From positions 144,910 to 208,909 of the forward strand of contig JAMNXP010000002.1 of NCBI GenBank assembly GCA_023653095.1: a stretch of 64,000 nt of DNA, in the 5' to 3' direction. Under the pieces are notes generated by a model. It was not told the DNA's origin and did not search any database. It saw nothing but the letters and a program-made list of their open reading frames with translations. A program made the position numbers and the translations under genes. Of this stretch, positions 1-64,000 are shown one piece after another. This stretch comes from Bacteroidia bacterium. Its GTDB lineage: Bacteria; Bacteroidota; Bacteroidia; NS11-12g; UBA955. How positions within the stretch are numbered: position 1 is the stretch's first letter; every line of letters begins with the position of its first letter.

Positions 1-105
1 GGTCCGGCTATCAATGCTCAAGCCTGTTACTTGCACTTGTAATGACCCGAAGATTTCAAGGCTCTTTACATTTACTAAAAGTTCATTGACTGATTTACTC
101 ATCAT
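1..105 (-). CDS. murE: MurE, N-terminal fragment (cut by window edge)
   Basis: Only the first 35 codons are in the window. The fragment begins MMSKSVNELLV and runs to a VTGLSIDSRT stretch, which matches the N-terminal domain of UDP-N-acetylmuramoyl-tripeptide synthetase (the family's G-[ILV]-x-x-DSR motif). MurE adds meso-diaminopimelate, or lysine in some bacteria, to UDP-MurNAc-L-Ala-D-Glu in the cytoplasm. The start ATG overlaps the ftsI stop as ATGA, which implies translational coupling and is the usual dcw order. The dapF gene and aspartate kinase elsewhere in this window argue for diaminopimelate as the substrate; that is inference. Confidence 0.8.
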   Translation of the reverse strand, partial: MMSKSVNELLVNVKSLEIFGSLQVQVTGLSIDSRT

Positions 106-2219
106 GGATTTAGTTTTAGATAAATGGTGAGAGGTTGAGTGAAACGTGTTTTTGGGGAAATGCTTTGTTGGGATACTTTTCCGTGACCGTCGAAATGTAC
201 TTTCAAATTGAATGCATTAGCCAATGCTATGGCGTCTTTGATGCCCATTCCACGGAAATCTGGAATTTGGTTTTTATCGCCATTAATAACTTTGAACTCA
301 ATGGATTTTTCTTTTTTAGTGGCTTTTGCCATTTGAGGGCCCCCACTAATATCGCTGTGAGAAGAAATACCTAGTTCGTTCAATACCAATTTAGATTGTT
401 CAAGGTCTCCGTTGAGAACAAATGGAACTACGTCTTTTGAAAAGCCTTTGAATTCAGGTTGAGTTTTTAGTCGGGTACTGTAAATTTTATTGGCAATTTC
501 TTTGAATACGGGTGCTGCTACACTTGATCCATAAATGTCACCTGAATTAGGCTCGCTGATGACTACGATGATGCTAAATTGGGGTTGATTCGCGGGGAAA
601 TAACCTACAAAAGAAGCTCTATGCTTATTGGTGTATTTGTTTCCAGAGGATATTCTGGCAGTACCCGTTTTTCCGGAAACAGCAAATTGACAATCTTCAA
701 ATGTATTTTCAGCTGTTCCCTCTGATACTACGCTTCTAAGCATTTTTTGGAGCTCGATTGCCGTTTTTTCACTGCATATTTTTTTATTGATGATTTTAGG
801 TTCGATGGTTTCCAAAGTCTTTCCATCTTGTCTAATTTCTTTAACCAAATAAGGATTCATCATCTTGCCCTTATTGGCTATTGCGTTGTACAGCATGAGT
901 GTTTGCAAAGGGGAGATTTGTGTGGAATACCCAATACTCATGGATGGCAACGTCACACCTGACCAAGAAGAACTTCCAGGTTCAAGTATGGTGGGGTGAT
1001 TGGAACTAGGAATGTCAAAATTGGGCTTTAAATGCAATCCTAATTCTTGTATGTGTTCTAAGTATTTCTCGGGATTTTTGGAGTAGTTGTTAAAAATAAA
1101 CTGAGAAATACCTACGTTCGATGAACGAGCTATACACTCGCTTAGGGTGATATATGGTGGAAGTGCTCCTCCATGTAGATCATCTGTAAAGTCCTTGTCA
1201 AAGTATCTTACCTTGCCTTTTTTTGTTGGAATGGAATCTGTTGGTAGCGCCTTTTTGTCCTCCAAAAGAGCCAACGCCGACATGATTTTGAACGTTGATC
1301 CTGGTTCGCTGTATTCATCTACAGCGTAGTTCATGGTTTCAAAGTACTTTCCGTTACCGCCTTTGGTCAAATTAGCCATGGCAACAATGGCACCCGTATT
1401 GACTTCCATTACCATCACACAACCGTGGTGGGCTGAGTGTTTGACCAACGCTTTGTTTAAAGCATATTGTGCAATGTCTTGAATATCTATATCTAAAGTG
1501 GTGACTAGGTCTTTTCCGTTTTCGGCGGTTTCACCGTTGCCAATGCTCACAGGTCTCCAAATATTGCCTGGCATGCGCTGTTCCATGATTTGTACGGATT
1601 TACCGCGTAACAATGAATCAAATGCACCTTCTAAACCAATGCTTTTTCCGTTTCGGGTATTTCCAATGGCGCGTTTCGCCAATTCTCCCATGAAGTACAT
1701 TCGTTTGCCCTTTTCCTCAAACCAGAACCCTGCTTTGAAACGGCCTTTTCTAATGAGAGGCCATTTTTTGATCATTTTTACTTGATCAAAATTTAGGTCT
1801 GAACCCAGTTTTGCGTAGCGATTTCCTGATTTACGGAGTTTTGATAATTTGTTTTTCCAAGCTACGAAACTGTAAGGTGCAAAGTGCTTTGAGAACATGA
1901 GAGACAAGCTGTCAATCTTCAGTTCATAGTCGGACTTTGTTAATCCAGCCACATTAGCATCCCATATAAGGTCATAAGTTGGAATGGAGGTGGCTAATAA
2001 ACTGCCGTTGTATGCATAAATATTTCCACGCATCCCGTAGGCCGTTTTTATTCGGGTATTTTTCTTTTGTTGCTCAAGTGAGAATTCCTCTTCAAATCCA
2101 TTTTGAAGTCTTACAATAGAGATTATCAGAAACAGTGCAAAAGCAGCAATGCAGGCAAATACCACCCTTGACCGGTTAAGTATCTGTTTTCTGGTATTTA
2201 CTTTTTGAGTCTCTGCCAT
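102..2219 (-). CDS. ftsI: Penicillin-binding protein / FtsI-type peptidoglycan transpeptidase with C-terminal PASTA domain
   Basis: This class B PBP crosslinks septal peptidoglycan at the divisome. The 705-residue protein has a short basic cytoplasmic tail, one membrane segment at about residues 18-38, a PBP dimerisation domain to about 230, and a transpeptidase domain with all three active-site motifs: S308-T-F-K311 (nucleophile Ser308), S366-S-N368 and K517-T-G519. Residues about 645-705 form one PASTA domain, a proposed muropeptide or beta-lactam sensing module that is common on Bacteroidota FtsI. The gene lies 1 nt downstream of the ftsL-like gene and overlaps murE by 4 nt, so mraZ-rsmH-ftsL-ftsI-murE is probably one operon. 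Confidence 0.93.
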   Translation of the reverse strand: MAETQKVNTRKQILNRSRVVFACIAAFALFLIISIVRLQNGFEEEFSLEQQKKNTRIKTAYGMRGNIYAYNGSLLATSIPTYDLIWDANVAGLTKSDYELKIDSLSLMFSKHFAPYSFVAWKNKLSKLRKSGNRYAKLGSDLNFDQVKMIKKWPLIRKGRFKAGFWFEEKGKRMYFMGELAKRAIGNTRNGKSIGLEGAFDSLLRGKSVQIMEQRMPGNIWRPVSIGNGETAENGKDLVTTLDIDIQDIAQYALNKALVKHSAHHGCVMVMEVNTGAIVAMANLTKGGNGKYFETMNYAVDEYSEPGSTFKIMSALALLEDKKALPTDSIPTKKGKVRYFDKDFTDDLHGGALPPYITLSECIARSSNVGISQFIFNNYSKNPEKYLEHIQELGLHLKPNFDIPSSNHPTILEPGSSSWSGVTLPSMSIGYSTQISPLQTLMLYNAIANKGKMMNPYLVKEIRQDGKTLETIEPKIINKKICSEKTAIELQKMLRSVVSEGTAENTFEDCQFAVSGKTGTARISSGNKYTNKHRASFVGYFPANQPQFSIIVVISEPNSGDIYGSSVAAPVFKEIANKIYSTRLKTQPEFKGFSKDVVPFVLNGDLEQSKLVLNELGISSHSDISGGPQMAKATKKEKSIEFKVINGDKNQIPDFRGMGIKDAIALANAFNLKVHFDGHGKVSQQSISPKTRFTQPLTIYLKLNP

Positions 2220-2220
2220 A

Positions 2221-2541
2221 TTAATCCTTTTTCTCGCGAACGATTTTAATTGGAGGGTCTGATAATTCTTTTAGGCCAGTCTCTTTCAATTTTTCAGCTA
2301 TTTCAGACTGTTTGCTTGATTGAGTTATTTCACTTTCCAAACTGATTCGCTCACTATGAAGTTCCTTAAGTTGTTTGCTCAATTCGTCTTTCTTTTTTAT
2401 GGCTTTTGTGGTGTGAAGAGAATTGTAGATATAAAACACCAAAAAGGGAAATAGATAGATCAACCATTTTACCAATTTCCATGTGGTAATGGGGTTGTCT
2501 TGATTCTCTGACTGAGGGATGTTTTGAGTTTCTTCTGTCAT
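2221..2541 (-). CDS. ftsL: FtsL-like cell division protein
   Basis: This 106-residue bitopic protein has an acidic, polar N-terminus, one membrane helix at about residues 27-44 (LIYLFPFLVFYIYN core) and a periplasmic coiled coil at about 45-95, rich in Lys, Glu and Leu with heptad spacing. That topology and its position between rsmH and ftsI are the hallmarks of FtsL, which scaffolds FtsB and FtsQ and activates FtsWI. Sequence similarity in this family is very low, so the call rests on synteny and architecture. The start ATG overlaps the rsmH stop by 4 nt (2538-2541). Confidence 0.75.
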   Translation of the reverse strand: MTEETQNIPQSENQDNPITTWKLVKWLIYLFPFLVFYIYNSLHTTKAIKKKDELSKQLKELHSERISLESEITQSSKQSEIAEKLKETGLKELSDPPIKIVREKKD

Positions 2542-3446
2542 GATTTTCTTACTCCTATTCTCATTTTAGCACTTCTTGAACGTTTGTTTAGTTGTAATTC
2601 CTCATCATTTGGCGTAATTGCTTTAGATGGTTTACAATCAAAAGGTTGGCTACTCCATCCATACATGTCGGTTTGTTTTTTTCCGTCTAAATTTCCGCTG
2701 TTTAAGTAGTTTTTTACCAATCTATCTTCCAGCGAATGATAGGAAATGAGTACTAATTTTCCTTCTGCCTTGATGAGGTGCTCAGAATCGAGAAGTAGTG
2801 TTTGAAGGTCTTTCATTTCTTGGTTTACTTCTATTCTTAAAGCTTGAAAAACTTGCGACAGGTATTTAGCAGGTTCGCCTTTTGGAATACAGATGTCTAT
2901 GCATTGTTTAAACTCATCAACTGTGTTTAATGGACCATTATAGGCCTTGATGGTTTTCACCAATTTATAGGCGTTTTTAATTTCTCCGTAGTTGTTGAAT
3001 ACGTGTAGCAATTCTTTTTCGCTGTATTTCTTGAGGATTTCTGCAGCTGTTTTGCCCGACTGTTGATCCATTCTCATGTCGAGTGGACCATCTGCACGGT
3101 GTGCAAATCCACGGTCATTATGATCAATCTGGAAGGAGGAAATGCCTAAATCGCCTAAAACACCATCAACCCCTTCAGGCTCTAATTGGCTGATGAAGGA
3201 TTTAATGTACCTGAAATTGTGGTTGATGAGGGTGAATCGGTCATCATTGATGGCTGTTGCGTTTTGTACTGCGTGTTGATCTTTGTCAAACGAGTACAAT
3301 TTGCCTTGTGGGCCGAGTCTAGATAGTATTTCGCGTGAGTGTCCGCCACCGCCAAAGGTAACATCCACATAAACCCCGTTCGGGTTTGTGACCAAGGCGT
3401 CAACGCTTGGTTTTAGTAGTACAGGTATGTGGTATGCGGTGTTCAT
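2538..3446 (-). CDS. rsmH: 16S rRNA (cytosine-1402 N4) methyltransferase RsmH (MraW)
   Basis: RsmH methylates N4 of C1402 in 16S rRNA using S-adenosylmethionine. Visible features are the N-terminal HIPVLL motif, the FGGGGHS SAM-binding loop, the GVLGDLGISSFQID motif and the C-terminal SYHSLEDR motif, all diagnostic for MraW. The start is taken at the ATG at 3446 (MNTAYHIPVLL). An in-frame TTG two codons upstream is less likely. It lies 34 nt downstream of mraZ and overlaps ftsL by 4 nt, the conserved second position of a dcw cluster. Length is typical at about 302 residues. Confidence 0.95.
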   Translation of the reverse strand: MNTAYHIPVLLKPSVDALVTNPNGVYVDVTFGGGGHSREILSRLGPQGKLYSFDKDQHAVQNATAINDDRFTLINHNFRYIKSFISQLEPEGVDGVLGDLGISSFQIDHNDRGFAHRADGPLDMRMDQQSGKTAAEILKKYSEKELLHVFNNYGEIKNAYKLVKTIKAYNGPLNTVDEFKQCIDICIPKGEPAKYLSQVFQALRIEVNQEMKDLQTLLLDSEHLIKAEGKLVLISYHSLEDRLVKNYLNSGNLDGKKQTDMYGWSSQPFDCKPSKAITPNDEELQLNKRSRSAKMRIGVRKS

Positions 3447-3480
3447 TGGCAATCATTTTGCCAGCGAGAAGAACCACTTT

Positions 3481-3945
3481 CTATGCTCCAGGGTTGGATC
3501 GGTGTTGATGGAAGTTTTTGGCCAATTCGCTCAATTCATCAGACTGAACATCTAGTTCAGACTCGTAAAGCTCTTTGCTCCAAATTTCCACCTTGTTGCC
3601 GAAGGCACTCAAAACAACTTCATCTTCTAGTGCGGCGTATTCTAGCAACTTCTTGGGAAGCAGAATGCGTTGCGCAGTGTCAATAGGAAGAATGTTCGCA
3701 CCGTTGGTGAAAATACGCTTAAAACGGCGAATTTCTGGACTCATAAAGTCGTCAACGGCGTTGAGTTTTTCGGTTTCCTTTAACCAATCTTCTTTGGTGT
3801 ACAGAACGAGGCACTTTTCAAATCCCCGGTTTATAACCAATGTACTGCCAGCCGCCTCAGGAAACTGAGAACGAAGACGCGAAGGAAGCGATAAGCGCCC
3901 CTTGGTGTCAAGCTTGCAATAGTACTCACCGATTAATCCGGACAT
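3481..3945 (-). CDS. mraZ: Transcriptional regulator MraZ
   Basis: First gene of the dcw cluster. The 154-residue protein contains two SpoVT/AbrB-like MraZ half-domains, each with the signature D-x-x-x-R (DTKGR near residue 14 and DTAQR near residue 89). MraZ assembles into octameric or dodecameric rings and binds direct repeats of TGGGN spaced by about 5 nt, in E. coli and Mycoplasma repressing or activating its own operon. The sequence upstream carries six such boxes at 10-11 bp spacing, so autoregulation is likely. The start ATG at 3945 fits the conserved MSGLIGEYYCKLD beginning. Confidence 0.95.
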   Translation of the reverse strand: MSGLIGEYYCKLDTKGRLSLPSRLRSQFPEAAGSTLVINRGFEKCLVLYTKEDWLKETEKLNAVDDFMSPEIRRFKRIFTNGANILPIDTAQRILLPKKLLEYAALEDEVVLSAFGNKVEIWSKELYESELDVQSDELSELAKNFHQHRSNPGA

Positions 3946-3986
3946 TTTTCTTGCTGGTTTCTGACTGCTAAATAACTACAGATCTT

Positions 3987-4041
3987 CCCACTTTTTCCCA
4001 CAATTTACCAATTTTAGCCACCACTTTTCCACATATCTCCA
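3987..4041 (-). promoter_or_regulatory. MraZ operator: six phased TGG boxes upstream of mraZ
   Basis: On the plus strand CCA trinucleotides end at 3990, 4000, 4010, 4020, 4031 and 4041, which is TGG on the mraZ strand every 10 or 11 bp. The two boxes nearest mraZ are full TGGGA separated by exactly 5 nt (AAAAG). The others are TGGY, TGGT or TGGA variants. This matches the known MraZ site (TGGGN repeats with 5-nt spacers), but with six units in register on one DNA face instead of the usual three or four. The function is inferred from the motif and position. I could not place a clean TAnnTTTG promoter for mraZ here. Confidence 0.75.
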
Positions 4042-4139
4042 CAAATTGAGGTTTTTCGCTGTTTTTGGACAATTGAGTCGTTAGGAGGGGGAGGCAAAAA
4101 TAGAATAATTTCCTTGAAAAACAAGGGTTTTAAAGCTTG

Positions 4140-4195
4140 TGGGAGAAAGTGGGTATTTTTTTCAGTGATTTTTCCATTTTAGTTTCTCGGTGGGA
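4140..4195 (+). promoter_or_regulatory. Second MraZ-like box cluster, in the promoter of the divergent gene
   Basis: TGGGA (4140-4144), a 5-nt spacer GAAAG, then TGGGT (4150-4154), with a further TGGGA at 4191-4195. The first pair has the exact geometry of an MraZ site and points toward the plus-strand gene at 4214. The third box falls between the predicted -33 and -7 elements of that gene. This suggests MraZ may also control the divergent outer-membrane-type gene; that is inference from sequence. Confidence 0.5.
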
Positions 4196-4208
4196 AAACC
4201 TAAATTTG
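4178..4208 (+). promoter_or_regulatory. Predicted Bacteroidota promoter for the 4214 gene
   Basis: A perfect -7 element TAAATTTG lies at 4201-4208 and a one-mismatch -33 element TTTA at 4178-4181, spaced 19 nt. Transcription starting about 5-7 nt past the -7 element would fall at or next to the ATG at 4214, so the mRNA would be leaderless or nearly so. Confidence 0.55.
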
Positions 4209-4213
4209 ATTGA

Positions 4214-4942
4214 ATGCAATCAAGGTTTCCACATTTATTGTTGGTCATATTCATGTTCTCGAGCCATGCTCAGAGGTCCTTGCTTGCGCAAATTCAACAT
4301 TCTTATTATGGCGAAGTTCAACTGAGAAACTACGGGTATGATATCGGATTTTACAGGAGAACCGCGAAATTCAACCAGCCCATTCAGCGAGAAATTGGAT
4401 TTCAGATTGGGGCTTTGGTTCATCCTAAAGAAGTTTTTGTGTTGAATTCAGGATTGCCGGGTAGCAGAATTTTTAAAATTGATAAAGTGAATTATGCCTG
4501 GGTTTTTCGACCCAAGGTGACATATAGTTATCCGCTAGCAAAGCGCGCTTCTCGATTTGAGATGGGGTTGCGTGTTTTCGGGGGATTTCAATTGCCCATC
4601 GTTTATACTTGGCCTGTTTATGTTTGGCTTTACCAAGGGAATGTGCCTTTTGATGGATACGAAGACGTTCGATATGACCCTAACATACACGAACCACAAT
4701 TTATTGGGGGGAATGCATCCGTCTCTCGCGGAATAAAAGAAGGTAGTTTGACTCCAGGAATTGGACTTCATGCAGGGCTGTCTCTTGAATGGGGCAACTA
4801 CAGAAACGTAAGCAATGAGCTTAGCCTGGGGCTAACCACGGAGTATTTTGTTAAAGAAATACCCATAATGCACTCCAATAATGTCAACCTGCAGTTCTAT
4901 CCCGCAGTATTCATTAAATTTGCCGTTGGATATATCCCTTAA
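4214..4942 (+). CDS. Secreted outer-membrane beta-barrel-like protein of unknown function
   Basis: I do not recognise the family. The 242-residue protein starts with a signal peptide (about 1-26, hydrophobic LLLVIFMF core, cleavage near SLLAQ). The rest is rich in aromatic residues, Gly and alternating hydrophobic/polar strands, with a terminal strand ending in IKFAVGYIP, compatible with a small outer-membrane beta-barrel. It lies divergent to mraZ, and its promoter region carries MraZ-like boxes. lipA follows 11 nt downstream. No enzymatic motif is visible. The start at 4214 is chosen because it precedes a proper signal peptide. Confidence 0.6.
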   Translation: MQSRFPHLLLVIFMFSSHAQRSLLAQIQHSYYGEVQLRNYGYDIGFYRRTAKFNQPIQREIGFQIGALVHPKEVFVLNSGLPGSRIFKIDKVNYAWVFRPKVTYSYPLAKRASRFEMGLRVFGGFQLPIVYTWPVYVWLYQGNVPFDGYEDVRYDPNIHEPQFIGGNASVSRGIKEGSLTPGIGLHAGLSLEWGNYRNVSNELSLGLTTEYFVKEIPIMHSNNVNLQFYPAVFIKFAVGYIP

Positions 4943-4953
4943 CTTTATAAAAC

Positions 4954-5829
4954 GTGATTGAATTACCTATAGTAAAGAAAGAACGTCTCTCGGCACAAAA
5001 ACCGAAGTGGCTAAAAATTGACATTCCCATTGGAGAGAACTATACCCGTGTTAAGCGCATCGTAAAAGAGCATAAACTTCACACTATTTGCGAAGACGGT
5101 AAATGTCCAAACATGGGCGAATGCTGGGGTGCAGGTACCGCCACATTCATGATTTTGGGAAATGTATGTACTCGTAGTTGCTCGTTTTGTGCCGTAGCCA
5201 CTGGGAGACCAGGTAGTTATGATACCGACGAGCCCCGTAGGGTTGCTGAAGCGGTAAAATTAATGGGTGTTCAGCATTGTGTAATTACGTCTGTAAATAG
5301 AGACGAATTGAGAGATAAAGGTGCAACTGTATGGGCCGAAACCATCCGCGAAGTCAAAAAAGAGTCCCCCGAAACAACCATAGAAACCCTCATTCCTGAT
5401 TTTAAGTCGGAGTGGGATCTTTTATACATGGTGTTAGACGCTCGCCCTGATGTGGTGAGCCACAACATGGAAACGGTTGAAGAATTGTATAGATTGGTTC
5501 GTCCACAAGCAAAATATCAACGAAGTTTGGAGCAAATTAAACGCACCAAAGAATACGGAATGCGCACCAAGAGCGGAGCTATGTTGGGTTGCGGAGAAAC
5601 CGATGATCAAGTGAAGAAATTGATCAATGACCTAAGAGAACACGGATGCGATGTTTTAACCCTTGGTCAATACCTTCAACCCACTAAAATGCATTTACCG
5701 GTGTCAGATTATATTCACCCTGATAAATTTAAATTCTGGGAAGAATACGGCTTGTCTTTGGGCTTTAGATTTGTGGAAAGTGGACCATTGGTGAGGAGTT
5801 CGTATCACGCCGAAAAACACATTCACTAA
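4954..5829 (+). CDS. lipA: Lipoyl synthase
   Basis: LipA is a radical-SAM enzyme that inserts two sulfur atoms into protein-bound octanoyl chains to make the lipoyl cofactor of 2-oxoacid dehydrogenases and the glycine cleavage system. Both iron-sulfur clusters are recognisable: the auxiliary cluster ligands C46, C51 and C57 ([12 protein letters not shown]) and the radical-SAM C72-x3-C76-x2-C79 (CTRSCSFC). The C-terminal RSSYHA motif supplies the conserved serine ligand. The start codon is GTG at 4954, 11 nt after the preceding stop, with no Shine-Dalgarno sequence. Length (291 residues) is typical. Confidence 0.97.
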
Positions 5830-5951
5830 ATCACCTATGTGTTAAAGTCACGCTTGACACAAAAATGATATAGAATACGTCGGGTTCTTTGCAAAACCGC
5901 ACACATTTCGTTTTATTTGCATAATATAGAGTTTAAACCACATTCAGAAAA

Positions 5952-8573
5952 ATGAGAATGAATAGAATTATACCATTTACCTTATCTGCAGGACTACTAG
6001 CCGTAGTTGCTGTGGGTGGGTTAAAACAAGGACTGCCCGGTTTCAAAAATGCTGAGTTGAAAAATGAAGCTACCGGCGCCGAGCAACACATTCGTGGAGC
6101 TATTGAATCGATCTACAGTCTTCGTTTCAATGAAAAAACCGGCGACTTAAATCCTCAATGGATGGCAGATGCAGTTCAACAAGCAGATAATCTTAAATCA
6201 ATTGCAAAAAGATTGAACAAAAAGATTGAATGGACCAATATGGGTCCTGACAACGTGGGAGGTAGAATTCGTGCATTTTTGATTTCAAACAAAGATCAAA
6301 AAGTGTGGTTTGCTGGCGGTGTTAGCGGTGGTTTGTTCCGTTCAAGTACTTCAGGACAAAGTTGGGCCCCCGTCAACGACAGGCAAGAAAATTTAAATGT
6401 TACTTGCATTGCTCAAACCCCTGATGGAAAGGTTTATTATGGAACTGGAGAGGGTGGATTTACCAACCTTGGTGGTACTAGAAATGGTTCTCCTGCGTTC
6501 TACGGAAACGGAATTTATGTGAGTTCAGATGAAAAAGGGACTGCTTTCTCATTGATGAACGAAGCTAAAGACAATCGCTTTTACGAATGCAATGGCATGG
6601 CTTCACATCCAAAAGAAAATAAATTCTATGTGGCTTCTGAAGCTGGTTTGTATGAATTTGACATGACTGGAGCAACAGCTAAAATTACACGTTTAACTGC
6701 GGGTTCAGTGAAAGAAGTTAAATTAGATAGCAAAGGGGTAATCTGGGCTACCACTTCCAACGGTTCTGTTTACAAAAAGGAAGATGGTCAAGCCATCAAA
6801 ATAGTAAATCAAGGCTTCAGCTCTGGTGGAAGAACCGCAATCGCAATCTCTCCTGACGATGACAACTACGTTTACACCATGGGTGCTGGCGGAGCCGGTG
6901 CAAATTACGGTCGTTTAGTGGGTGTGTATCGCACTACCGATGGTGGTGCAACTTGGGAGCAAATCATTGTAGGTAACTCAAACAATAACATCTTCTCTTC
7001 AAACAACCAAGGTTGGTACGATAACGTAATTGGTGTGGTTCCAGGCAAGAAAGATGAGGTGATTTTAGGTGGTGTTAATTTGGCCCGTTGGGATAAAGTC
7101 AACGGATACCGTGAATTTGCATCAACCTTTGGTGCTCCTTGGAACTCAGAATATGTGCATGCCGACAAGCACATGATTACATGGAATATGAACACCAAGC
7201 CAGCAACTTGTATAGTAGGTTGCGACGGTGGATTGTTCGCTTCTCAAGATTATCAAACTTGGACGTCCATCAATCGTGGATTTACCACCCTTCAATTGTA
7301 CAATGTAGCTGCAAATTCACTTGGACATATTGTTGGTGGTTCACAAGATAACGGTACTCAATTGATAAACTTCTCAGGAAACTCATTCAACGGTATTCCG
7401 TCAAAAACGGCCATTTCAATTTACGGTGGTGACGGATTTGATGTTGAATTCAGTAAATATGACCCACGTGTTGTGTTTATGTCTATTTACTACGGTACTG
7501 TAGTTAGATCAAATAACTCTGGTCAATCATCATCCACTTTCTGGGATGATCGCCAAGCAGGAACGGTACAAACAGACTTCAATACCACTTACAATCTTTG
7601 GGAAAAGAATGAAAAAGAGTCAAGATTATTCTTAGCTAAAAACAATCAAGTATGGATGGCAACCAATCCAACAGATTTTGCAAATCCTGTAAATTGGTTC
7701 TTAGTAGGAGATGCGTTGGGTGGAAGCCGAATCATTGAAATGGATTACACCACTGACGGTAACCACTTGTTCATCGCAAAAGCAAGCGCATTGTTCCGTT
7801 TAGATGGATTAAATGACGCTACGTTCACTTTAGATGCAAATCCAACAGCTACCAAAGTTCCTGATGGAATTGTACAAAAGCAATTGGGATTGGGTGGCGC
7901 AGCTGGCAGAACAGTTACTTCGGTAAATGTGAATCCTGAGAACTCTAACCATGTTGTAATCACTCTGGGTGGTTACGGAAACTCAAGTTATGTTTATGAA
8001 ACTGAAAATGCTCTAGATGACGCTCCAACATGGAAAAACATCACTGGCAACTTGCCAAGTATGCCTGTTTATGATGCAGTGATTGACGTTGATGATCCAG
8101 ATAGAATTATTTTAGGAACGGATTTGGGTGTTTGGGTTACCGAAAACGGTGGAACCAAATGGGAAGAAGCAAACGACGGAATGGCTCGTGTGCCAGTATT
8201 TGAAATTCGTGGATACGAGTGGAAGCCTTGGGAAGGTATGCGTTTGTATATCGGTACTCACGGTCGTGGATATTACCAGAGCACAAACTTGTTAACTTCA
8301 ACCAAGAAGATGGCTAAGAGTTCTTTCGAAATGACTTTGTCACCAAATCCATCAAAAGACATTGCTCATGTGAATTTCCGCTCAAATGGTGGAAAAGCAA
8401 TTATAAGAGTGGTTAGTATGGAAGGTAAATCAGTGATGAACCAAAGTTTAAATGCTCAAGTGGGTGATAATCAAGTTCGCTTAGATGTGTCTACCTTGAA
8501 ATCAGGTTACTACTTTGTTCAGGTTACTTTGGCAAACGGTACAAGTACGACCCAAAAATTAATGGTTCAATAA
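5952..8573 (+). CDS. T9SS-exported sortilin/BNR-type beta-propeller protein
   Basis: An 873-residue exported protein. It has an N-terminal signal-like segment (about 1-25), then repeated WxxxxxG / S-x-D-x-G-x-x-W Asp-box (BNR) motifs, such as SGQSWAPV, DGGATWEQI and NGGTKWEEA, as in VPS10/sortilin-type multibladed propellers. It ends in a type A T9SS sorting domain (about 795-873: a SPNPSKD start, a SMEGK turn, a GYYFVQV strand, terminal KLMVQ). Such proteins are exported to the periplasm by Sec and delivered to the cell surface by T9SS. No glycosidase or peptidase catalytic motif is evident, so adhesion or ligand binding is possible. An intrinsic terminator lies just beyond the stop, inside dapF. 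Confidence 0.85.
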   Translation: MRMNRIIPFTLSAGLLAVVAVGGLKQGLPGFKNAELKNEATGAEQHIRGAIESIYSLRFNEKTGDLNPQWMADAVQQADNLKSIAKRLNKKIEWTNMGPDNVGGRIRAFLISNKDQKVWFAGGVSGGLFRSSTSGQSWAPVNDRQENLNVTCIAQTPDGKVYYGTGEGGFTNLGGTRNGSPAFYGNGIYVSSDEKGTAFSLMNEAKDNRFYECNGMASHPKENKFYVASEAGLYEFDMTGATAKITRLTAGSVKEVKLDSKGVIWATTSNGSVYKKEDGQAIKIVNQGFSSGGRTAIAISPDDDNYVYTMGAGGAGANYGRLVGVYRTTDGGATWEQIIVGNSNNNIFSSNNQGWYDNVIGVVPGKKDEVILGGVNLARWDKVNGYREFASTFGAPWNSEYVHADKHMITWNMNTKPATCIVGCDGGLFASQDYQTWTSINRGFTTLQLYNVAANSLGHIVGGSQDNGTQLINFSGNSFNGIPSKTAISIYGGDGFDVEFSKYDPRVVFMSIYYGTVVRSNNSGQSSSTFWDDRQAGTVQTDFNTTYNLWEKNEKESRLFLAKNNQVWMATNPTDFANPVNWFLVGDALGGSRIIEMDYTTDGNHLFIAKASALFRLDGLNDATFTLDANPTATKVPDGIVQKQLGLGGAAGRTVTSVNVNPENSNHVVITLGGYGNSSYVYETENALDDAPTWKNITGNLPSMPVYDAVIDVDDPDRIILGTDLGVWVTENGGTKWEEANDGMARVPVFEIRGYEWKPWEGMRLYIGTHGRGYYQSTNLLTSTKKMAKSSFEMTLSPNPSKDIAHVNFRSNGGKAIIRVVSMEGKSVMNQSLNAQVGDNQVRLDVSTLKSGYYFVQVTLANGTSTTQKLMVQ

Positions 8574-8574
8574 A

Positions 8575-9372
8575 TCAATAAAGACCGTTAAAAACAAATT
8601 CAGCGGGTCCGTTCAACCAAATGTTGACGAACCCGCTTTTTTTATGCTCAAAAGTTACCGAAAGATTTCCTCCTCGAGTGGAAACATGGATTTCTCCACG
8701 CTCCAGATTTTTCTTGATGGCATAAGAAAGCGCAGCAGCTGTAACACCGGTTCCGCAGCTGTATGTTTCATCTTCAACACCTCGCTCATAAGTTCTCATA
8801 CTTAATGCGTTTTCAGCGGTGATTACTGCTCTATTTACGTTAATTCCCTCTTTTTGGTATTCATCAGAATATCGAATTCCTTTTGCCCAAGAAACTAAAT
8901 CAAACGTATTGATATCCTCCTGTGAATTTGAAGCATTGAAATGTACGAAATGAGGAGAACCCGTATTCATGCAGATAACGTCCTTAGATTTTACTTCCCA
9001 ATCCTGTACATCTATCATCTTTAATTTGACCCAGTTGTCTTCAACTACCGCTTCATGAGGGCCGTCAGGTGCGTAAAACAACAATCTTCCATCATTGCTA
9101 AGGCCAAGAGCGTTTGCCCAGTGGGCAATGCATCTTCCTCCGTTGCCGCACATGCTGCTTAAATTGCCGTCGGAGTTGTAGTAAATCATCTCAAAGTCAT
9201 AGCCTTCGGTGAGTTTGAGAATCATCAAACCGTCGGCACCAATGCCAAACCGTCGATCACACATTTTTGATACATCCAATGAGTATTCGGTAAATCTGCC
9301 GTCAATTAAGATGAAGTCATTCCCCGTACCTTGGTACTTGACGAAGGGGATGTTATCCGAATTCAAGATCAT
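8575..9372 (-). CDS. dapF: Diaminopimelate epimerase
   Basis: DapF converts LL- to meso-diaminopimelate by a two-cysteine acid/base mechanism for lysine and peptidoglycan synthesis. Both catalytic cysteine motifs are present: SSMCGNGGRC (about residues 71-80) and YSCGTGVTAAA (about 208-218), as is the N-terminal KYQGTGNDF motif. At 265 residues it is normal length. The start overlaps the preceding anti-sigma-like gene by 4 nt, so the three minus-strand genes sigma, anti-sigma and dapF look co-transcribed. Its stop lies 1 nt from that of the convergent beta-propeller gene. Confidence 0.97.
   Translation of the reverse strand: MILNSDNIPFVKYQGTGNDFILIDGRFTEYSLDVSKMCDRRFGIGADGLMILKLTEGYDFEMIYYNSDGNLSSMCGNGGRCIAHWANALGLSNDGRLLFYAPDGPHEAVVEDNWVKLKMIDVQDWEVKSKDVICMNTGSPHFVHFNASNSQEDINTFDLVSWAKGIRYSDEYQKEGINVNRAVITAENALSMRTYERGVEDETYSCGTGVTAAALSYAIKKNLERGEIHVSTRGGNLSVTFEHKKSGFVNIWLNGPAEFVFNGLY
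8602..8643 (+). terminator. Rho-independent terminator embedded in dapF coding sequence
   Basis: AGCGGGT (8602-8608) pairs with ACCCGCT (8631-8637), with an inner stem including CAAC/GTTG and a 5-nt loop, followed by seven T residues (8637-8643). It terminates the upstream plus-strand gene but lies within the last codons of the convergent dapF gene. Confidence 0.75.
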
Positions 9373-10454
9373 TTCGGTTGAATCTTATCAATGATTTTTT
9401 TATCAGTTATGGGTTTAGGTTTTTCTAAACGAGCCACGTTTAACTTAATGGAAATGATATTTTTAGGACCTAGTTCTAGATAATAATTGCCGTCAATTTC
9501 ATACATTAGCGGACTTTCACTTCCCATATTAATCAAGAAAATATTGTTTCCTTGGCACTCGATGGCTGGCTTTTCGTTGCGAGCTTCTTGTTGTATAATA
9601 GTGAAACGCGCGGGACTGGATTTTGCGGAATTGGGCTTTGAAGCCAATGTTGGCGCTGAAGTTGAAATAGATTCTTCAGAACGGACCTTTGATTCTTGCA
9701 TCCCGAGTAAATGAATAGCAACTACCCTTGATGTACTGATTGTGCGCCTGTAGAGTTCAATGGTATCGGTTGAAATCTTTTTTGATTTGTCTCGCGCAGT
9801 GCTGGTTTTAGCCATGACAGGAGCGGCTGATTCACCTTCTGAAATAGACATTCGAGAATTTTTCTCGTAAGTCCCTTCCTCAGATTTTTCAATGGTTGTT
9901 TTATCGTCTTTATCTACTGTTTCTGATGTCGCTGTATAAACATCGTCTTCAACTTGAGCTTCATCGGTTGATGTTGGTTCTTGGTAGACAGCAAGGAGAC
10001 TGTCGGTCCAGTTATTTTCAGTTTTTGTAGAATCGTTGTTATCGCCAAAAAGAATTTCGGGAAGAATGCCTTTTCCAAGTTTTTTATTTTTCCAAAATTT
10101 TACGCGGTCAGATTTTTCGTCTTTTAAGGTGATGTAATCAGCAGACTCTTTTAAACTGCCTGTTTCAACATATTTGTAGATGGCAAAATAACCCAGCAAT
10201 AAAACAGTAACCGATGCCGCCGCATAAAACCACAAATTGGTTTGAGTAGTGGTACTTTGCTCGTCAACTCTTGATTTGATGTATTCTTTGAGCTCTTCTC
10301 GTCCTTCAGAACGAATGCCTTCAATGATTAAACTGTAAAGGTCAAACTGAGTTTTAAGTTCAGAGTTTAGCTCGAGTTCACGCAAAAATTCCTCCCTCTC
10401 AGAATCTGAGAGTTCAAAGTCAAAATACCGCTCTATCCGTGGGTCAAACTCCAT
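9369..10454 (-). CDS. Putative membrane anti-sigma factor
   Basis: The gene overlaps the end of the ECF sigma factor gene by 11 nt. The 361-residue product has an acidic helical N-terminal region (about 1-70, FDPRIERYFDFELSDSEREEF-like, resembling anti-sigma domains of Bacteroidota), one transmembrane helix (about 75-95), and a long low-complexity periplasmic part rich in Ser, Thr, Glu and Lys, ending in a compact segment (about 300-360). There is no zinc-binding HxxxCxxC. Its role as anti-sigma is inferred from position and topology. The C-terminal part could sense envelope signals. dapF follows with a 4-nt overlap. Confidence 0.6.
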   Translation of the reverse strand: MEFDPRIERYFDFELSDSEREEFLRELELNSELKTQFDLYSLIIEGIRSEGREELKEYIKSRVDEQSTTTQTNLWFYAAASVTVLLLGYFAIYKYVETGSLKESADYITLKDEKSDRVKFWKNKKLGKGILPEILFGDNNDSTKTENNWTDSLLAVYQEPTSTDEAQVEDDVYTATSETVDKDDKTTIEKSEEGTYEKNSRMSISEGESAAPVMAKTSTARDKSKKISTDTIELYRRTISTSRVVAIHLLGMQESKVRSEESISTSAPTLASKPNSAKSSPARFTIIQQEARNEKPAIECQGNNIFLINMGSESPLMYEIDGNYYLELGPKNIISIKLNVARLEKPKPITDKKIIDKIQPK

Positions 10455-11022
10455 AAAAATCTGTAGAGGTGAATTTTGATTTTACTTTAGATGCTAATTC
10501 TTTTAAACATTGATGTTTCTTTGATTTAGCAACATCAGAATTGGCCAAATTATTGGCTTTGGCGATGGTTTTCATGTCAAATCCATCGAAATAAAACATC
10601 AGTAAAATTTGCTGACAAACTTCACCCATTTCCCCGAGCATGTTTCTAACCAAGGCCAAGTCCATGTCATTATTGATGGGCGTTTCAGAATGCTGATGTG
10701 GCTTGATGTGTTCTTCAGAAACCAATCGCTTTCTTTTATCAAGTTGTTTGAGCCAAAGGTTTTTCACTACCGCATAAATGTATGTTGACGGTTTTGACTC
10801 TAACTTAAAATCTGGCTTACGGGAATTTTGCCAAAGTACTACCAAGGCATCTTGCAGAAGATCTTCGGCGTCCTCGTCTTTACCATTGTTTTCTCTTGCG
10901 TATCTCTTTACCATTTCTTCATGTTCTTTGTACAAATCAATCAACACTTCACGATCTCCTTTGTGGAGACGTTCAATGATTTCATCATTCAAGTGGTTGT
11001 TTAATTGCATTTCACGGACCAT
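10444..11022 (-). CDS. ECF-type RNA polymerase sigma factor
   Basis: A sigma-70 family factor with only regions 2 and 4. Region 2 includes DAEDLLQDALVVLWQN and the STYIYAVVKNLWLKQLDKRKR core-binding and -10-recognition segment. Region 4 is the CQQILLMFYFDGFDMKTIA helix-turn-helix near the end. The start is taken at the ATG at 11022 (MVREMQLNN), because the longer reading frame begins with TTG. The product has about 192 residues. It is divergent from htrA with about 98 nt between starts and overlaps its probable anti-sigma partner, an arrangement suggesting an envelope-stress module. Confidence 0.87.
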   Translation of the reverse strand: MVREMQLNNHLNDEIIERLHKGDREVLIDLYKEHEEMVKRYARENNGKDEDAEDLLQDALVVLWQNSRKPDFKLESKPSTYIYAVVKNLWLKQLDKRKRLVSEEHIKPHQHSETPINNDMDLALVRNMLGEMGEVCQQILLMFYFDGFDMKTIAKANNLANSDVAKSKKHQCLKELASKVKSKFTSTDFYGV

Positions 11023-11120
11023 GAATACGATTTTATCGAAAAAGGTAAACGAATTCTTGTGCAAAATAAATCAAGTATTGCATTTTTGCGTTAGGTTACA
11101 CTTGAATTTTACAAACATTG

Positions 11121-12656
11121 ATGAATATGAGAAAGATTTTTGAAAATCACAAAATTGCTACCGCTGTCTTTGCCGGTGTATTGGGTGGAGTTGTTACTTT
11201 GGTTGGGATGTATTCATTTGCACCCAATGTATTCAGAGCCAACAATATAGAAGATCTTCAGTCGTCTTCTAAGCAATTGGCACGTTATGCGAGTTTGAAT
11301 ACTCAAATTGGATTTGATTTTACCGGAGTTTCAGAGATCGCTAACCCTGCGGTGGTGCACATCAAAACCACCATGAGTGGAGGGTCAGCGTCTAAGAGCA
11401 TGCCTCAAGATATGCCTTTCAATCCCTTTGATTTTTTCGGGGGACCCGGGGGACCCGAATTCCGATTTGAACAACCAGGTCCACAAATGGCCACAGGTTC
11501 AGGTGTCATCATCTCTGATGACGGGTACATTGTCACCAACAATCACGTCATAGACAATGCCAATAAAATTGAGGTCGTGCTCAATGACAAGCGCACTTAC
11601 ATTGCAGAATTGGTTGGAGCAGATAAGAATACCGATTTAGCGTTGTTGCGCATTGGCGAAAGCAATTTGCCTTTCTTGAAGCTAGGAAATTCAGATCAAG
11701 TAAAGGTAGGCCAATGGGTGGTTGCCGTTGGTAATCCATTTAATTTGAACAGCACCGTGACTTTGGGAATAGTTTCGGCAATGGGTAGAAATATTGATTT
11801 GATTCGTTCTAAAGGAAACCAATACGCCATTGAGAACTTTATTCAAACCGATGCCGCTATCAATCCAGGAAATTCAGGTGGAGCCTTGGTGAACACTCAA
11901 GGAGAATTGGTAGGAATCAATACTGCTATTGCTTCGCAAACAGGTTCTTATGCTGGATATGGATTTGCAATTCCCGTGAATTTGATGAAAAAAGTGGTGA
12001 ATGATTTTATGAAGTACGGCCAAGTTCAACGAGCAATTTTGGGAGTATCCATCCAAGAAATCACCCAAGAACTCGCCGATGAGAAAAATCTTGGAAGCCT
12101 CAAAGGCGTTTATATCGCAGATGTTGTGGAGGGCGGAGCCGCTCAGAAAGCCGGAGTTAAAAAAGGCGATGTAGTTTTAAAAATTGAAGGTGAAGAAGTA
12201 AACAGTTCTAGCCGACTACAGGAAAAAATTGGAGAATACAGACCTGGTGATAAAGTAACCCTAACGGTGAACAGAGATGGAAAAATTAGAGAGATTGAAG
12301 CTGTATTATTGAGCAAAGAGGGTGATGCCAAATTGACTACCGCTAAGGCGAACAACACTTCAGAATACTTAGGAATGAGCTTAGGTAACACATCTAAAGA
12401 AGATCGCGAAAAATTGGGCTTGAAATCGGGCATCAAAGTGGAAGCCATGCAAGATGGAGCCTTCAAGAAGGCAGGCATTCCCAAAGGATTCATCATCACT
12501 TACATCAACAACGAAAGAGTGTATTCTGTAAGAGGGGCTATTTCTGTCCTTGAAGCACTTTCAGGAAGCATCGTTGTAGAGGGCTTGATGCCATCTGGCG
12601 AAGAAAAGATTTACGCCGTGAAATTGCCTGTAAAGAGCAGCGAAAGAGGAGAATAA
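11121..12656 (+). CDS. htrA: Periplasmic serine protease DegP/DegQ (HtrA family)
   Basis: HtrA degrades or refolds misfolded envelope proteins. A signal anchor or signal peptide spans about residues 10-35. The trypsin-like domain has the triad H142 (TNNHVID), D172 (TDLALL) and S252 (GNSGG). Two PDZ domains follow at about 305-395 and 415-500. A Gly/Pro/Phe-rich stretch at about 100-120 is the usual LA-loop. The ATG at 11121 is preferred over an adjacent in-frame TTG. It is divergent from the ECF sigma gene, which could control it. The stop directly abuts the convergent dnaB stop with no spacer. Confidence 0.95.
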   Translation: MNMRKIFENHKIATAVFAGVLGGVVTLVGMYSFAPNVFRANNIEDLQSSSKQLARYASLNTQIGFDFTGVSEIANPAVVHIKTTMSGGSASKSMPQDMPFNPFDFFGGPGGPEFRFEQPGPQMATGSGVIISDDGYIVTNNHVIDNANKIEVVLNDKRTYIAELVGADKNTDLALLRIGESNLPFLKLGNSDQVKVGQWVVAVGNPFNLNSTVTLGIVSAMGRNIDLIRSKGNQYAIENFIQTDAAINPGNSGGALVNTQGELVGINTAIASQTGSYAGYGFAIPVNLMKKVVNDFMKYGQVQRAILGVSIQEITQELADEKNLGSLKGVYIADVVEGGAAQKAGVKKGDVVLKIEGEEVNSSSRLQEKIGEYRPGDKVTLTVNRDGKIREIEAVLLSKEGDAKLTTAKANNTSEYLGMSLGNTSKEDREKLGLKSGIKVEAMQDGAFKKAGIPKGFIITYINNERVYSVRGAISVLEALSGSIVVEGLMPSGEEKIYAVKLPVKSSERGE

Positions 12657-14315
12657 TCAATCCTCCTCAAAGATGTTCGGATCAGCTGCGGGTCTTGAAA
12701 ATCCTGCACTCCAAGAATTACCCCCGTCTGACGTTTCACCAAACGGAGACGGGCGGTTATCTGTCTGGTTGTAAATATCTTCATCAACATTGAGTTTCGA
12801 GCTGTAAACCTGTGTGCTAAATGAACTCATGGGGGTGCTGTTGTAATCGGGTTTCTTTTGACGTATCATCTCTCTTTCAAATCCTTCTAAGTCCGCGAAT
12901 TTTGAATATTCACCCACAAATTTGCAATAGGCTGATCCCACAGAACCGTGTCTGTTCTTAGCAATGATTACTTCGGTGAGGTCTTTGATTCCGAAACTTA
13001 AATCATCTTCATTGCCTCCACTATCTTGAACATCCATTCCCATTCGTTCGTAATAATCATTGCGGTAAAGGAACATTACCATGTCAGCATCTTGTTCAAT
13101 AGACCCAGATTCACGCAAGTCAGAAAGTTGAGGTCTTTTGTTATTTCGTTTTTCTACTTCACGACTCAACTGGGCAAGTGCAATCACGGGAATACTCAAT
13201 TCTTTTGCCAATGCCTTGAGCGATCTGGAAATGGCCGCAATTTCTTGTTCCCTGTTTCCTTGTCCTTTAAGTTCGTATCTCAACAACTGAAGATAATCCA
13301 CCACAACCAAATCCAAACCGTGTTGCGAGTGTACTCTTCGGCATTTTGCATTAAGATCAAAAATGCTCAACTGTGGGGTATCATCAATGAAAATCTTTGC
13401 AGATCCCAAACGGGCAGTCTCTGTTTGAAGTCTTGCCCATTCCTCTTTTGAGAGGTTACTCTTTTTAATTTTTTCACCTTGAACCATGGCTTCGGCGGAA
13501 ATCAAACGATTTACCAGCTGAACATCGGCCATTTCTAGAGAGAAGATCATGACGCTTTTATTGTGATCTACGGCAGCATTTCTAACTAAGCTTAAGGCAA
13601 AAGCCGTTTTACCCATTGCAGGTCGAGCAGCCAAAATCACTAAGTCAGAAGGTTGCCAACCGCCGTTGATTCTGTCAATGTCTGTAAATCCTGATGCCAC
13701 ACCGGTGATTCCGTTGTTTTCGCTCGACATTCTGCCTTCAATTTCTTTCAGAGAACTGTTGATCAACATGGAAATCTCTTGAAAGTTTCTTTTCAGTCCG
13801 GCATTTTTAATTTCATACAATTTTGCTTCAGAATCATCTAGAAGTTTGAATGAATCTTGTGAATCATCATAGGCATTGAATTGGATGTCACCGGTAACTT
13901 CAATCAGTTTTCTTTGGATGAATTTTTGGGTTAAAATTCGGGAGTGAAATTCAATATTCGCAGCAGAAGATACTTTATTGGTGAGTTGAGCCAAATAGGC
14001 ATTTCCTCCGGCCAGTTCTAATTTATCGTGATCTCTTAAATAAGATGAAACCGTTAGTAGGTCAATGGCCATGTTTGCACTTTGGTACAATTCCTGAACC
14101 GCCATGAAGACATATCTATTTTGCGGATTGTAAAAATGTTCAGGAGATAGGATATCAATAACTTGGTGGATTTTATCGCGTTCCAACATCATAGCTCCGA
14201 GCACCGCTTCCTCCAAATCTACCGCGTTGGGAGGCATGCGCCCTTCGCGGTCTTTGAAAAAACTGGCCGGTGTAGTTACATCTCGTCTTTTTGTTGAACG
14301 AATTGATTTATCCAT
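12657..14315 (-). CDS. dnaB: Replicative DNA helicase DnaB
   Basis: A hexameric 5'-3' helicase that drives the replication fork. The N-terminal domain starts at about residue 27 (RMPPNAVDLEEAVLGAMM). The C-terminal RecA-like ATPase has Walker A (RPAMGKTAFA, about 230), Walker B/H2 (LDLVVVDYLQLL) and the H3/H4 DnaB motifs (PVIALAQLSREVEKR, RPQLSDLRESGSIEQDAD). There is no sign of an intein, which is common in this gene. The C-terminal 70 residues are Ser- and Pro-rich and probably disordered. Length is 552 residues. It is convergent with htrA. Confidence 0.97.
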   Translation of the reverse strand: MDKSIRSTKRRDVTTPASFFKDREGRMPPNAVDLEEAVLGAMMLERDKIHQVIDILSPEHFYNPQNRYVFMAVQELYQSANMAIDLLTVSSYLRDHDKLELAGGNAYLAQLTNKVSSAANIEFHSRILTQKFIQRKLIEVTGDIQFNAYDDSQDSFKLLDDSEAKLYEIKNAGLKRNFQEISMLINSSLKEIEGRMSSENNGITGVASGFTDIDRINGGWQPSDLVILAARPAMGKTAFALSLVRNAAVDHNKSVMIFSLEMADVQLVNRLISAEAMVQGEKIKKSNLSKEEWARLQTETARLGSAKIFIDDTPQLSIFDLNAKCRRVHSQHGLDLVVVDYLQLLRYELKGQGNREQEIAAISRSLKALAKELSIPVIALAQLSREVEKRNNKRPQLSDLRESGSIEQDADMVMFLYRNDYYERMGMDVQDSGGNEDDLSFGIKDLTEVIIAKNRHGSVGSAYCKFVGEYSKFADLEGFEREMIRQKKPDYNSTPMSSFSTQVYSSKLNVDEDIYNQTDNRPSPFGETSDGGNSWSAGFSRPAADPNIFEED

Positions 14316-14479
14316 AGTCTTTCAAAGTAAAACCAAAGCAACCTTTTTATCGTGTATTTTATGAATAAATAGTTTTTCACAGACTTTCGTGAACAAGAGG
14401 TTGAAAACTATTGTTGATGAAATCCGTCTGATTTTGTGGTCAACTGTCGATTCTGCAAGCAAAACTCTGATTTGAATGT

Positions 14480-14487
14480 TATCTTTG
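14480..14487 (+). promoter_or_regulatory. -7 promoter element for clpC
   Basis: A perfect TATCTTTG sits 13 nt before the clpC ATG. No good -33 TTTG is seen at 19 nt spacing, so strength is uncertain. The surrounding gap 14316-14500 holds no gene. Confidence 0.45.
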
Positions 14488-14500
14488 AAATTATCGATTT

Positions 14501-17104
14501 ATGGAAGCCAAATTTTCGCCACGGGTTAAAGAAGTTATACAATACAGCAGGGAAGAAGCCATTCGTTTGGGGCATGACTACATTGGTTGTGAACATTTGT
14601 TGCTAGGAATCATTCGCGAAGGCGAAGGCAAAGCATTTCAGACGCTGGTTATTTTGGATGTTGATGCACTTCGACTGAAAAAAAACATAGAAGACACGAT
14701 TCGTGGTACGGCCAGTAAGACGTCTAATTTGGGAAATATCCCATTGACAAAACAAGCCGAAAAGGCTTTGAAAATCACCTATCTCGAAGCTAAAATATTT
14801 AAGACTGATTTAATTGGTACAGAGCATTTATTGTTGTCTATTTTAAGAGACGAAGACAATGTGGCTTCGAAGGTGCTGTTGAATTTTGGCATTACCTACG
14901 ATGTGTTTAAATCGTCATTAGAAGAGGGAATTGACATTATAAAAAGTGAATTGCCCAACGATGACGGTGATTCGCCGGAAGAGTTTTACAGAGAAGAACA
15001 AAAGGCTCAAGCGGCTTCTAAGTCCAAAGCAAAAACAAAGACCCCTGTACTTGACAACTTTGGAAGAGATTTAACCAAAGCGGCCGAAGAAGGAAAGTTA
15101 GATCCCATTGTAGGTAGAGAGAAAGAGATTGAGCGCGTTAGCCAGATTTTATCGCGCAGAAAAAAGAACAATCCTGTCTTAATAGGTGAGCCTGGCGTTG
15201 GTAAAACGGCTATTGCTGAAGGACTTGCACTCAGAATTGTACAGCGAAAAGTATCGCGCGTGCTGTTCAACAAGCGAGTAGTGAGCCTAGACATTGCAAG
15301 CATGGTGGCAGGTACCAAATACCGCGGCCAATTTGAAGAGCGCATGAAGGCTCTGATGATGGAATTGGAAAAGGCCGAAGATGTCATTTTGTTTATTGAT
15401 GAAATTCATACTATTGTAGGGGCTGGTGGAGCATCGGGTTCGTTAGATGCCAGCAATATGTTCAAACCTGCCTTGGCTAGGGGTGAAATTCAATGCATTG
15501 GAGCTACAACTCTAGATGAATATCGTCAGTATATTGAGAAAGATGGTGCATTGGAACGTCGTTTTCAGATGGTGTTGATTCAACCAGCATCCCCCGAAGA
15601 AACCATCGAAATTTTGAAAAATATCAAAGGGAAATATGAAGATCACCACAGTGTTACCTACACGCCCGAGTCCATCAAAGCCTGTGTGGATTTGAGTGAG
15701 CGTTACATGAGCGATAGACATTTGCCTGACAAAGCCATTGATATTTTAGATGAGGCAGGTGCCCGCGTTCACATATCAAACATACATGTGCCTACCGAGA
15801 TTTTAGATTTAGAATCAAAAATTGAAGAAATTAAGGTAGAGAAGAATAGAGTGGTTAAAAGCCAGAATTTTGAAGAAGCAGCTCGTTTAAGAGATAGCGA
15901 AAAACGTTTATTGGAGAATTTAGATGCTGCCAAAGCACAGTGGGAGAGTCAAGCCAAAGACGAGAGATACGCAGTCACCGAAGATGATATTGCTGCTGTT
16001 ATCAGCATGATTACCGGTATCCCGGTGAAAAGAATGGCCGAAGATGAGAGCAGAAGGTTGCTCAATATGGCAGAAACCATCAAGAAAAGAGTGGTGGGTC
16101 AAGATAAAGCCATTGAGAAATTGTCAAAAACCATTCAAAGAACCCGTGCTGGCTTCAAAGAGCCCAATCGCCCTATTGGTTCTTTTATTTTCTTGGGACC
16201 TACAGGCGTTGGTAAGACAGAATTAGCCAAGGCGTTGTCTGAGTTCTTGTTTGATGCAGATGATGCTTTGATACGGATGGATATGAGTGAGTACATGGAG
16301 AAGTTTGCTGTAAGCCGATTGGTGGGGGCGCCTCCAGGTTATGTGGGTTACGAAGAGGGCGGATTGCTCACAGAAAAAGTTCGTCGTAAACCCTACAGCG
16401 TCATTTTGTTTGATGAGGTTGAAAAAGCACATCCTGATGTATTCAATTTGCTTTTGCAGGCCCTTGATGAGGGTTACATGACGGATTCTGGAGGACGTAA
16501 AATTGATTTCAGAAACTCAGTGATCATCATGACCTCCAACATTGGGTCTAGACAGTTAAAAGAGTTCGGAACCGGTGTAGGATTTGGAACCCATGCCCGT
16601 GAAGCGAATAAAGAACGCGATTCTAAAGGGGTTGTTGAAACCCAGTTGAAGAAGTTTTTCTCACCGGAGTTCTTGAATAGAATTGACGATATCATTGTGT
16701 TTAACTCTTTAGAAAAGCAAGATATCATCAAGATTTTAGACATCAGAATGGCGAGAATGCTTAAGAGAATTGAAGACTTAGGTTATAAAATTACCATCAC
16801 AGATTCGGCAAAGAGCTTTTTAGCAGACAAAGGGTTCGATGCAGACTTTGGTGCACGTCCGTTGCAAAGAGCTTTGCAGAAGCATTTAGAAGAAACCATG
16901 GCCGAAAAGGTTTTGCAGGGAGTACTTAAAGAGGGCGATACCATGGTAGTAGATTTTACTGAAGGCGCTGAAGATTTGAGTATCACAGTTGCAAATCAAC
17001 CAGCTTTGGAAGCAAGTAGCAAAATGCTTGAGACGAAAAATCAACCGGAAGAGGCGGCACCTAAGGCCAAAGGCAGACCAAAGAAATCAGATCAAAACGG
17101 ATAA
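14501..17104 (+). CDS. clpC: ATP-dependent Clp protease ATPase subunit ClpC
   Basis: An AAA+ unfoldase partner of ClpP. It has a double Clp N-domain (1-150), AAA-1 with Walker A GEPGVGKTA (about 229) and the DEIHT box, a UVR/middle domain (about 456-490, NFEEAARLRDSE) that separates ClpC from ClpA, AAA-2 with Walker A GPTGVGKTE (about 566), and a ClpB-D2-type small domain. The TGVGF loop near residue 690 fits the ClpP-docking position. An extra tail after about 830 ends with KGRPKK, an AT-hook-like motif followed by SDQNG. The last 13 nt overlap the convergent tamL. Confidence 0.95.
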   Translation: MEAKFSPRVKEVIQYSREEAIRLGHDYIGCEHLLLGIIREGEGKAFQTLVILDVDALRLKKNIEDTIRGTASKTSNLGNIPLTKQAEKALKITYLEAKIFKTDLIGTEHLLLSILRDEDNVASKVLLNFGITYDVFKSSLEEGIDIIKSELPNDDGDSPEEFYREEQKAQAASKSKAKTKTPVLDNFGRDLTKAAEEGKLDPIVGREKEIERVSQILSRRKKNNPVLIGEPGVGKTAIAEGLALRIVQRKVSRVLFNKRVVSLDIASMVAGTKYRGQFEERMKALMMELEKAEDVILFIDEIHTIVGAGGASGSLDASNMFKPALARGEIQCIGATTLDEYRQYIEKDGALERRFQMVLIQPASPEETIEILKNIKGKYEDHHSVTYTPESIKACVDLSERYMSDRHLPDKAIDILDEAGARVHISNIHVPTEILDLESKIEEIKVEKNRVVKSQNFEEAARLRDSEKRLLENLDAAKAQWESQAKDERYAVTEDDIAAVISMITGIPVKRMAEDESRRLLNMAETIKKRVVGQDKAIEKLSKTIQRTRAGFKEPNRPIGSFIFLGPTGVGKTELAKALSEFLFDADDALIRMDMSEYMEKFAVSRLVGAPPGYVGYEEGGLLTEKVRRKPYSVILFDEVEKAHPDVFNLLLQALDEGYMTDSGGRKIDFRNSVIIMTSNIGSRQLKEFGTGVGFGTHAREANKERDSKGVVETQLKKFFSPEFLNRIDDIIVFNSLEKQDIIKILDIRMARMLKRIEDLGYKITITDSAKSFLADKGFDADFGARPLQRALQKHLEETMAEKVLQGVLKEGDTMVVDFTEGAEDLSITVANQPALEASSKMLETKNQPEEAAPKAKGRPKKSDQNG

Positions 17105-19464
17105 CCAATACCAATAGCAACGGCAGTTTCGTTCAACAAGAAACTGCCGAAGCTTCTATTGTTGATGCTTTCAGATAGAATCCAACGTTGATTCAATGCC
17201 AATGAAGGATCTCTCAAAGGGATTCCCCAGTCCATTCTAAACATAAACACGCTCAAATCCCAACGCAGTCCGATTCCCGTGTTGAGAGCAATCTCACTCA
17301 AGAATGTTTGTCTATTGAGCACGCCGTAGGTTGGATTGGACGAAGACTGCTTAGATAAATTCCAAATATTTCCTGCATCCATAAACAAAGCGGTTTCCAA
17401 AAGTTTCCGGATTAAAGTAAAACGATATTCAAGGCTCGCTTCCAATAGGAATTCACCAGAACGGTCAATAAGGGTTGATGTGCTTCTTGGTGTGTTCCCA
17501 GGGCCTAGTCCGCGGGGTTTCCAAGCCCTTAAGGAGTTGCTTCCGCCAATGAAATAACGTTTATCGTATGGTACTAAATTGCTGTTCCAGTATGGAATGG
17601 CCATCCCCCAGTTTACTTTGAAAGCAACAGAGTTGAGTTCATCAATGTTCTGTTTAAGTCGGAGTTCGGCTTCTAATTTAGTGTATTGAAAGTAGTTGAC
17701 TCCCAGCAATTTATAACTTGAATCAGGGCGATGATTTTCTTCAAATAAGTAACGATAAAGTCTGTGCCAATTTCCGGATGTCTCTACCCCCAATCTAAGG
17801 AAGGTGGAAACTTGCCCAGGTTTTTTGGTGTTGTTTGAATAAACCATACCCAATTTTGTGGGTGTAATGATTTGGTCTGTAAAAACGCGTCTCACAAATT
17901 CTTGATCCAACTTAGGAAGTTGGGGCAGAAACTCTTCACTGATTTGATTTCGGTTGAAACTGATTTCGAAGGGGGTGTAGTACCAGCTCAATTTGTTTTT
18001 CAAAAATTGAAGAGAAAGAGATGCCGGCAATGAACTACGGGTAAAATTGGGGTTCTGCTCGTATTGATAGCTGATATTTAATAGAGTGTTTTGCTGTTCG
18101 TATTCGTTCAGGCCTTTCACTTTTGAAATGAATCCAAAACGGGGCAACCGTAATGATGCAACCACGGCCTGTTGTAAACCTGTAAACAGGTCAGTGATGT
18201 CGTTTCGTTTAAAAATGGCTTCATACGAGGTGATAGAAGATAACTTAAAATACTCACCATTTCCGAAGGTATTTCGGTTAGAAAAGGATAGAATTCCTGC
18301 CAAGCCAAAGCTTCGTTGAGTAGAGGTTTGGAAGTTTAAACCAGAACTTCCTTGTGGAGAATACAAGAACTGTGGCTCTGCTTCTAAACGCATTCTTGGC
18401 GCCGTTTTAAGGGTGATTCGTGGGCTGATTCGAAAGGTTTGAGTATCAATGTTTTGTTGGATATCAACCTGGCTAAAAATACCCAAATCAATCAATCGCC
18501 TGTAAGACTCTGTCCAACGAGTTTGTGAAAAGTGATCTCCGGAATCAATCGTGATCACTTGGTCAATAATGGAAGGATTAAACGGATATTGATTTAACGT
18601 GATGTCAATTCCTGAGAATGTGGTAAACTCAGGTTTCTTGTTTTGCAAATATGGAGGGGAAGTATTTATGGTTACTTGCACCTTGTCTATGATGAATTTC
18701 TTGTGAGTCTTTTGACTGCCTGGTGGATCTAAAACAATTTTCACTTTCGCCTCTTTGCGTTTTTGACTGGTGTCAATTTCATAATGAAAGGACTGCGCCG
18801 AAACGCTGTAGTAACCAGAATCTCTGAAAACAGAGCTCAATTTTTCTTGTGCGTCTTGAAAACGATTTAAATTACATGGCCACCACATCCTAAATTGGGG
18901 CATGCCTTTTACAGATTTCTTCAAAAGATCTTGCAAAGTGGAATCGGGAGCATCATATGTAATTTCCGATATCTTGTAACGTGTTTCAGCATTGGCGAAA
19001 TATTTGACTTTTGCTTTTCGCTTGCTGAAGGTAACACCATAGCTGCAAGTGGCATCAAAATAACCTTGATTGAATAAGTAGTATTTTATGTTGTCGGTAG
19101 AAATTTTTGCTAGTTGAGGATTGAAAAAAACAGGCTCTTCACCCAATTCACGTCGAAATTTTCTTCGCCAAGCCACTGAATCGGAACGTTCAGGATTTTT
19201 ATTGTCCGTACCTAGTGCGTAGATCCACAGAAAAATGGGCAATCGGTTGAACAAGACGCGTTTATTGGTTCGATGCAGTATTTGAGCATCGACTTCCCCT
19301 ATGTCTTTGTCGGTGGTGATGACAGACACCGTGTTTTTCTTTAGCAGATGTTCGTTTTGGGGAATGATCTTTCGTACTCCACAACTGGTTTGCATAATTG
19401 TAACGGCGATCCCAAAAAGAATCGCTGAAAAAAATGCATATTTGCTGCGGAAAAATGGCGTCAT
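17092..19464 (-). CDS. tamL: TamL: lipidated TamA/BamA-family outer-membrane assembly protein
   Basis: A 790-residue Omp85-family protein that probably helps insert outer-membrane proteins. A lipoprotein signal peptide ends at C28 (IMQTSC). POTRA-like repeats fill the N-terminal half (for example QVTINTSPP and SYRRLIDLGIFSQVDI, the classic GxFxxVxI end). The C-terminal 400 residues form the barrel, with the RYFIGGSNSLRAW motif typical of BamA/TamA lid loops and a terminal AVAIGIGYPF strand. Lipidated TamA (TamL) is known as the Bacteroidota variant. The start overlaps the start of the divergent RNA methyltransferase by 10 nt, and the stop overlaps clpC. Confidence 0.85.
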   Translation of the reverse strand: MTPFFRSKYAFFSAILFGIAVTIMQTSCGVRKIIPQNEHLLKKNTVSVITTDKDIGEVDAQILHRTNKRVLFNRLPIFLWIYALGTDNKNPERSDSVAWRRKFRRELGEEPVFFNPQLAKISTDNIKYYLFNQGYFDATCSYGVTFSKRKAKVKYFANAETRYKISEITYDAPDSTLQDLLKKSVKGMPQFRMWWPCNLNRFQDAQEKLSSVFRDSGYYSVSAQSFHYEIDTSQKRKEAKVKIVLDPPGSQKTHKKFIIDKVQVTINTSPPYLQNKKPEFTTFSGIDITLNQYPFNPSIIDQVITIDSGDHFSQTRWTESYRRLIDLGIFSQVDIQQNIDTQTFRISPRITLKTAPRMRLEAEPQFLYSPQGSSGLNFQTSTQRSFGLAGILSFSNRNTFGNGEYFKLSSITSYEAIFKRNDITDLFTGLQQAVVASLRLPRFGFISKVKGLNEYEQQNTLLNISYQYEQNPNFTRSSLPASLSLQFLKNKLSWYYTPFEISFNRNQISEEFLPQLPKLDQEFVRRVFTDQIITPTKLGMVYSNNTKKPGQVSTFLRLGVETSGNWHRLYRYLFEENHRPDSSYKLLGVNYFQYTKLEAELRLKQNIDELNSVAFKVNWGMAIPYWNSNLVPYDKRYFIGGSNSLRAWKPRGLGPGNTPRSTSTLIDRSGEFLLEASLEYRFTLIRKLLETALFMDAGNIWNLSKQSSSNPTYGVLNRQTFLSEIALNTGIGLRWDLSVFMFRMDWGIPLRDPSLALNQRWILSESINNRSFGSFLLNETAVAIGIGYPF

Positions 19465-20201
19465 TGGCTGAAATTAAACAAATTGCTTCTTTGAGGTACC
19501 CCAAATTCAGACAAAAATATGGTCAATTTGTGGTAGAAGGTCGAAAAGGAGTAGATGAAGTATTCCACAGTAACCTAAAAGTAGTCAAAATACTACTCAC
19601 GGCAACCTACTTGTCAAAATTTGGCAAGCCCAACTGTGCTGAAAATCTCATGGAACAAGTTTCAGAAAAAGACATGGAGAGAATGAGCCAAATGGATACC
19701 CCACCAGGTATTCTTGCATGGATGGAGATTCCAGTTGCTGTTCAAAAACCGGAACATGCCCCATTTTATTTGATTTTAGACGGAATTTCTGACCCCAGCA
19801 ATTTGGGTGCGATTCTCAGAATCGCTGATTGGTATGGGCTAAACCAAGTCATTCTATCGTCAGATTGTACCGATGAGTACAACTTGAAGTGCGTTACAGC
19901 TAGTATGGGCTCATTTACCCGTGTGAAATGCATCAGATTGGATTTAGAACACTTTCTTTCGGGGGTGACAACCGTTTATGGTGCTCTGTTAAACGGTCAA
20001 TCCATTTACGAGGCATCTGAAAAGATGGGCGAAACACCCCAACCTCAAGCGCTGATTATTGGTTCTGAATCACACGGTATCAGAGAAAATTTATTGGCTC
20101 GAATCAATCACCCCGTCACCATCCCTCGGATTGGTGGAGCTGAATCATTGAATGCGTCTGTCGCCACTGGAATATTGCTTGACCGATTTTTGGGCAAATA
20201 A
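19455..20201 (+). CDS. TrmH/SpoU-family RNA 2'-O-methyltransferase
   Basis: A SPOUT-fold methyltransferase, probably acting on rRNA. The N-terminal substrate-binding part (QKYGQFVVEGRKGV) is typical of the TrmH/RlmB group. The three SpoU motifs are present: DPSNLGAILRIADWYG (motif 1), LIIGSESHGI (motif 2) and IPRIGGAESLNASVATGI (motif 3, knot). The start is taken at ATG 19455, giving 248 residues. A longer frame from 19434 is possible. The target cannot be told from sequence alone. The start codon lies inside the first codons of divergent tamL. Confidence 0.9.
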   Translation: MASLAEIKQIASLRYPKFRQKYGQFVVEGRKGVDEVFHSNLKVVKILLTATYLSKFGKPNCAENLMEQVSEKDMERMSQMDTPPGILAWMEIPVAVQKPEHAPFYLILDGISDPSNLGAILRIADWYGLNQVILSSDCTDEYNLKCVTASMGSFTRVKCIRLDLEHFLSGVTTVYGALLNGQSIYEASEKMGETPQPQALIIGSESHGIRENLLARINHPVTIPRIGGAESLNASVATGILLDRFLGK

Positions 20202-20242
20202 CCTCCCGTTTTCTTATATTTGATATTTATCCAAAATTTGCT

Positions 20243-23200
20243 GTGAGTCCCATTCGTGCGCAACTACTATCGTTCATTCGATCCTATCACAAAAAGCAAT
20301 TTTTGGGCGCACTTTTGTTGGTTTTGCTGGAATCAATCATTCTGTTTTACGGGGTAAATTACACTGAACACTTTTTATGGCTAAGTGCTTCGGGTAGAAA
20401 GGGTCTCTTTTTCTTCTGGTGGATATTGTTGCTGACGCTTTTTATTTGGCAACTGGGAAAACCCTTGCTCCAATGGTTGGGACTTAGAAATGGATTGTCG
20501 CAAACCGATGCGGCCTTGATCATTGGCAAATACTTTCCCGAAGTTCAAGATCGGTTGCTCAATCTATTGCAGTTAGAAGATATGAGCAGGCAGCAAGATT
20601 GGCCTCTACTTGAAAAAAGCATCCAACAGAAAACCCAAGATCTCAATAAATTTTCCTTTTTACAAGCACTCGAATGGCAACAATTTAGAAAGCAAGCCAT
20701 TCGATTTGGCTCCATTATATTGGTGATGACCCTATGGGGTGTATATGATGCACAGAATATATCTGCCGCTTCCCAGCGCTGGTTTAATTTCGATAAAGAG
20801 TTTGTTCAAAAAGCGCCTTTTAACTTTGTTCGATTAGACACTCATCAATTTGTGGCAGAAGGAGGTTCGGCAGAAATTAAATTGAAGTTTGAAGGAAAAG
20901 CCCTTCCCACGGGTGCTGAAATTCAAATCAATGATGGGGTTGTCATTCCAATGAATAAAGGGAATAATCAGGTATTTACTTTCAACCTGAAATCCTTAAA
21001 TCAATCTACCAAATTCAAGTTCCTATCAGGGAAGTTTTCGAGCAAGGAATTTAACTTACACGTAATAAAGCTACCCAAGTGGAAAGGCATCTCAATAAAG
21101 GCACATTACCCAGCGTATACCGGATGGAAAGATGCTGAAATTGACAATTTTGAACAATTTCATGTCCCCGAAGGAACCCAATTGCAGATCAGTTTACAAA
21201 CTGAAAATACCAAAACCATCCACTGGCGTCAGAACAACCTGAAACAGTTTTTTTCTATCAGAGACCCTAAAAAACAAACTGACATAAGAACGATGATTCT
21301 TGAAGACGCCCATTTTAAAGGGACTTTGGAGAAGCAAAATTCGTCTGACTCCATAGGCTTTTTTGTTTCATGCATTAAAGATGAGTTCCCAGAACTTTTC
21401 GTAGAGTCAAAAACTTCTGAGTTGAATCCATTTCAACACTTCTTTTCAATATTAGCCAATGATGATTACGGTATTATTGATGCTTGGGTTGAAATTCGAA
21501 ATTCTGAAAAAGAAGAGTTTCAAAAAGTCAATACCTTCTCAAATCCTGGAATCAGTAAGGTTTTTGGTGCTGATTGGGCATATCAACTCAATCAAGAGCA
21601 GCAATTAGAAATTCGGTTTGCGGTTCGTGATAATGATGCTTTACGCAGAGGTAAAGTGCGTTACAGCGTCCTCCAAAAAATCAAAGCCCCAACCAAAACA
21701 GAATTAGAGAAAATTACTCAACAGCAAAAAATTGAATTAGAGAAATCTTTGGGTTCTGTACAAAAACAAGCGCAAAACCTTCGGAAGGAGTCTGAAAAAC
21801 TCCAAGAGAGCTTAAAGTCTTCACAATCAATGTCATTCGACACCAAGGAGAAGATAGAAGACTGGGCAAAGAAACAGGAAGAACGACTAAAACAGGCCGA
21901 GAAGATTCAAGAAAAACTGAAACAACAAGAACAGAATTTAAAGTCTCAAGATCCGGAATTGAAAGATAGAAGGGAAGAAATCAGTGAGAAAATCAAGGAG
22001 ATGAAAAATCCGGAACTTGAAAAGTTGCTTCAAGAATTGAATGAATTGCTCCAAAAAAATGCCCCTCAAGAGCAGGTGGAAAAGAAGATGCGAGAGATCA
22101 ATCAGCAAGTTAAAAATCAGGAACAGCAATTGGAAAACATCATGGAACAGCTCAAAGAACTTCGTTTGGAAGAGTCTGTTAAAAATCAGATAGATCAAAT
22201 GAAGAACTGGTCTGAAAAAATGAAGGAAATTGCTAAGAAAACCGAAACCCTCAATAAAAAAGACGACGCCCAACGTGCCGACCTAGAAAAACAGATCAAT
22301 GAGCAAAAAAAGGAATTGCAAGGTCTCAAAGAAAAGGCAGCCGATATCCAAAAACAAAACAAAGAATTAGAATCGCCCATGAACCTGAAAACGGGCGAGA
22401 AGTCCATGGATAAAGCCCAGGAATCGTTAGATAAAGCCCAACAAGAGCTTCAGAAAAAACAAGACGAAAAAAGCGCTGAAGACCAGAAAAAATCAGCAGA
22501 AGAAATGGATAAGGCCCAAAAAGAAATGGAAGAAAGCATGGAACAATCTCAGAAAGAGCGACTTTCTGAAGATATGGCCACCTTAAGATCATTGCTGGAG
22601 GGTTTGATTGAAGTTTCACACAGACAAGAATCTATTTTTACTGAACTGAAAGGTTTGAAAAGCGATAACCCAAGGGTTTTGGTGTTAAATAGAAATCAGG
22701 TTTTGGTTAAGGAAATGGCTTTGAATTTGGAAGACAGTCTCAGAGCTTTGGCTAAACGACAACCCATGGTATCGGAAAGAGTTACCAAGGAATTGAACAA
22801 GATCAATGATTATCTGGAATCTTCGTTGAGCGATTTGAAAAACAGAGATGTTCGAAGGGCGGCAGCCAATCAGCAATTTGTAATGACCGGTTTTAACGAC
22901 TTGGCCGTGATGCTGATGGAGAGCTTAAAAAATGTGCAGCAAAAGATGTCGCAGCAAAATCAAAAATCTCAATCCAAAAGTGGCCAATCTTGCAGCAATC
23001 CCAACAAATCTGGAAACTCCGGAAAAACCAAAATGGGTAAGGGGTCAAAATTGTCTGAGGCACAGAAACAGTTGGGTGAGCAACTCCAAAAAATGCAGCA
23101 AGGCCAACAGCAAGGAAAGCAAGGCCAACAAGGCGAAAAATCAGGGTCCAATGGTGAACCTAAATCAGGCAACGGCAAGGAATCAAAACAAGGTCAACAA

Positions 23201-23659
23201 GGTGGCAAATCAGGGGGGAAGGAGCAGGGTCGCACCTTGGATCAAGATTTGGTAGAAATGGCTTTATTGCAAGAGCAACTGCGCAGACAAATTCAAGAAT
23301 TGCGCAAAGAAGCCTTAAAAAACGGCAATACCAGTGATGCAGCCAATCTTCACAAATTGGAGCAATTGATGGAGGAACAAGAAAAAAATCTGGTGAATAA
23401 AACCTTAGATGAAAGAAGTGTACAACGACAAAAAGAAATCATGACCCGGTTGTTGGAGCACGAGAAAGCCGAACGAAAGCAAGGCGAAGAAGACAATAGA
23501 GAGAGTCAACAAGGTAAACCCAAGGAAATCCTTGTTCCCGACGAAATTCGTTTAGAGACACAAAAACGCATCAAACAAAAGGAACAATTACAGAGAATTC
23601 CGCCTGCGTTAAATCCGTACTACGAAGAAAAAATCAAGCAACTCCCGCGCCAGCGTTGA
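20243..23659 (+). CDS. DUF4175 family large membrane coiled-coil protein
   Basis: A 1138-residue protein with a GTG start. Two membrane helices near residues 22-40 and 52-72 and a third near 150-168 are followed by an extracytoplasmic beta-rich part (about 190-490, including a YPAYTGW motif), then about 400 residues of Lys/Glu/Gln-rich coiled coil (about 490-790). A Gln/Gly/Ser/Lys-rich low-complexity stretch follows (about 905-995) and a final helical part. This is the DUF4175 family, widespread in Bacteroidota and some alphaproteobacteria and of unknown function. A structural role in the envelope is possible. It follows the methyltransferase by 41 nt and its last 26 nt overlap convergent metG. 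Confidence 0.8.
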   Translation: MSPIRAQLLSFIRSYHKKQFLGALLLVLLESIILFYGVNYTEHFLWLSASGRKGLFFFWWILLLTLFIWQLGKPLLQWLGLRNGLSQTDAALIIGKYFPEVQDRLLNLLQLEDMSRQQDWPLLEKSIQQKTQDLNKFSFLQALEWQQFRKQAIRFGSIILVMTLWGVYDAQNISAASQRWFNFDKEFVQKAPFNFVRLDTHQFVAEGGSAEIKLKFEGKALPTGAEIQINDGVVIPMNKGNNQVFTFNLKSLNQSTKFKFLSGKFSSKEFNLHVIKLPKWKGISIKAHYPAYTGWKDAEIDNFEQFHVPEGTQLQISLQTENTKTIHWRQNNLKQFFSIRDPKKQTDIRTMILEDAHFKGTLEKQNSSDSIGFFVSCIKDEFPELFVESKTSELNPFQHFFSILANDDYGIIDAWVEIRNSEKEEFQKVNTFSNPGISKVFGADWAYQLNQEQQLEIRFAVRDNDALRRGKVRYSVLQKIKAPTKTELEKITQQQKIELEKSLGSVQKQAQNLRKESEKLQESLKSSQSMSFDTKEKIEDWAKKQEERLKQAEKIQEKLKQQEQNLKSQDPELKDRREEISEKIKEMKNPELEKLLQELNELLQKNAPQEQVEKKMREINQQVKNQEQQLENIMEQLKELRLEESVKNQIDQMKNWSEKMKEIAKKTETLNKKDDAQRADLEKQINEQKKELQGLKEKAADIQKQNKELESPMNLKTGEKSMDKAQESLDKAQQELQKKQDEKSAEDQKKSAEEMDKAQKEMEESMEQSQKERLSEDMATLRSLLEGLIEVSHRQESIFTELKGLKSDNPRVLVLNRNQVLVKEMALNLEDSLRALAKRQPMVSERVTKELNKINDYLESSLSDLKNRDVRRAAANQQFVMTGFNDLAVMLMESLKNVQQKMSQQNQKSQSKSGQSCSNPNKSGNSGKTKMGKGSKLSEAQKQLGEQLQKMQQGQQQGKQGQQGEKSGSNGEPKSGNGKESKQGQQGGKSGGKEQGRTLDQDLVEMALLQEQLRRQIQELRKEALKNGNTSDAANLHKLEQLMEEQEKNLVNKTLDERSVQRQKEIMTRLLEHEKAERKQGEEDNRESQQGKPKEILVPDEIRLETQKRIKQKEQLQRIPPALNPYYEEKIKQLPRQR

Positions 23660-25676
23660 TGTTTGCCGACGGTCTGACAAAATGCAACTTTCCGTTGCTG
23701 TCTTCGGCCATTAAGATCATACCATGACTTTCAATGCCTCTCATCTTACGAGGAGACAAATTAGCTAAATAGAGTACTTGCTGGCCCATACATTCTTCAG
23801 GGGTAAAATGCATGGCAATTCCTGATAAAACGGTGCGTTCTTCGGTGTCCAAGCTCAAGGTCAATTTGAGTAGTTTATCGGCTTTTTCTACTTTTTCGCA
23901 GTTTACCACGGTTGCAATTCTCAAATCTAATTTGGCAAAGTCATCGTATTGGATCAATGGCTTTTCAATGGTCAACTCTTCTTCAATGGCAACAGTTTCA
24001 GCGGTAGGTGCAGGGATGGAGGCTTGAAGTTTATTGATTTGATTTTCAATGATATCATCTTCCATTTTTGCAAACAATAAACTCAATTCACCAATTTTGG
24101 AGCCATGTTCAGGCGAAAACCATTCGCCTTTCTGCCAAAACTCTGCTTTTTGAACATCATTGAATTCCATTCCCAGTTGAATTTGCAACTTCTTAAATGT
24201 GTTTGGTAAGAAAATTTCAGACGCTAGACACAAATTACACAATACCTCATAGGCAAACTGCATGATTTCTGCGGTTTTTTCAGCGTCGGTTTTGATGAGT
24301 TTCCATGGTTCGTGGTCAGCCAAGTATTTATTACCGAAACGGGCCAAATCCATCAATGCCACTTGTGCATCACGGAATTTGTATTGCTGAACCTTATCTA
24401 AAATGGGTTGAATGTACTCTTTTGCAAGCTGGCTGTGTTCAAAGCTGTGTGCTTTTGAAGGAATTACACCCTCATAGTATTTGTTCATGAGCACCAGAAC
24501 TCTGTTGGCGAAATTGCCATAAATTCCCACCAATTCACTGTTGATTCGGGTTTGGTAGTCCTTCCAAGTGAATTCAGAATCTTTCGTTTCAGGTGCGATG
24601 GAATTAAGTACATACCTTAATTCGTCTTCACGACCAGGTAATTCGTCGAGGTATTCATTGAGCCATACCGCCCAATTTCTGGAGGTAGAGATTTTTTGTC
24701 CCTCCAAATTCAAAAATTCATTGGCAGGCACCTGAGAGGGAACCACATAACCATTGCCTCTCAAATGCAGCATAGCTGGAAAGATGATGCAATGAAAAAC
24801 AATGTTGTCTTTACCAATGAAATGGATCAACTGCGAATCGCCTGTCCACCAATCTTGCCAATCATTATGACGCGCTTCTTTGGTTGCAGAAATGTACCCA
24901 ATAGGGGCTTCAAACCAGACGTAAAGCACTTTGCCTTCGGCATTTTCAACTGGAACGGGAATTCCCCAGTTCAAATCGCGGGTCATGGCTCGCTCTTTCA
25001 ATCCGTCATTCAACCAACTCTTGCATTGCCCCAATACGTTTGATTTCCATGACGTTTTAGAATGAATATACTCGTTTAAAAACGATTCTTGGAGTTCATC
25101 TAACGGTAAATACCAGTTTTTGGTTTCTTTCAAAACCGGTACCGCACCTGATAGGGCTGATTTGGGATTTTTTAGTTCCGCGGGACTTAAAGTCGAGCCA
25201 CATTTTTCGCACTGATCGCCGTAAGCACCTGGGTTGTTGCATTTCGGACAATCGCCTGTTATGTATCTGTCGGCCAAAAATTGGTTGGCTTCAGGGTCAA
25301 AAAACTGTTCTGATATGATTTCTCGAAAGGCACCTTTATCGAGCAGGTCTTTAAAGAATTCTTGTGCTGTTTCTTTATGTGTTTGTGAACTGGTTCTTGA
25401 ATAAATATCGAATTGAATTCCCAAGCGTTCAAAAGAATCTTTTATAATACCGTGATATCTGTCAACCACATCTTGCGGGGTGATTCCTTCTTTCCGAGCC
25501 CTCAAGGTAATGGGTACACCGTGTTCATCACTTCCACAAACAAACAGAGTTTCCTTGCCTTGCAAACGACAAAAGCGGGCGTAGATATCAGCGGGGATAT
25601 ATACTCCAGCTAGGTGCCCAATGTGAACGGGGCCGTTGGCGTAAGGAAGGGCGGCAGTGATGGTGGTCTTAGACAT
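23634..25676 (-). CDS. metG: Methionyl-tRNA synthetase
   Basis: Charges tRNA-Met. The class I signature HIGH is at residues 18-21 (GPVHIGHLAG). The KMSKS loop reads KISTS (GQKISTSRNWAVW). The zinc knuckle CPKCNNPGAYGDQCEKC is present (MetG1 type). The C-terminal 110 residues (from about 570) form an EMAPII/Trbp111 tRNA-binding domain (DDFAKLDLRIATVVNCEKVEKADKL). Length 680 is typical. The start ATG is at 25676. The 3' end overlaps the convergent DUF4175 gene by 26 nt. Confidence 0.97.
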   Translation of the reverse strand: MSKTTITAALPYANGPVHIGHLAGVYIPADIYARFCRLQGKETLFVCGSDEHGVPITLRARKEGITPQDVVDRYHGIIKDSFERLGIQFDIYSRTSSQTHKETAQEFFKDLLDKGAFREIISEQFFDPEANQFLADRYITGDCPKCNNPGAYGDQCEKCGSTLSPAELKNPKSALSGAVPVLKETKNWYLPLDELQESFLNEYIHSKTSWKSNVLGQCKSWLNDGLKERAMTRDLNWGIPVPVENAEGKVLYVWFEAPIGYISATKEARHNDWQDWWTGDSQLIHFIGKDNIVFHCIIFPAMLHLRGNGYVVPSQVPANEFLNLEGQKISTSRNWAVWLNEYLDELPGREDELRYVLNSIAPETKDSEFTWKDYQTRINSELVGIYGNFANRVLVLMNKYYEGVIPSKAHSFEHSQLAKEYIQPILDKVQQYKFRDAQVALMDLARFGNKYLADHEPWKLIKTDAEKTAEIMQFAYEVLCNLCLASEIFLPNTFKKLQIQLGMEFNDVQKAEFWQKGEWFSPEHGSKIGELSLLFAKMEDDIIENQINKLQASIPAPTAETVAIEEELTIEKPLIQYDDFAKLDLRIATVVNCEKVEKADKLLKLTLSLDTEERTVLSGIAMHFTPEECMGQQVLYLANLSPRKMRGIESHGMILMAEDSNGKLHFVRPSANINAGAGVA

Positions 25677-25689
25677 GCCGCAAAGGTAC

Positions 25690-26172
25690 TTAATCTTGAG
25701 TTTTCTTTGAAAGAGAATCTATGAGTTCTGTTAATTCAGGGGTATTTTCAGTGGTAAAATTGAGGATTTTATAATTCTTTAAGTGTATTCTTAACACGGT
25801 ATTTCCGTGGGTAGTGTAGGCGTTACCGAATTTGGTAGAGTATCTGAGTCCCCATCCCCCGAAATCTAGCAAGGGTTTAATTTTACAGATTTCAATGGTT
25901 TCAATTTCGTTGGTGGGGTAAGATTTTCTTTTCCAAATGAAGGGTTTGAAAGAGAATGTGAAATGGTCTGGGTCGAGTTCCCATTGGAGTTTAACGCTCC
26001 AAAGTAGCCCCAAAATCAAAACAATACTTATAACTGGAGGTATCAATTCAACAGTCAAAAAAGTGCTTGGGTTTTCCTTGTTGTTGTAAAATAGGATTCC
26101 CCATATGACCAATACTATTGGAAGCGCAAACCAAAAGTAGGACTTCATTCTGTGGGTTTGAGAAATTTTCAT
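25690..26172 (-). CDS. Small membrane protein with PH-like domain, unknown function
   Basis: About 160 residues from the ATG at 26172 (MKISQTHRMKSYFWF). Two transmembrane helices (about 10-28 and 40-62) are followed by a soluble domain with WELDPDHFTFSFKP and NEIETIEI strands, resembling bacterial PH-like domains attached to paired helices. The function is unknown. A longer in-frame form would run into the rpmH promoter and gene on the other strand, so the short form is preferred. It lies 13 nt upstream of metG on the same strand and may be co-transcribed. Confidence 0.6.
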   Translation of the reverse strand: MKISQTHRMKSYFWFALPIVLVIWGILFYNNKENPSTFLTVELIPPVISIVLILGLLWSVKLQWELDPDHFTFSFKPFIWKRKSYPTNEIETIEICKIKPLLDFGGWGLRYSTKFGNAYTTHGNTVLRIHLKNYKILNFTTENTPELTELIDSLSKKTQD

Positions 26173-26191
26173 GATCAAATGTACAGATAAT

Positions 26192-26222
26192 TTTGTTTTT
26201 GCGAGAATGATTGTTAACTTTG
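26192..26222 (+). promoter_or_regulatory. Promoter of rpmH-rnpA
   Basis: TTTG (26192-26195), a 19-nt spacer, then TAACTTTG (26215-26222), a perfect match to the Bacteroidota TTTG-N19-TAnnTTTG consensus. The rpmH ATG follows 22 nt later. Confidence 0.8.
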
Positions 26223-26244
26223 CAGCCCTTAAAAAGAAATCGCC

Positions 26245-26403
26245 ATGACTAAGCGCACATACCAACCTTCGAACAGAAAGAGAAAAAACCGTCACGGATT
26301 CCGTGAGCGTATGGCTACATCAAACGGTCGCCGTGTTTTGGCAGCGCGCCGTGCACGTGGTCGCAAGAAATTGACAGTATCTGACGAGAAGTCTCATAAG
26401 TAA
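26245..26403 (+). CDS. rpmH: 50S ribosomal protein bL34
   Basis: A 52-residue, highly basic protein beginning [19 protein letters not shown] and containing the universal bL34 core ([22 protein letters not shown]). It binds 23S rRNA in the large subunit. rnpA follows 32 nt downstream in the classic rpmH-rnpA order. A perfect promoter lies just upstream. Confidence 0.97.
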
Positions 26404-26435
26404 GACTTCGGTAGCAGAATAGTTGCTGGTTGCTC

Positions 26436-26930
26436 ATGGAAAAGTTAATGCAATATACTTTTTCCAAAGATGAGCGATTGTGCAGCGAAAAAATATTAGC
26501 CCGGCTCTATGAGTCGGGCTTTGTTATTTCAAAATATCCTCTCCGACTAAACGTATTGTTGTTAACTGAAGAAGAGTTCACTGAATTATTGACTTTAGGT
26601 TCTCCAACGGGAACAAAGTACAAAGGAGTGATTGAGCTTAGAGCTCAAATAAGTATAAATGCCTCTAAGAAGCGCTTAAAACGCGCAGTCATGAGGAACA
26701 GAATGAAGCGAATTCTTAGAGAAATTTACAGGCACAAAAAGCACCAAATTTATACGGATTTGGCTTCGTCAGGGAAGTATGCAGCCATAGGGTTGATCTA
26801 TGTAGGTACCTCTGAAATGGATTATTGGGAGTTAGAGAAAGTATTTGATAAAGTTCGTAGAAACTTAAGGGAGCGGATCGTAGCCGCTGCCGCCCCAAGG
26901 GCCGCAACTGGAAATTCGCTTGAAGGTTAA
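26436..26930 (+). CDS. rnpA: Ribonuclease P protein component
   Basis: The protein subunit of RNase P, which matures tRNA 5' ends. The signature [18 protein letters not shown] (RNR motif) is present, as is an N-terminal [11 protein letters not shown] helix. The start is taken at the ATG at 26436, since the longer frame starts with TTG. The last 22 codons ([22 protein letters not shown]) are antisense to the C-terminus of yidD, giving an Ala-rich tail that is probably shaped by the overlap and not by RNase P function. Confidence 0.92.
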
Positions 26931-27074
26931 CTTTAGCGCCTTGAAAAAAGGATATTTCTTGAAAGCTTCAACTCCGTATTGAGAGCAGGTGGGTGTATAC
27001 CTACAACTGTTGGGCAAATAGGGCGAAAGTGCTGCTTGATAGAATTTTATGAGCCAAATTGCGAGTCTATTCAT
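26865..27074 (-). CDS. yidD: Membrane protein insertion efficiency factor YidD
   Basis: A 69-residue protein with every YidD hallmark: an amphipathic N-terminal helix ([16 protein letters not shown]), the [10 protein letters not shown] motif and the C-terminal [15 protein letters not shown]. YidD assists YidC-dependent membrane insertion. In most bacteria it follows rnpA on the same strand. Here it is on the opposite strand and overlaps the rnpA 3' end by 66 bp (26865-26930). The rpsF promoter lies immediately upstream in the opposite direction. Confidence 0.93.
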
Positions 27075-27093
27075 TTGAATCTTGTTTTGGGTA

Positions 27094-27124
27094 TTTGATT
27101 TGTTTCTAAAGTTTTGTATCTTTG
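27094..27124 (+). promoter_or_regulatory. Promoter of rpsF-rpsR-rplI
   Basis: TTTG (27094-27097), a 19-nt spacer, then TATCTTTG (27117-27124), a perfect match to the Bacteroidota consensus, 21 nt before the rpsF ATG. Confidence 0.82.
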
Positions 27125-27145
27125 CACCCCCAAAATTAAAGAATT

Positions 27146-27550
27146 ATGAGTTTAAAACAGTATGAAACTGTGATCATTTTAACACCCGTGCTCTCTGAGC
27201 AGCAGATGAAAGATGCTGTGGCTGGCTACAGAGGGTTGATCACAGACAATGGTGGGGAGATCGTCCATGAAGAAAATTGGGGTCTCACCAAATTAGCTTA
27301 TCCCATTGACAAAAAAGGTACGGGTTTTTACCACTTGTTTGAGTTCAAAGCAAGTCCTGAGTTCATCAAAACCTGGGAGTTGACTTTCCGTCGTGACGAG
27401 CGCATTATGCGTTATTTGACTTTGTCGTTAGACAGATGGGCAATTGAATTCAACTTGAAAAAACGCAGCGGTGAAATCAAAAGTTCATCAACCGCTAAGG
27501 AGAAGAAAGCAGCAAACAATGCTGTTGTTGAATTAGATGAAGAAGATTAA
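27146..27550 (+). CDS. rpsF: 30S ribosomal protein bS6
   Basis: A 134-residue bS6 with the ferredoxin-like core ([48 protein letters not shown]). It binds the central domain of 16S rRNA together with bS18. A charged C-terminal extension of about 30 residues follows. First gene of the rpsF-rpsR-rplI operon. It has no Shine-Dalgarno sequence, unlike the next two genes. In Bacteroidota, bS6, bS18 and bS21 form the pocket that hides the anti-SD. Confidence 0.96.
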
Positions 27551-27552
27551 TT

Positions 27553-27559
27553 AGGAGGA
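27553..27559 (+). promoter_or_regulatory. Strong Shine-Dalgarno of rpsR
   Basis: AGGAGGA with an 8-nt spacer to the rpsR ATG. It is notable because few other genes in this window have one. Confidence 0.8.
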
Positions 27560-27567
27560 ACAGTAAA

Positions 27568-27831
27568 ATGAGTAAAGAAACCAATTTCATCTTCAACCAA
27601 ACCCCTCAGGTGGTTCAAAAGAAGAAGTACTGCCGCTTCAAGAAGCACGGTATTAAGCATATTGATTACAAAGACAAAGATTTCTTGTTGAAATTCATCA
27701 ACGAGCAAGGTAAAATTTTACCTCGTCGTATCACAGGAACATCTTTGAAATTCCAACGTAAAATTTCTGTTGCCGTGAAAAGAGCAAGACACTTGTCGTT
27801 ATTGCCTTTCGTAGCTGATGGATTGAAATAA
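27568..27831 (+). CDS. rpsR: 30S ribosomal protein bS18
   Basis: An 87-residue basic protein with the bS18 core [17 protein letters not shown], the [19 protein letters not shown] motif and the C-terminal [12 protein letters not shown]. It pairs with bS6 on the platform of the small subunit. It is encoded 17 nt after rpsF and is preceded by a strong SD sequence. Confidence 0.97.
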
Positions 27832-27832
27832 A

Positions 27833-27839
27833 AAGGAGG
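27833..27839 (+). promoter_or_regulatory. Strong Shine-Dalgarno of rplI
   Basis: AAGGAGG with a 6-nt spacer to the rplI ATG at 27846. The match begins 2 nt after the rpsR stop codon. Confidence 0.8.
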
Positions 27840-27845
27840 CCTACC

Positions 27846-28286
27846 ATGAAAGTAATATTGAAAGAAGACATTAAAAACTTAGGGTACAAGGATGATGTTG
27901 TGACGGTTAAAGACGGTTACGGTAGAAATTTCTTGATTCCACAAGGTAAGGCTAAGTTAGCAAGTGAAAGCGCTTTGAAAATGTTGGCAGAAGATCTTCG
28001 CCAACGTGAATTCAAGCTTGACAAAATCAAAAAAGATGCTGATGCAATGGCAGAGAAATTGAACGGTGCAACCGTTACCGTTTCTACCAAAGCTGGAGCT
28101 AGCGGTAAAATCTTTGGTTCTGTTACCAGCCTTCAAGTTGCTAATGTATTGAAAGAGAAAGGTTTTGACGTTGATCGTCGTAAGATTGTTCTTGATGATA
28201 TCAAGGCAATTGGAACCTACTCTGCGGTTGTGAACCTATTCAAAGACATCAGTGCTACCATCACAGTTGATGTAGTGACTGAATAA
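27846..28286 (+). CDS. rplI: 50S ribosomal protein bL9
   Basis: A 146-residue protein with the N-terminal bL9 signature (MKVILKEDIKNLGYKDDVVTVKDGYGRNFLIPQGKA), a connecting helix and the C-terminal globular domain (KIFGSVTSLQVANVL). It binds domain V of 23S rRNA near the L1 stalk. Last gene of the operon. A strong intrinsic terminator follows. Confidence 0.97.
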   Translation: MKVILKEDIKNLGYKDDVVTVKDGYGRNFLIPQGKAKLASESALKMLAEDLRQREFKLDKIKKDADAMAEKLNGATVTVSTKAGASGKIFGSVTSLQVANVLKEKGFDVDRRKIVLDDIKAIGTYSAVVNLFKDISATITVDVVTE

Positions 28287-28310
28287 TTGTTTGGTTATTG
28301 TTGTTGTGAA

Positions 28311-28343
28311 ATGGCTGAGGAATATCCTCAGCCATTTTTTTTT
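28311..28343 (+). terminator. Rho-independent terminator after rplI
   Basis: A perfect 11-bp stem, ATGGCTGAGGA (28311-28321) with TCCTCAGCCAT (28325-28335), with loop ATA and a run of eight T (28336-28343). Confidence 0.92.
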
Positions 28344-28346
28344 GTT

Positions 28347-28354
28347 TAACTTTG
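28347..28354 (+). promoter_or_regulatory. -7 element for the MMPL gene, abutting the terminator
   Basis: A perfect TAACTTTG lies only 7 nt before the ATG at 28362, so the transcript is probably leaderless. The expected -33 position falls inside the rplI terminator hairpin and no TTTG is seen there. Confidence 0.5.
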
Positions 28355-28361
28355 TCGATCA

Positions 28362-30731
28362 ATGATCTGGACTCGTATTGCCACCACCATATTAAAAAAT
28401 AGAACCTCATTTGTTATTGGTATACTCGCTTTCATGAGCGTGATGGGATATTTTGCCACTAAAGTTGACTTGGAATACACCATGAATCGCTTGGTGCCCG
28501 CTGATGATCCAGATGTCGCAGTTTATGAAGCGTTTAAAAAACAATATGGTGAAGATGGCAACAAAGTAATTATTGCACTTGAAACACCAGACCTTTTTAA
28601 ACTTGATTTTTATAATAAACTCAGATTAACCTGCGATACCATCTCTAAATTACCTGGTGTTAGTAATATCATTTCTCCTACTCATGTGTTTCACTTGGCC
28701 TTAGAAACAGGTATTGATTCAGCAGAGTCTTTAAAGATGCATAGACTTCTTGATCGCGCTCCAGTTGACCAAGAAGAATTGGATTCAATTGGAGAGGTTT
28801 TTCAGTCATTGAAGTTTTATGAAGGCCTACTTTATAATCCTGAAACAAAGGTTTCTTTGGTTGCTATATCTATTGTGGATTCTATCATGAATACCCCCAG
28901 GAGAATTGAACTGATTAAAAAAGCACAAAAACACCTCAATAATTTAGAATCTTCCATAGACAGAGAAGTGCATATCAGTGGACTTCCATTTGTAAGATTT
29001 AAGAATGCCACTACGGTTAAAGATGAAATTCTACTGTTTACGTTTGTTGCTTTTTTGGTCACTGCAATTCTGATTTTTATCTTATTTAGAAGCCTTTCAA
29101 CTTTATTGATTTCATTGCTATTCATTCTTTTTGGAGTGGTTGTCATGTTGGGGTTGATGGGTGTTTTTGGATATAAGATTAACGTATTAACTGGCACATT
29201 GCCACCACTTTTAGTAGTTGTGGGAGTTCAGAATACCATTTATATCATCAACCAATATCACGAACAATATCGAAGGCATAAAAATCAAGCCAAGGCCTTA
29301 ATGAGAATTGTTTCACACACGGCAGTGGCAAATTTCCTGATTAATTTTACTACTGCTGTTGGATTTGGAACGTTCTATTTTACCAATACCGTTATTTTAG
29401 AACAATTTGGAACTATTGCGTTCATTACCATCAACATAGTTTTTATTTTAAATATTGTTGGACTACCCATTCTGCTTTCTTATTTGCCAACACCTAGCGT
29501 AAAACAAACTCAGCATCTTGAGAATAAGAAGATTTCTAATTTCTTGAATTGGGTTCAGAAGTTGGTATTCAATCGCAAGAGAAGAATATTCTATTGGTTC
29601 TCTGTTTTATCAATCCTCGGTACAGTTTTTTTAGTGCGTTTGAGACCACTTGCTTTTATGGTAGATGATATTCCTCATGATTCTAAGATGTACCAAGATT
29701 TGGAATTTATTCAGAATAATTTCCATGGCGCCATGCCCTATGAGATTATTGTGACTTCCTATGAAGAGGGCGCAGTTGCATCTGTTCCCATGTTGAGTAA
29801 AGGTCGTAAACTTCAGCGCGCATTGAAAGATTATCCCGAATTATCTAAACCTATGTCGGTGGTGGAGTTGATTTCTGCTGCCAACCAAGCGGCCAATGAG
29901 AATGACCCTCGATATTACCGAATTCCCTCTAGTATGGACTTTGCAGATTTGATCTTAAAATTTCCTCAGCAAGAAGGTAAATCCAAAAATTCAGGGTTGT
30001 TGAAAGGTCTTGTTGATAGCACTTTTACCCAGATGCGTATAAGTTATCAGATGAAAGACTTGGGTTCTGTTCGAATGGATTCATTGAATACAGCTATTAC
30101 TAAAATTGCCAACGATATTTTCCCATCCGAAGAATACAGTGTGAAAATTACAGGTACTACACCGGTTTTCCTTAAGGGTAACCAATACTTGTTTTCTTCT
30201 TTATTGAAATCTACTTTTTGGGGACTATTAATCATATCCTTGACGATGAGTTTCTTGTTCCCGAGTTGGCGAATGGTCATCATTGCCATAATACCCAATT
30301 TTGTTCCCTTGTTAATAACAGCAGGTACAATGGGATATTTAGGTGTGCCACTAAAGCCAAGTACCATTTTGATCTTCAGTATTTCTTTTGGAATAACCGT
30401 CGATTCTACCATTCACTTTGTGACTACTTTTAGGCGCGAAATCATCACTCATGGTAAAAGAGTGAGAGAGGCCTTACATGAAACCATAAGTGAAGTAGGT
30501 GTAAGTATGATTTATTCGGGAATTGCAGTTTGTTCTGGATTCGGTATTTTCATGTTCTCGGAATTCCAAGGAACACAATCTTTGGGCTGGTTGACAGGAT
30601 TGACAATTTTAGGTGGCTTAGCAACGAATTTGTTGTTATTGCCAGCCCTTATATTAGCCTTCGAAAAGTTCATCAATCCTAAAGTAGAACTAAAAGAAAC
30701 CCTACTTGACCTCCCCGAAGAAGAAGATTGA
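28362..30731 (+). CDS. RND/MMPL superfamily exporter
   Basis: A 789-residue inner-membrane protein built as two repeats, each with one helix, a periplasmic domain, then five more helices (about 12 in all). The helices after residue 225 and after 610 have SSD/MMPL character (LLISLLFILFGVVVMLGLMG; GITVDSTIHFVTTFRRE). The acidic residue in GITVDSTIHF is the likely proton-relay site of this family. Relatives export lipids, hopanoids or other hydrophobic compounds. The substrate here is unknown. The stop is 2 nt from that of the convergent LuxE-like gene. Confidence 0.85.
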   Translation: MIWTRIATTILKNRTSFVIGILAFMSVMGYFATKVDLEYTMNRLVPADDPDVAVYEAFKKQYGEDGNKVIIALETPDLFKLDFYNKLRLTCDTISKLPGVSNIISPTHVFHLALETGIDSAESLKMHRLLDRAPVDQEELDSIGEVFQSLKFYEGLLYNPETKVSLVAISIVDSIMNTPRRIELIKKAQKHLNNLESSIDREVHISGLPFVRFKNATTVKDEILLFTFVAFLVTAILIFILFRSLSTLLISLLFILFGVVVMLGLMGVFGYKINVLTGTLPPLLVVVGVQNTIYIINQYHEQYRRHKNQAKALMRIVSHTAVANFLINFTTAVGFGTFYFTNTVILEQFGTIAFITINIVFILNIVGLPILLSYLPTPSVKQTQHLENKKISNFLNWVQKLVFNRKRRIFYWFSVLSILGTVFLVRLRPLAFMVDDIPHDSKMYQDLEFIQNNFHGAMPYEIIVTSYEEGAVASVPMLSKGRKLQRALKDYPELSKPMSVVELISAANQAANENDPRYYRIPSSMDFADLILKFPQQEGKSKNSGLLKGLVDSTFTQMRISYQMKDLGSVRMDSLNTAITKIANDIFPSEEYSVKITGTTPVFLKGNQYLFSSLLKSTFWGLLIISLTMSFLFPSWRMVIIAIIPNFVPLLITAGTMGYLGVPLKPSTILIFSISFGITVDSTIHFVTTFRREIITHGKRVREALHETISEVGVSMIYSGIAVCSGFGIFMFSEFQGTQSLGWLTGLTILGGLATNLLLLPALILAFEKFINPKVELKETLLDLPEEED

Positions 30732-30733
30732 AA

Positions 30734-31744
30734 TTATTGAATCATTAAATTGCAACCTCTGATATCGGAGTAATCTAGCCTACCTAACACTTCAAAGCTT
30801 CCGTCAGGGTGAAGTTTTCCTAAGTCATCGGTGGAAATGAAACTGCAACTGTGATAATTGAATAAGTCAATCACACAGATTCGGCCTGTTTTACCTATTG
30901 GCATGAAGTTTTTAGGGTCTGATGGATCTTGAATCAGGATTTTCATCCAAGGCGGAGTGAGAAATCTTCCCCCAGAAAGACTGTAAGCTTGAGACGTCAA
31001 CTCTGTCATGCCGTATTCACTCCAAATTGGGTCAACACCTAAGCGTGTGCTGAGAATTTGGTGGAGTTCGTCGCGGGTCAACTCTTTCCCTCTGCCTTTC
31101 ATGCCACCCGTTTCTAGAATATTTACATTAGTCAACGGTTTTTTCAACATTTCAGTGAGTTGGAGCAGGGCAAAGGTCACACCTACAATCAATACCTGCT
31201 TTCCTGTTGCAGTGTGATTGTATAGGTCAATCAAGAATTGATCTATGTTTTGATTATAAAACGCACCTTCAGATATGCCACAAATTTGCTCATCCAAAAA
31301 TCCTTTTACCATGTTAATCAATCCAGAATCAGAACGATCTAAATAGGAGGGCAAAAGCGCCATGAGTACATCAAAGGTGCGATCTTGCATGGCGAGTTTA
31401 AATCCATTTAGATAAGAATTTTGATAGTCGGAGGCTTTATGAATGTGGTGTTTGGAAGAAAATCCTTGCTGTGTGGTACCACTTGAACTAAAAATAAGTT
31501 CGTGATTGGAAAAGCAACTGATGGTGTGGGTTTTGAATTGTGCGATAGGGAGAAAGGGAAGTTGATCCAAGAGTTTAACGTTTTTCACCGTGCGTTCGTC
31601 GATGCCGTAAAATATTTTACTCCATTGAGCGTAGACAGGATTGTTGGCTAACTGAAATTCAAAAATTTCCAAAGCCAAACCCTTAAATTTGTCTTCTTCT
31701 ACTTTGAGAATTCTATCGGCTATATCACTTTCAAAATTGTGCAT
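30734..31744 (-). CDS. LuxE-family acyl-protein synthetase-like ligase
   Basis: A 336-residue protein of the LuxE family (acyl-protein synthetase, ANL superfamily relative). Motifs include LIFSSSGTTQQGFSSKHHIH (phosphate-binding loop), ETGGMKGRGKELTR, SEYGMTELTSQAYS (adenylation motif) and STDDLGKLHPDGSFEVLGRLDYSDIRG. LuxE activates fatty acids for a luciferase-linked reductase. No luxAB or luxC is nearby, and Bacteroidota homologues probably activate an unknown acyl or aryl acid. The first ATG is at 31744, sharing a CATG palindrome with the divergent lipoprotein ATG. The longer frame starts with TTG. Confidence 0.8.
   Translation of the reverse strand: MHNFESDIADRILKVEEDKFKGLALEIFEFQLANNPVYAQWSKIFYGIDERTVKNVKLLDQLPFLPIAQFKTHTISCFSNHELIFSSSGTTQQGFSSKHHIHKASDYQNSYLNGFKLAMQDRTFDVLMALLPSYLDRSDSGLINMVKGFLDEQICGISEGAFYNQNIDQFLIDLYNHTATGKQVLIVGVTFALLQLTEMLKKPLTNVNILETGGMKGRGKELTRDELHQILSTRLGVDPIWSEYGMTELTSQAYSLSGGRFLTPPWMKILIQDPSDPKNFMPIGKTGRICVIDLFNYHSCSFISTDDLGKLHPDGSFEVLGRLDYSDIRGCNLMIQ
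31684..31691 (+). promoter_or_regulatory. -7 element for the lipoprotein gene, inside the LuxE-like CDS
   Basis: A perfect TAAATTTG. No clear -33 element is present. Transcription would start near 31697, before the first in-frame TTG/ATG options of the lipoprotein gene. Confidence 0.4.
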
Positions 31745-32249
31745 GGTTGTATTGGCGCTGCAAATTTTTGCATGTTCCGATGACAAAGGTACAACGAATC
31801 AGGCACCCAAATTGTCTCTGCTTGATTTTGAAGTGGTAAGAAATGAGTTAAAGAATTACGATAGTTTACTATTACTGAAGGTACGGTATGTTGATGAAAA
31901 TGGAGATCTTGGACTGAAGGAGTCTGATACATTTGGTTCTTTTAAATATGGGGAACCGCATTTCAACAACTTGTTGTGTTATTGGTATGTTAAGAAAGCG
32001 GGTAATTGGGTGAGGCCCCTGAACCCATTTTCGAATCCAATAGACTCGTTGAACTTCAATGAACGATTGCCCTATTTAACCCCCGAAGGCAGGAATAAAA
32101 GGCTAGAAGGGGAAATTACACTTCGCATTCCTGCGAGGCCATTAGGGTTGAAATATGACACAGTCAAGATGCAAGTTTGGATGTTAGATAGGTCTTTAAA
32201 TAAAAGTAACACAATAGAAACCAAAGAATTCTATATTAAACACCCTTGA
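31743..32249 (+). CDS. Lipoprotein of unknown function
   Basis: From the first ATG (31743) the product begins MVVLALQIFACSDDKG, with a lipobox IFAC followed by a typical D/K-rich linker. This gives a very short signal peptide with no basic residue, so a TTG start at 31704 (MRILSAISLSK...) or 31689 may be the real one. The mature part of about 155 residues has beta-sandwich-like features (LDFEVVRNELKNYDSLLLLKVRYVDENGDLGL). Genes of this type occur widely in Bacteroidota with no known function. It is head-to-head with the LuxE-like gene and 59 nt upstream of the first OmpH gene. Confidence 0.65.
   Translation: MVVLALQIFACSDDKGTTNQAPKLSLLDFEVVRNELKNYDSLLLLKVRYVDENGDLGLKESDTFGSFKYGEPHFNNLLCYWYVKKAGNWVRPLNPFSNPIDSLNFNERLPYLTPEGRNKRLEGEITLRIPARPLGLKYDTVKMQVWMLDRSLNKSNTIETKEFYIKHP
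31784..31791 (-). promoter_or_regulatory. -7 element for the LuxE-like gene, inside the lipoprotein CDS
   Basis: On the minus strand TACCTTTG, a perfect TAnnTTTG, with a TTTG 16 nt upstream. The LuxE-like ATG lies 39 nt downstream. Confidence 0.5.
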
Positions 32250-32273
32250 ATTGGGATAAAATCAATAATTTCG
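32246..32273 (+). promoter_or_regulatory. Possible promoter of the ompH pair
   Basis: TTG (32246-32248), a 17-nt spacer, then TAATTTCG (32266-32273), one mismatch from TAnnTTTG. The ompH start is 36 nt downstream. Confidence 0.4.
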
Positions 32274-32308
32274 CACAATATAAATCAACCGCCCAGAGTT
32301 ATCCATAG

Positions 32309-32866
32309 ATGAATTTCAAGAAAGTAAGTTTAGTCGTAGCCGCAATGGCCATTTCATCCATCTCTTGGGCGCAACGTACTTCATTGGCGTATATAGATTC
32401 TGACTATATTTTGGGAAGAATGCCAGAATATCAATCTGCTCAACAAGAGTTGAATGATAAGGCTGCTGAGTGGGAACTTGAAGCCGTAAAAAAAGAAAGT
32501 GCACTGACACAGTTGCAAAAAGATTTTGCTGCCGAAGAAATTTTATTGACCTCTGAACAACGTAAACAGAAAAAACAAGCCATTGCAGACTTAGAAAAGG
32601 AGTTGATGGACTTTAGACAGGAAAAATTCGGAACCGATGGTGAGCTATTCAAGAAGAGAGTTCAATTGGTTAAACCCATACAAGATAAATTATTTGACGC
32701 AGTACAAAAGGTGGCAAAACAAGAAGGATTAGACTATGTTTTTGACAAGGCATCAGGTGTTCAAATGCTCTATGCTAATCCCAAATACGATAAAACATTT
32801 GAAGTAATGGAAGAATTAGGAATTCCCTTAACTGAAAATGAAACCCAAAAAACGAATAAACCATAA
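32309..32866 (+). CDS. OmpH/Skp-family periplasmic chaperone (first copy)
   Basis: A 185-residue secreted protein with a signal peptide (about 1-21, ending SWAQ), a short beta-strand (RTSLAYIDSDYILGRMPEYQSAQQEL), long antiparallel helices rich in Lys, Glu and Gln (about 45-125), and a return segment (LDYVFDKASGVQMLYANPKYD). This is the jellyfish-like Skp architecture, which shields unfolded outer-membrane proteins in the periplasm. A second OmpH gene follows after 12 nt. Tandem OmpH genes are common in Bacteroidota. Confidence 0.9.
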   Translation: MNFKKVSLVVAAMAISSISWAQRTSLAYIDSDYILGRMPEYQSAQQELNDKAAEWELEAVKKESALTQLQKDFAAEEILLTSEQRKQKKQAIADLEKELMDFRQEKFGTDGELFKKRVQLVKPIQDKLFDAVQKVAKQEGLDYVFDKASGVQMLYANPKYDKTFEVMEELGIPLTENETQKTNKP

Positions 32867-32878
32867 AATTAAGTATAC

Positions 32879-33388
32879 ATGAAAAAAGTTCTATTCTTAG
32901 TCGCTCTATTTTTTGTAGGAAATGCGGCTTTTGCTCAAACTCAGAAAATTGCCTTTGTTAACATTCAAGCGATTGTTGATACTTTACCTGCTAGGGATTC
33001 AGTTGATATGAAATTGGCTATGATGGCACAAGAATATGAAGGTGCAATCAAGAATTTACAAGCTGAAATTCAAGCAAAAGAGCAAGAATATCAAGCAAAA
33101 GCAGCTTCTGGTGCTTCAAAAGCTACCTTGGAGTTGATTCAAAAAAGTTATGAGCGTTTGATGCAAGATTATCAAGAAACTCAACAAACAGCGCAACGTG
33201 ATTTACAGGCTCAACAAGCAAATTTATACAAGCCTTTGATTGAAAAAATCAAAGTAGCTGCTGGTAATGTTGCAAAAGCAAAGGGCTATTCACACGTCAT
33301 CAATAACGCTGGAGAATTGGTATTGTGGTCAGCAAATGACAAAGACGATATCACGGGAGCGGTCATTGATAGCTTATTGAAAAAGTAA
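32879..33388 (+). CDS. OmpH/Skp-family periplasmic chaperone (second copy)
   Basis: A 169-residue paralogue of the preceding gene. Signal peptide about 1-19 (ending AFAQ), strand KIAFVNIQAIVDTLPARDSVD, a long Ala/Gln/Glu-rich coiled coil (about 50-115) and the return strand YSHVINNAGELVLWSANDKDD. It is co-transcribed with the first copy. The two may form mixed trimers. A tRNA-like gene begins 31 nt after its stop. Confidence 0.9.
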   Translation: MKKVLFLVALFFVGNAAFAQTQKIAFVNIQAIVDTLPARDSVDMKLAMMAQEYEGAIKNLQAEIQAKEQEYQAKAASGASKATLELIQKSYERLMQDYQETQQTAQRDLQAQQANLYKPLIEKIKVAAGNVAKAKGYSHVINNAGELVLWSANDKDDITGAVIDSLLKK

Positions 33389-33418
33389 TTTTTTCGTGCG
33401 ACCTTTGGTTGCATGGTT

Positions 33419-33500
33419 GCCCAGGTGGTGAAATTGGTAAACACCCCGTCTGTTGATGGAAAAGACGAAAGTCTTGCAGGTTCGAATCCTGTCTTGGGAA
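33419..33500 (+). tRNA. tRNA-Leu-like gene with truncated anticodon loop
   Basis: An 82-nt sequence beginning GCCCAGGTGGTGAAATTGG folds as a class II (leucine-type) tRNA. The acceptor stem is 33419-33425 with 33493-33499 (six pairs plus a G1/A72 mismatch). The D stem GTG/CAC is normal. A long variable arm (33462-33466 and 33471-33475, AAGAC-GAAA-GTCTT) and a good T arm (33476-33492, TTCGAAT loop) are present. The only 5-bp anticodon stem (33446-33450 CCGTC with 33455-33459 GATGG) closes a 4-nt loop, TGTT, instead of 7 nt, so there is no readable anticodon. CCA is not encoded. A weak TTG-N20-GACCTTTG promoter lies at 33377-33407. It may be a pseudo-tRNA or a non-decoding RNA. Confidence 0.7.
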
Positions 33501-33531
33501 CTAGTTTGTTTTATTCAATTCCGTTATTTCC

Positions 33532-34362
33532 ATGTCTAAAATAGGTGTCTTTGATAGCGGATATGGTGGACTTACCATTCTCAAGGAGCTAAAATTAGCT
33601 CTGCCTCAATTTGATTTTGTGTATTTGGGAGATAATGCTCGTGCTCCCTACGGCGATAGGTCGTTTGATGTTGTTCATGAATACACTTGGCAGTGCGTGA
33701 AATGGTTGTTTGAAAAAGACTGTGATTTGGTGATATTGGCTTGCAACACCGCGTCAGCCAAAGCTTTAAGGGCCATCCAGCAAACGGATTTACCTGCTTA
33801 TAATTTGAATGCTTCAAAACCAAAACGCGTATTGGGTGTCATTCGTCCCACCACCGAAATAGTAGGAAATATCACCAAAACAAACAAGATTGGAATTGTA
33901 GGTACTCTTGGTACGGTTAAATCTGAATCGTACGTTATTGAGATTGAAAAGTTTTTCCCTCAGGTTAAGGTTTATCAAGAGGCATGTCCTATTTGGGTGC
34001 ATCTCATTGAAAATGAACTTTTGGGACTAGATGGAACGGATTTTTTTGTAAAATACCATCTGGATAGATTGTTTGCTCAAGATTCAGAAATTGATACTTT
34101 GATACTCGCTTGCACTCATTATCCGTTACTTCTTGATTCCATTGAAAAGGTAGTTCCAAGTCAAGTTAAAGTGATGGCACAAGGAGAAATTATTGCTTTA
34201 AGTCTTGCAAATTATTTAGAACGACATCCAGATTTCACAGGCAATTTAAGTCAAAATTCAACGGTTCAGTTTTACACTTCGGAGGTGTACAAAAACTTCA
34301 ATGCTTTGGCAACCGTTTTTTACGGCTCAACGGTTGTGTCAAAACATGCCGATATTGCATAA
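33532..34362 (+). CDS. murI: Glutamate racemase
   Basis: Makes D-glutamate for peptidoglycan. The two catalytic cysteines are C71 (LACNTASA) and C194 (LACTHYPLL), and the N-terminal GVFDSGYGGL carries the conserved D8-S9. Length is 276 residues. It starts 32 nt after the tRNA-like gene and its stop codon directly abuts the uvrC start, so ompH, tRNA-like, murI and uvrC could share a transcript. Confidence 0.96.
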   Translation: MSKIGVFDSGYGGLTILKELKLALPQFDFVYLGDNARAPYGDRSFDVVHEYTWQCVKWLFEKDCDLVILACNTASAKALRAIQQTDLPAYNLNASKPKRVLGVIRPTTEIVGNITKTNKIGIVGTLGTVKSESYVIEIEKFFPQVKVYQEACPIWVHLIENELLGLDGTDFFVKYHLDRLFAQDSEIDTLILACTHYPLLLDSIEKVVPSQVKVMAQGEIIALSLANYLERHPDFTGNLSQNSTVQFYTSEVYKNFNALATVFYGSTVVSKHADIA

Positions 34363-36174
34363 ATGACCAGAGATCAGATCAAATCTCAAATTAAAATGCT
34401 GCCCGAAAGCCCGGGGGTTTATAAGTATTTTGACAAAGAGGGAGTGATCATTTATGTAGGGAAAGCCAAAAATCTCAAGAGACGGGTAAATAGTTATTTC
34501 ACCAAGAATCACGAAGATTTCAAAACACATATACTGGTTTCCAAAATTCAATATTTGGAATATACCGTGGTGGATAGCGAAATGGATGCGCTCTTATTAG
34601 AGAACAGTCTCATCAAAGAATTTCAGCCCAAGTATAACATCAATCTTAAAGACGATAAAAGTTATCCGTTCATTAAAGTTACCAAAGAACGCTATCCCAA
34701 GGTTTTTCCCATGAGAAACCCAGTGAAGGATGGTTCTGAGTATTTTGGTCCATATGCGAGTATTCGAGTAATGAATACCGTTTTAGATCTATGTCAAAAG
34801 TTGTATCCAACCCGAAACTGTAATTTAAAGATGACTCCGCAAGGAGTGGAGGCAGGGAAATATCAGCTGTGCCTGGAATATCATATTGGAAATTGTAAGG
34901 CCCCTTGTGTTGGAAATCAAACCGAGTCTGACTACAATGAGAGCATCAGACACATTAGGCATATTTTAAAGGGAAATTTAACAGAAGTTAAAAATCATCT
35001 AAAAAATTTGATGATGGAGTCAGCTTCTCGATTGGCGTTTGAAGAAGCTCAAAAGTATAAGGATAGGCTCGATTTATTGGATAAGTACCAAAGTAGATCA
35101 ACCATAGTTTCTCCTACAGTAGGTGATGTAGAAGTGTATTCCATATCCAGTACTGAAAAGTTAGCATTTGTAAATTTTTTGCGGGTACATCAGGGAATCA
35201 TTGTGATCTCGAGGAACGTAGAAATACGTAAAAAATTGGAAGAATCCGACCAAGTGATTCTTTTACACGTCATAGGTGAAATGCGCAGTCATTACGGTGA
35301 TGGTTGTCGTGAAATAATATGCCTTCAACCCATTGAGTGGCCTGAACACGATGTGGTGGTTACTCAACCCAAGGCAGGAGATAAGAGAAAGTTGCTAGAA
35401 TTGTCGCACAAGAATGCCATGCTTTACAGGCAAGAAAAACTCAATCAATACGAGAAGTTGAATCCTGCCATTAGAGTAGATCGCTTGATGGAACAAATGC
35501 AACAAGACTTGCGACTTAGAGAACAACCCCGACACATTGAGTGTTTCGATAACTCAAACTTTCAAGGAGCTTACCCAGTGAGTGCTTGTGTCGTTTTTAG
35601 GGATGGAAAGCCAGCAAAGAACGACTATAGGCATTTCAACGTAAAAACAGTTGAAGGCCCAAATGACTTTGCAACCATGAAGGAAGCTCTTACACGCAGA
35701 TATTCCCGATTGCTTGAGGAAGGGAAGCCTTTGCCGCAACTCATTGTGGTAGACGGTGGAAAAGGACAATTGTCTGCGGCTGTAGAGGCTCTTAAAGAGT
35801 TGAAGATTTATACTAAATTAGCGATTGTAGGCATTGCAAAGAGGTTGGAAGAGATCTATTATCCCAATGATCCACTGCCTTTATATATTGATAAGAAATC
35901 GGAAACTTTGAAGGTCATACAACATATGCGCGACGAAGCACACCGATTTGGAATAACCCATCACAGGCAGCGACGAGATAAGGGAACCTTAAAGACATCG
36001 CTGACGGAAATACCAGGAATAGGTCCGGCCAAGGCGAAGTTGTTGCTTAAGGAGTTCAAAAGCATTACTAGAATCAAGGAGGCTTCGGTAGATACGCTTT
36101 CGCCGGTAGTAGGAAAAGCGGCTGCTGAAATAATTGTTGAATACTATTTAAAAGGGTTAACAGATGGAGAATAA
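34363..36174 (+). CDS. uvrC: Excinuclease ABC subunit UvrC
   Basis: Performs both incisions in nucleotide excision repair. It has a GIY-YIG nuclease domain (SPGVYKYFDKEGVIIYVGKAKNLKRRV, about 15-40), a UvrB-binding UVR region (about 215-240, LAFEEAQKYKDRLDLL), a central RNase H-like nuclease domain (HIECFDNSNFQGAYPVSACVVF; IVVDGGKGQL) and C-terminal helix-hairpin-helix repeats (LTEIPGIGPAKAKLLL). Length 603 is typical. The start abuts the murI stop, and the 3' end overlaps the pabB-like gene by 11 nt. Confidence 0.97.
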   Translation: MTRDQIKSQIKMLPESPGVYKYFDKEGVIIYVGKAKNLKRRVNSYFTKNHEDFKTHILVSKIQYLEYTVVDSEMDALLLENSLIKEFQPKYNINLKDDKSYPFIKVTKERYPKVFPMRNPVKDGSEYFGPYASIRVMNTVLDLCQKLYPTRNCNLKMTPQGVEAGKYQLCLEYHIGNCKAPCVGNQTESDYNESIRHIRHILKGNLTEVKNHLKNLMMESASRLAFEEAQKYKDRLDLLDKYQSRSTIVSPTVGDVEVYSISSTEKLAFVNFLRVHQGIIVISRNVEIRKKLEESDQVILLHVIGEMRSHYGDGCREIICLQPIEWPEHDVVVTQPKAGDKRKLLELSHKNAMLYRQEKLNQYEKLNPAIRVDRLMEQMQQDLRLREQPRHIECFDNSNFQGAYPVSACVVFRDGKPAKNDYRHFNVKTVEGPNDFATMKEALTRRYSRLLEEGKPLPQLIVVDGGKGQLSAAVEALKELKIYTKLAIVGIAKRLEEIYYPNDPLPLYIDKKSETLKVIQHMRDEAHRFGITHHRQRRDKGTLKTSLTEIPGIGPAKAKLLLKEFKSITRIKEASVDTLSPVVGKAAAEIIVEYYLKGLTDGE

Positions 36175-37342
36175 AGTATCGGTTTGGGACTTGCTTCAAA
36201 GATCTCGGAATTTTGACCATGCCGCTTTATTGATTAGCAACAATAGGCTGGATAAACACAGCAAGTACGAGTTAATATGGGGTGCGGGAACCAAGCAGAT
36301 ATTTTCGGAACCCAGTGAGTTAGAAGGTTTCGGAGGGTGGGCTTTAGGCAAAATTAACTATGCGTTTAAGAGCCAAAAGTATTTCAGAGTAACCCAGCAA
36401 AAGTCATCTGAATCGAACCAAGGACATTTTGAGTTTTTTGAACCCGAAGAATTGGTGGTTGTGCCAAGTTTGAAAAGAAATCAGGTTAATTATTCAAGAG
36501 AGTCTAGCATTGAAAGCCAAATACCCATTGAATTTCTTTGTGCCACAACCCAAGCCAAGTATCTTGAAACCGTAGAACAAATTAAAGAGTGCATAAAAAA
36601 CGGGGTATTTTATGAGATGAATTACTGCATACAGTATTTTACAAAATTGAATATTGATCCTTACGATTGGTTTTTCAGGCTGAATGAAGCGGCACCAAGT
36701 CCCTTTGCTGCATTTTATAAGAGTAACGGATTGTATATTTTTTGTGCAAGTCCAGAGCGTTTTTTGCAGAAAACAGGAGACCAATTATTGAGTCAACCCA
36801 TCAAAGGTACGCGCAAAAGAAATCCCCAGAGAGACCAAGAAGACAGAGAGGAACTGAGGAATCACAGTAAAGATAGGGCCGAGAACGTGATGATAGTTGA
36901 CTTAGTGAGAAATGATTTATCGATGGTTTCGAAGGTGGGAACGGTTGATGTTCTTGAGTTGTGTGAGATTTACACTTTCAGCCATGTGCATCAGATGATT
37001 TCAACCGTGATATCTGAGGTAGAGGTGGGAATAGGTTTTGGAGATATCTTAGAAGCGACTTTCCCAATGGGAAGCATGACTGGGGCCCCTAAAATTGAGG
37101 TGATGAAACACATTGATGCCCTTGAAGATTTTACCCGCACGGGCTACAGCGGAAGTTTAGGATATTGGGTCAACGGAAATTTTGACCTCAACGTGGTTAT
37201 TCGCGGTTATGAATATTCAAATAACAATCTCAGTTATTCAGTAGGAGGAGCCATTACATTTGACAGTATCGCCCAACAAGAGTGGGATGAGTGCCAAACG
37301 AAGGCTAGTACAGTGAGAAGCGTTTATGCTTCGAATTTGTAG
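36164..37342 (+). CDS. pabB: Chorismate-binding enzyme, PabB-like (aminodeoxychorismate synthase component I)
   Basis: A 392-residue member of the anthranilate synthase/PabB/MenF family. Signature motifs are PIKGTRKR (about 210), NHSKDRAENVMIVDLVRNDLS, FSHVHQMISTV and FPMGSMTGAPKIEVMKHID. It lacks the long N-terminal lobe of TrpE, which favours PabB (4-amino-4-deoxychorismate for folate). An isochorismate synthase is less likely because that family has a different KGT context. The amidotransferase partner is not in the window. It overlaps uvrC by 11 nt and the convergent response regulator by 19 nt. Confidence 0.8.
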   Translation: MENKVSVWDLLQRSRNFDHAALLISNNRLDKHSKYELIWGAGTKQIFSEPSELEGFGGWALGKINYAFKSQKYFRVTQQKSSESNQGHFEFFEPEELVVVPSLKRNQVNYSRESSIESQIPIEFLCATTQAKYLETVEQIKECIKNGVFYEMNYCIQYFTKLNIDPYDWFFRLNEAAPSPFAAFYKSNGLYIFCASPERFLQKTGDQLLSQPIKGTRKRNPQRDQEDREELRNHSKDRAENVMIVDLVRNDLSMVSKVGTVDVLELCEIYTFSHVHQMISTVISEVEVGIGFGDILEATFPMGSMTGAPKIEVMKHIDALEDFTRTGYSGSLGYWVNGNFDLNVVIRGYEYSNNNLSYSVGGAITFDSIAQQEWDECQTKASTVRSVYASNL

Positions 37343-38010
37343 CCTACACCTTTTACAGTGAAGATAAAACGGTCGTCTAGTTTTTCGCGAATTTTACGCA
37401 CGTGCACATCTATGGTTCTATCTACAACTAGAACTTCATTTCCCCAAACGTTTTCAAGAATCTCATCTCTGGAAAATACTCTTCCAGGTTTTGAAGCTAA
37501 AAATGAAAGTAGTTCAAATTCTTTTCTTGGGAATTGAAGTGAATTCCCTTGATACACTACCATAAAACGCTCGCGGTCAATGATCAAATCACCAAATTCC
37601 AATTTGATTTGGGGTGTTTCAACAGTACCCGTATTTCTTCGTAGTATGGCTTTGATTCTGCTGGTGAGCACTCTAGTGCGGATGGGTTTAGCGATGTAAT
37701 CATCAGCCCCAGCTTCGAAGCCAGCAAGTTCAGCAAATTCTTCACTTCGTGCAGTTAAAAAGATAATGGGAATCTGTTGGGTCGCAGGATCTTCTTTAAG
37801 TTGTCTGCAAGCCTCCATGCCGTCCATTACAGGCATCATGACATCCATGAGAATGAGGTCAGGATGGACTTTAGCCGTTTTTTCAATGGCTTGTTGTCCG
37901 TTAACGGCGATGTGAACCTCATAGCCTTCTTTATTGAGGGCGTGTCTAATCAACTCGAGAATGTCCTGTTCGTCGTCAACAATTAAAATTTTAGAAGACT
38001 TCTTAATCAT
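37324..38010 (-). CDS. OmpR/PhoB-type response regulator
   Basis: The receiver domain (1-120) has the acidic pair D12-D13, phosphorylation site D56 (DLILMDVMMP), the switch Thr (FLTAR) and K108 (AKPI). The C-terminal winged-helix domain (about 135-228) has the FPRKEFELLSFLASKPGRVFSRD recognition unit and ends VKGVGYKFEA. It is a DNA-binding regulator. No histidine kinase gene is adjacent, so the partner and regulon are unknown. The 228-residue length is typical. Its 3' end overlaps the pabB-like gene. Confidence 0.93.
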   Translation of the reverse strand: MIKKSSKILIVDDEQDILELIRHALNKEGYEVHIAVNGQQAIEKTAKVHPDLILMDVMMPVMDGMEACRQLKEDPATQQIPIIFLTARSEEFAELAGFEAGADDYIAKPIRTRVLTSRIKAILRRNTGTVETPQIKLEFGDLIIDRERFMVVYQGNSLQFPRKEFELLSFLASKPGRVFSRDEILENVWGNEVLVVDRTIDVHVRKIREKLDDRFIFTVKGVGYKFEA

Positions 38011-38058
38011 GACGTTACAAATTAATCTTTTAAAATTAACGAAAGTATTACGATAGTG

Positions 38059-39279
38059 TTAATTGGTTGTTGTTTTTTCGAGTAATTCAGTGAGCTTATC
38101 TTCTAATTGTTCGCCTCTCAGTCCTTTAGCAATAATTCTACCTTCGCGATCCAATAAAACGGTTTGTGGAATAGAATGAACTTGATACAATTGCGCCGCA
38201 CTGCTTTGCCAGCCCATTAAATCACTTACGTGCAACCAATCTAATTGATCAGCAGCAATAGCCCCTTTCCAGCGACTCGCATCATTGTCAAGAGATACCC
38301 CATAAATTTCAAACCCTTTTTCTTTGAATCGTTGATACACTCTGCGCACATTGGGGTTTTCTCTTCTACAGGGACCGCACCAACTTGCCCAAAAGTCAAT
38401 AAGTACCACTTTCCCTCTAAGACTGCTTAATTTAATGATGTTCCCTTCTGGGGATTTTAGTTGGATATCAGGGGCAATAGCGCCATCCATCAAGGATGCT
38501 TCTTTGGTGAATTTATTTTCGATTTCTTGGGTGTATTTAGAATTGGGATCAGCAGCTTTAGCACAATTTACTGCATGCTGCATTAGTTTGTAATCTGGAG
38601 CTTGAATGGCACCATAACTGATAGCGAAGTAGGGAATGAACCCCTTGGTTTGGTTGAGAGCCGTATTCTTAACGAAATCATCTCTTTCTTGCATCAATTT
38701 GGCATACTGGTAACGCAATTCTTCTGCTTTTTTAGCGCCTTCTTCATTTTGGGTGAGCCCTTGAGCCGTTCTTTCTAGAGCAGCAACTTCTTTAGCAAAC
38801 GATTGATTCATATTGATCAATGTTTTTAAAATTTTACTGTCTTCTAATTCATTTCCTTCAATGGTATAATCCACAAATGAACCAACTAAAGCTAGGTTGA
38901 TACTTAGCTTAGATTTATTATCTAGAGCCAAATAGACACTGCTTTGAGGCCCCATTTGAAGCTGACAGAAAATTTGTTCTTTTGTGTTGCCTGTAAGTTT
39001 AAATCTACCGGCTTTATCTGTTCGGCAACTATCTATAAAAACCAATTTTGATGGAGTAAGCTCCCATAAAATGAGCAAATGTTCGGAAGAATTTTTAATG
39101 GATCCTGAAATTGAAAATCCATTATCTACTTTTTCTAAGGTAGTTTTATTAGGGGTTACAAGATCTAACATCCATTGGTTGATGTCAGATTTTATCTCAT
39201 TGGCTTCTAGCTTGTTGCAGCTGCTGATTGCAAAAGAGAAGGCCACAATTACCGTTAAGCGGAACATAGATTTCAGCAT
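38059..39279 (-). CDS. TlpA-like thioredoxin-family lipoprotein
   Basis: A 406-residue lipoprotein. The signal peptide ends at a lipobox (FAISSC, about residue 20). The N-terminal half (about 30-130) resembles the DUF4369 domain (SISGSIKNSSEHLLILWEL), and the C-terminal 145 residues form a thioredoxin fold with WASWCGPCRREN, the TlpA/ResA signature. It probably reduces periplasmic disulfides on the inner face of the outer membrane or in the periplasm. The start is at the ATG at 39279, as the longer frame begins with TTG. Confidence 0.85.
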   Translation of the reverse strand: MLKSMFRLTVIVAFSFAISSCNKLEANEIKSDINQWMLDLVTPNKTTLEKVDNGFSISGSIKNSSEHLLILWELTPSKLVFIDSCRTDKAGRFKLTGNTKEQIFCQLQMGPQSSVYLALDNKSKLSINLALVGSFVDYTIEGNELEDSKILKTLINMNQSFAKEVAALERTAQGLTQNEEGAKKAEELRYQYAKLMQERDDFVKNTALNQTKGFIPYFAISYGAIQAPDYKLMQHAVNCAKAADPNSKYTQEIENKFTKEASLMDGAIAPDIQLKSPEGNIIKLSSLRGKVVLIDFWASWCGPCRRENPNVRRVYQRFKEKGFEIYGVSLDNDASRWKGAIAADQLDWLHVSDLMGWQSSAAQLYQVHSIPQTVLLDREGRIIAKGLRGEQLEDKLTELLEKTTTN

Positions 39280-39339
39280 AAAAATCAAAGATACAACAAA
39301 GACCTAAAAAGTTGCTTTGAAATAGGTAAAAGGATGTTT

Positions 39340-40011
39340 TTACAAGACGATTTGATCTTGAACAGACTTCGGATGGGTGGCATCTTCAACGCAGTAATCA
39401 CCAATTTTGGTGCGCCTTAGATTGGTTAAGTACGCTCCTGAATTTAGGGCTATTCCAAAGTCACGAGCCAAAGATCTGATGTAGGTCCCTTTGCCGCATT
39501 TTACGCGAAAGTCTACTTGTGGCAATTCAATTCGGGTCAGTTCAAATTCGTAGATGGTAATAATCTTACTCTTGATCTCAGCGCTGCCGCCTTTTCTAGC
39601 AATTTCGTAGGCCCTTTGTCCGTCAATCTTCACAGCCGAAAACAACGGTGGCGTTTGCTCAATCTCTCCAATAAACTGTTTTAGAGTTTCTTGCAATAAG
39701 TCATGGGTAATGTGTTCTGTAGGATAATGAGCATCGGTTTCGGTTTCAAGGTCAAAACTCGGTGTAGTTTCTCCTAAAACAAAAGTGCCCGTATATTCTT
39801 TGGGTTGGGCTTGGATTTCCTCAATGGATTTGGTCATTTTGCCCGTACACATGATGAGTAAGCCCGTTGCCAAGGGGTCTAATGTGCCAGCATGTCCAAT
39901 TTTCTTGGACTTTAGTTCGTATTTTACCTTTTTTACCGCTTGGAAGGATGACCAACCGAAGGGTTTGTCAATCAAAATAACACGGGCAGGTTCTGGTGTG
40001 ATATTCGACAC
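39340..40011 (-). CDS. truB: tRNA pseudouridine(55) synthase TruB
   Basis: Makes pseudouridine 55 in the T loop of tRNAs. The catalytic motif GHAGTLDPLATGLLI is present with the nucleophilic Asp (D in TLDP). KPFGWSSFQAVKKVK and the C-terminal VRCGKGTYIRSLARD-type motif (seen as VKCGKGTYIRSLARD) confirm it. The start codon is GTG at 40011, 2 nt after the stop of the upstream T9SS gene. At 223 residues it is slightly short because it lacks a PUA domain, as is usual outside Enterobacteria. Confidence 0.96.
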   Translation of the reverse strand: MSNITPEPARVILIDKPFGWSSFQAVKKVKYELKSKKIGHAGTLDPLATGLLIMCTGKMTKSIEEIQAQPKEYTGTFVLGETTPSFDLETETDAHYPTEHITHDLLQETLKQFIGEIEQTPPLFSAVKIDGQRAYEIARKGGSAEIKSKIITIYEFELTRIELPQVDFRVKCGKGTYIRSLARDFGIALNSGAYLTNLRRTKIGDYCVEDATHPKSVQDQIVL

Positions 40012-40013
40012 GC

Positions 40014-42005
40014 TTATTCTATGATGATTTTCTGAGTGTGAAGTGCTTCTTTCTTGGGATGTTTGATGCGTTCTAAATTGTCTATGGGCGTATTAGAATA
40101 TAAATTCAAAACATAAACACCTGGACTTAAATTGTGGGTATGCAATCTATAAATGTTTGTACCGGTCACAGGAGTGAAGATAAAGGAATGCTGACCGTGA
40201 TCATTGGTCGAAGACGCCCCTGAAATTTTGGTCAATACTCCTTGCATGGTTTCATTGAGCTGTCCTTTCCATTCAATGTTCACAATGCCGTTATTTGAGG
40301 GCACAGGAAATATTCTCACTTGGGCGATGGGTTGTTTCCAAACGCTATCGGCAATTTTAATTCTCGAAATGAATGAGCTCATGGCATTGTTTCTACCATA
40401 ACTTCCAACGGTGTAAAAAACTCCAGGTTCATTGAATTTCCATTGAATGCCCTCATAGTCGCCCCATCTTTGCATATCAGGTTCAATTCCGAAATACGCA
40501 ATGCGGGTTTGTCCTTGTTTGATTTTAAGGAATTCAGAATATTCACCGTATCTATTTTGATAAATTACACCCATGCCAGGCATGTGGTATTGCGAAGTGT
40601 AAACTGCTGTGGTGATGGTACTTGGATCGCCGTTTCGGTCGCTTACAAAAGCCATTGCAGGGTAACCAAATTCCAATGAATCGTGGGTGATCAGGTGTGA
40701 ACGGATGTCTGCGTCCCAAGAAAAGCTACTCACAAAATTGGGTTTTTTGAGATACACATGCGAATGCATCAAATGGGCTTGTTTGGTGTCAAAATTCATG
40801 GAATTTTGCATAAACTGTATATGATCACCATCTCTGATTGCGGTCAATACGCGAGTATCGTTGGTGCGAAGTCTGTATCTGAAGCCCGTATCTGGTTGCA
40901 GCGCGTTTGGTGGAAAGCCATAAAATTGGGTGGTTTTTAGCGCTAACAACTCATGAGAAGCCATTCCACTGGCTTGAGTGTTGGTGATTTTGTGGATGTA
41001 AACGGTGTCGTTTTTCTCGGAAACAGACTTTACACTAACAAAATAATTGTCTGTACCGTCAGGCATTGGTCCGTTTTGTGCTGGACATATGTTTCGAACA
41101 ATGATGCCGTTGTGTTTGATGTTGGTGTATACGTTTTTTCTGAGCGGCAATCCTTCGTAACCATCTGATTTTCGAAGTTGCCAAATGAGAGATTCCCTGA
41201 ATCCTTCTTCCCAACTGGCACCGTTCCCTAGGAGGTTGACGGTAAAAAAGAAGTCTTCTTTGGTCTGAGAAACAATGGGGTAATCACTCCAAACACTATC
41301 GCCCACTGGGTTGCCCGTAACCAAATACACGTTCCATGGTTTTAATGGGTCACCGGCGCTTGAAAAGCCAACAACAATAAAGCTGGTTTTATCGGTGGTG
41401 CCGTGCATATAAAGCACAATGAAGCGGTCTTCGTAGGGGTCGTAAACCACTCTTGGGTCGTAAATTCGGTCAAGATTAGGTAAATTATCTACTTTATTAT
41501 TGGTGTTTGGATAGAACTGAAGCGACCATGATTTGATGACCTTTCCGGTGTCATTGTGAACCCGAATGGTGGTATTCATTACCGAAATAATTTGTCCGTT
41601 ATTGGCCACTGCAATGTGATTGTCGTTCGGCGTGCCCGTGCCTAGGAATCCGTTGATGTTTTTTTGGATTTCAGGATTCAATGAAACAGGATTGGCAGGG
41701 GAGGAGCCATATACACCGCGTTTTTTGAAGTTGTTTGACTTCAAAAACGCCGTTCTTTCATCGTTTACTTTTTTTGCGGTGGATGCTTTTATTCCTCCTG
41801 GAAGAGGCATTTCTCTTGAATTTTCGGTCAAGGGTTCTATCCACAAATTGGGGACAGAGTCAGGATAAAAAATATTGTGCCTAGGTGTAATTATGTCACG
41901 GAAAATCTTCGTTTCTGAGGATTGAGCGTTCAATGGTGAAGTACTTAAGCTTAGACAAAGACTGATAATTGCAAAGTAATTTGATTTCATAGGCTTATGA
42001 TTCAT
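40014..42005 (-). CDS. T9SS-sorted secreted protein of unknown function
   Basis: A 663-residue exported protein. The signal peptide spans about 6-28 (ending SPLNAQ), and the ATG at 41990 (MKSNYFAIISL) is an alternative start. The body has propeller-like repeats with DPRVVYDPYEDRFIVLYMHG and HNDTGKVIKSWSL. The last 85 residues form a T9SS type A sorting domain (FPVPSNNGIVNIEW ... GVYVLNLYSN ... QKIIIE). No catalytic residues are recognisable. It sits between murB and truB, each only a few nt away, an odd place for a surface protein. Confidence 0.8.
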   Translation of the reverse strand: MNHKPMKSNYFAIISLCLSLSTSPLNAQSSETKIFRDIITPRHNIFYPDSVPNLWIEPLTENSREMPLPGGIKASTAKKVNDERTAFLKSNNFKKRGVYGSSPANPVSLNPEIQKNINGFLGTGTPNDNHIAVANNGQIISVMNTTIRVHNDTGKVIKSWSLQFYPNTNNKVDNLPNLDRIYDPRVVYDPYEDRFIVLYMHGTTDKTSFIVVGFSSAGDPLKPWNVYLVTGNPVGDSVWSDYPIVSQTKEDFFFTVNLLGNGASWEEGFRESLIWQLRKSDGYEGLPLRKNVYTNIKHNGIIVRNICPAQNGPMPDGTDNYFVSVKSVSEKNDTVYIHKITNTQASGMASHELLALKTTQFYGFPPNALQPDTGFRYRLRTNDTRVLTAIRDGDHIQFMQNSMNFDTKQAHLMHSHVYLKKPNFVSSFSWDADIRSHLITHDSLEFGYPAMAFVSDRNGDPSTITTAVYTSQYHMPGMGVIYQNRYGEYSEFLKIKQGQTRIAYFGIEPDMQRWGDYEGIQWKFNEPGVFYTVGSYGRNNAMSSFISRIKIADSVWKQPIAQVRIFPVPSNNGIVNIEWKGQLNETMQGVLTKISGASSTNDHGQHSFIFTPVTGTNIYRLHTHNLSPGVYVLNLYSNTPIDNLERIKHPKKEALHTQKIIIE

Positions 42006-42011
42006 ACGAAT

Positions 42012-43025
42012 TTACCAAATATTCACCTCGAATTCTAAGTGTACGTTGAATTTATTTGCAACATCGGTTTGGATTTCGGTAGCAAGTTGTTGAATTTCTG
42101 ATCCTTTTCCGCCCCCGTAATGAACGAGCACTAGGGCTTGTTTTTCATGTACACCCACATGCGACCTTTTGTGGCCTTTCCAACCTGATTTTTCGATGAG
42201 CCATGCTGCAGGGATTTTTACCCATTCGTCTGAAACGGGAAATATTTTTAAATCTGGGTGATTTGCTTGGATTTTTTCTGCAAGAGATTTTTCAATTACC
42301 GGGTTTTTGAAAAACGAGCCAGAGTTTCCCAGAATAGCTGGGTCAGGTAGTTTAGATTTTCTAATTTCAATTACAGCATCACTTACATCTTTGATGGTGG
42401 GATTTGTGATGTTTTTTTGAATCAATGCATTTTGAATATCGCCGTATTGGGTATTGATTTTTGCAATTTTACTCAGTTTTAAAGTAACCGATGTGATGAT
42501 GTATTTACCCTTTCCTTGTTGTTTGAAAAAACTATCTCTGTATCCAAATTGGCATTGTTGGAGGTCAAAATTTTCAAATTTTCCGGTTTGAATGTTGTAA
42601 GCAGATAGTGAGTGGAATACATCTTTTAATTCGGTGCCGTATGCACCAATGTTTTGGATGGGTGCAGCGCCAATACAGCCTGGAATTAGACTCATATTTT
42701 CAATTCCAAAAAATTGATTTTTAACGCAATGCAATACGGTAGCATGCCAATTCTCACCCGCTCCAAATTCTATTAATACATAACCGTCGGTTTCTTCTTT
42801 TTGGGTAATTCCGGGTATTCTAATGAGTAAAATAGGCTCTTGAATATTTTGAGTTAGGAGCAAATTTGAGCCGCCACTAATAACTCTAAAGGGAGACTTG
42901 AAAAAGCCATTTTCATAGAGGTTTACGAGTTGTTCTTTGTTCTCAATTTTGATTAGTTCAGTTGCTTGAACATCAAACCCAAAAGTATTGTAGGGTAACA
43001 ATGAGGTATTTACTTCTGAAAGCAC
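42012..43025 (-). CDS. murB: UDP-N-acetylenolpyruvoylglucosamine reductase
   Basis: An FAD enzyme making UDP-MurNAc. The FAD-binding motif ISGGSNLLLT is present, as are the IPGCIGAAPIQNIGAYGTEL loop and the catalytic GYRDSFFK (Ser in the GYRxS motif of type I MurB). The terminal IEKSGWKGHKRSHVGVHEKQALVLVH segment carries the usual C-terminal motif. Length 337. The start is GTG at 43025, since no ATG occurs nearby in frame. The downstream T9SS gene begins 6 nt later. Confidence 0.96.
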   Translation of the reverse strand: MLSEVNTSLLPYNTFGFDVQATELIKIENKEQLVNLYENGFFKSPFRVISGGSNLLLTQNIQEPILLIRIPGITQKEETDGYVLIEFGAGENWHATVLHCVKNQFFGIENMSLIPGCIGAAPIQNIGAYGTELKDVFHSLSAYNIQTGKFENFDLQQCQFGYRDSFFKQQGKGKYIITSVTLKLSKIAKINTQYGDIQNALIQKNITNPTIKDVSDAVIEIRKSKLPDPAILGNSGSFFKNPVIEKSLAEKIQANHPDLKIFPVSDEWVKIPAAWLIEKSGWKGHKRSHVGVHEKQALVLVHYGGGKGSEIQQLATEIQTDVANKFNVHLEFEVNIW

Positions 43026-43123
43026 GCTGCAATTTACGTCTGAGAGGCTAGGCTCGCCAAATATTTAATTTTTTTTGTTGATTGTTTCAAACATATTGAT
43101 GGGTGTTTTGTTTAATCATTAGT

Positions 43124-43579
43124 ATGAATGCTTTGACAAATACTTTGGTGTTTTTAGGGTTTTTTATTTTCATGGAGGCGTTTGCTTGGTTTACACACAA
43201 ATACGTGATGCACGGATTTATGTGGATTTGGCATAGAAGCCATCACGAGCCGAGACATGGAGCCTTTGAATTAAATGATTTGTTTGGATTCATGTTCGCA
43301 ATACCTTCAGTGATTTTGATTGTGTTGGGTTCAGACGAGTTTGATTGGAGATTTTTTGCGGGACTGGGAATTGCCGGATACGGGTTGGCTTATTTCTTGG
43401 TTCACGATGTTTTTGTTCATCAAAGGGTAAAATGGTTGAAGAAAACCAATTTACCTTATTTCCGCGCTATGCGCCTAACCCACCACTTGCATCATGCGGT
43501 GCACTCCAAGCAGGGTGCAGAGGCATTCGGTTTTTTATTCGTACTACCTAAATTCTATAAACGCTTCAATGGCAAATAA
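43124..43579 (+). CDS. crtZ: Beta-carotene hydroxylase CrtZ
   Basis: A di-iron membrane hydroxylase that adds 3-OH to beta-ionone rings. The four His motifs of the fatty-acid-hydroxylase superfamily are present: HKYVMH (about 26), HRSHH (about 38), HDVFVH (about 97) and HHLHH (about 121). Four helices are predicted. The start is at the ATG at 43124. It overlaps crtI by 11 nt and forms a crtZ-crtI-crtB operon. Length about 151 residues is typical. Confidence 0.92.
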   Translation: MNALTNTLVFLGFFIFMEAFAWFTHKYVMHGFMWIWHRSHHEPRHGAFELNDLFGFMFAIPSVILIVLGSDEFDWRFFAGLGIAGYGLAYFLVHDVFVHQRVKWLKKTNLPYFRAMRLTHHLHHAVHSKQGAEAFGFLFVLPKFYKRFNGK

Positions 43580-45053
43580 AACAATTACAATAGTAGGGGC
43601 GGGACTTGGTTCCTTAGCAACCGCGCTTCGACTTTCTTACAAAGGTTACCAAGTGCAAGTTTTGGAAAAGCAGGAAAGGGCTGGTGGCCGCTTGAATTTG
43701 CTTGAGAAAGATGGATTTACCTTTGATATTGGACCCTCTTTCTTTTCAATGAGTTATGAATTTAGAGAGTTATTTGACAGTATCGGAGAACCAATACCCT
43801 TTGAATTGGTAGAGTTAAATCCGCTTTACACGGTGAATATGGCAGGCCAAGACCGGGTTTTTCAAATTTACAAAGACCTAGGAAAGCTAGCCGAAGAGTT
43901 CAAAGGCATTGAAGATGATTTTGAAGTTAAAGCTCGTAAATATTTGAAAGGTGCTCGCGAAATATTTCACGACACAGAGTACAAGGTAATAAAAAAGAAT
44001 TTTGACAGCATTCTTGGTTTCTTGATGTCAATGGCAACGGTGCCAATGAAGCATTTGCCAAAGATGTTTAGAACTTTCTGGGAAGAATTAGAACGACATT
44101 TTGACTCAGAAGAAGTAAAAATAATCTTTTCATTGGTAGCATTCTTTTTGGGCGCGACACCATTCAATACCCCATCAGTTTATAATTTATTGAATTACAC
44201 TGAGCTTGAACATGACGGTTATTGGAATGTTAAAGGCGGAATGTATAAAATTGTTGAGGGAATTCTAGGATTGTTGGACAAAAAAGGAGTTACCATTCAG
44301 TACAACACCGAAATTAAGTCCGTAAAACATAGCGGCGGCAAACTTAGCTCGGTAACAGATCAAAATGGCAAGGAGTATACTTCAGATGTATTTGTGATTA
44401 ATGCTGATGCGGCATGGTTCCGTGGGCATTTCTTAGGAAGGAAAAAGTACTCGGTAGAAAAATTGGATAAGCTAGAATGGACGTTGGCGCCTTTCACCAT
44501 TTATTTGGGTATCAAAGGGCAGATACCGGGCATTCATCACCACAATTATTTCTTGGGCGATAATTTCAAAGGATATGCAGATACTATCTTCCGTAGCAGC
44601 GTGGCACCCAAGAAGCCCTATTATTATGTGAATGTTGCGAGCAAAAGCAATCCAGAATGTGCTCCCGAGGGATGTGAGAATTTGTTTATACTTTGCCCGG
44701 TTCCAGACCGACGCGTTAAGCCCAATTGGGATGATGCTGACACCTTGGTAGATGAGATCATTGAAGACCTTGGTAATCGTGTCAAGTTTGACATTAAAAA
44801 CAATATTTTAACCAAAGTTGTTTACACACCAATTGAGTGGGAATCAATGTTCAATTTATATCGTGGAAGCGGCCTTGGTCTTGCGCACGGTTTGAATCAG
44901 ATTGGGGCATTTAGACCATCAAATAAAGACGAAGAATTAGATAATCTTTATTATGTTGGAGCAAGTACCACCCCAGGTACAGGACTTCCAATTGTAGTGA
45001 TCGGTTCAAAATTAATCTTAGAAAGAATAGAAAATGAGTATCCAACTATTTGA
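43569..45053 (+). CDS. crtI: Phytoene desaturase CrtI
   Basis: An FAD-dependent desaturase converting phytoene to lycopene in four steps. The N-terminal dinucleotide fold (TIVGAGLGSLATALRLSYKGY, then VLEKQERAGGRLN) and the C-terminal FAD motif (LYYVGASTTPGTGLPIVVIG) are intact over 494 residues. The start is at the ATG at 43569 (MANKTITIVGAG), overlapping the crtZ end. The crtB start lies 20 nt inside its 3' end, so the three genes are translationally coupled. Confidence 0.93.
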   Translation: MANKTITIVGAGLGSLATALRLSYKGYQVQVLEKQERAGGRLNLLEKDGFTFDIGPSFFSMSYEFRELFDSIGEPIPFELVELNPLYTVNMAGQDRVFQIYKDLGKLAEEFKGIEDDFEVKARKYLKGAREIFHDTEYKVIKKNFDSILGFLMSMATVPMKHLPKMFRTFWEELERHFDSEEVKIIFSLVAFFLGATPFNTPSVYNLLNYTELEHDGYWNVKGGMYKIVEGILGLLDKKGVTIQYNTEIKSVKHSGGKLSSVTDQNGKEYTSDVFVINADAAWFRGHFLGRKKYSVEKLDKLEWTLAPFTIYLGIKGQIPGIHHHNYFLGDNFKGYADTIFRSSVAPKKPYYYVNVASKSNPECAPEGCENLFILCPVPDRRVKPNWDDADTLVDEIIEDLGNRVKFDIKNNILTKVVYTPIEWESMFNLYRGSGLGLAHGLNQIGAFRPSNKDEELDNLYYVGASTTPGTGLPIVVIGSKLILERIENEYPTI

Positions 45054-45873
45054 TAAAACCTCGAAACAAATCAGCAGACAAGTGTCGCTGAACTATTCCA
45101 CGAGTTTTTCGTTGGGAATTAGATTGTTGGCAAAAGATTATCGATGGGCCGTTTTTGCGGTTTACGGATTTGTACGTTTGGCAGATGAAATAGTTGATAC
45201 GTTTCACGGTTTCGATAAAGAGCGTTTGTTGCGAAACTTTAAAAAGGAAACATATCAAGCCATCGAAGACGGAATTTCCACTAATCCTATTTTGCATTCA
45301 TTTCAAATGGCCGCCAATCAATTTGGTATTACCCAGGAGCTCATTGAGCCTTTCTTTCTCAGTATGGAAGAGGATCTTACCAAAAACACTCACGATCACG
45401 GTTCTTATGACCAATATATTTATGGTAGTGCGGAAGTAGTAGGATTGATGTGTCTTAGAATTTTCTGTCAAGGAAATCAGGAGCATTACAGCCAATTGCT
45501 TCCCTATGCTAGAAGTTTGGGTGCCGCTTTTCAAAAGGTTAATTTCCTTCGAGATATTAAAAGTGATATTGAAGAGCGCGGACGTGTCTATTTTCCGAAT
45601 GTTGATTTTCAGTATTTTTCCGATTCAGATAAACTCCACATCATAGAAGAAGTTAGAAAAGATTTTGACCACGCATTTATTGGTATAAAAAAATTGCCCA
45701 TTGGATGTAGATTGGGAGTGCACACTGCCTATATCTATTACCTAAAATTATTGGAAAAGATTGAACGCACTACGGCTACAGACATTTTAAATAGCCGTAT
45801 CCGCATTCCAAACTCTCAAAAATTAGTTTTGCTTGCGCGCAGCTATGTGCGTGAGAAATTGATGTCAGCTTGA
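45034..45873 (+). CDS. crtB: Phytoene synthase CrtB
   Basis: Condenses two geranylgeranyl diphosphate molecules to phytoene. Both Asp-rich motifs are present: RLADEIVDTFH (first, about residues 48-58) and QKVNFLRDIKSDIEERGRVYFP (second). The YCxxVA-type region is replaced by YIYGSAEVVGLMCL. Length 279. It ends the crtZIB operon, 99 nt from convergent radA. That gap holds a heptamer-phased repeat. Confidence 0.94.
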   Translation: MSIQLFDKTSKQISRQVSLNYSTSFSLGIRLLAKDYRWAVFAVYGFVRLADEIVDTFHGFDKERLLRNFKKETYQAIEDGISTNPILHSFQMAANQFGITQELIEPFFLSMEEDLTKNTHDHGSYDQYIYGSAEVVGLMCLRIFCQGNQEHYSQLLPYARSLGAAFQKVNFLRDIKSDIEERGRVYFPNVDFQYFSDSDKLHIIEEVRKDFDHAFIGIKKLPIGCRLGVHTAYIYYLKLLEKIERTTATDILNSRIRIPNSQKLVLLARSYVREKLMSA

Positions 45874-45884
45874 TAGGTTAGTTT

Positions 45885-45967
45885 TTGGTCTTTTGCTATT
45901 GGTCTTTAGCTAGTTCATAGCAATCGGCTGATGGCTGAAAGTTGACCGCTGACCGCTGACAGCTGTA
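45885..45967. repeat. Heptamer-phased tandem repeat between crtB and radA
   Basis: Two adjacent 14-mers, TTGGTCTTTTGCTA and TTGGTCTTTAGCTA (45885-45912), are followed by 13 nt and then six consecutive 7-nt units (45926-45967): GGCTGAT, GGCTGAA, AGTTGAC, CGCTGAC, CGCTGAC, AGCTGTA. All share a central TGA/CTG core. No gene is seen. Confidence 0.7.
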
Positions 45968-45972
45968 TTTTG

Positions 45973-47328
45973 TTACCCAAACAACCAAGAAAATACTTCG
46001 TCTACTTTACCGAATTCGTGAACGCGAATTTTTCGGTTGGGGTCTGCACTGACTTTGTTGTACTTTGAAATTATGATATCTGTGAAACCGAGCTTTTCTG
46101 CTTCGGTGATGCGTTGTTCTGCGCGTTGAACCGCCCTGACTTCCCCCGAAAGTCCAACTTCGGCCGAGAAAACGTAGCCTTGAGGAAGAGAAATTCCTTG
46201 GTAGCTGCTCATGATGGCGGAAATGAGCGGCAGGTCTAATGCGGGGTCTTCGAGGCGCATGCCGCCTGCTAAATTGACAAATACATCTTGTTGACCAAGT
46301 CTGAATCCGCAGCGTTTTTCTAAAACGGCGAGCAGCATATTTAGTCTTCTGAGATCAAATCCTGTTGCCGAACGTTGTGGAGTTCCGTAAACGGCGGTGC
46401 TGACCAATGATTGAACTTCGAGCAGAAGAGGGCGAATGCCTTCGAGAACGCATCCCACAGAAATACCGCTGAGAGCTTCATCGCGTTGTGCGAGCCAAAT
46501 TTCGGACGGGTTTTTCACAGGGATGAGACCTGAGCCTTGCATTTCGTAGATGCCCAATTCATGGGTGCTCCCGAATCTATTTTTTAAAGTTCTGAGTATC
46601 CTGTATATGTGGTGACGATCGCCTTCAAACTGAAGTACAGTATCAACCATATGTTCAAGCAGTTTGGGGCCTGCAATGGCGCCGTCTTTGGTGATGTGTC
46701 CAATCAAGAAAACGGGAGTTTGAGTTTCTTTGGCGAACTGTAGGAGTTTACCGGTGCATTCTCTGATTTGGGAAATGCTGCCCGGTGTGGCTTCGAGCTG
46801 GTCAGAATACAAGGTTTGAATGGAGTCAACTACCAGTAAATCGGGTTTTGATTGATCTAAATGTTCTAAAATATTCTCTAAAAGCGTTTCTGTGAGAACT
46901 TGGCAACCTTCGTTGGTAATTCCAATGCGTTCTGCACGCATTTTTATTTGAGTTTCGCTCTCTTCACCGCTTACATAAAGCACGTTGGCCTGGGTTTGGA
47001 GAGCCATTTGAAGGAGTAAAGTACTTTTACCAATGCCGGGTTCACCTCCCAATAGAATGATTGAACCGGCAACTACTCCGCCTCCTAGCACTAAATTCAA
47101 CTCGCTGTCGCTCAAAATCCAACGCTCTTGTTCCAGGGTTTGAATTTCATTGATGGGAGTGGGTGATACTATTTTACGACTGCTTTTTTTCCAAGCCTGC
47201 ACGTTGTTTGATGGCTTCATTTCTTCTGACAGGGTATTCCATTGGTTGCAACCAGGACATTTTCCTATCCACTTGGGACTTTCAAATCCGCAGGAGCGGC
47301 AATAAAATGCAGTTTTTTGTTTGGCCAT
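45973..47328 (-). CDS. radA: DNA repair protein RadA
   Basis: A RecA-related helicase that aids branch migration in recombination. The N-terminal zinc finger is C10-x2-C13-x10-C24-x2-C27. Walker A is GGEPGIGKST. The RadA-specific KNRFG motif (LKNRFGSTHELGIYEM) and the C-terminal Lon-like domain (LPLISAIMSSYQGISLPQ) are present. Length 451 is typical. The start ATG is 8 nt downstream of a perfect -7 element, so the mRNA is probably leaderless. Confidence 0.97.
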   Translation of the reverse strand: MAKQKTAFYCRSCGFESPKWIGKCPGCNQWNTLSEEMKPSNNVQAWKKSSRKIVSPTPINEIQTLEQERWILSDSELNLVLGGGVVAGSIILLGGEPGIGKSTLLLQMALQTQANVLYVSGEESETQIKMRAERIGITNEGCQVLTETLLENILEHLDQSKPDLLVVDSIQTLYSDQLEATPGSISQIRECTGKLLQFAKETQTPVFLIGHITKDGAIAGPKLLEHMVDTVLQFEGDRHHIYRILRTLKNRFGSTHELGIYEMQGSGLIPVKNPSEIWLAQRDEALSGISVGCVLEGIRPLLLEVQSLVSTAVYGTPQRSATGFDLRRLNMLLAVLEKRCGFRLGQQDVFVNLAGGMRLEDPALDLPLISAIMSSYQGISLPQGYVFSAEVGLSGEVRAVQRAEQRITEAEKLGFTDIIISKYNKVSADPNRKIRVHEFGKVDEVFSWLFG

Positions 47329-47336
47329 CTTAAAAG

Positions 47337-47344
47337 CAAAAATA
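47337..47344 (-). promoter_or_regulatory. -7 element of radA
   Basis: On the minus strand TATTTTTG, a perfect TAnnTTTG, 8 nt before the radA ATG. No -33 TTTG is seen at 19 nt. Confidence 0.45.
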
Positions 47345-47477
47345 AGGGTTGGTAAAGTTAATGAGAGTATCGATAAAGAATGAAAGTATTCGATAGGTAA
47401 TTTAGAGTTATTCCAAATAATTCGTAATTTTGTATTTGTAAAAAACGCAGAAAATTCCTTCTAAAATCAATAAAATC

Positions 47478-48047
47478 ATGGAAAAAAACATCAACGACAT
47501 TGTCACCGTATACGCAGAGGCTACACCCAACCCTGAGAGCATGAAATTTGTGGCTAACAGAATGTTGTTGCCCAATGATAGTGCAGATTTTAGAAACAAG
47601 GAAAAAGCAGAGAGTTCGCCATTGGCTAAAGCTTTGTTTGAAATGAATTTCGTGCAAGGGGTGTTTATCATGAATAACTTTGTGAGTATCACCAAAAACG
47701 GAGAATATGAATGGTTTGATCTGATTCCTGATTTGAGAAACTTTTTTACAGAATGGCTTGAGCAAGGAAAAGAAATTGTAAGTCCTAAAAAAGAACTTTC
47801 AGAAGAAGATGAAACCGAGATTGAGCGAAAGATCAAACAGTTGCTTGAAGATCACGTTCGTCCGGCGGTTGAAATGGACGGTGGTGCCATTGATTTTAAA
47901 TCGTTCAAAGACGGTGTTGTAACGGTGGAACTTAAGGGAAGCTGCAGCGGTTGTCCGTCATCAACCATGACGTTAAAGTCTGGAATTGAGAATTTGTTAA
48001 AGCGCATGGTTCCAGAAGTGGAATCTGTTGAAGCATACGGTGTATAG
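47478..48047 (+). CDS. Nfu-type iron-sulfur cluster scaffold/carrier protein
   Basis: A 189-residue protein with an N-terminal Nfu domain (about 12-95, TPNPESMKFVANRMLL, as in PF08712) and a C-terminal NifU domain with the cluster-binding CSGC (GSCSGCPSSTMTLKSGIENLLKRMVPEV). It delivers [4Fe-4S] clusters to apo-proteins such as lipoyl synthase, whose gene is also in this window. A TAATTTTG -7 element lies at 47425-47432. Names in use are nfuA or nifU-like. A fuller symbol is not justified. Confidence 0.9.
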   Translation: MEKNINDIVTVYAEATPNPESMKFVANRMLLPNDSADFRNKEKAESSPLAKALFEMNFVQGVFIMNNFVSITKNGEYEWFDLIPDLRNFFTEWLEQGKEIVSPKKELSEEDETEIERKIKQLLEDHVRPAVEMDGGAIDFKSFKDGVVTVELKGSCSGCPSSTMTLKSGIENLLKRMVPEVESVEAYGV

Positions 48048-48143
48048 TTGTGTAAAACTATTACACATCATTTAAAAAGCACACAACTCTTTTCTTTTTA
48101 GAGGAAAAAGACACATATTTGTCGAAATACTATTTTCGCATAT

Positions 48144-50060
48144 ATGGAATCTTTAGCCGAAAAGCGGATGCAAAACGATCCACAGTTTAAATCGCTACAT
48201 CAATTTTTTCTTAACTCCGCAAATCAAATTCACCATCCAGACAAAACCTTCTTAATGCAGAAGATTGCTGGGGAATGGAAAGAATTTTCCTACCGTGAAT
48301 TGTTGGTTGATATCAATAAAGTCGCATCTTTTTTTGTTGAAGAGGGACTTGTAAAGGGAGATCGAGTAGCCATCATGCTCGAAAACTGCCCGCAATATTA
48401 TATTATTGACCAGGCCTTGCAAAAATTGGGGATGGTGAATGTTTCCATTTATCCCACACTAACTCCCGAGGAGACTAGATTCATTATCAATGATTCTGGT
48501 TCAAAGATGTGTTTTGCGGGGAATTCTTTTTTATTGAAAAAAGTTCAAAAAATTGAAGCGGAGTGTCCAACCTTGACTAAGTTGATTTTTGTGCCCTCTG
48601 ATAAGCCAGAAGAAGGAACAGTAATAAATTACTCAACGGTTTTAACCACAGGAGAATCTGCTTTGGAAAAGAATGCACAAGAAATTGAAAGCCGTTTCGA
48701 AGCAGTTGAGAAGTCCGATTTGGCTACATTAATATATACATCCGGTACCACCGGTGTTCCTAAAGGCGCCATGCTTACGCATTACAACTTTATGAGTAAT
48801 TGTTATGACGCCAAAGAGTTGTGTCCTGCAATCGAAGAATCTGATTTGTATTTATCTTTTCTTCCTTTAAGTCACGTCTTCGAGAGGATGGCTACTATGT
48901 ACCTAAGTACATATGTAGGTGCTGCGGTGGCTTTTTCAGAAGGAATAGAGAAAGTGGCGAGCAACATACAAGAGGTTCGTCCAACGGTAATGGCTTCAGT
49001 GCCTCGATTGTTGGAGCGTATTCATGAAAAAGTCATGAAAAACGGAACTGCTGGTGGCGGAGTTAAAGCCAAAATTTTCACATGGGCTTTGGGTGTAGGA
49101 GAACAGTGTAGATTGATTCGCGAAACAGGGAAAGAGCCTTCAGGCTTTTTGGCTCTTAAGAGTGGTTTGGCTGAGAAATTGGTATTTAGCAAGATCAAAG
49201 CTAAGATGGGTGGTAGAATGAAAATGTTGATTTCGGGTGGGGGAGCTTTGCCACCGCACGTGGGTATTTTCTTTGGAAACTTAGGATTGAAAGTGCAAGA
49301 AGGATTTGGACTTACCGAGACCTCACCGTTTGTTACGGTGAATGAGTTTCACCGTCAATTATACGGAACTGTAGGTAGGGTTGCTCCACGTCAGTTTGTC
49401 GCTATTCAAAATGTTGAAACGCTGGAAATTATCACCGTACAAAATTACGATAGCTTTGACCCCACTTTCAGAAGTGAGGAAGGAGAGATTTTGACCAAAG
49501 GACCGAACGTAATGAAGGGATACTGGCAAAACAAAGAAGAAACTGATAAGGTTTTTGATGCGGACGGATGGTTCCACACCGGTGATATCGGCCGTTTTGA
49601 GCAAGGTTATTTGAAAATTACCGATCGTTTAAAGAACATGTTGAAGACTTCATTGGGTAAAAATATTTATCCAACGCAAATTGAAAACGTGTTGTTGAAA
49701 AGCGATAGATTGGATCAAGTATTTATCATTGGAGATAAGCGTGAGTATTTGACGGCATTGATTGTGCCAAGTTTAGAAACGCTGCAAGAACAGTTGCCGT
49801 CTAAAGTTGCTTTGATGCAATCAGGTGGTGAGTTTATTGAAGATGAAGAATTGACTAAGTGGTTGGCTCAAGACATTAAGAAGTTGTCAAACAACTTAGC
49901 AAAGTTTGAAAGAATTAAAAACTTCCTGGTAAAGAGAGAACCATTCAGTATTGAAAACGGCGATATGACCATCACGCTCAAGGTAAAGCGCAAAGTGGTT
50001 ATGGAGAAATACGCAGCCGAGATTGAAGCTGTGTATGCTCAAACCGATTGTCCACTATAA
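48144..50060 (+). CDS. Long-chain acyl-CoA synthetase (FadD/FAA1-like)
   Basis: A 638-residue AMP-forming ligase (ANL superfamily). Motifs are TLIYTSGTTGVPKGAML (P-loop, about 198), PLSHVFERM, GFGLTETSPFV, GWFHTGDIGRF, DRLKNMLKTSLGKNIYP and the C-terminal catalytic region. The family activates long-chain fatty acids to CoA thioesters at the membrane. Its bulky-substrate motif (YLSFLPLSHVFER) resembles eukaryotic-type ACSL enzymes common in Bacteroidota. It lies between nfu and the convergent cruF gene, 7 nt from the latter's stop. Confidence 0.9.
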   Translation: MESLAEKRMQNDPQFKSLHQFFLNSANQIHHPDKTFLMQKIAGEWKEFSYRELLVDINKVASFFVEEGLVKGDRVAIMLENCPQYYIIDQALQKLGMVNVSIYPTLTPEETRFIINDSGSKMCFAGNSFLLKKVQKIEAECPTLTKLIFVPSDKPEEGTVINYSTVLTTGESALEKNAQEIESRFEAVEKSDLATLIYTSGTTGVPKGAMLTHYNFMSNCYDAKELCPAIEESDLYLSFLPLSHVFERMATMYLSTYVGAAVAFSEGIEKVASNIQEVRPTVMASVPRLLERIHEKVMKNGTAGGGVKAKIFTWALGVGEQCRLIRETGKEPSGFLALKSGLAEKLVFSKIKAKMGGRMKMLISGGGALPPHVGIFFGNLGLKVQEGFGLTETSPFVTVNEFHRQLYGTVGRVAPRQFVAIQNVETLEIITVQNYDSFDPTFRSEEGEILTKGPNVMKGYWQNKEETDKVFDADGWFHTGDIGRFEQGYLKITDRLKNMLKTSLGKNIYPTQIENVLLKSDRLDQVFIIGDKREYLTALIVPSLETLQEQLPSKVALMQSGGEFIEDEELTKWLAQDIKKLSNNLAKFERIKNFLVKREPFSIENGDMTITLKVKRKVVMEKYAAEIEAVYAQTDCPL

Positions 50061-50067
50061 AAGCGAA

Positions 50068-50706
50068 TTATAAGAATTTATTCGCTAAGAAGAGAATAAG
50101 GAAGAATCCAAATTGGATATAAAACAAAGATGCTGCCATGCGGTTGCGAATGGGTTTTGCAACCGCATTGAGTATTAAGTGAAATATTAGAGCAATTAAA
50201 AACCAAGCCACATAGTTTTGGATGGGAATGATTCCGTTTTTCCATGTCCAAAAATCGTATTTCATGGCTACTGGCTCCATGAAGAAATCATATAGCGTCA
50301 TTATGGCGGCCCCTAAGATTGATCGTCCAAAATTACTTTTAACGGCACCGGCAAAAATGCTTGATGTATATAATATGAGTGCCGCCCAATTTAATCCTAT
50401 TAAATAAGGGGTGCCTTGCCATTTGGCACCTAAGGTGTTTCCATAGGCATAACTTCCAAAAATTACTCCAGTTTTAACTCCAATAAATTCAACGAAAAAC
50501 CCAGCTACGCCTAACCCAAGAATGGTTACTACGTGAGATAGTTCCCATTTTTTATGGAAGATCCAAGCAATGACAAAGGCAGCAATAAGGTTCCATGGGG
50601 TTAGTTTTAGGAATAGCGGATTTAATTCAGGAATCAGGAATCCTGCAATTCCCACTACATATATAATAGATACCACCCAGATAAAACGATTCTCAACAGT
50701 TTGCAT
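50068..50706 (-). CDS. cruF: Carotenoid 1,2-hydratase CruF-like
   Basis: A 212-residue integral membrane protein with about six to seven helices of the DUF422/CruF family. Recognisable stretches are FFVEFIGVKTGVIFGSYAYG, GTPYLIGLNWAALIL and MTLYDFFMEPVAMKYDFW. CruF adds water to the psi-end of gamma-carotene or lycopene derivatives, giving 1-OH groups as in myxol, saproxanthin and bacterioruberin. It lies 3 nt downstream of the crtD-like gene, an arrangement that supports a shared pathway. Confidence 0.87.
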   Translation of the reverse strand: MQTVENRFIWVVSIIYVVGIAGFLIPELNPLFLKLTPWNLIAAFVIAWIFHKKWELSHVVTILGLGVAGFFVEFIGVKTGVIFGSYAYGNTLGAKWQGTPYLIGLNWAALILYTSSIFAGAVKSNFGRSILGAAIMTLYDFFMEPVAMKYDFWTWKNGIIPIQNYVAWFLIALIFHLILNAVAKPIRNRMAASLFYIQFGFFLILFLANKFL

Positions 50707-50709
50707 GGA

Positions 50710-52167
50710 TTAATTTTTTTCAAAGATAACTTTACTTACTATTTTAGCACTCAAAAGGCAGAGAGGAATTCCTCCACCGGGATGCACACTGCCTCCGCAG
50801 AAGTACAGATTGTCAAACTGATTTGAAAAGTTTGATTGTCTAAAAAAGGCCGACATTCTATCATTAGAACTTGAACCATAAAGACTACCCTTGTTTGAGC
50901 CTGTTTTTGATTCAATGGTAACTGGGTCTAACACTGACTCACATACTATATGATTTTGGATGTCTACTTTTAAATGCTTGGATAGTTTATCAAGAATCAA
51001 GGATTTTGCTTGATGAGTAATTTGATTCCAGTCTTGCCCATTGTTATAGGGTACATTAATCATGACAAACCAATTTTCTCCGTCTGATGGGGCATCTTGC
51101 TTAACTACCTTAGACGTGATGTTAATATATATGGTAGGGTCGTGATGGAGTGAGAGCGTTTTAAAGATGGTTTTAAATTCTTCTTTGTAGTTTTCTGCGA
51201 AAAAGATATTGTGTACATCTAGTTCGGGGAAAGAGCGGTTTATTCCCCAATAGAATATGAGGGCAGAGCTTGAGTTTTCGGCTTGTGCAATTTTTTTGGG
51301 AATCTCAATGTTAAGTAGTTTGTTATACACAATTTTGGCATCGACATTGGCAATTACCCCATCAGTGCTGAATTCTTGGTTGTTTTCAAGACTCAAGGAT
51401 GTTATCATTTTGTTATGGTAATTGATGCTTTTAACTTTTTGATTATAGTGAAACGAGACACCCAATCTCAACGCTTGTTCAACCATGATGTCGGCAATTT
51501 GTCTCATTCCTAGTTTGGGGAGATGTGCGCCGTATTCAAATTCGAGGTGAGGAATTACGTTAAGAGTTGCAGGGGCTTGATAGGGATCTGAGCCGTTGTA
51601 GGTAGCATATCTGGAAAAGAATTGGACCAATTTAGGGTTAGTGAATCTTTTTTCGAGGGACTGATTCATGGTTTTGAACATTTCCAACCTCCACAGGTTG
51701 GCAATTCCCTTAAGGCCGGTTGGTTTGGTATAGGTGCTGAGTTTGTGAAGGCTGTTTTCGAGGAAAACGGGAGCGGTTATGTCATAGACTATTTTTGATT
51801 TTTCCAAAAAACCTGAAATTGCTTTTGGATTTTCGCTGAAGAACTGCGCAGCTTCTTTGACAAAAGTATCTTGGTTGGAAGAAACTTGGAACCTGCTGTG
51901 GTCGCTAAAAAAATAATTGCAGAGAACTGGAAGTGTTTCAACTTGAAATTTTTGGTTTAAATCTTCATCTAAAAGTTCACGAACAAATTGCGGCATGGTG
52001 AAAAGGGAAGGGCCGGTATCAAACCTGAATTCTCCCATTTCGAGAACTCCCAATTTGCCACCATAGGTGGAATGTTGTTCAAATACGTCAACTTGATGTC
52101 CTAAACGTGCAAGTCGAATGGCTGTTGCGATACCCGAAATGCCACTACCAACGATGGAGAAATGCAT
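50710..52167 (-). CDS. crtD: CrtI-family carotenoid 3,4-desaturase, CrtD-like
   Basis: A second FAD-dependent carotenoid desaturase (485 residues from the ATG at 52167, MHFSIVGSGISGIATAIRL). It has the GxGxxG fold and the C-terminal NLYFCGGSVHPGGGIPLCL motif. It is clearly diverged from the CrtI at 43569. The pairing with cruF suggests CrtD, which introduces the 3,4 double bond on the acyclic end. An annotation of the longer frame (from 52221) is less likely. No cyclase gene is in the window. Confidence 0.83.
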   Translation of the reverse strand: MHFSIVGSGISGIATAIRLARLGHQVDVFEQHSTYGGKLGVLEMGEFRFDTGPSLFTMPQFVRELLDEDLNQKFQVETLPVLCNYFFSDHSRFQVSSNQDTFVKEAAQFFSENPKAISGFLEKSKIVYDITAPVFLENSLHKLSTYTKPTGLKGIANLWRLEMFKTMNQSLEKRFTNPKLVQFFSRYATYNGSDPYQAPATLNVIPHLEFEYGAHLPKLGMRQIADIMVEQALRLGVSFHYNQKVKSINYHNKMITSLSLENNQEFSTDGVIANVDAKIVYNKLLNIEIPKKIAQAENSSSALIFYWGINRSFPELDVHNIFFAENYKEEFKTIFKTLSLHHDPTIYINITSKVVKQDAPSDGENWFVMINVPYNNGQDWNQITHQAKSLILDKLSKHLKVDIQNHIVCESVLDPVTIESKTGSNKGSLYGSSSNDRMSAFFRQSNFSNQFDNLYFCGGSVHPGGGIPLCLLSAKIVSKVIFEKN

Positions 52168-52317
52168 AGATTTAGTACAATTTTCGATGTTAAATTGTTG
52201 GTTAGAATGTAAAGAAATCAATGTTTTGTCGAAATTAGCCTAGTCTTTAAGGCTTAACTAATTGTTATTCAAGTTTTTACAATCAATAAAAAAAAATAAA
52301 AAAAATATTGAGAATGC

Positions 52318-52348
52318 TTTGCAGATTCTGAAATTCATTTTATTTTTG
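52318..52348 (+). promoter_or_regulatory. Strong promoter of the small lipoprotein gene
   Basis: TTTG (52318-52321), a 19-nt spacer, then TATTTTTG (52341-52348), both perfect. An A/T-rich tract with A-runs at 52286-52310 lies just upstream and could act as an UP element. Confidence 0.8.
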
Positions 52349-52378
52349 CCACACACTCAATAAAAAATAAAAGGAAAA

Positions 52379-52582
52379 ATGAAAAAATTCACTTTCGCTT
52401 TAGCAGCATGTGCAGCTTTCGCTTTCGCTGCTTGTGGTAACAACAACACTGAAGAGACTCCAGCTGTTGATTCTCCAGCAGTTGAAGAAACTGTAGCTCC
52501 TGAAGTTACAGACACTACTGCAACTGACACTAACGCTGCTGCAGCTACTGAAGCTCCTGCAACTGAAGCTGCTGCTAAGTAA
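52379..52582 (+). CDS. Small acidic Ala/Thr/Glu-rich lipoprotein
   Basis: A 67-residue product. The signal peptide (KKFTFALAACAAFAFAAC) has its lipobox at C19. The mature 49 residues consist almost only of Ala, Thr, Glu, Val, Pro, Asp and Asn, with no basic residue until the final Lys, so it is intrinsically disordered and strongly acidic. It has a consensus promoter, an AAGGA stretch before the ATG and a hairpin terminator, which together suggest a high-level single-gene transcript. The function is unknown. It could be an envelope spacer protein similar in role to small abundant lipoproteins. Confidence 0.8.
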   Translation: MKKFTFALAACAAFAFAACGNNNTEETPAVDSPAVEETVAPEVTDTTATDTNAAAATEAPATEAAAK

Positions 52583-52604
52583 TTCAAAAAATTTTGAAAA
52601 AAGG

Positions 52605-52634
52605 AAAGGCGCTTGCAAAAGTGCCTTTTTTTTT
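52605..52634 (+). terminator. Rho-independent terminator of the small lipoprotein gene
   Basis: AAAGGC (52605-52610) pairs with GCCTTT (52623-52628). An inner G-T pair and a CTT/AAG stem close a GCAA tetraloop, followed by a run of T to 52634. Confidence 0.85.
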
Positions 52635-52648
52635 ATTTCTTTGTACCA

Positions 52649-53023
52649 ATGATTAGAAAAATACACCTGTTTTCTTTCATATTAGCTATTGTTTTTGTGG
52701 GTCGCTCTAATGCAACCCCTAATCCAATAATTGAGAACCCCAGTGAAATCGGGGGTCCTCAGTTCACAATTACCCCAAACCCGGTAAATGGTTCTTATTT
52801 TTCGGTGAATATTACTTTCACTGAAGCGGATTACCCAGACGCAACAGTGGTGATTTCTGATGTACTTGGAAAGCAAGTTTTCATTCACTCATTGAAGAAA
52901 ACAGATTTTTTGGAAGGAAAAGTAAGAATTAACGTCATGGACGCTGGCTTAGATAAGGGCGTTTATTTTGTACAAATGAAGAGTGGTGATATTACTCGCA
53001 CACTCAAGTTAGCGATCCGCTAA
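52649..53023 (+). CDS. Minimal T9SS protein: signal peptide plus sorting domain only
   Basis: A 124-residue protein from the ATG at 52649. It has a signal peptide (about 1-23, ending RSNA), a short linker (TPNPIIENPSEIGG), then a complete T9SS type A sorting domain of about 85 residues (FTITPNPVNGSYFSVNI ... VLGKQVFIHSL ... GVYFVQMKSGD ... LKLAIR). There is no cargo domain. The usual T9SS protein has a large N-terminal passenger. The gene lies between the small lipoprotein and a GNAT gene. Its function is unknown. Confidence 0.75.
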   Translation: MIRKIHLFSFILAIVFVGRSNATPNPIIENPSEIGGPQFTITPNPVNGSYFSVNITFTEADYPDATVVISDVLGKQVFIHSLKKTDFLEGKVRINVMDAGLDKGVYFVQMKSGDITRTLKLAIR

Positions 53024-53032
53024 TATTTAACA

Positions 53033-53479
53033 ATGCCTGTACGGCAAGCACAATCATCCGATTTTATTCATGTTCATGCACTAATTGCTGAATTAGCCTT
53101 ATTTGAAAAGGCTCCCAAAGAAGTCATAACCTCGCCTGAAACATTAGAGAATGCTTGTAACGGTAAATCTCCATTAGCGTGGTGTTGGGTTGCAGAAGAT
53201 GCAGACGGAACCATAGTGGGCGCGGCGGTTTGTTATGTTCGATATTCTACTTGGAAAGGCCCCGTTTTCTATTTGGAAGATCTAATAGTTTCTGAAAATC
53301 ATCGAAGAAATGGGTGGGGACGGAAATTGTTGAATGCCATCATTGAATTTGCTCAAGAGAAAGGCAATTCCAGATTGCAGTGGCAAGTGTTGGATTGGAA
53401 TCAAAGTGCCATAGAATTTTATAGACAATTTAATGCTCATTTTGATGGAGAATGGATCAATGTTCACATCGAAATCTGA
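53033..53479 (+). CDS. GNAT-family N-acetyltransferase (diamine acetyltransferase-like)
   Basis: A 148-residue acetyl-CoA-dependent enzyme. Motif A is seen as VSENHRRNGWGRKLLNAI (Q/R-x-x-G-x-G/A type), preceded by the strand FYLEDLIV and followed by WQVLDWNQSAIEFYRQF, which resembles the spermidine/spermine acetyltransferase (SAT) subgroup. The true substrate is unknown. It begins 10 nt after the minimal T9SS gene, and its end overlaps the rhomboid start by 20 nt. Confidence 0.88.
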   Translation: MPVRQAQSSDFIHVHALIAELALFEKAPKEVITSPETLENACNGKSPLAWCWVAEDADGTIVGAAVCYVRYSTWKGPVFYLEDLIVSENHRRNGWGRKLLNAIIEFAQEKGNSRLQWQVLDWNQSAIEFYRQFNAHFDGEWINVHIEI

Positions 53480-54125
53480 GAAAATAAGACCTGTTTGGTC
53501 GGATTTTATTTTGCTTTTCGTCGTTTTTATTTTGCTTTTTGTCGTTTTTCAAAATCAAACCCCTTTGATAAACGCTTTTTACTCAACTCATCCGAGAGAC
53601 TTTAAAGATTTTCATACGGCATTTACGGGTTCTTGGTTGCATGGAAGTTGGGAACATTTATGGGGAAATATTTCTGCGTTGGCTGGATTGGGCACCATAT
53701 TTATTTTATTATTGCCCAGGAAATTATTCTGGTTCTTTGTCTTGCAATGGGTTCTCTCAGGCGTGATTTTATTTTTCTTAGGGCGGTCGGGGCAATCGCA
53801 TTTGGGTGCTTCGACATGGGCATACTCCTTTGCCTCTTTTTTAGGCGTAATTTCAATGGTTCACCCCAATCATAAGGCTAAGTCTATTCTTTTCTTGGTG
53901 GTTTTATTTTATGGAACCATGTGGTGGGGTTTATTGCCATTAATTCCAGGCATCTCCTGGCAAGGACACCTCAGCGGCACTTTGGCTGGAATGCTTATTG
54001 CCTTGTTCAAACTGGACTTTTGGGTAAACGCAATGAACGTCCCCCGAAAAGAAAAAAACTCCAGCGAATGGCCAGCGGGTGATGACGATGAGCAGTTGCC
54101 CTCAAATCCTTTTGATGATCTTTAA
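53460..54125 (+). CDS. Rhomboid-family intramembrane serine protease
   Basis: A 221-residue membrane protein with about six helices. The loop/H2 motif SWLHGSWEHLWGN is present. The nucleophile site reads SHLGASTWAYSF (GxS, with Thr where the usual motif has Gly after Ser), and the catalytic His is in WQGHLSG. Rhomboids cleave membrane-protein substrates within the bilayer. Several in-frame ATGs exist; 53460 gives the smallest overlap with the GNAT gene and a plausible cytoplasmic N-terminus. The acidic tail is probably cytoplasmic. The stop overlaps the convergent transporter by 4 nt. Confidence 0.85.
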   Translation: MFTSKSEKIRPVWSDFILLFVVFILLFVVFQNQTPLINAFYSTHPRDFKDFHTAFTGSWLHGSWEHLWGNISALAGLGTIFILLLPRKLFWFFVLQWVLSGVILFFLGRSGQSHLGASTWAYSFASFLGVISMVHPNHKAKSILFLVVLFYGTMWWGLLPLIPGISWQGHLSGTLAGMLIALFKLDFWVNAMNVPRKEKNSSEWPAGDDDEQLPSNPFDDL

Positions 54126-55378
54126 GAGGAGGTAACAGCTGAATCTGTTTTTTCGGGCGATTTAAATAGAAAAATAAAGGCAATGGCTACAACCAGGGAG
54201 TAGGCCGAAAAGGTGAGCCAAATGCTTTGCCAATTTTTCACACCAGAGGTTGGATCTACGAAATATTTTTGGATGAGGAATCCGCTTCCAATAGAGCCTA
54301 AAATAGCGCCAATTCCGTTTACCATCATGGTGAATAGTCCTTGTGCACTGGATCGGATGCTTGGCGATACTGATTTTTCGATGTATAAGGAGCCAGAGAC
54401 GTTGAAAAAGTCGAAAGCCATTCCGTATATGATGCACGACATGATAATCATCCAGAGGCCTTCTGTGGGGTTTCCAAAGGCAAATAGAGCAAAGCGCAGT
54501 ACCCAAGCAAACATGCTAATGAGCATGACCTGTTTGATGCCGAAGCGTTTCATGAAAAAGGGAATGGCAAGTATGAAGAGTGTTTCGCTGATTTGAGAGA
54601 TGCTCATAATCATGGCAGGATATCTTACAGCCAATGAGTGGGTGTATTCAGGGATGGATTCAAATTCGTGAATGAAGGTATCGCCGTAGGCGTTAGTCAG
54701 CTGTAAAGCAGCGCCCAAAAGCATGGAAAACATGAAAAATACAAAGTAGGTTGGATTTTTGAGCAGGGAAAATGAATCTAAGCCGAGAATGTTGATGATG
54801 CCCGATTTGCCGCGGGAGTTTTTTCCAAGTGGTGGACAATCAGGAAAGGTGAAAGCATAAAGGCCCAAAATGACAGAAACGACAGCTCCAATATAAAATT
54901 GGTTTGCGGAGACTTCGTTGTGGGTGAGTGAGACGGTCCATAAGGCGGCAATGAAACCAACGGTACCCCAGACTCTGATGGGTGGGAAAGCTTTAATTAC
55001 ATCTTCGCCTCTGTTAGTTAGAATATGGTAGGCAACAGTTGAAGAAAGGGAAAGGGTTGGCATGTAGAAAATCATTGTGGCCAATATGCGCCAGAACATG
55101 TCAGAAGGAGAAACGGCAGACGGTACGGTAGCCAGTCCAATTCCACCCAAAAGATGCAAAATGCCGTAAAGTTTTTGAGCGGAAATGTGCCTATCGGCTA
55201 AAATACCGGTGATTGCGGGCATAAACAGTGCAGCAATACCCATAGTAGAAAAAATCACACCGAAGTCTTGTGAATCCCATTGTTTGGTTTTAAACCAAAA
55301 TGCACCGATAGTGATAAGCCAAGAGCCCCAAATGAAGAACTGCAGAAAACTCAGCAGTGTGAGACGAAATTTAATCAT
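54122..55378 (-). CDS. Nucleoside:proton symporter, MFS (NupG/XapB-like)
   Basis: A 418-residue MFS permease with 12 predicted helices. The N-terminal LLSFLQFFIWGSWLITIGAFW and GILADRHISAQKLYGILHLLGG are typical of nucleoside transporters of the NupG group. RGEDVIKAFPPIRVWGTVGFI and the C-terminal SSAQGLFTMMVNGIGAILGS also match this family. It imports nucleosides using the proton gradient. Substrate specificity is inferred from the family. Confidence 0.85.
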   Translation of the reverse strand: MIKFRLTLLSFLQFFIWGSWLITIGAFWFKTKQWDSQDFGVIFSTMGIAALFMPAITGILADRHISAQKLYGILHLLGGIGLATVPSAVSPSDMFWRILATMIFYMPTLSLSSTVAYHILTNRGEDVIKAFPPIRVWGTVGFIAALWTVSLTHNEVSANQFYIGAVVSVILGLYAFTFPDCPPLGKNSRGKSGIINILGLDSFSLLKNPTYFVFFMFSMLLGAALQLTNAYGDTFIHEFESIPEYTHSLAVRYPAMIMSISQISETLFILAIPFFMKRFGIKQVMLISMFAWVLRFALFAFGNPTEGLWMIIMSCIIYGMAFDFFNVSGSLYIEKSVSPSIRSSAQGLFTMMVNGIGAILGSIGSGFLIQKYFVDPTSGVKNWQSIWLTFSAYSLVVAIAFIFLFKSPEKTDSAVTSS

Positions 55379-55392
55379 TTCGTCAAAGATAA

Positions 55393-55962
55393 TTAAAGAT
55401 TCATCGTCTTTTCAATACCGTCAATCAATGCATGAATGACTTTGATGTGTATTTCTTGGGCGCGATCAGCGTAATCGCTTTTGGGGGCGCGAATTTCAAG
55501 GTCACATAAATCTTTGATTTTTCCGCCGTCTTTGCCAGTGAGTCCAATTACGGTCATTCCCAATTCTTTGGCTTTCTGCATGGCTAAGAAAACATTTTGA
55601 CTGTTCCCGCTGGTAGAAATTCCCAAGAGAACATCGCCTTGTTTACCATGTGCTTCAACAAATCGGGAGAATATGTAATCATATCCATAATCATTTCCCA
55701 CGCAGGTAATGTGACTGCTATCACTGATGGCTAGGGCGGGAAGTGCTTTGCGGTTGTTTTTATAGCGACCGGTCAATTCTTCTGCAAAGTGCATGGAATC
55801 GCAATGGCTTCCGCCGTTACCGCACGAAATTACTTTGCCTCCGTTTTTAAAGCTGTTCGCCAAAATGGAGACGGCCTGATCAATTTTAGTAAAGTTGTCT
55901 GAATTAGACAAAAATGCGTTCAGAACGTCTTGTGCTTCTTGGAAATGTTGAATGGAGCTCAT
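55393..55962 (-). CDS. gmhA: Sedoheptulose-7-phosphate isomerase GmhA
   Basis: A 189-residue SIS-domain enzyme for ADP-heptose synthesis in lipopolysaccharide core. Motifs are [34 protein letters not shown] and [20 protein letters not shown]. The start is at the ATG at 55962 (MSSIQHF), 1 nt after the dsbD stop. The longer frame would extend into dsbD. A mixed operon with dsbD is likely. Confidence 0.92.
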
Positions 55963-55963
55963 A

Positions 55964-58090
55964 TCAATTGCTTCTTTTAGCGTACTCGGCAATGCCTTCT
56001 TCTAGGAACTTTTTGAAGGGTTCAACTTCAAATTGGAAGTAATCAGCACCCAGTGCGGGTTGCACCAATTCTTCGTTGGCATCCAGCAAGCAATATAGCG
56101 GTTGTGTGGTTTTACCAAAATAGTATTCTTGCAATTCTGCGTTTTTGTCACCCAAAGTGGTGATTTGTTTGCCTGTGGAGTGGCTTTTGAAAAACTCGTT
56201 GGGCTGTAACTTGATTTTTTTATCGTCAACATACAAGGAGACTACTACGAATTTTTCTTTGAGTAATTTCAAAACCGTTGGGTCAGACCACACTTTTTCT
56301 TCCATTTTACGGCAATTCACACAGCCATGTCCGGTGAAATCAATGAACAATGGTTTCCCTTGTTCACGAGCACATTTCAGTCCTTCATCGTAATCAAAGT
56401 AACTGTTTATTCCGTGTGGAGCGTGCAATAAATCTGCATATTTAGGAGTGAAGCACGTTCCTTCTTTTGAGTCGCTAGCGCGATCTAATCTGAAGTCTTG
56501 CGTGCTCATTGGAGGAAGGTATCCTGCAAGGGCCTTCAATGGAGCACCGAACATTCCGGGAATCATGTATACCACAAAGGCAAAAACCGCAATCACGGTG
56601 GTCAATCTAAAAATGCCTAAGTGTTCAATGGGCGAATCATGGTCAAATTTGATTTTACCCAACAAATACAGTCCCAATAAAGAGAAAATGACAATCCAAA
56701 GAGCCAAATACACTTCGCGATCTAAAATACCCCAGTGGTAGGTTTGGTCAGGAATGCTTAAAAATTTAAGAGCAAACGCCAGTTCCACAAATCCTAAAAC
56801 CACTTTAACGCTATTTAGCCAACCGCCGCTTTTAGGAAGCGAGTTCAACCAAGAGGGGAACAGCGCTAAAAGTCCAAAAGGAAGGGCGAAAGCTAGAGAG
56901 AATCCAAACATCCCTACAATGGGTCTAGATGCACCTCCGGCAGCAGCTTCCACTAAAACTGTACCAACAATGGGGCCAGTGCATGAGAACGAAACCAAGG
57001 CAATGGTTACCGCCATGAAAATGGCACCGGTGATTCCACCTTTGTCGGCTTGCTTGTCGGCTTTATTCACCACCCATGAGGGTAGGGTGATTTCGAAAGC
57101 ACCAAAGAAAGATGCTGCAAATACCAAAAAGATGACCGTGAAGAAAATATTGGGAGCCCAGTGCGTGCTCATCCAGTTGGCGGCATTTGCTTGAAATAGA
57201 AAAGCCACGATGGTACCAATGATGGTGTAAAGTGCAATGATAGAGAATGCAAAAATGAAGGAATCTCTGATGGCAATTGACCGATTTTTATTTCTGATGA
57301 AGAATGAAACGGTCATTGGAATCATGGGGAAAACACAAGGCGTCAAAAGCGCAGTAAGTCCGCTTAAAAAAGCCAAAATAAAAAGCCCTAACATTCCTCC
57401 TGTTTCTTCGGTAGCTGCTTGTCCATTGAATGTTTTGATGGACTTTAATTCGTTATTGAGATAGTCAGGGGCATCTGTGTTGGCAGATGATTTTGGAGAA
57501 ATGGCGGTTTGGTTTGAATCTCCGGATGTAGCAGTGTTTTCTGAAGCATCAGGAGTTCCAGTCTCAGAACCTGCGTTTGTTGAAGCGGGAGCAACAATGG
57601 TTTCGCCCACAACTTTTAATGCAGGTGCATTGATGGCCATGTCTCTCAGGTTTTCGCAGCCAGATTCATTGCAAATCTGTCCGTTAAAGATCATTTTTAT
57701 TCCTTGGATGGGTCCTAGAACCTTGATTTTTTGCCTGAATTCGCCTTTTCCAGTAAACTCTCCAGTGGAGCAATTCCAGATTTCGGTTTCTTTGACCATA
57801 TGATCGCCAACACCATAGAATTTCCCAACTAACTGAAAAGAGGGACTTGGAGTAAAATCAATGCTGGCTCTCAATGGGCCATCGTATTCAGGGCAATCGC
57901 TTTTTTCACTGTATACGTGGAATCCAGATGCAACATCAAATTGAATGATCAATTCAATGGTTTCACCCGTTTTTACTTCGGTTTTACTGTATTTGGCTTT
58001 GAAATTGGGCTTAGGGAAACCTGCAGCCCAAACTTGGTTAATGAATAGCGATAGAACTAAGATTAGCCCTAGTTTGGAGAGTTTTTTCAT
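55964..58090 (-). CDS. dsbD: Thiol:disulfide interchange protein DsbD
   Basis: A 708-residue protein that moves reducing power from cytoplasmic thioredoxin to the periplasm. It has a signal peptide (about 1-22), an N-terminal DsbD-alpha domain (about 23-165, with [13 protein letters not shown] carrying the cysteine pair), a Ser/Thr-rich linker, eight helices (about 230-535) with the conserved transmembrane cysteines in [14 protein letters not shown] and [14 protein letters not shown], and a C-terminal thioredoxin domain with GHGCVNCRK (CVNC). It may serve the TlpA-like protein elsewhere in the window. Confidence 0.95.
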
Positions 58091-58176
58091 TATTTACAAA
58101 ATTAGCACATATCCTCTGAATGTGAACAATTCATCGTCGAAGGAACCAACAAATCGTTTTAGGTTTGAAGACGAGC

Positions 58177-59532
58177 ATGGAAATCAATAAGTTGCATAAG
58201 TCTAAATTAATCATATTGTTTTTATTTTTGGGATGTTTATCGCTGAATGCGCAGACGCGTAAATCAATGAATACCAAAGAGTACGTTGATTCATTCAAGC
58301 GGTATGCCATGTTAGAAATGAGTTTGAACGGTGTGCCTGCCAGCATCACTTTGGCACAAGGGATTTTAGAAAGTGCGTCAGGAAATTCTAAACTTTGCTT
58401 GGAATGCAACAACCATTTTGGCATAAAATGTCGAAAAAATTGGAATGGGAATTTTTGTTTGGCCGATGATGACGCCAAAGATGAATGCTTCAGAGGGTAT
58501 GAAAGTCCTATAGAAAGCTATAGAGACCACTCGCTCTTTTTAAAGGGCAGTCAGAGATATGCTAGTTTGTTTGAGTTGGACCCAACTGACTATAAATCCT
58601 GGTCGCACGGATTGAGGGAAGCTGGATACGCCACAAATCCGGAATACGGAAATTTATTGATCCGAGTTATTGAGCGAAATAGATTGGGTCAATATGATAG
58701 TATGGTGGTGCTCGGACAAGATTTTTACAAATCTGGGAGTTCACCCGTTATTGAATACAACGGGCTGCCAGCGGTAGCGGTGAGGCCAGGGAATACGGCT
58801 TCCGATATTGCAAAGGAAAATCAGTTGGCAGAATGGAAGTTGTATAAATACAATGATTTAGAGAAAAACCAAATGATCAATCCGGGTGAGATTTTGTATT
58901 TGAAGCCGAAGAGATCAACAGCCTCTGAACAAATTCACATCATGAAAAGAGGAGAAACTTTACACGATGTTTCACAACTTTATGCCATCAAACTTAAATC
59001 GTTGAGAAAAATGAATCAATTGAGCAGCAATGAAGAACCGGTGATTGGGGAAGAAATTTATTTGAGTGAAAAGCGTGAAACCAAACCCAAAACGGTAAAG
59101 GGACCGGTTCCTATGTCAACGGCAAGTACCATTATGCGTCCAGCGGTTCAAAGTGTAACGAAGAACATACCTAATACACATGAAGTTCAAGCGGGCGAAA
59201 CGATTGAACAAATTGCTGACAAATACAAAACATCGGTATTGAATATTGTGAGATGGAACGATTTGGAATTTGCTGAGGTAAGTACAGGACAGATACTGGC
59301 CTTGGCTCCAGGGGCAAAGGGTGGCTCGAACATCCAATCCGTTTCAGATGCCAAGGTTTCAATGAGCGAAGTGAGTTCAGAGCTCAAAAATGCCAGCATA
59401 CATTTTGTGAAGCCCGGAGAGACATTGTTTAGAATCAGCACTCAATACGGGGTTTCGGTTGATCAGATTAAAAAATTAAACGGAATGACCACCAACGCTA
59501 TTCGCGCTGGACAAAAACTAAAGATTCGATAA
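58177..59532 (+). CDS. Secreted glucosaminidase with four LysM domains
   Basis: A peptidoglycan hydrolase. The signal peptide ends near LSLNAQ. The catalytic domain at about 30-185 belongs to the FlgJ/LytG-like glucosaminidase family (SITLAQGILESASGNSKL with the catalytic Glu; CNNHFGIKC; FRGYESPIESYRDHSLFL). Four LysM repeats (about 195-250, 255-305, 325-375, 405-450) bind GlcNAc polymers, for example MKRGETLHDVSQLYAI and VKPGETLFRISTQYGV. The ATG at 58177 is preferred to a TTG 12 nt upstream. The enzyme probably helps daughter-cell separation or turnover. Confidence 0.93.
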   Translation: MEINKLHKSKLIILFLFLGCLSLNAQTRKSMNTKEYVDSFKRYAMLEMSLNGVPASITLAQGILESASGNSKLCLECNNHFGIKCRKNWNGNFCLADDDAKDECFRGYESPIESYRDHSLFLKGSQRYASLFELDPTDYKSWSHGLREAGYATNPEYGNLLIRVIERNRLGQYDSMVVLGQDFYKSGSSPVIEYNGLPAVAVRPGNTASDIAKENQLAEWKLYKYNDLEKNQMINPGEILYLKPKRSTASEQIHIMKRGETLHDVSQLYAIKLKSLRKMNQLSSNEEPVIGEEIYLSEKRETKPKTVKGPVPMSTASTIMRPAVQSVTKNIPNTHEVQAGETIEQIADKYKTSVLNIVRWNDLEFAEVSTGQILALAPGAKGGSNIQSVSDAKVSMSEVSSELKNASIHFVKPGETLFRISTQYGVSVDQIKKLNGMTTNAIRAGQKLKIR

Positions 59533-59533
59533 T

Positions 59534-60802
59534 TTATCGGAGCACATAATGCATGGCAGAACCGGTATTCTGTTGAACTAGAATATTGCCTAAGCCATGA
59601 ATATTTTCAGCCTCTTTTTCATTTACGGTGGGTTTGTAAATGGTCAAGAGTTTAAGTCCCTCAATAACATCAATTTCCAAATTGGAGTTGGAAAGGGCTT
59701 GAAGTAATGGTTGATGTCTGTTTTCTTTGTTGTCAATCACGCATCTGAGCTGAATGGCTGAGTTTTGCATAATATTCACTCGTATTTTATTCTCGCTAAA
59801 CACGGCAAATATTTCACGAAGATTGTCTTCGGCAATGAAGTTGAAGTCTTTGGTGGAGATGCAGAGCATCAATTGATCTTCTTTTAAAATTTTACAGGGT
59901 ACGCTCACGGGTGCTCCTGAGTCAGAAACCATGGTTCCGGGTAAATCTATATTCAAGAAGCTTTTAACAAAAAGAGGAATGTTTGCAGCTTTCAGGGGTT
60001 GAATGGTTTTTGGGTGAATCACTGAGGCACCGTAATAAGCCAATTCTATGGCATCGTTGTAGGTTAGGTGGTCTATTTTTTGTGTATCTGGGAATTTCTT
60101 GGGGTCAGCATTCATCACGCCTTCAACATCTTTCCAAATGGTTACGCTTTCAGCGTGAAGTAGTTTGCCAAAAATGGCGGCGCTGTAATCGCTGCCTTCT
60201 CTTCCTAAAGTGGTTGACTCTCCCTTGGGGCCTTTTCCCATAAATCCTTGGGTGATGATCAGGTTTTTTTGGGCCAGTGGAAGTAGGCGGTTGGTGACCA
60301 CTCTTTCGGTATCGGTCCAATCTACTCTTGCGTCACGGTAACGATCATTGGTTAGAATGAAATTTCGTGAATCTACCCATTGATTTCTGATTCCCTGAGA
60401 GAGTAAATAGGCACTTACAATCCTTGTTGAGATCAATTCTCCGTATACAACCACTTGATCATACAAAAAATCATAGTCATCTTGTAAATTTTCATTGTCT
60501 ACCAAACACTCTAATTCGAGGAACAAATTTTCTACTTCGTTAACCCACATTAGGGCTGTTTCACCAAACAATTCGTTGATGATTGATTGATGAGAATTCC
60601 TCAAATTGGAGAGTATTTCATGAAGGGTGTTTTTCTTGTGGAAGCAAGCATCTACTAGTGATTCGAGAGCATTGGTGGTTTTGCCCATTGCGCTAATGAC
60701 TACCAATAGTTGGGCCGGGTTTCCAGCAGAGATTATTTGGGCCACATTTTGAACCCCAGAGGCATCTTTAACCGACGCGCCACCAAATTTGTAAATCTTC
60801 AT
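59534..60802 (-). CDS. Aspartate kinase
   Basis: First step of the lysine/threonine/methionine/diaminopimelate pathway. The N-terminal KFGGASVKDASGVQNVA motif, the ISAMGKTTNALE loop and GREGSDYSAAIFG are typical of monofunctional aspartokinases. The C-terminal ACT region (about 300-422, MLCISTKDFNFIAEDNLREIF) is degenerate, so feedback behaviour is not predictable. Length 422. A perfect -7 element on this strand is at 60848-60855. The stop is 1 nt from that of the convergent glucosaminidase. It is one of the genes feeding DAP to MurE. Confidence 0.92.
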   Translation of the reverse strand: MKIYKFGGASVKDASGVQNVAQIISAGNPAQLLVVISAMGKTTNALESLVDACFHKKNTLHEILSNLRNSHQSIINELFGETALMWVNEVENLFLELECLVDNENLQDDYDFLYDQVVVYGELISTRIVSAYLLSQGIRNQWVDSRNFILTNDRYRDARVDWTDTERVVTNRLLPLAQKNLIITQGFMGKGPKGESTTLGREGSDYSAAIFGKLLHAESVTIWKDVEGVMNADPKKFPDTQKIDHLTYNDAIELAYYGASVIHPKTIQPLKAANIPLFVKSFLNIDLPGTMVSDSGAPVSVPCKILKEDQLMLCISTKDFNFIAEDNLREIFAVFSENKIRVNIMQNSAIQLRCVIDNKENRHQPLLQALSNSNLEIDVIEGLKLLTIYKPTVNEKEAENIHGLGNILVQQNTGSAMHYVLR

Positions 60803-60847
60803 GAAATTATAAAGTCAAGGAAAACTGATGTTTTTTTAGTTGTTTTG

Positions 60848-60855
60848 CAAAATTA
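60848..60855 (-). promoter_or_regulatory. -7 element of the aspartate kinase gene
   Basis: On the minus strand TAATTTTG, a perfect TAnnTTTG, giving a leader of roughly 38 nt. No -33 element is evident. Confidence 0.4.
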
Positions 60856-60876
60856 ATTCTTAATTCACAATTCCCT

Positions 60877-61896
60877 ATGCCCTACAGCAACGAAATCATA
60901 ACATTAGAACAGTTTATCGTAGATCAACAAGCATTGTATAAAGATGCGGGTGGATCTCTGAGTCGTATATTCCGTTCTATCGAACTAGCTGCTAAGGTAG
61001 TAAATAGAGATGTAAGAAAAGCAGGACTTGTAGATATTCTCGGAAACCAGGGCAGCACTAACACCCATGGTGAAGATCAGAAGAAGTTGGATGTGATTGC
61101 AAATGACCGTTTTATCAATGCTTTATCTAAAAGCGGGGAAGTAAGTGTGGTGATATCTGAGGAAAATGACGAGCCTATTTTTGTGGAAGGATCAGAGGAA
61201 GAGAAATACATTGTTGCTATTGACCCTTTAGACGGGAGTTCAAACATTGATGTGAACGCGAGTATTGGCACCATTTTTTCTATTTATCGCAGACCTTCAT
61301 CGTCAAAAGTAGCCAACGAAAAAGATCTTTATCAAAAAGGGAAACACCAAGTTGCAGCGGGATATGTGATTTATGGTTCAAGCACCATGTTGGTGTATAC
61401 TACCGGCTTGGGAGTGAACGGATTTACTTTAGATGATAGCATTCAAGAGTTTTGCTTGTCTCATCCAAACATTCAGATTCCTACCGACGGAAAGATATTC
61501 AGCGTGAACGAAGGCAATTACGCTGAATTTCCTCAAGGGGTAAAAAACTATGTTGAGTATTGCAAAAGCAAGGATAAAGAAACCAATAGACCCTATGGCG
61601 CTCGTTATATCGGAAGTTTGATTGCTGATTTTCACCGAAACCTTTTGAAAGGCGGCATATTCATGTATCCACCAACGCCAAAAACTCCTAACGGTAAGTT
61701 AAGATTGATGTATGAGTGCAATCCGATGTCGTTCTTAATTGAACAAGCCGGAGGAAAGTCATCTACCGGTACTGCCCGAATTTTAGAGGTTGAGCCTACA
61801 GATTTACATCAAAGAGTGCCTATTTTTATTGGGTCAGCGAATATGGTTGATCTTGCAGTAAAAATGTATCAAGAAGCCGAAGTCGCTACTGTATAA
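60877..61896 (+). CDS. fbp: Class I fructose-1,6-bisphosphatase
   Basis: A gluconeogenic enzyme that hydrolyses fructose-1,6-bisphosphate. The metal-binding signature [24 protein letters not shown] is present, as are [16 protein letters not shown], the [27 protein letters not shown] substrate site and [22 protein letters not shown]. Length 339. It is divergent from aspartate kinase, with 74 nt between starts, and its stop lies 1 nt from recO. Confidence 0.97.
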
Positions 61897-61897
61897 A

Positions 61898-62530
61898 TCA
61901 GAAATTCTCAAATATTTCTATGCTTTTCAATTTTTTATCAGGAAAAGCGAAGAATTTTAGTTGATTTAAAACTTCACTTAACACCAATCTTCTTTGTTCT
62001 TGGTTCAAGTTGATTTCTTGTTGGTTTTCTAATTCATCCAGTGCTATGATGATCCAACTAGGGGTGTGAAACTGTTGCCAATCTAATTCATAACCCAGTC
62101 CTCTACAGACATTTAATACAAATTTGATGGGTAGATATTTCAGCTGACTTTTGTTGGCGGAATTCAGTCTATTGAACTCATCCAAAACCAGCTGAAAAAA
62201 AATGGCATCCGGGAAATGTTCATGCACGCACAGAGAAATGAGCTCCGTGTAGAAGAATTTCACTTGCTGAATGTCCATAGCATCGGGCAAAATGGATGTT
62301 TTTAAAGCCGATATTTCCTTGATCCTCAACAATCCAGGTGATTGTTTGACCGTATAAACCAATTCCACGGCTGTACCCGATTGATAATAGGCGTTCTTAC
62401 TTTTGGCCTTACCCAAACCTTGAACGAGAAAAGCGGCTAGCCCTGAGAATTCAGTGTAGATGTGCACCACCGCCGAATGATCGGTGTAGGGAATGCGTTT
62501 AATGACAATGCCTTTGGTCTTGACCAACAT
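61898..62530 (-). CDS. recO: DNA repair protein RecO
   Basis: A recombination mediator that loads RecA with RecR. The N-terminal OB fold (MLVKTKGIVIKRIPYTDHSAVVHIYTEFSG) and helical C-terminus are typical of the family. At 210 residues it lacks the zinc-finger cysteines found in many RecO proteins; only two unpaired Cys are seen (SLCVHEHF, NVCRGLGY). Shortened Bacteroidota forms are known. It follows the PD40 gene by 18 nt. Confidence 0.87.
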   Translation of the reverse strand: MLVKTKGIVIKRIPYTDHSAVVHIYTEFSGLAAFLVQGLGKAKSKNAYYQSGTAVELVYTVKQSPGLLRIKEISALKTSILPDAMDIQQVKFFYTELISLCVHEHFPDAIFFQLVLDEFNRLNSANKSQLKYLPIKFVLNVCRGLGYELDWQQFHTPSWIIIALDELENQQEINLNQEQRRLVLSEVLNQLKFFAFPDKKLKSIEIFENF

Positions 62531-62548
62531 CTGTGACCAAAAATAAAA

Positions 62549-63688
62549 TCAATCTATCCAGTCTGCAATAAAAAGATTGGTGTCGCGGGTACCACCGTTA
62601 TTGCGGTTTGAGCTAAAAATTAACTTTTTGCCGTCTGGTGAAAACATAGGAAAAGCATTGAAAATGCTGTTATTGGTGATCCTTTCAAGTCCAGTTCCGT
62701 CTAAATTGATCATGTACAATTGGAAGTCATAACCTCTAGTAGAATGGTGGTTGCTTGAGAAAATGATTTTTTTGCCGTTAGGATGGAAGAATGGGGCCCA
62801 ATTCGCTTTGCCCAGGTGGGTGATTTGTTTCAAGTTGCTTCCATCTACATTCACTGTGTAAATTTCCATGTTGGTAGGAGCAACTAGGTTTCTTGACAAA
62901 TAATCTTTGTATTTTTTTATTTCTTCTTCTGTCTGGGGACGTGAAGCTCTGAAAACCAATTGCTTAGAGTCTGGTGAGAAAAATGCTCCACCATCATATC
63001 CAAGTCCGTTGGTAATTTGACGTTGATTTTTGCCGTCAATATCCATGATCCATAGTTCAAGGTCGCCTGATCTGGTGCTAGTGAAAACAATTGACTTTCC
63101 ATCAGGAGATACTGTTGCTTCGGCGTCATACCCCATTTGGTTGGTCAATTGATTGACAATTTTTCCTGATTTATTGGATACGAAAATGTCAAAATCCTTG
63201 TAGATTGGCCAAAGGTATGCACCAGAGGTTTCAGGTGTTGGAGGACATTCTTTAGCTCCCAAATGTGTGCTCGCATAAACCAGTTGTGAATCGCCAGGCA
63301 TGAAATATGAGCATGTGGTTCTACCAAGGCCTGTACTTACTTGTGCTGGTTTGTAATCATGAGAACCCATATCTGATAGTTTGGTCCAAAAAATCTGATC
63401 ACATTGAAGTCCCCATTTGGCATTATTGCTTTGAAAAACAATGGATGAATTGTCAAAGCTGAAATATGCTTCGGCATTATCGCCGCCAAAAGTGAGTTGT
63501 TTTAGGTTCTTAAGGTGTGGTTCTGGTTGTATGGTGATTTCTGAAGAAGCGTTTGGCTTGTATTCTTTTGATATGCCGTGGCCATGACCATCGAGGTTGC
63601 CATGCTGATGGGTTTCTTGACCTTGTTGAGCCAATAATGAACTTGCTAGGGCAAGGCCAATGCTGAGGGATAAAAACTTTATATTCAT
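62549..63688 (-). CDS. Exported PD40/TolB-like beta-propeller protein
   Basis: A 379-residue protein from the ATG at 63688. The signal peptide spans about 1-20 (ending SSLLAQ). It is followed by a His-rich stretch (HQHGNLDGHGHG) and six or more PD40/WD-like blades with the repeated SPDGKxIVF/SP-D-x-K signature (VSPDGKSIVFTSTRSG, FSPDSKQLVFRAS, FHPNGKKIIFSSN, FSPDGKKLIFSSN). It resembles TolB-type propellers, but no Tol-Pal genes are adjacent. The His-rich segment could bind metal ions; this is inference. A short 2-nt gap separates it from the HmuY-like gene. Confidence 0.8.
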   Translation of the reverse strand: MNIKFLSLSIGLALASSLLAQQGQETHQHGNLDGHGHGISKEYKPNASSEITIQPEPHLKNLKQLTFGGDNAEAYFSFDNSSIVFQSNNAKWGLQCDQIFWTKLSDMGSHDYKPAQVSTGLGRTTCSYFMPGDSQLVYASTHLGAKECPPTPETSGAYLWPIYKDFDIFVSNKSGKIVNQLTNQMGYDAEATVSPDGKSIVFTSTRSGDLELWIMDIDGKNQRQITNGLGYDGGAFFSPDSKQLVFRASRPQTEEEIKKYKDYLSRNLVAPTNMEIYTVNVDGSNLKQITHLGKANWAPFFHPNGKKIIFSSNHHSTRGYDFQLYMINLDGTGLERITNNSIFNAFPMFSPDGKKLIFSSNRNNGGTRDTNLFIADWID

Positions 63689-63690
63689 AA

Positions 63691-64000
63691 TTATTTTAAT
63701 ACTTCCCATGCCATTTTAGGGTAGCCTTTACGGCCCTGATCGTCATAAAAGTCAATGAATCGCATCTTGAACCAGTTGCCTGATTCGGTTTTTAAAAGGA
63801 AATATTTATTTTGGACGATGGTGTATTTAGCGGAATTTTGGTCATAAACCTTCCAGTCATATCCAATTTCATTCAGGGTTTTACCCATGGAGAAGTCTTG
63901 AGCCAATTCTTTGCTCATGTCATCAAATGAGATGCCTGTTGAGTTGGAATTGACTTCACAAACTGAGATTTTATGTTTATTGATTAATGCACCGCGAATG
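63691..64000 (-). CDS. HmuY-like protein, C-terminal part (cut by window edge)
   Basis: The reading frame is open from the window end to the stop at 63691, so only about 102 C-terminal residues are seen and the M at 63918 need not be the start. The terminal segment (GNWFKMRFIDFYDDQGRKGYPKMAWEVLK) resembles the end of the HmuY family, which includes heme-binding outer-membrane lipoproteins in Bacteroidota. GYDWKVYD fits an earlier strand of the same fold. Its His ligands, if any, would be upstream and are not visible. It lies 2 nt before the PD40 gene, so both may form one operon. Confidence 0.5.
   Translation of the reverse strand, partial: IRGALINKHKISVCEVNSNSTGISFDDMSKELAQDFSMGKTLNEIGYDWKVYDQNSAKYTIVQNKYFLLKTESGNWFKMRFIDFYDDQGRKGYPKMAWEVLK

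Follow-up and report, generated by a model that had tools for sequence, protein, structure and literature searches.

A folded tRNA-Leu relic without an anticodon between ompH and murI in two related freshwater species

Results

The window analysed here, 64,000 nt on contig C2 of a draft genome (2.04 Mb, 75% complete) of a Bacteroidia bacterium, carries two genes for OmpH-family periplasmic chaperones on its plus strand, the first at 32309-32866 (Pfam OmpH PF03938, 3.3e-33) and the second at 32879-33388 (Pfam OmpH, 3.8e-28). The second gene forms the upstream border of a gap that ends at murI, the glutamate racemase gene (33532-34362, plus strand; Pfam Asp_Glu_race PF01177, 2.3e-9). Two features lie in this gap, both on the plus strand. 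One, at 33395-33415, is a 9-bp hairpin, CGTGCGACC-TTT-GGTTGCATG, with no T-run behind it. The other, at 33419-33500, is an 82-nt tRNA-Leu-like element without an anticodon, running from G1 to the discriminator A73 and recognised by ARAGORN, by Rfam, by its predicted fold and by an ortholog in a second species; murI starts 31 nt 3' of it. An earlier note on this DNA had remarked on this tight placement, and the second species, G002, has the same arrangement, with a 93% identical MurI protein in the same place. G002, the nearest relative in our searches, corresponds to a genome assembled from a metagenome under the label Chitinophaga pinensis (CAMDUE010000009.1).

ARAGORN finds a single tRNA in the window, at 33419-33501 on the plus strand, and reports it as 'tRNA-???' with a 2-nt anticodon. 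The Rfam tRNA model (RF00005) accepts 33419-33500 with 30.0 bits, at a cut-off of 29 bits, and gives the G002 ortholog 37.5 bits; among the 28 Rfam tRNA matches in the genome the element is the weakest, the other 27 scoring 49.6-74.6 bits. The minimum-free-energy fold is a complete class II cloverleaf (-28.5 kcal/mol, z = -3.1), so that all the tRNA arms and the class II variable arm described in the earlier note are indeed there. According to the fold and to pair counts against the ortholog, the anticodon arm (33446-33459, plus strand) has 14 nt in place of the normal 17, which agrees with the shortening by about 3 nt that had been suspected. Its predicted 5-bp stem (CCGTC/GATGG) closes on the 4-nt loop TGTT; fold, ARAGORN and Rfam concur that there is no standard anticodon, and fitting the Rfam tRNA model did not produce a normal 7-nt loop. 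Fold and ortholog alignment place the variable arm, with a GAAA tetraloop (GCAA in the ortholog), at 33460-33475, and the T arm, at 33476-33492, is identical in the two species; both lie on the plus strand. Both copies have a weak 1-72 pair, the G-A mismatch already noticed in the window and G-U in G002, and the window copy has CTA in place of CCA. A competing helix that would join the anticodon and variable regions (CGTCT/AGACG), also proposed earlier, can be drawn on paper, but its pairing probability is at most 0.0001 and the forced fold is 6.8 kcal/mol worse, and we reject it as energetically negligible.

A DNA search of 57 relatives returned one strong second match, the G002 copy, which is 83% identical and sits in the corresponding ompH-murI gap. 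Since its anticodon arm, CCGTT-TTTA-AGCGG, is also 14 nt long in a diverged sequence, an error of assembly that removed 3 nt is excluded. The loops are TGTT in the window and TTTA in G002 (CTGTTG and TTTTAA if read as 6-nt loops), so that the copies have no anticodon in common, and neither species has the 7-nt loop with a Leu anticodon that an elongator would carry. Could the element be a working tRNA that decodes by an unusual 4- or 6-nt loop? The complete cloverleaf and the leucine determinants discussed below would suit such a role, but the differing loops speak against it, as does the near identity of ordinary tRNAs between the two species. Moreover G002, which is 99% complete, already has ordinary tRNA-Leu genes with the anticodons TAA, CAA, TAG and GAG (the assembled portion of the window genome shows TAA, CAA and TAG), and these four genes make the element dispensable for decoding. 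We regard a decoding role as extremely improbable; decoding is lost in the element.

Its ancestry can be read from the acceptor, D and T arms, where the ordinary tRNA-Leu(CAG) and (GAG) found in relatives agree with the G002 copy at 49 of 51 positions and with the window copy at 46. On this comparison of sequences, the element derives from a tRNA-Leu gene of the CAG/GAG type. We thus have direct evidence for a folded tRNA-Leu relic that is unable to decode. An origin from a phage or plasmid is rejected: phage and plasmid records gave weak matches only, the best of them an ordinary tRNA-Leu(CAG), and the match on viral contigs was one ordinary tRNA-Leu(TAG). As a separate observation, the viral contig L175 carries two tRNA genes (7990-8087 and 9180-9252) to which ARAGORN assigns 4-nt anticodons (taag and gata); these possibly have enlarged anticodon loops.

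The element so far is limited to two related freshwater species. A look beside murI in related genomes, as the earlier note had advised, found it in G002 and no tRNA at the murI loci of the other 12 genus members. A covariance model brought up no further copy in 70 genomes of the family, 108 of the order, 395 of the class and 395 of the phylum, the best other matches that were typed with ARAGORN being ordinary tRNA-Leu(CAG/GAG); since the model was built from the two copies and favours similar sequence, unlike anticodon-less tRNAs would be missed by it.

How strongly is the element held in place? In its body (acceptor, D and T arms) 4 of 51 positions differ between the window and G002, compared with 3 of 16 in the variable arm and 6 of 14 in the anticodon arm, while identity at fourfold-degenerate sites is 53% for four neighbouring genes and 52% when 30 genes are taken together. 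Taking fourfold sites as neutral gives P = 2.1e-9 for the conservation of the body, a value tempered by the frequent conservation of non-coding DNA near gene starts in this pair. In the anticodon stem 5 of 5 pairs are intact in both species despite four substitutions (P = 0.04), one of them kept through a two-sided change, and across all stems 22 of the 23 pairs survive (P = 0.003-0.018 when substitutions fall at random in paired columns); with two species and one two-sided change, the covariation is thin. Eighteen ordinary tRNAs compared between the same genomes are 95-100% identical, and the element therefore evolves faster than decoding tRNAs and more slowly than fourfold sites.

Other intergenic stretches of this species pair are often 80-100% identical, so the constraint on the element may partly concern something besides the RNA fold. 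Several gaps in the window between 38011 and 60876 show such identity to G002, and fourfold sites are 80-84% identical in the first 20 or so codons and about 50% inside genes, a pattern that suggests strong constraint around gene starts. Intergenic DNA of the pair can also diverge, as it has strongly in part of the gap 52222-52399.

These comparisons bear on whether the element is a decaying tRNA-Leu pseudogene without a function of its own. Its faster evolution than decoding tRNAs, the 1-72 mismatch, the loss of CCA in the window copy and its dispensability for decoding in G002 would all fit such decay. However, the body is conserved far more than fourfold sites, every stem has been kept despite turnover in the anticodon arm, and the upstream hairpin is conserved; neither divergence at the neutral rate nor broken pairs were found, with the caveat that conserved intergenic DNA is common between these two species. 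We therefore think decay without function unlikely.

The hairpin folds in both species and ends 3 nt 5' of the element, and its core resembles GCCACC-TTT-GGTGGC-TTTTTTT of L125. In close relatives (L113-L119, MurI 62-68% identical) the ompH-murI gap holds an intrinsic terminator; this comparison covers the relatives in which the gap could be delimited, the upstream gene at more distant loci not always being assignable. The same script found no intrinsic terminator in this gap in the window species or G002, and a scan of the window gave none here. Judging from a short sequence, we take the hairpin to be a probable remnant of the ancestral ompH terminator.

The earlier note had also allowed for a promoter of the element itself, which our results do not support. 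TAnnTTTG lies upstream of most of the 21 tRNA genes examined in the window genome, but TAnnTT(T/C)G is absent from the ompH-murI gaps of the two species (143 and 142 nt), and we found no promoter of the tRNA type in the gap. Of random 60-mers, 9% score at least as well as the best promoter candidate there. A weak promoter of the element's own, TTG-N20-GACCTTTG, may nevertheless exist, which would count against read-through. With the T-run gone and no consensus promoter, the RNA probably arises by read-through from ompH toward murI. Of the earlier picture of a tRNA-Leu-like gene without an anticodon, perhaps yielding a non-decoding RNA, the core is thus strengthened by the ortholog, the constrained body and the kept pairing, while the promoter and the competing helix lack support.

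Could such an RNA be charged with leucine? In E. coli, leucylation of tRNA-Leu depends on A73 and the D/T hinge and not on the anticodon; variants lacking the anticodon arm remain active, and even loss of both the anticodon arm and the variable arm does not abolish leucylation (PMC9976931). The A73 and hinge determinants of a functional elongator tRNA-Leu are present here, both copies having A73, U8, A14, A15-U48, G18G19, A20a, U54:A58, U55 and C56. LeuRS might then charge the element and the Leu-RNA might be used off the ribosome, for example as a donor for the Leu/Phe-tRNA-protein transferase Aat, which the window genome encodes, or to regulate how much leucyl-tRNA is available; the weak 1-72 pair in both copies may disfavour elongation. 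However, these determinants are also ordinary positions of the tRNA fold, and the window copy has CTA for CCA and the G1-A72 mismatch. Moreover, 13 of the 14 genus members have Aat and nearly all of these lack the element, so the two are not linked. We consider a leucylated, non-decoding RNA an unlikely explanation.

That the element supplies a decoy or spare RNA which anticodon nucleases cannot attack seems to us very improbable. It offers no anticodon to cut, and genes for an AAA_13 and a HEPN protein occur elsewhere in the genome, but both are unlinked to the element and the idea is purely speculative. Apart from this, a second odd tRNA-like sequence in the window genome (G000:C3:68888-68987; L144:3889-3988, minus strand; Rfam tRNA, 49.6 bits) has a long anticodon-loop insert on a CCTGGGC/GCCCAGG stem and ends just upstream of a RiboL-PSP-HEPN gene, near an AAA_13 gene. 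G015, of another genus, has a 94% identical copy of it together with the HEPN gene; the other relatives searched have none.

Discussion

What might a tRNA that cannot decode do between ompH and murI? Our preferred reading, still tentative and ahead of both a leucylated RNA and a pseudogene, is that read-through from ompH to murI produces it as a tRNA-like RNA that does not decode and serves mainly as processing punctuation for RNase P and RNase Z, neither of which requires an anticodon. As its sequence, its shared position and shortened arm and its constrained body show, the element goes back to a copy of a tRNA-Leu gene that, in the ancestor of the two species, settled downstream of the presumed ompH terminator hairpin; its anticodon arm lost three nucleotides, and it has since been kept with a tRNA-like fold that cannot decode. 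With the T-run of the terminator gone, transcripts from ompH would read through into the tRNA-like element and murI. A cut by RNase P on the 5' side would leave the ompH mRNA with a protective hairpin at its end, and one by RNase Z on the 3' side would release the murI mRNA, so that separate ompH and murI mRNAs would be made in place of the lost terminator. The RNA so released might or might not be charged with leucine. Against punctuation counts the similarity of the D loop and variable arm, which goes beyond what RNase P and RNase Z alone would need. The two roles could be combined in a relic that replaces the terminator and is also leucylated, acting both as processing punctuation and as a non-ribosomal leucyl-RNA; this we hold to be quite improbable.

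In comparison with bacterial tRNA-Leu (CAG/GAG), the element shares the class II cloverleaf, A73 and the hinge determinants, and differs in its 14-nt anticodon arm, missing anticodon, weak 1-72 pair and lack of a standard promoter. tmRNA likewise has a tRNA-like domain without an anticodon, but the element has no mRNA part or tag, and it keeps, besides a class II variable arm, a hairpin at the place of the anticodon. Non-proteinogenic tRNA-Gly of Staphylococcus, which serves peptidoglycan synthesis, is another tRNA-derived RNA outside translation; it retains an anticodon and its enzyme partner is known, whereas for the element we know of no such partner. The precedent that the earlier note had cited, tRNAOther of Bacillus cereus, does resemble the element in being a reported non-translational tRNA-like gene, but the parallel is looser than implied: tRNAOther has a Trp anticodon, is transcribed within a larger RNA, is poorly lysylated in vitro and lies at an unrelated locus (PMC3399842). 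Our searches for anticodon-less bacterial tRNAs, which covered part of the literature, gave no match, including no such tRNA-Leu. Non-decoding pseudo-tRNAs are already known, tRNAOther among them.

More generally, a tRNA gene that stays constrained in two species although its anticodon is gone would uncouple what a tRNA fold is used for from decoding. The element may offer a natural case, open to testing, in which a tRNA at a defined site between two genes of the cell envelope has been recruited to other work and, if our reading of the hairpin holds, in which a tRNA-like element has taken the place of a terminator.
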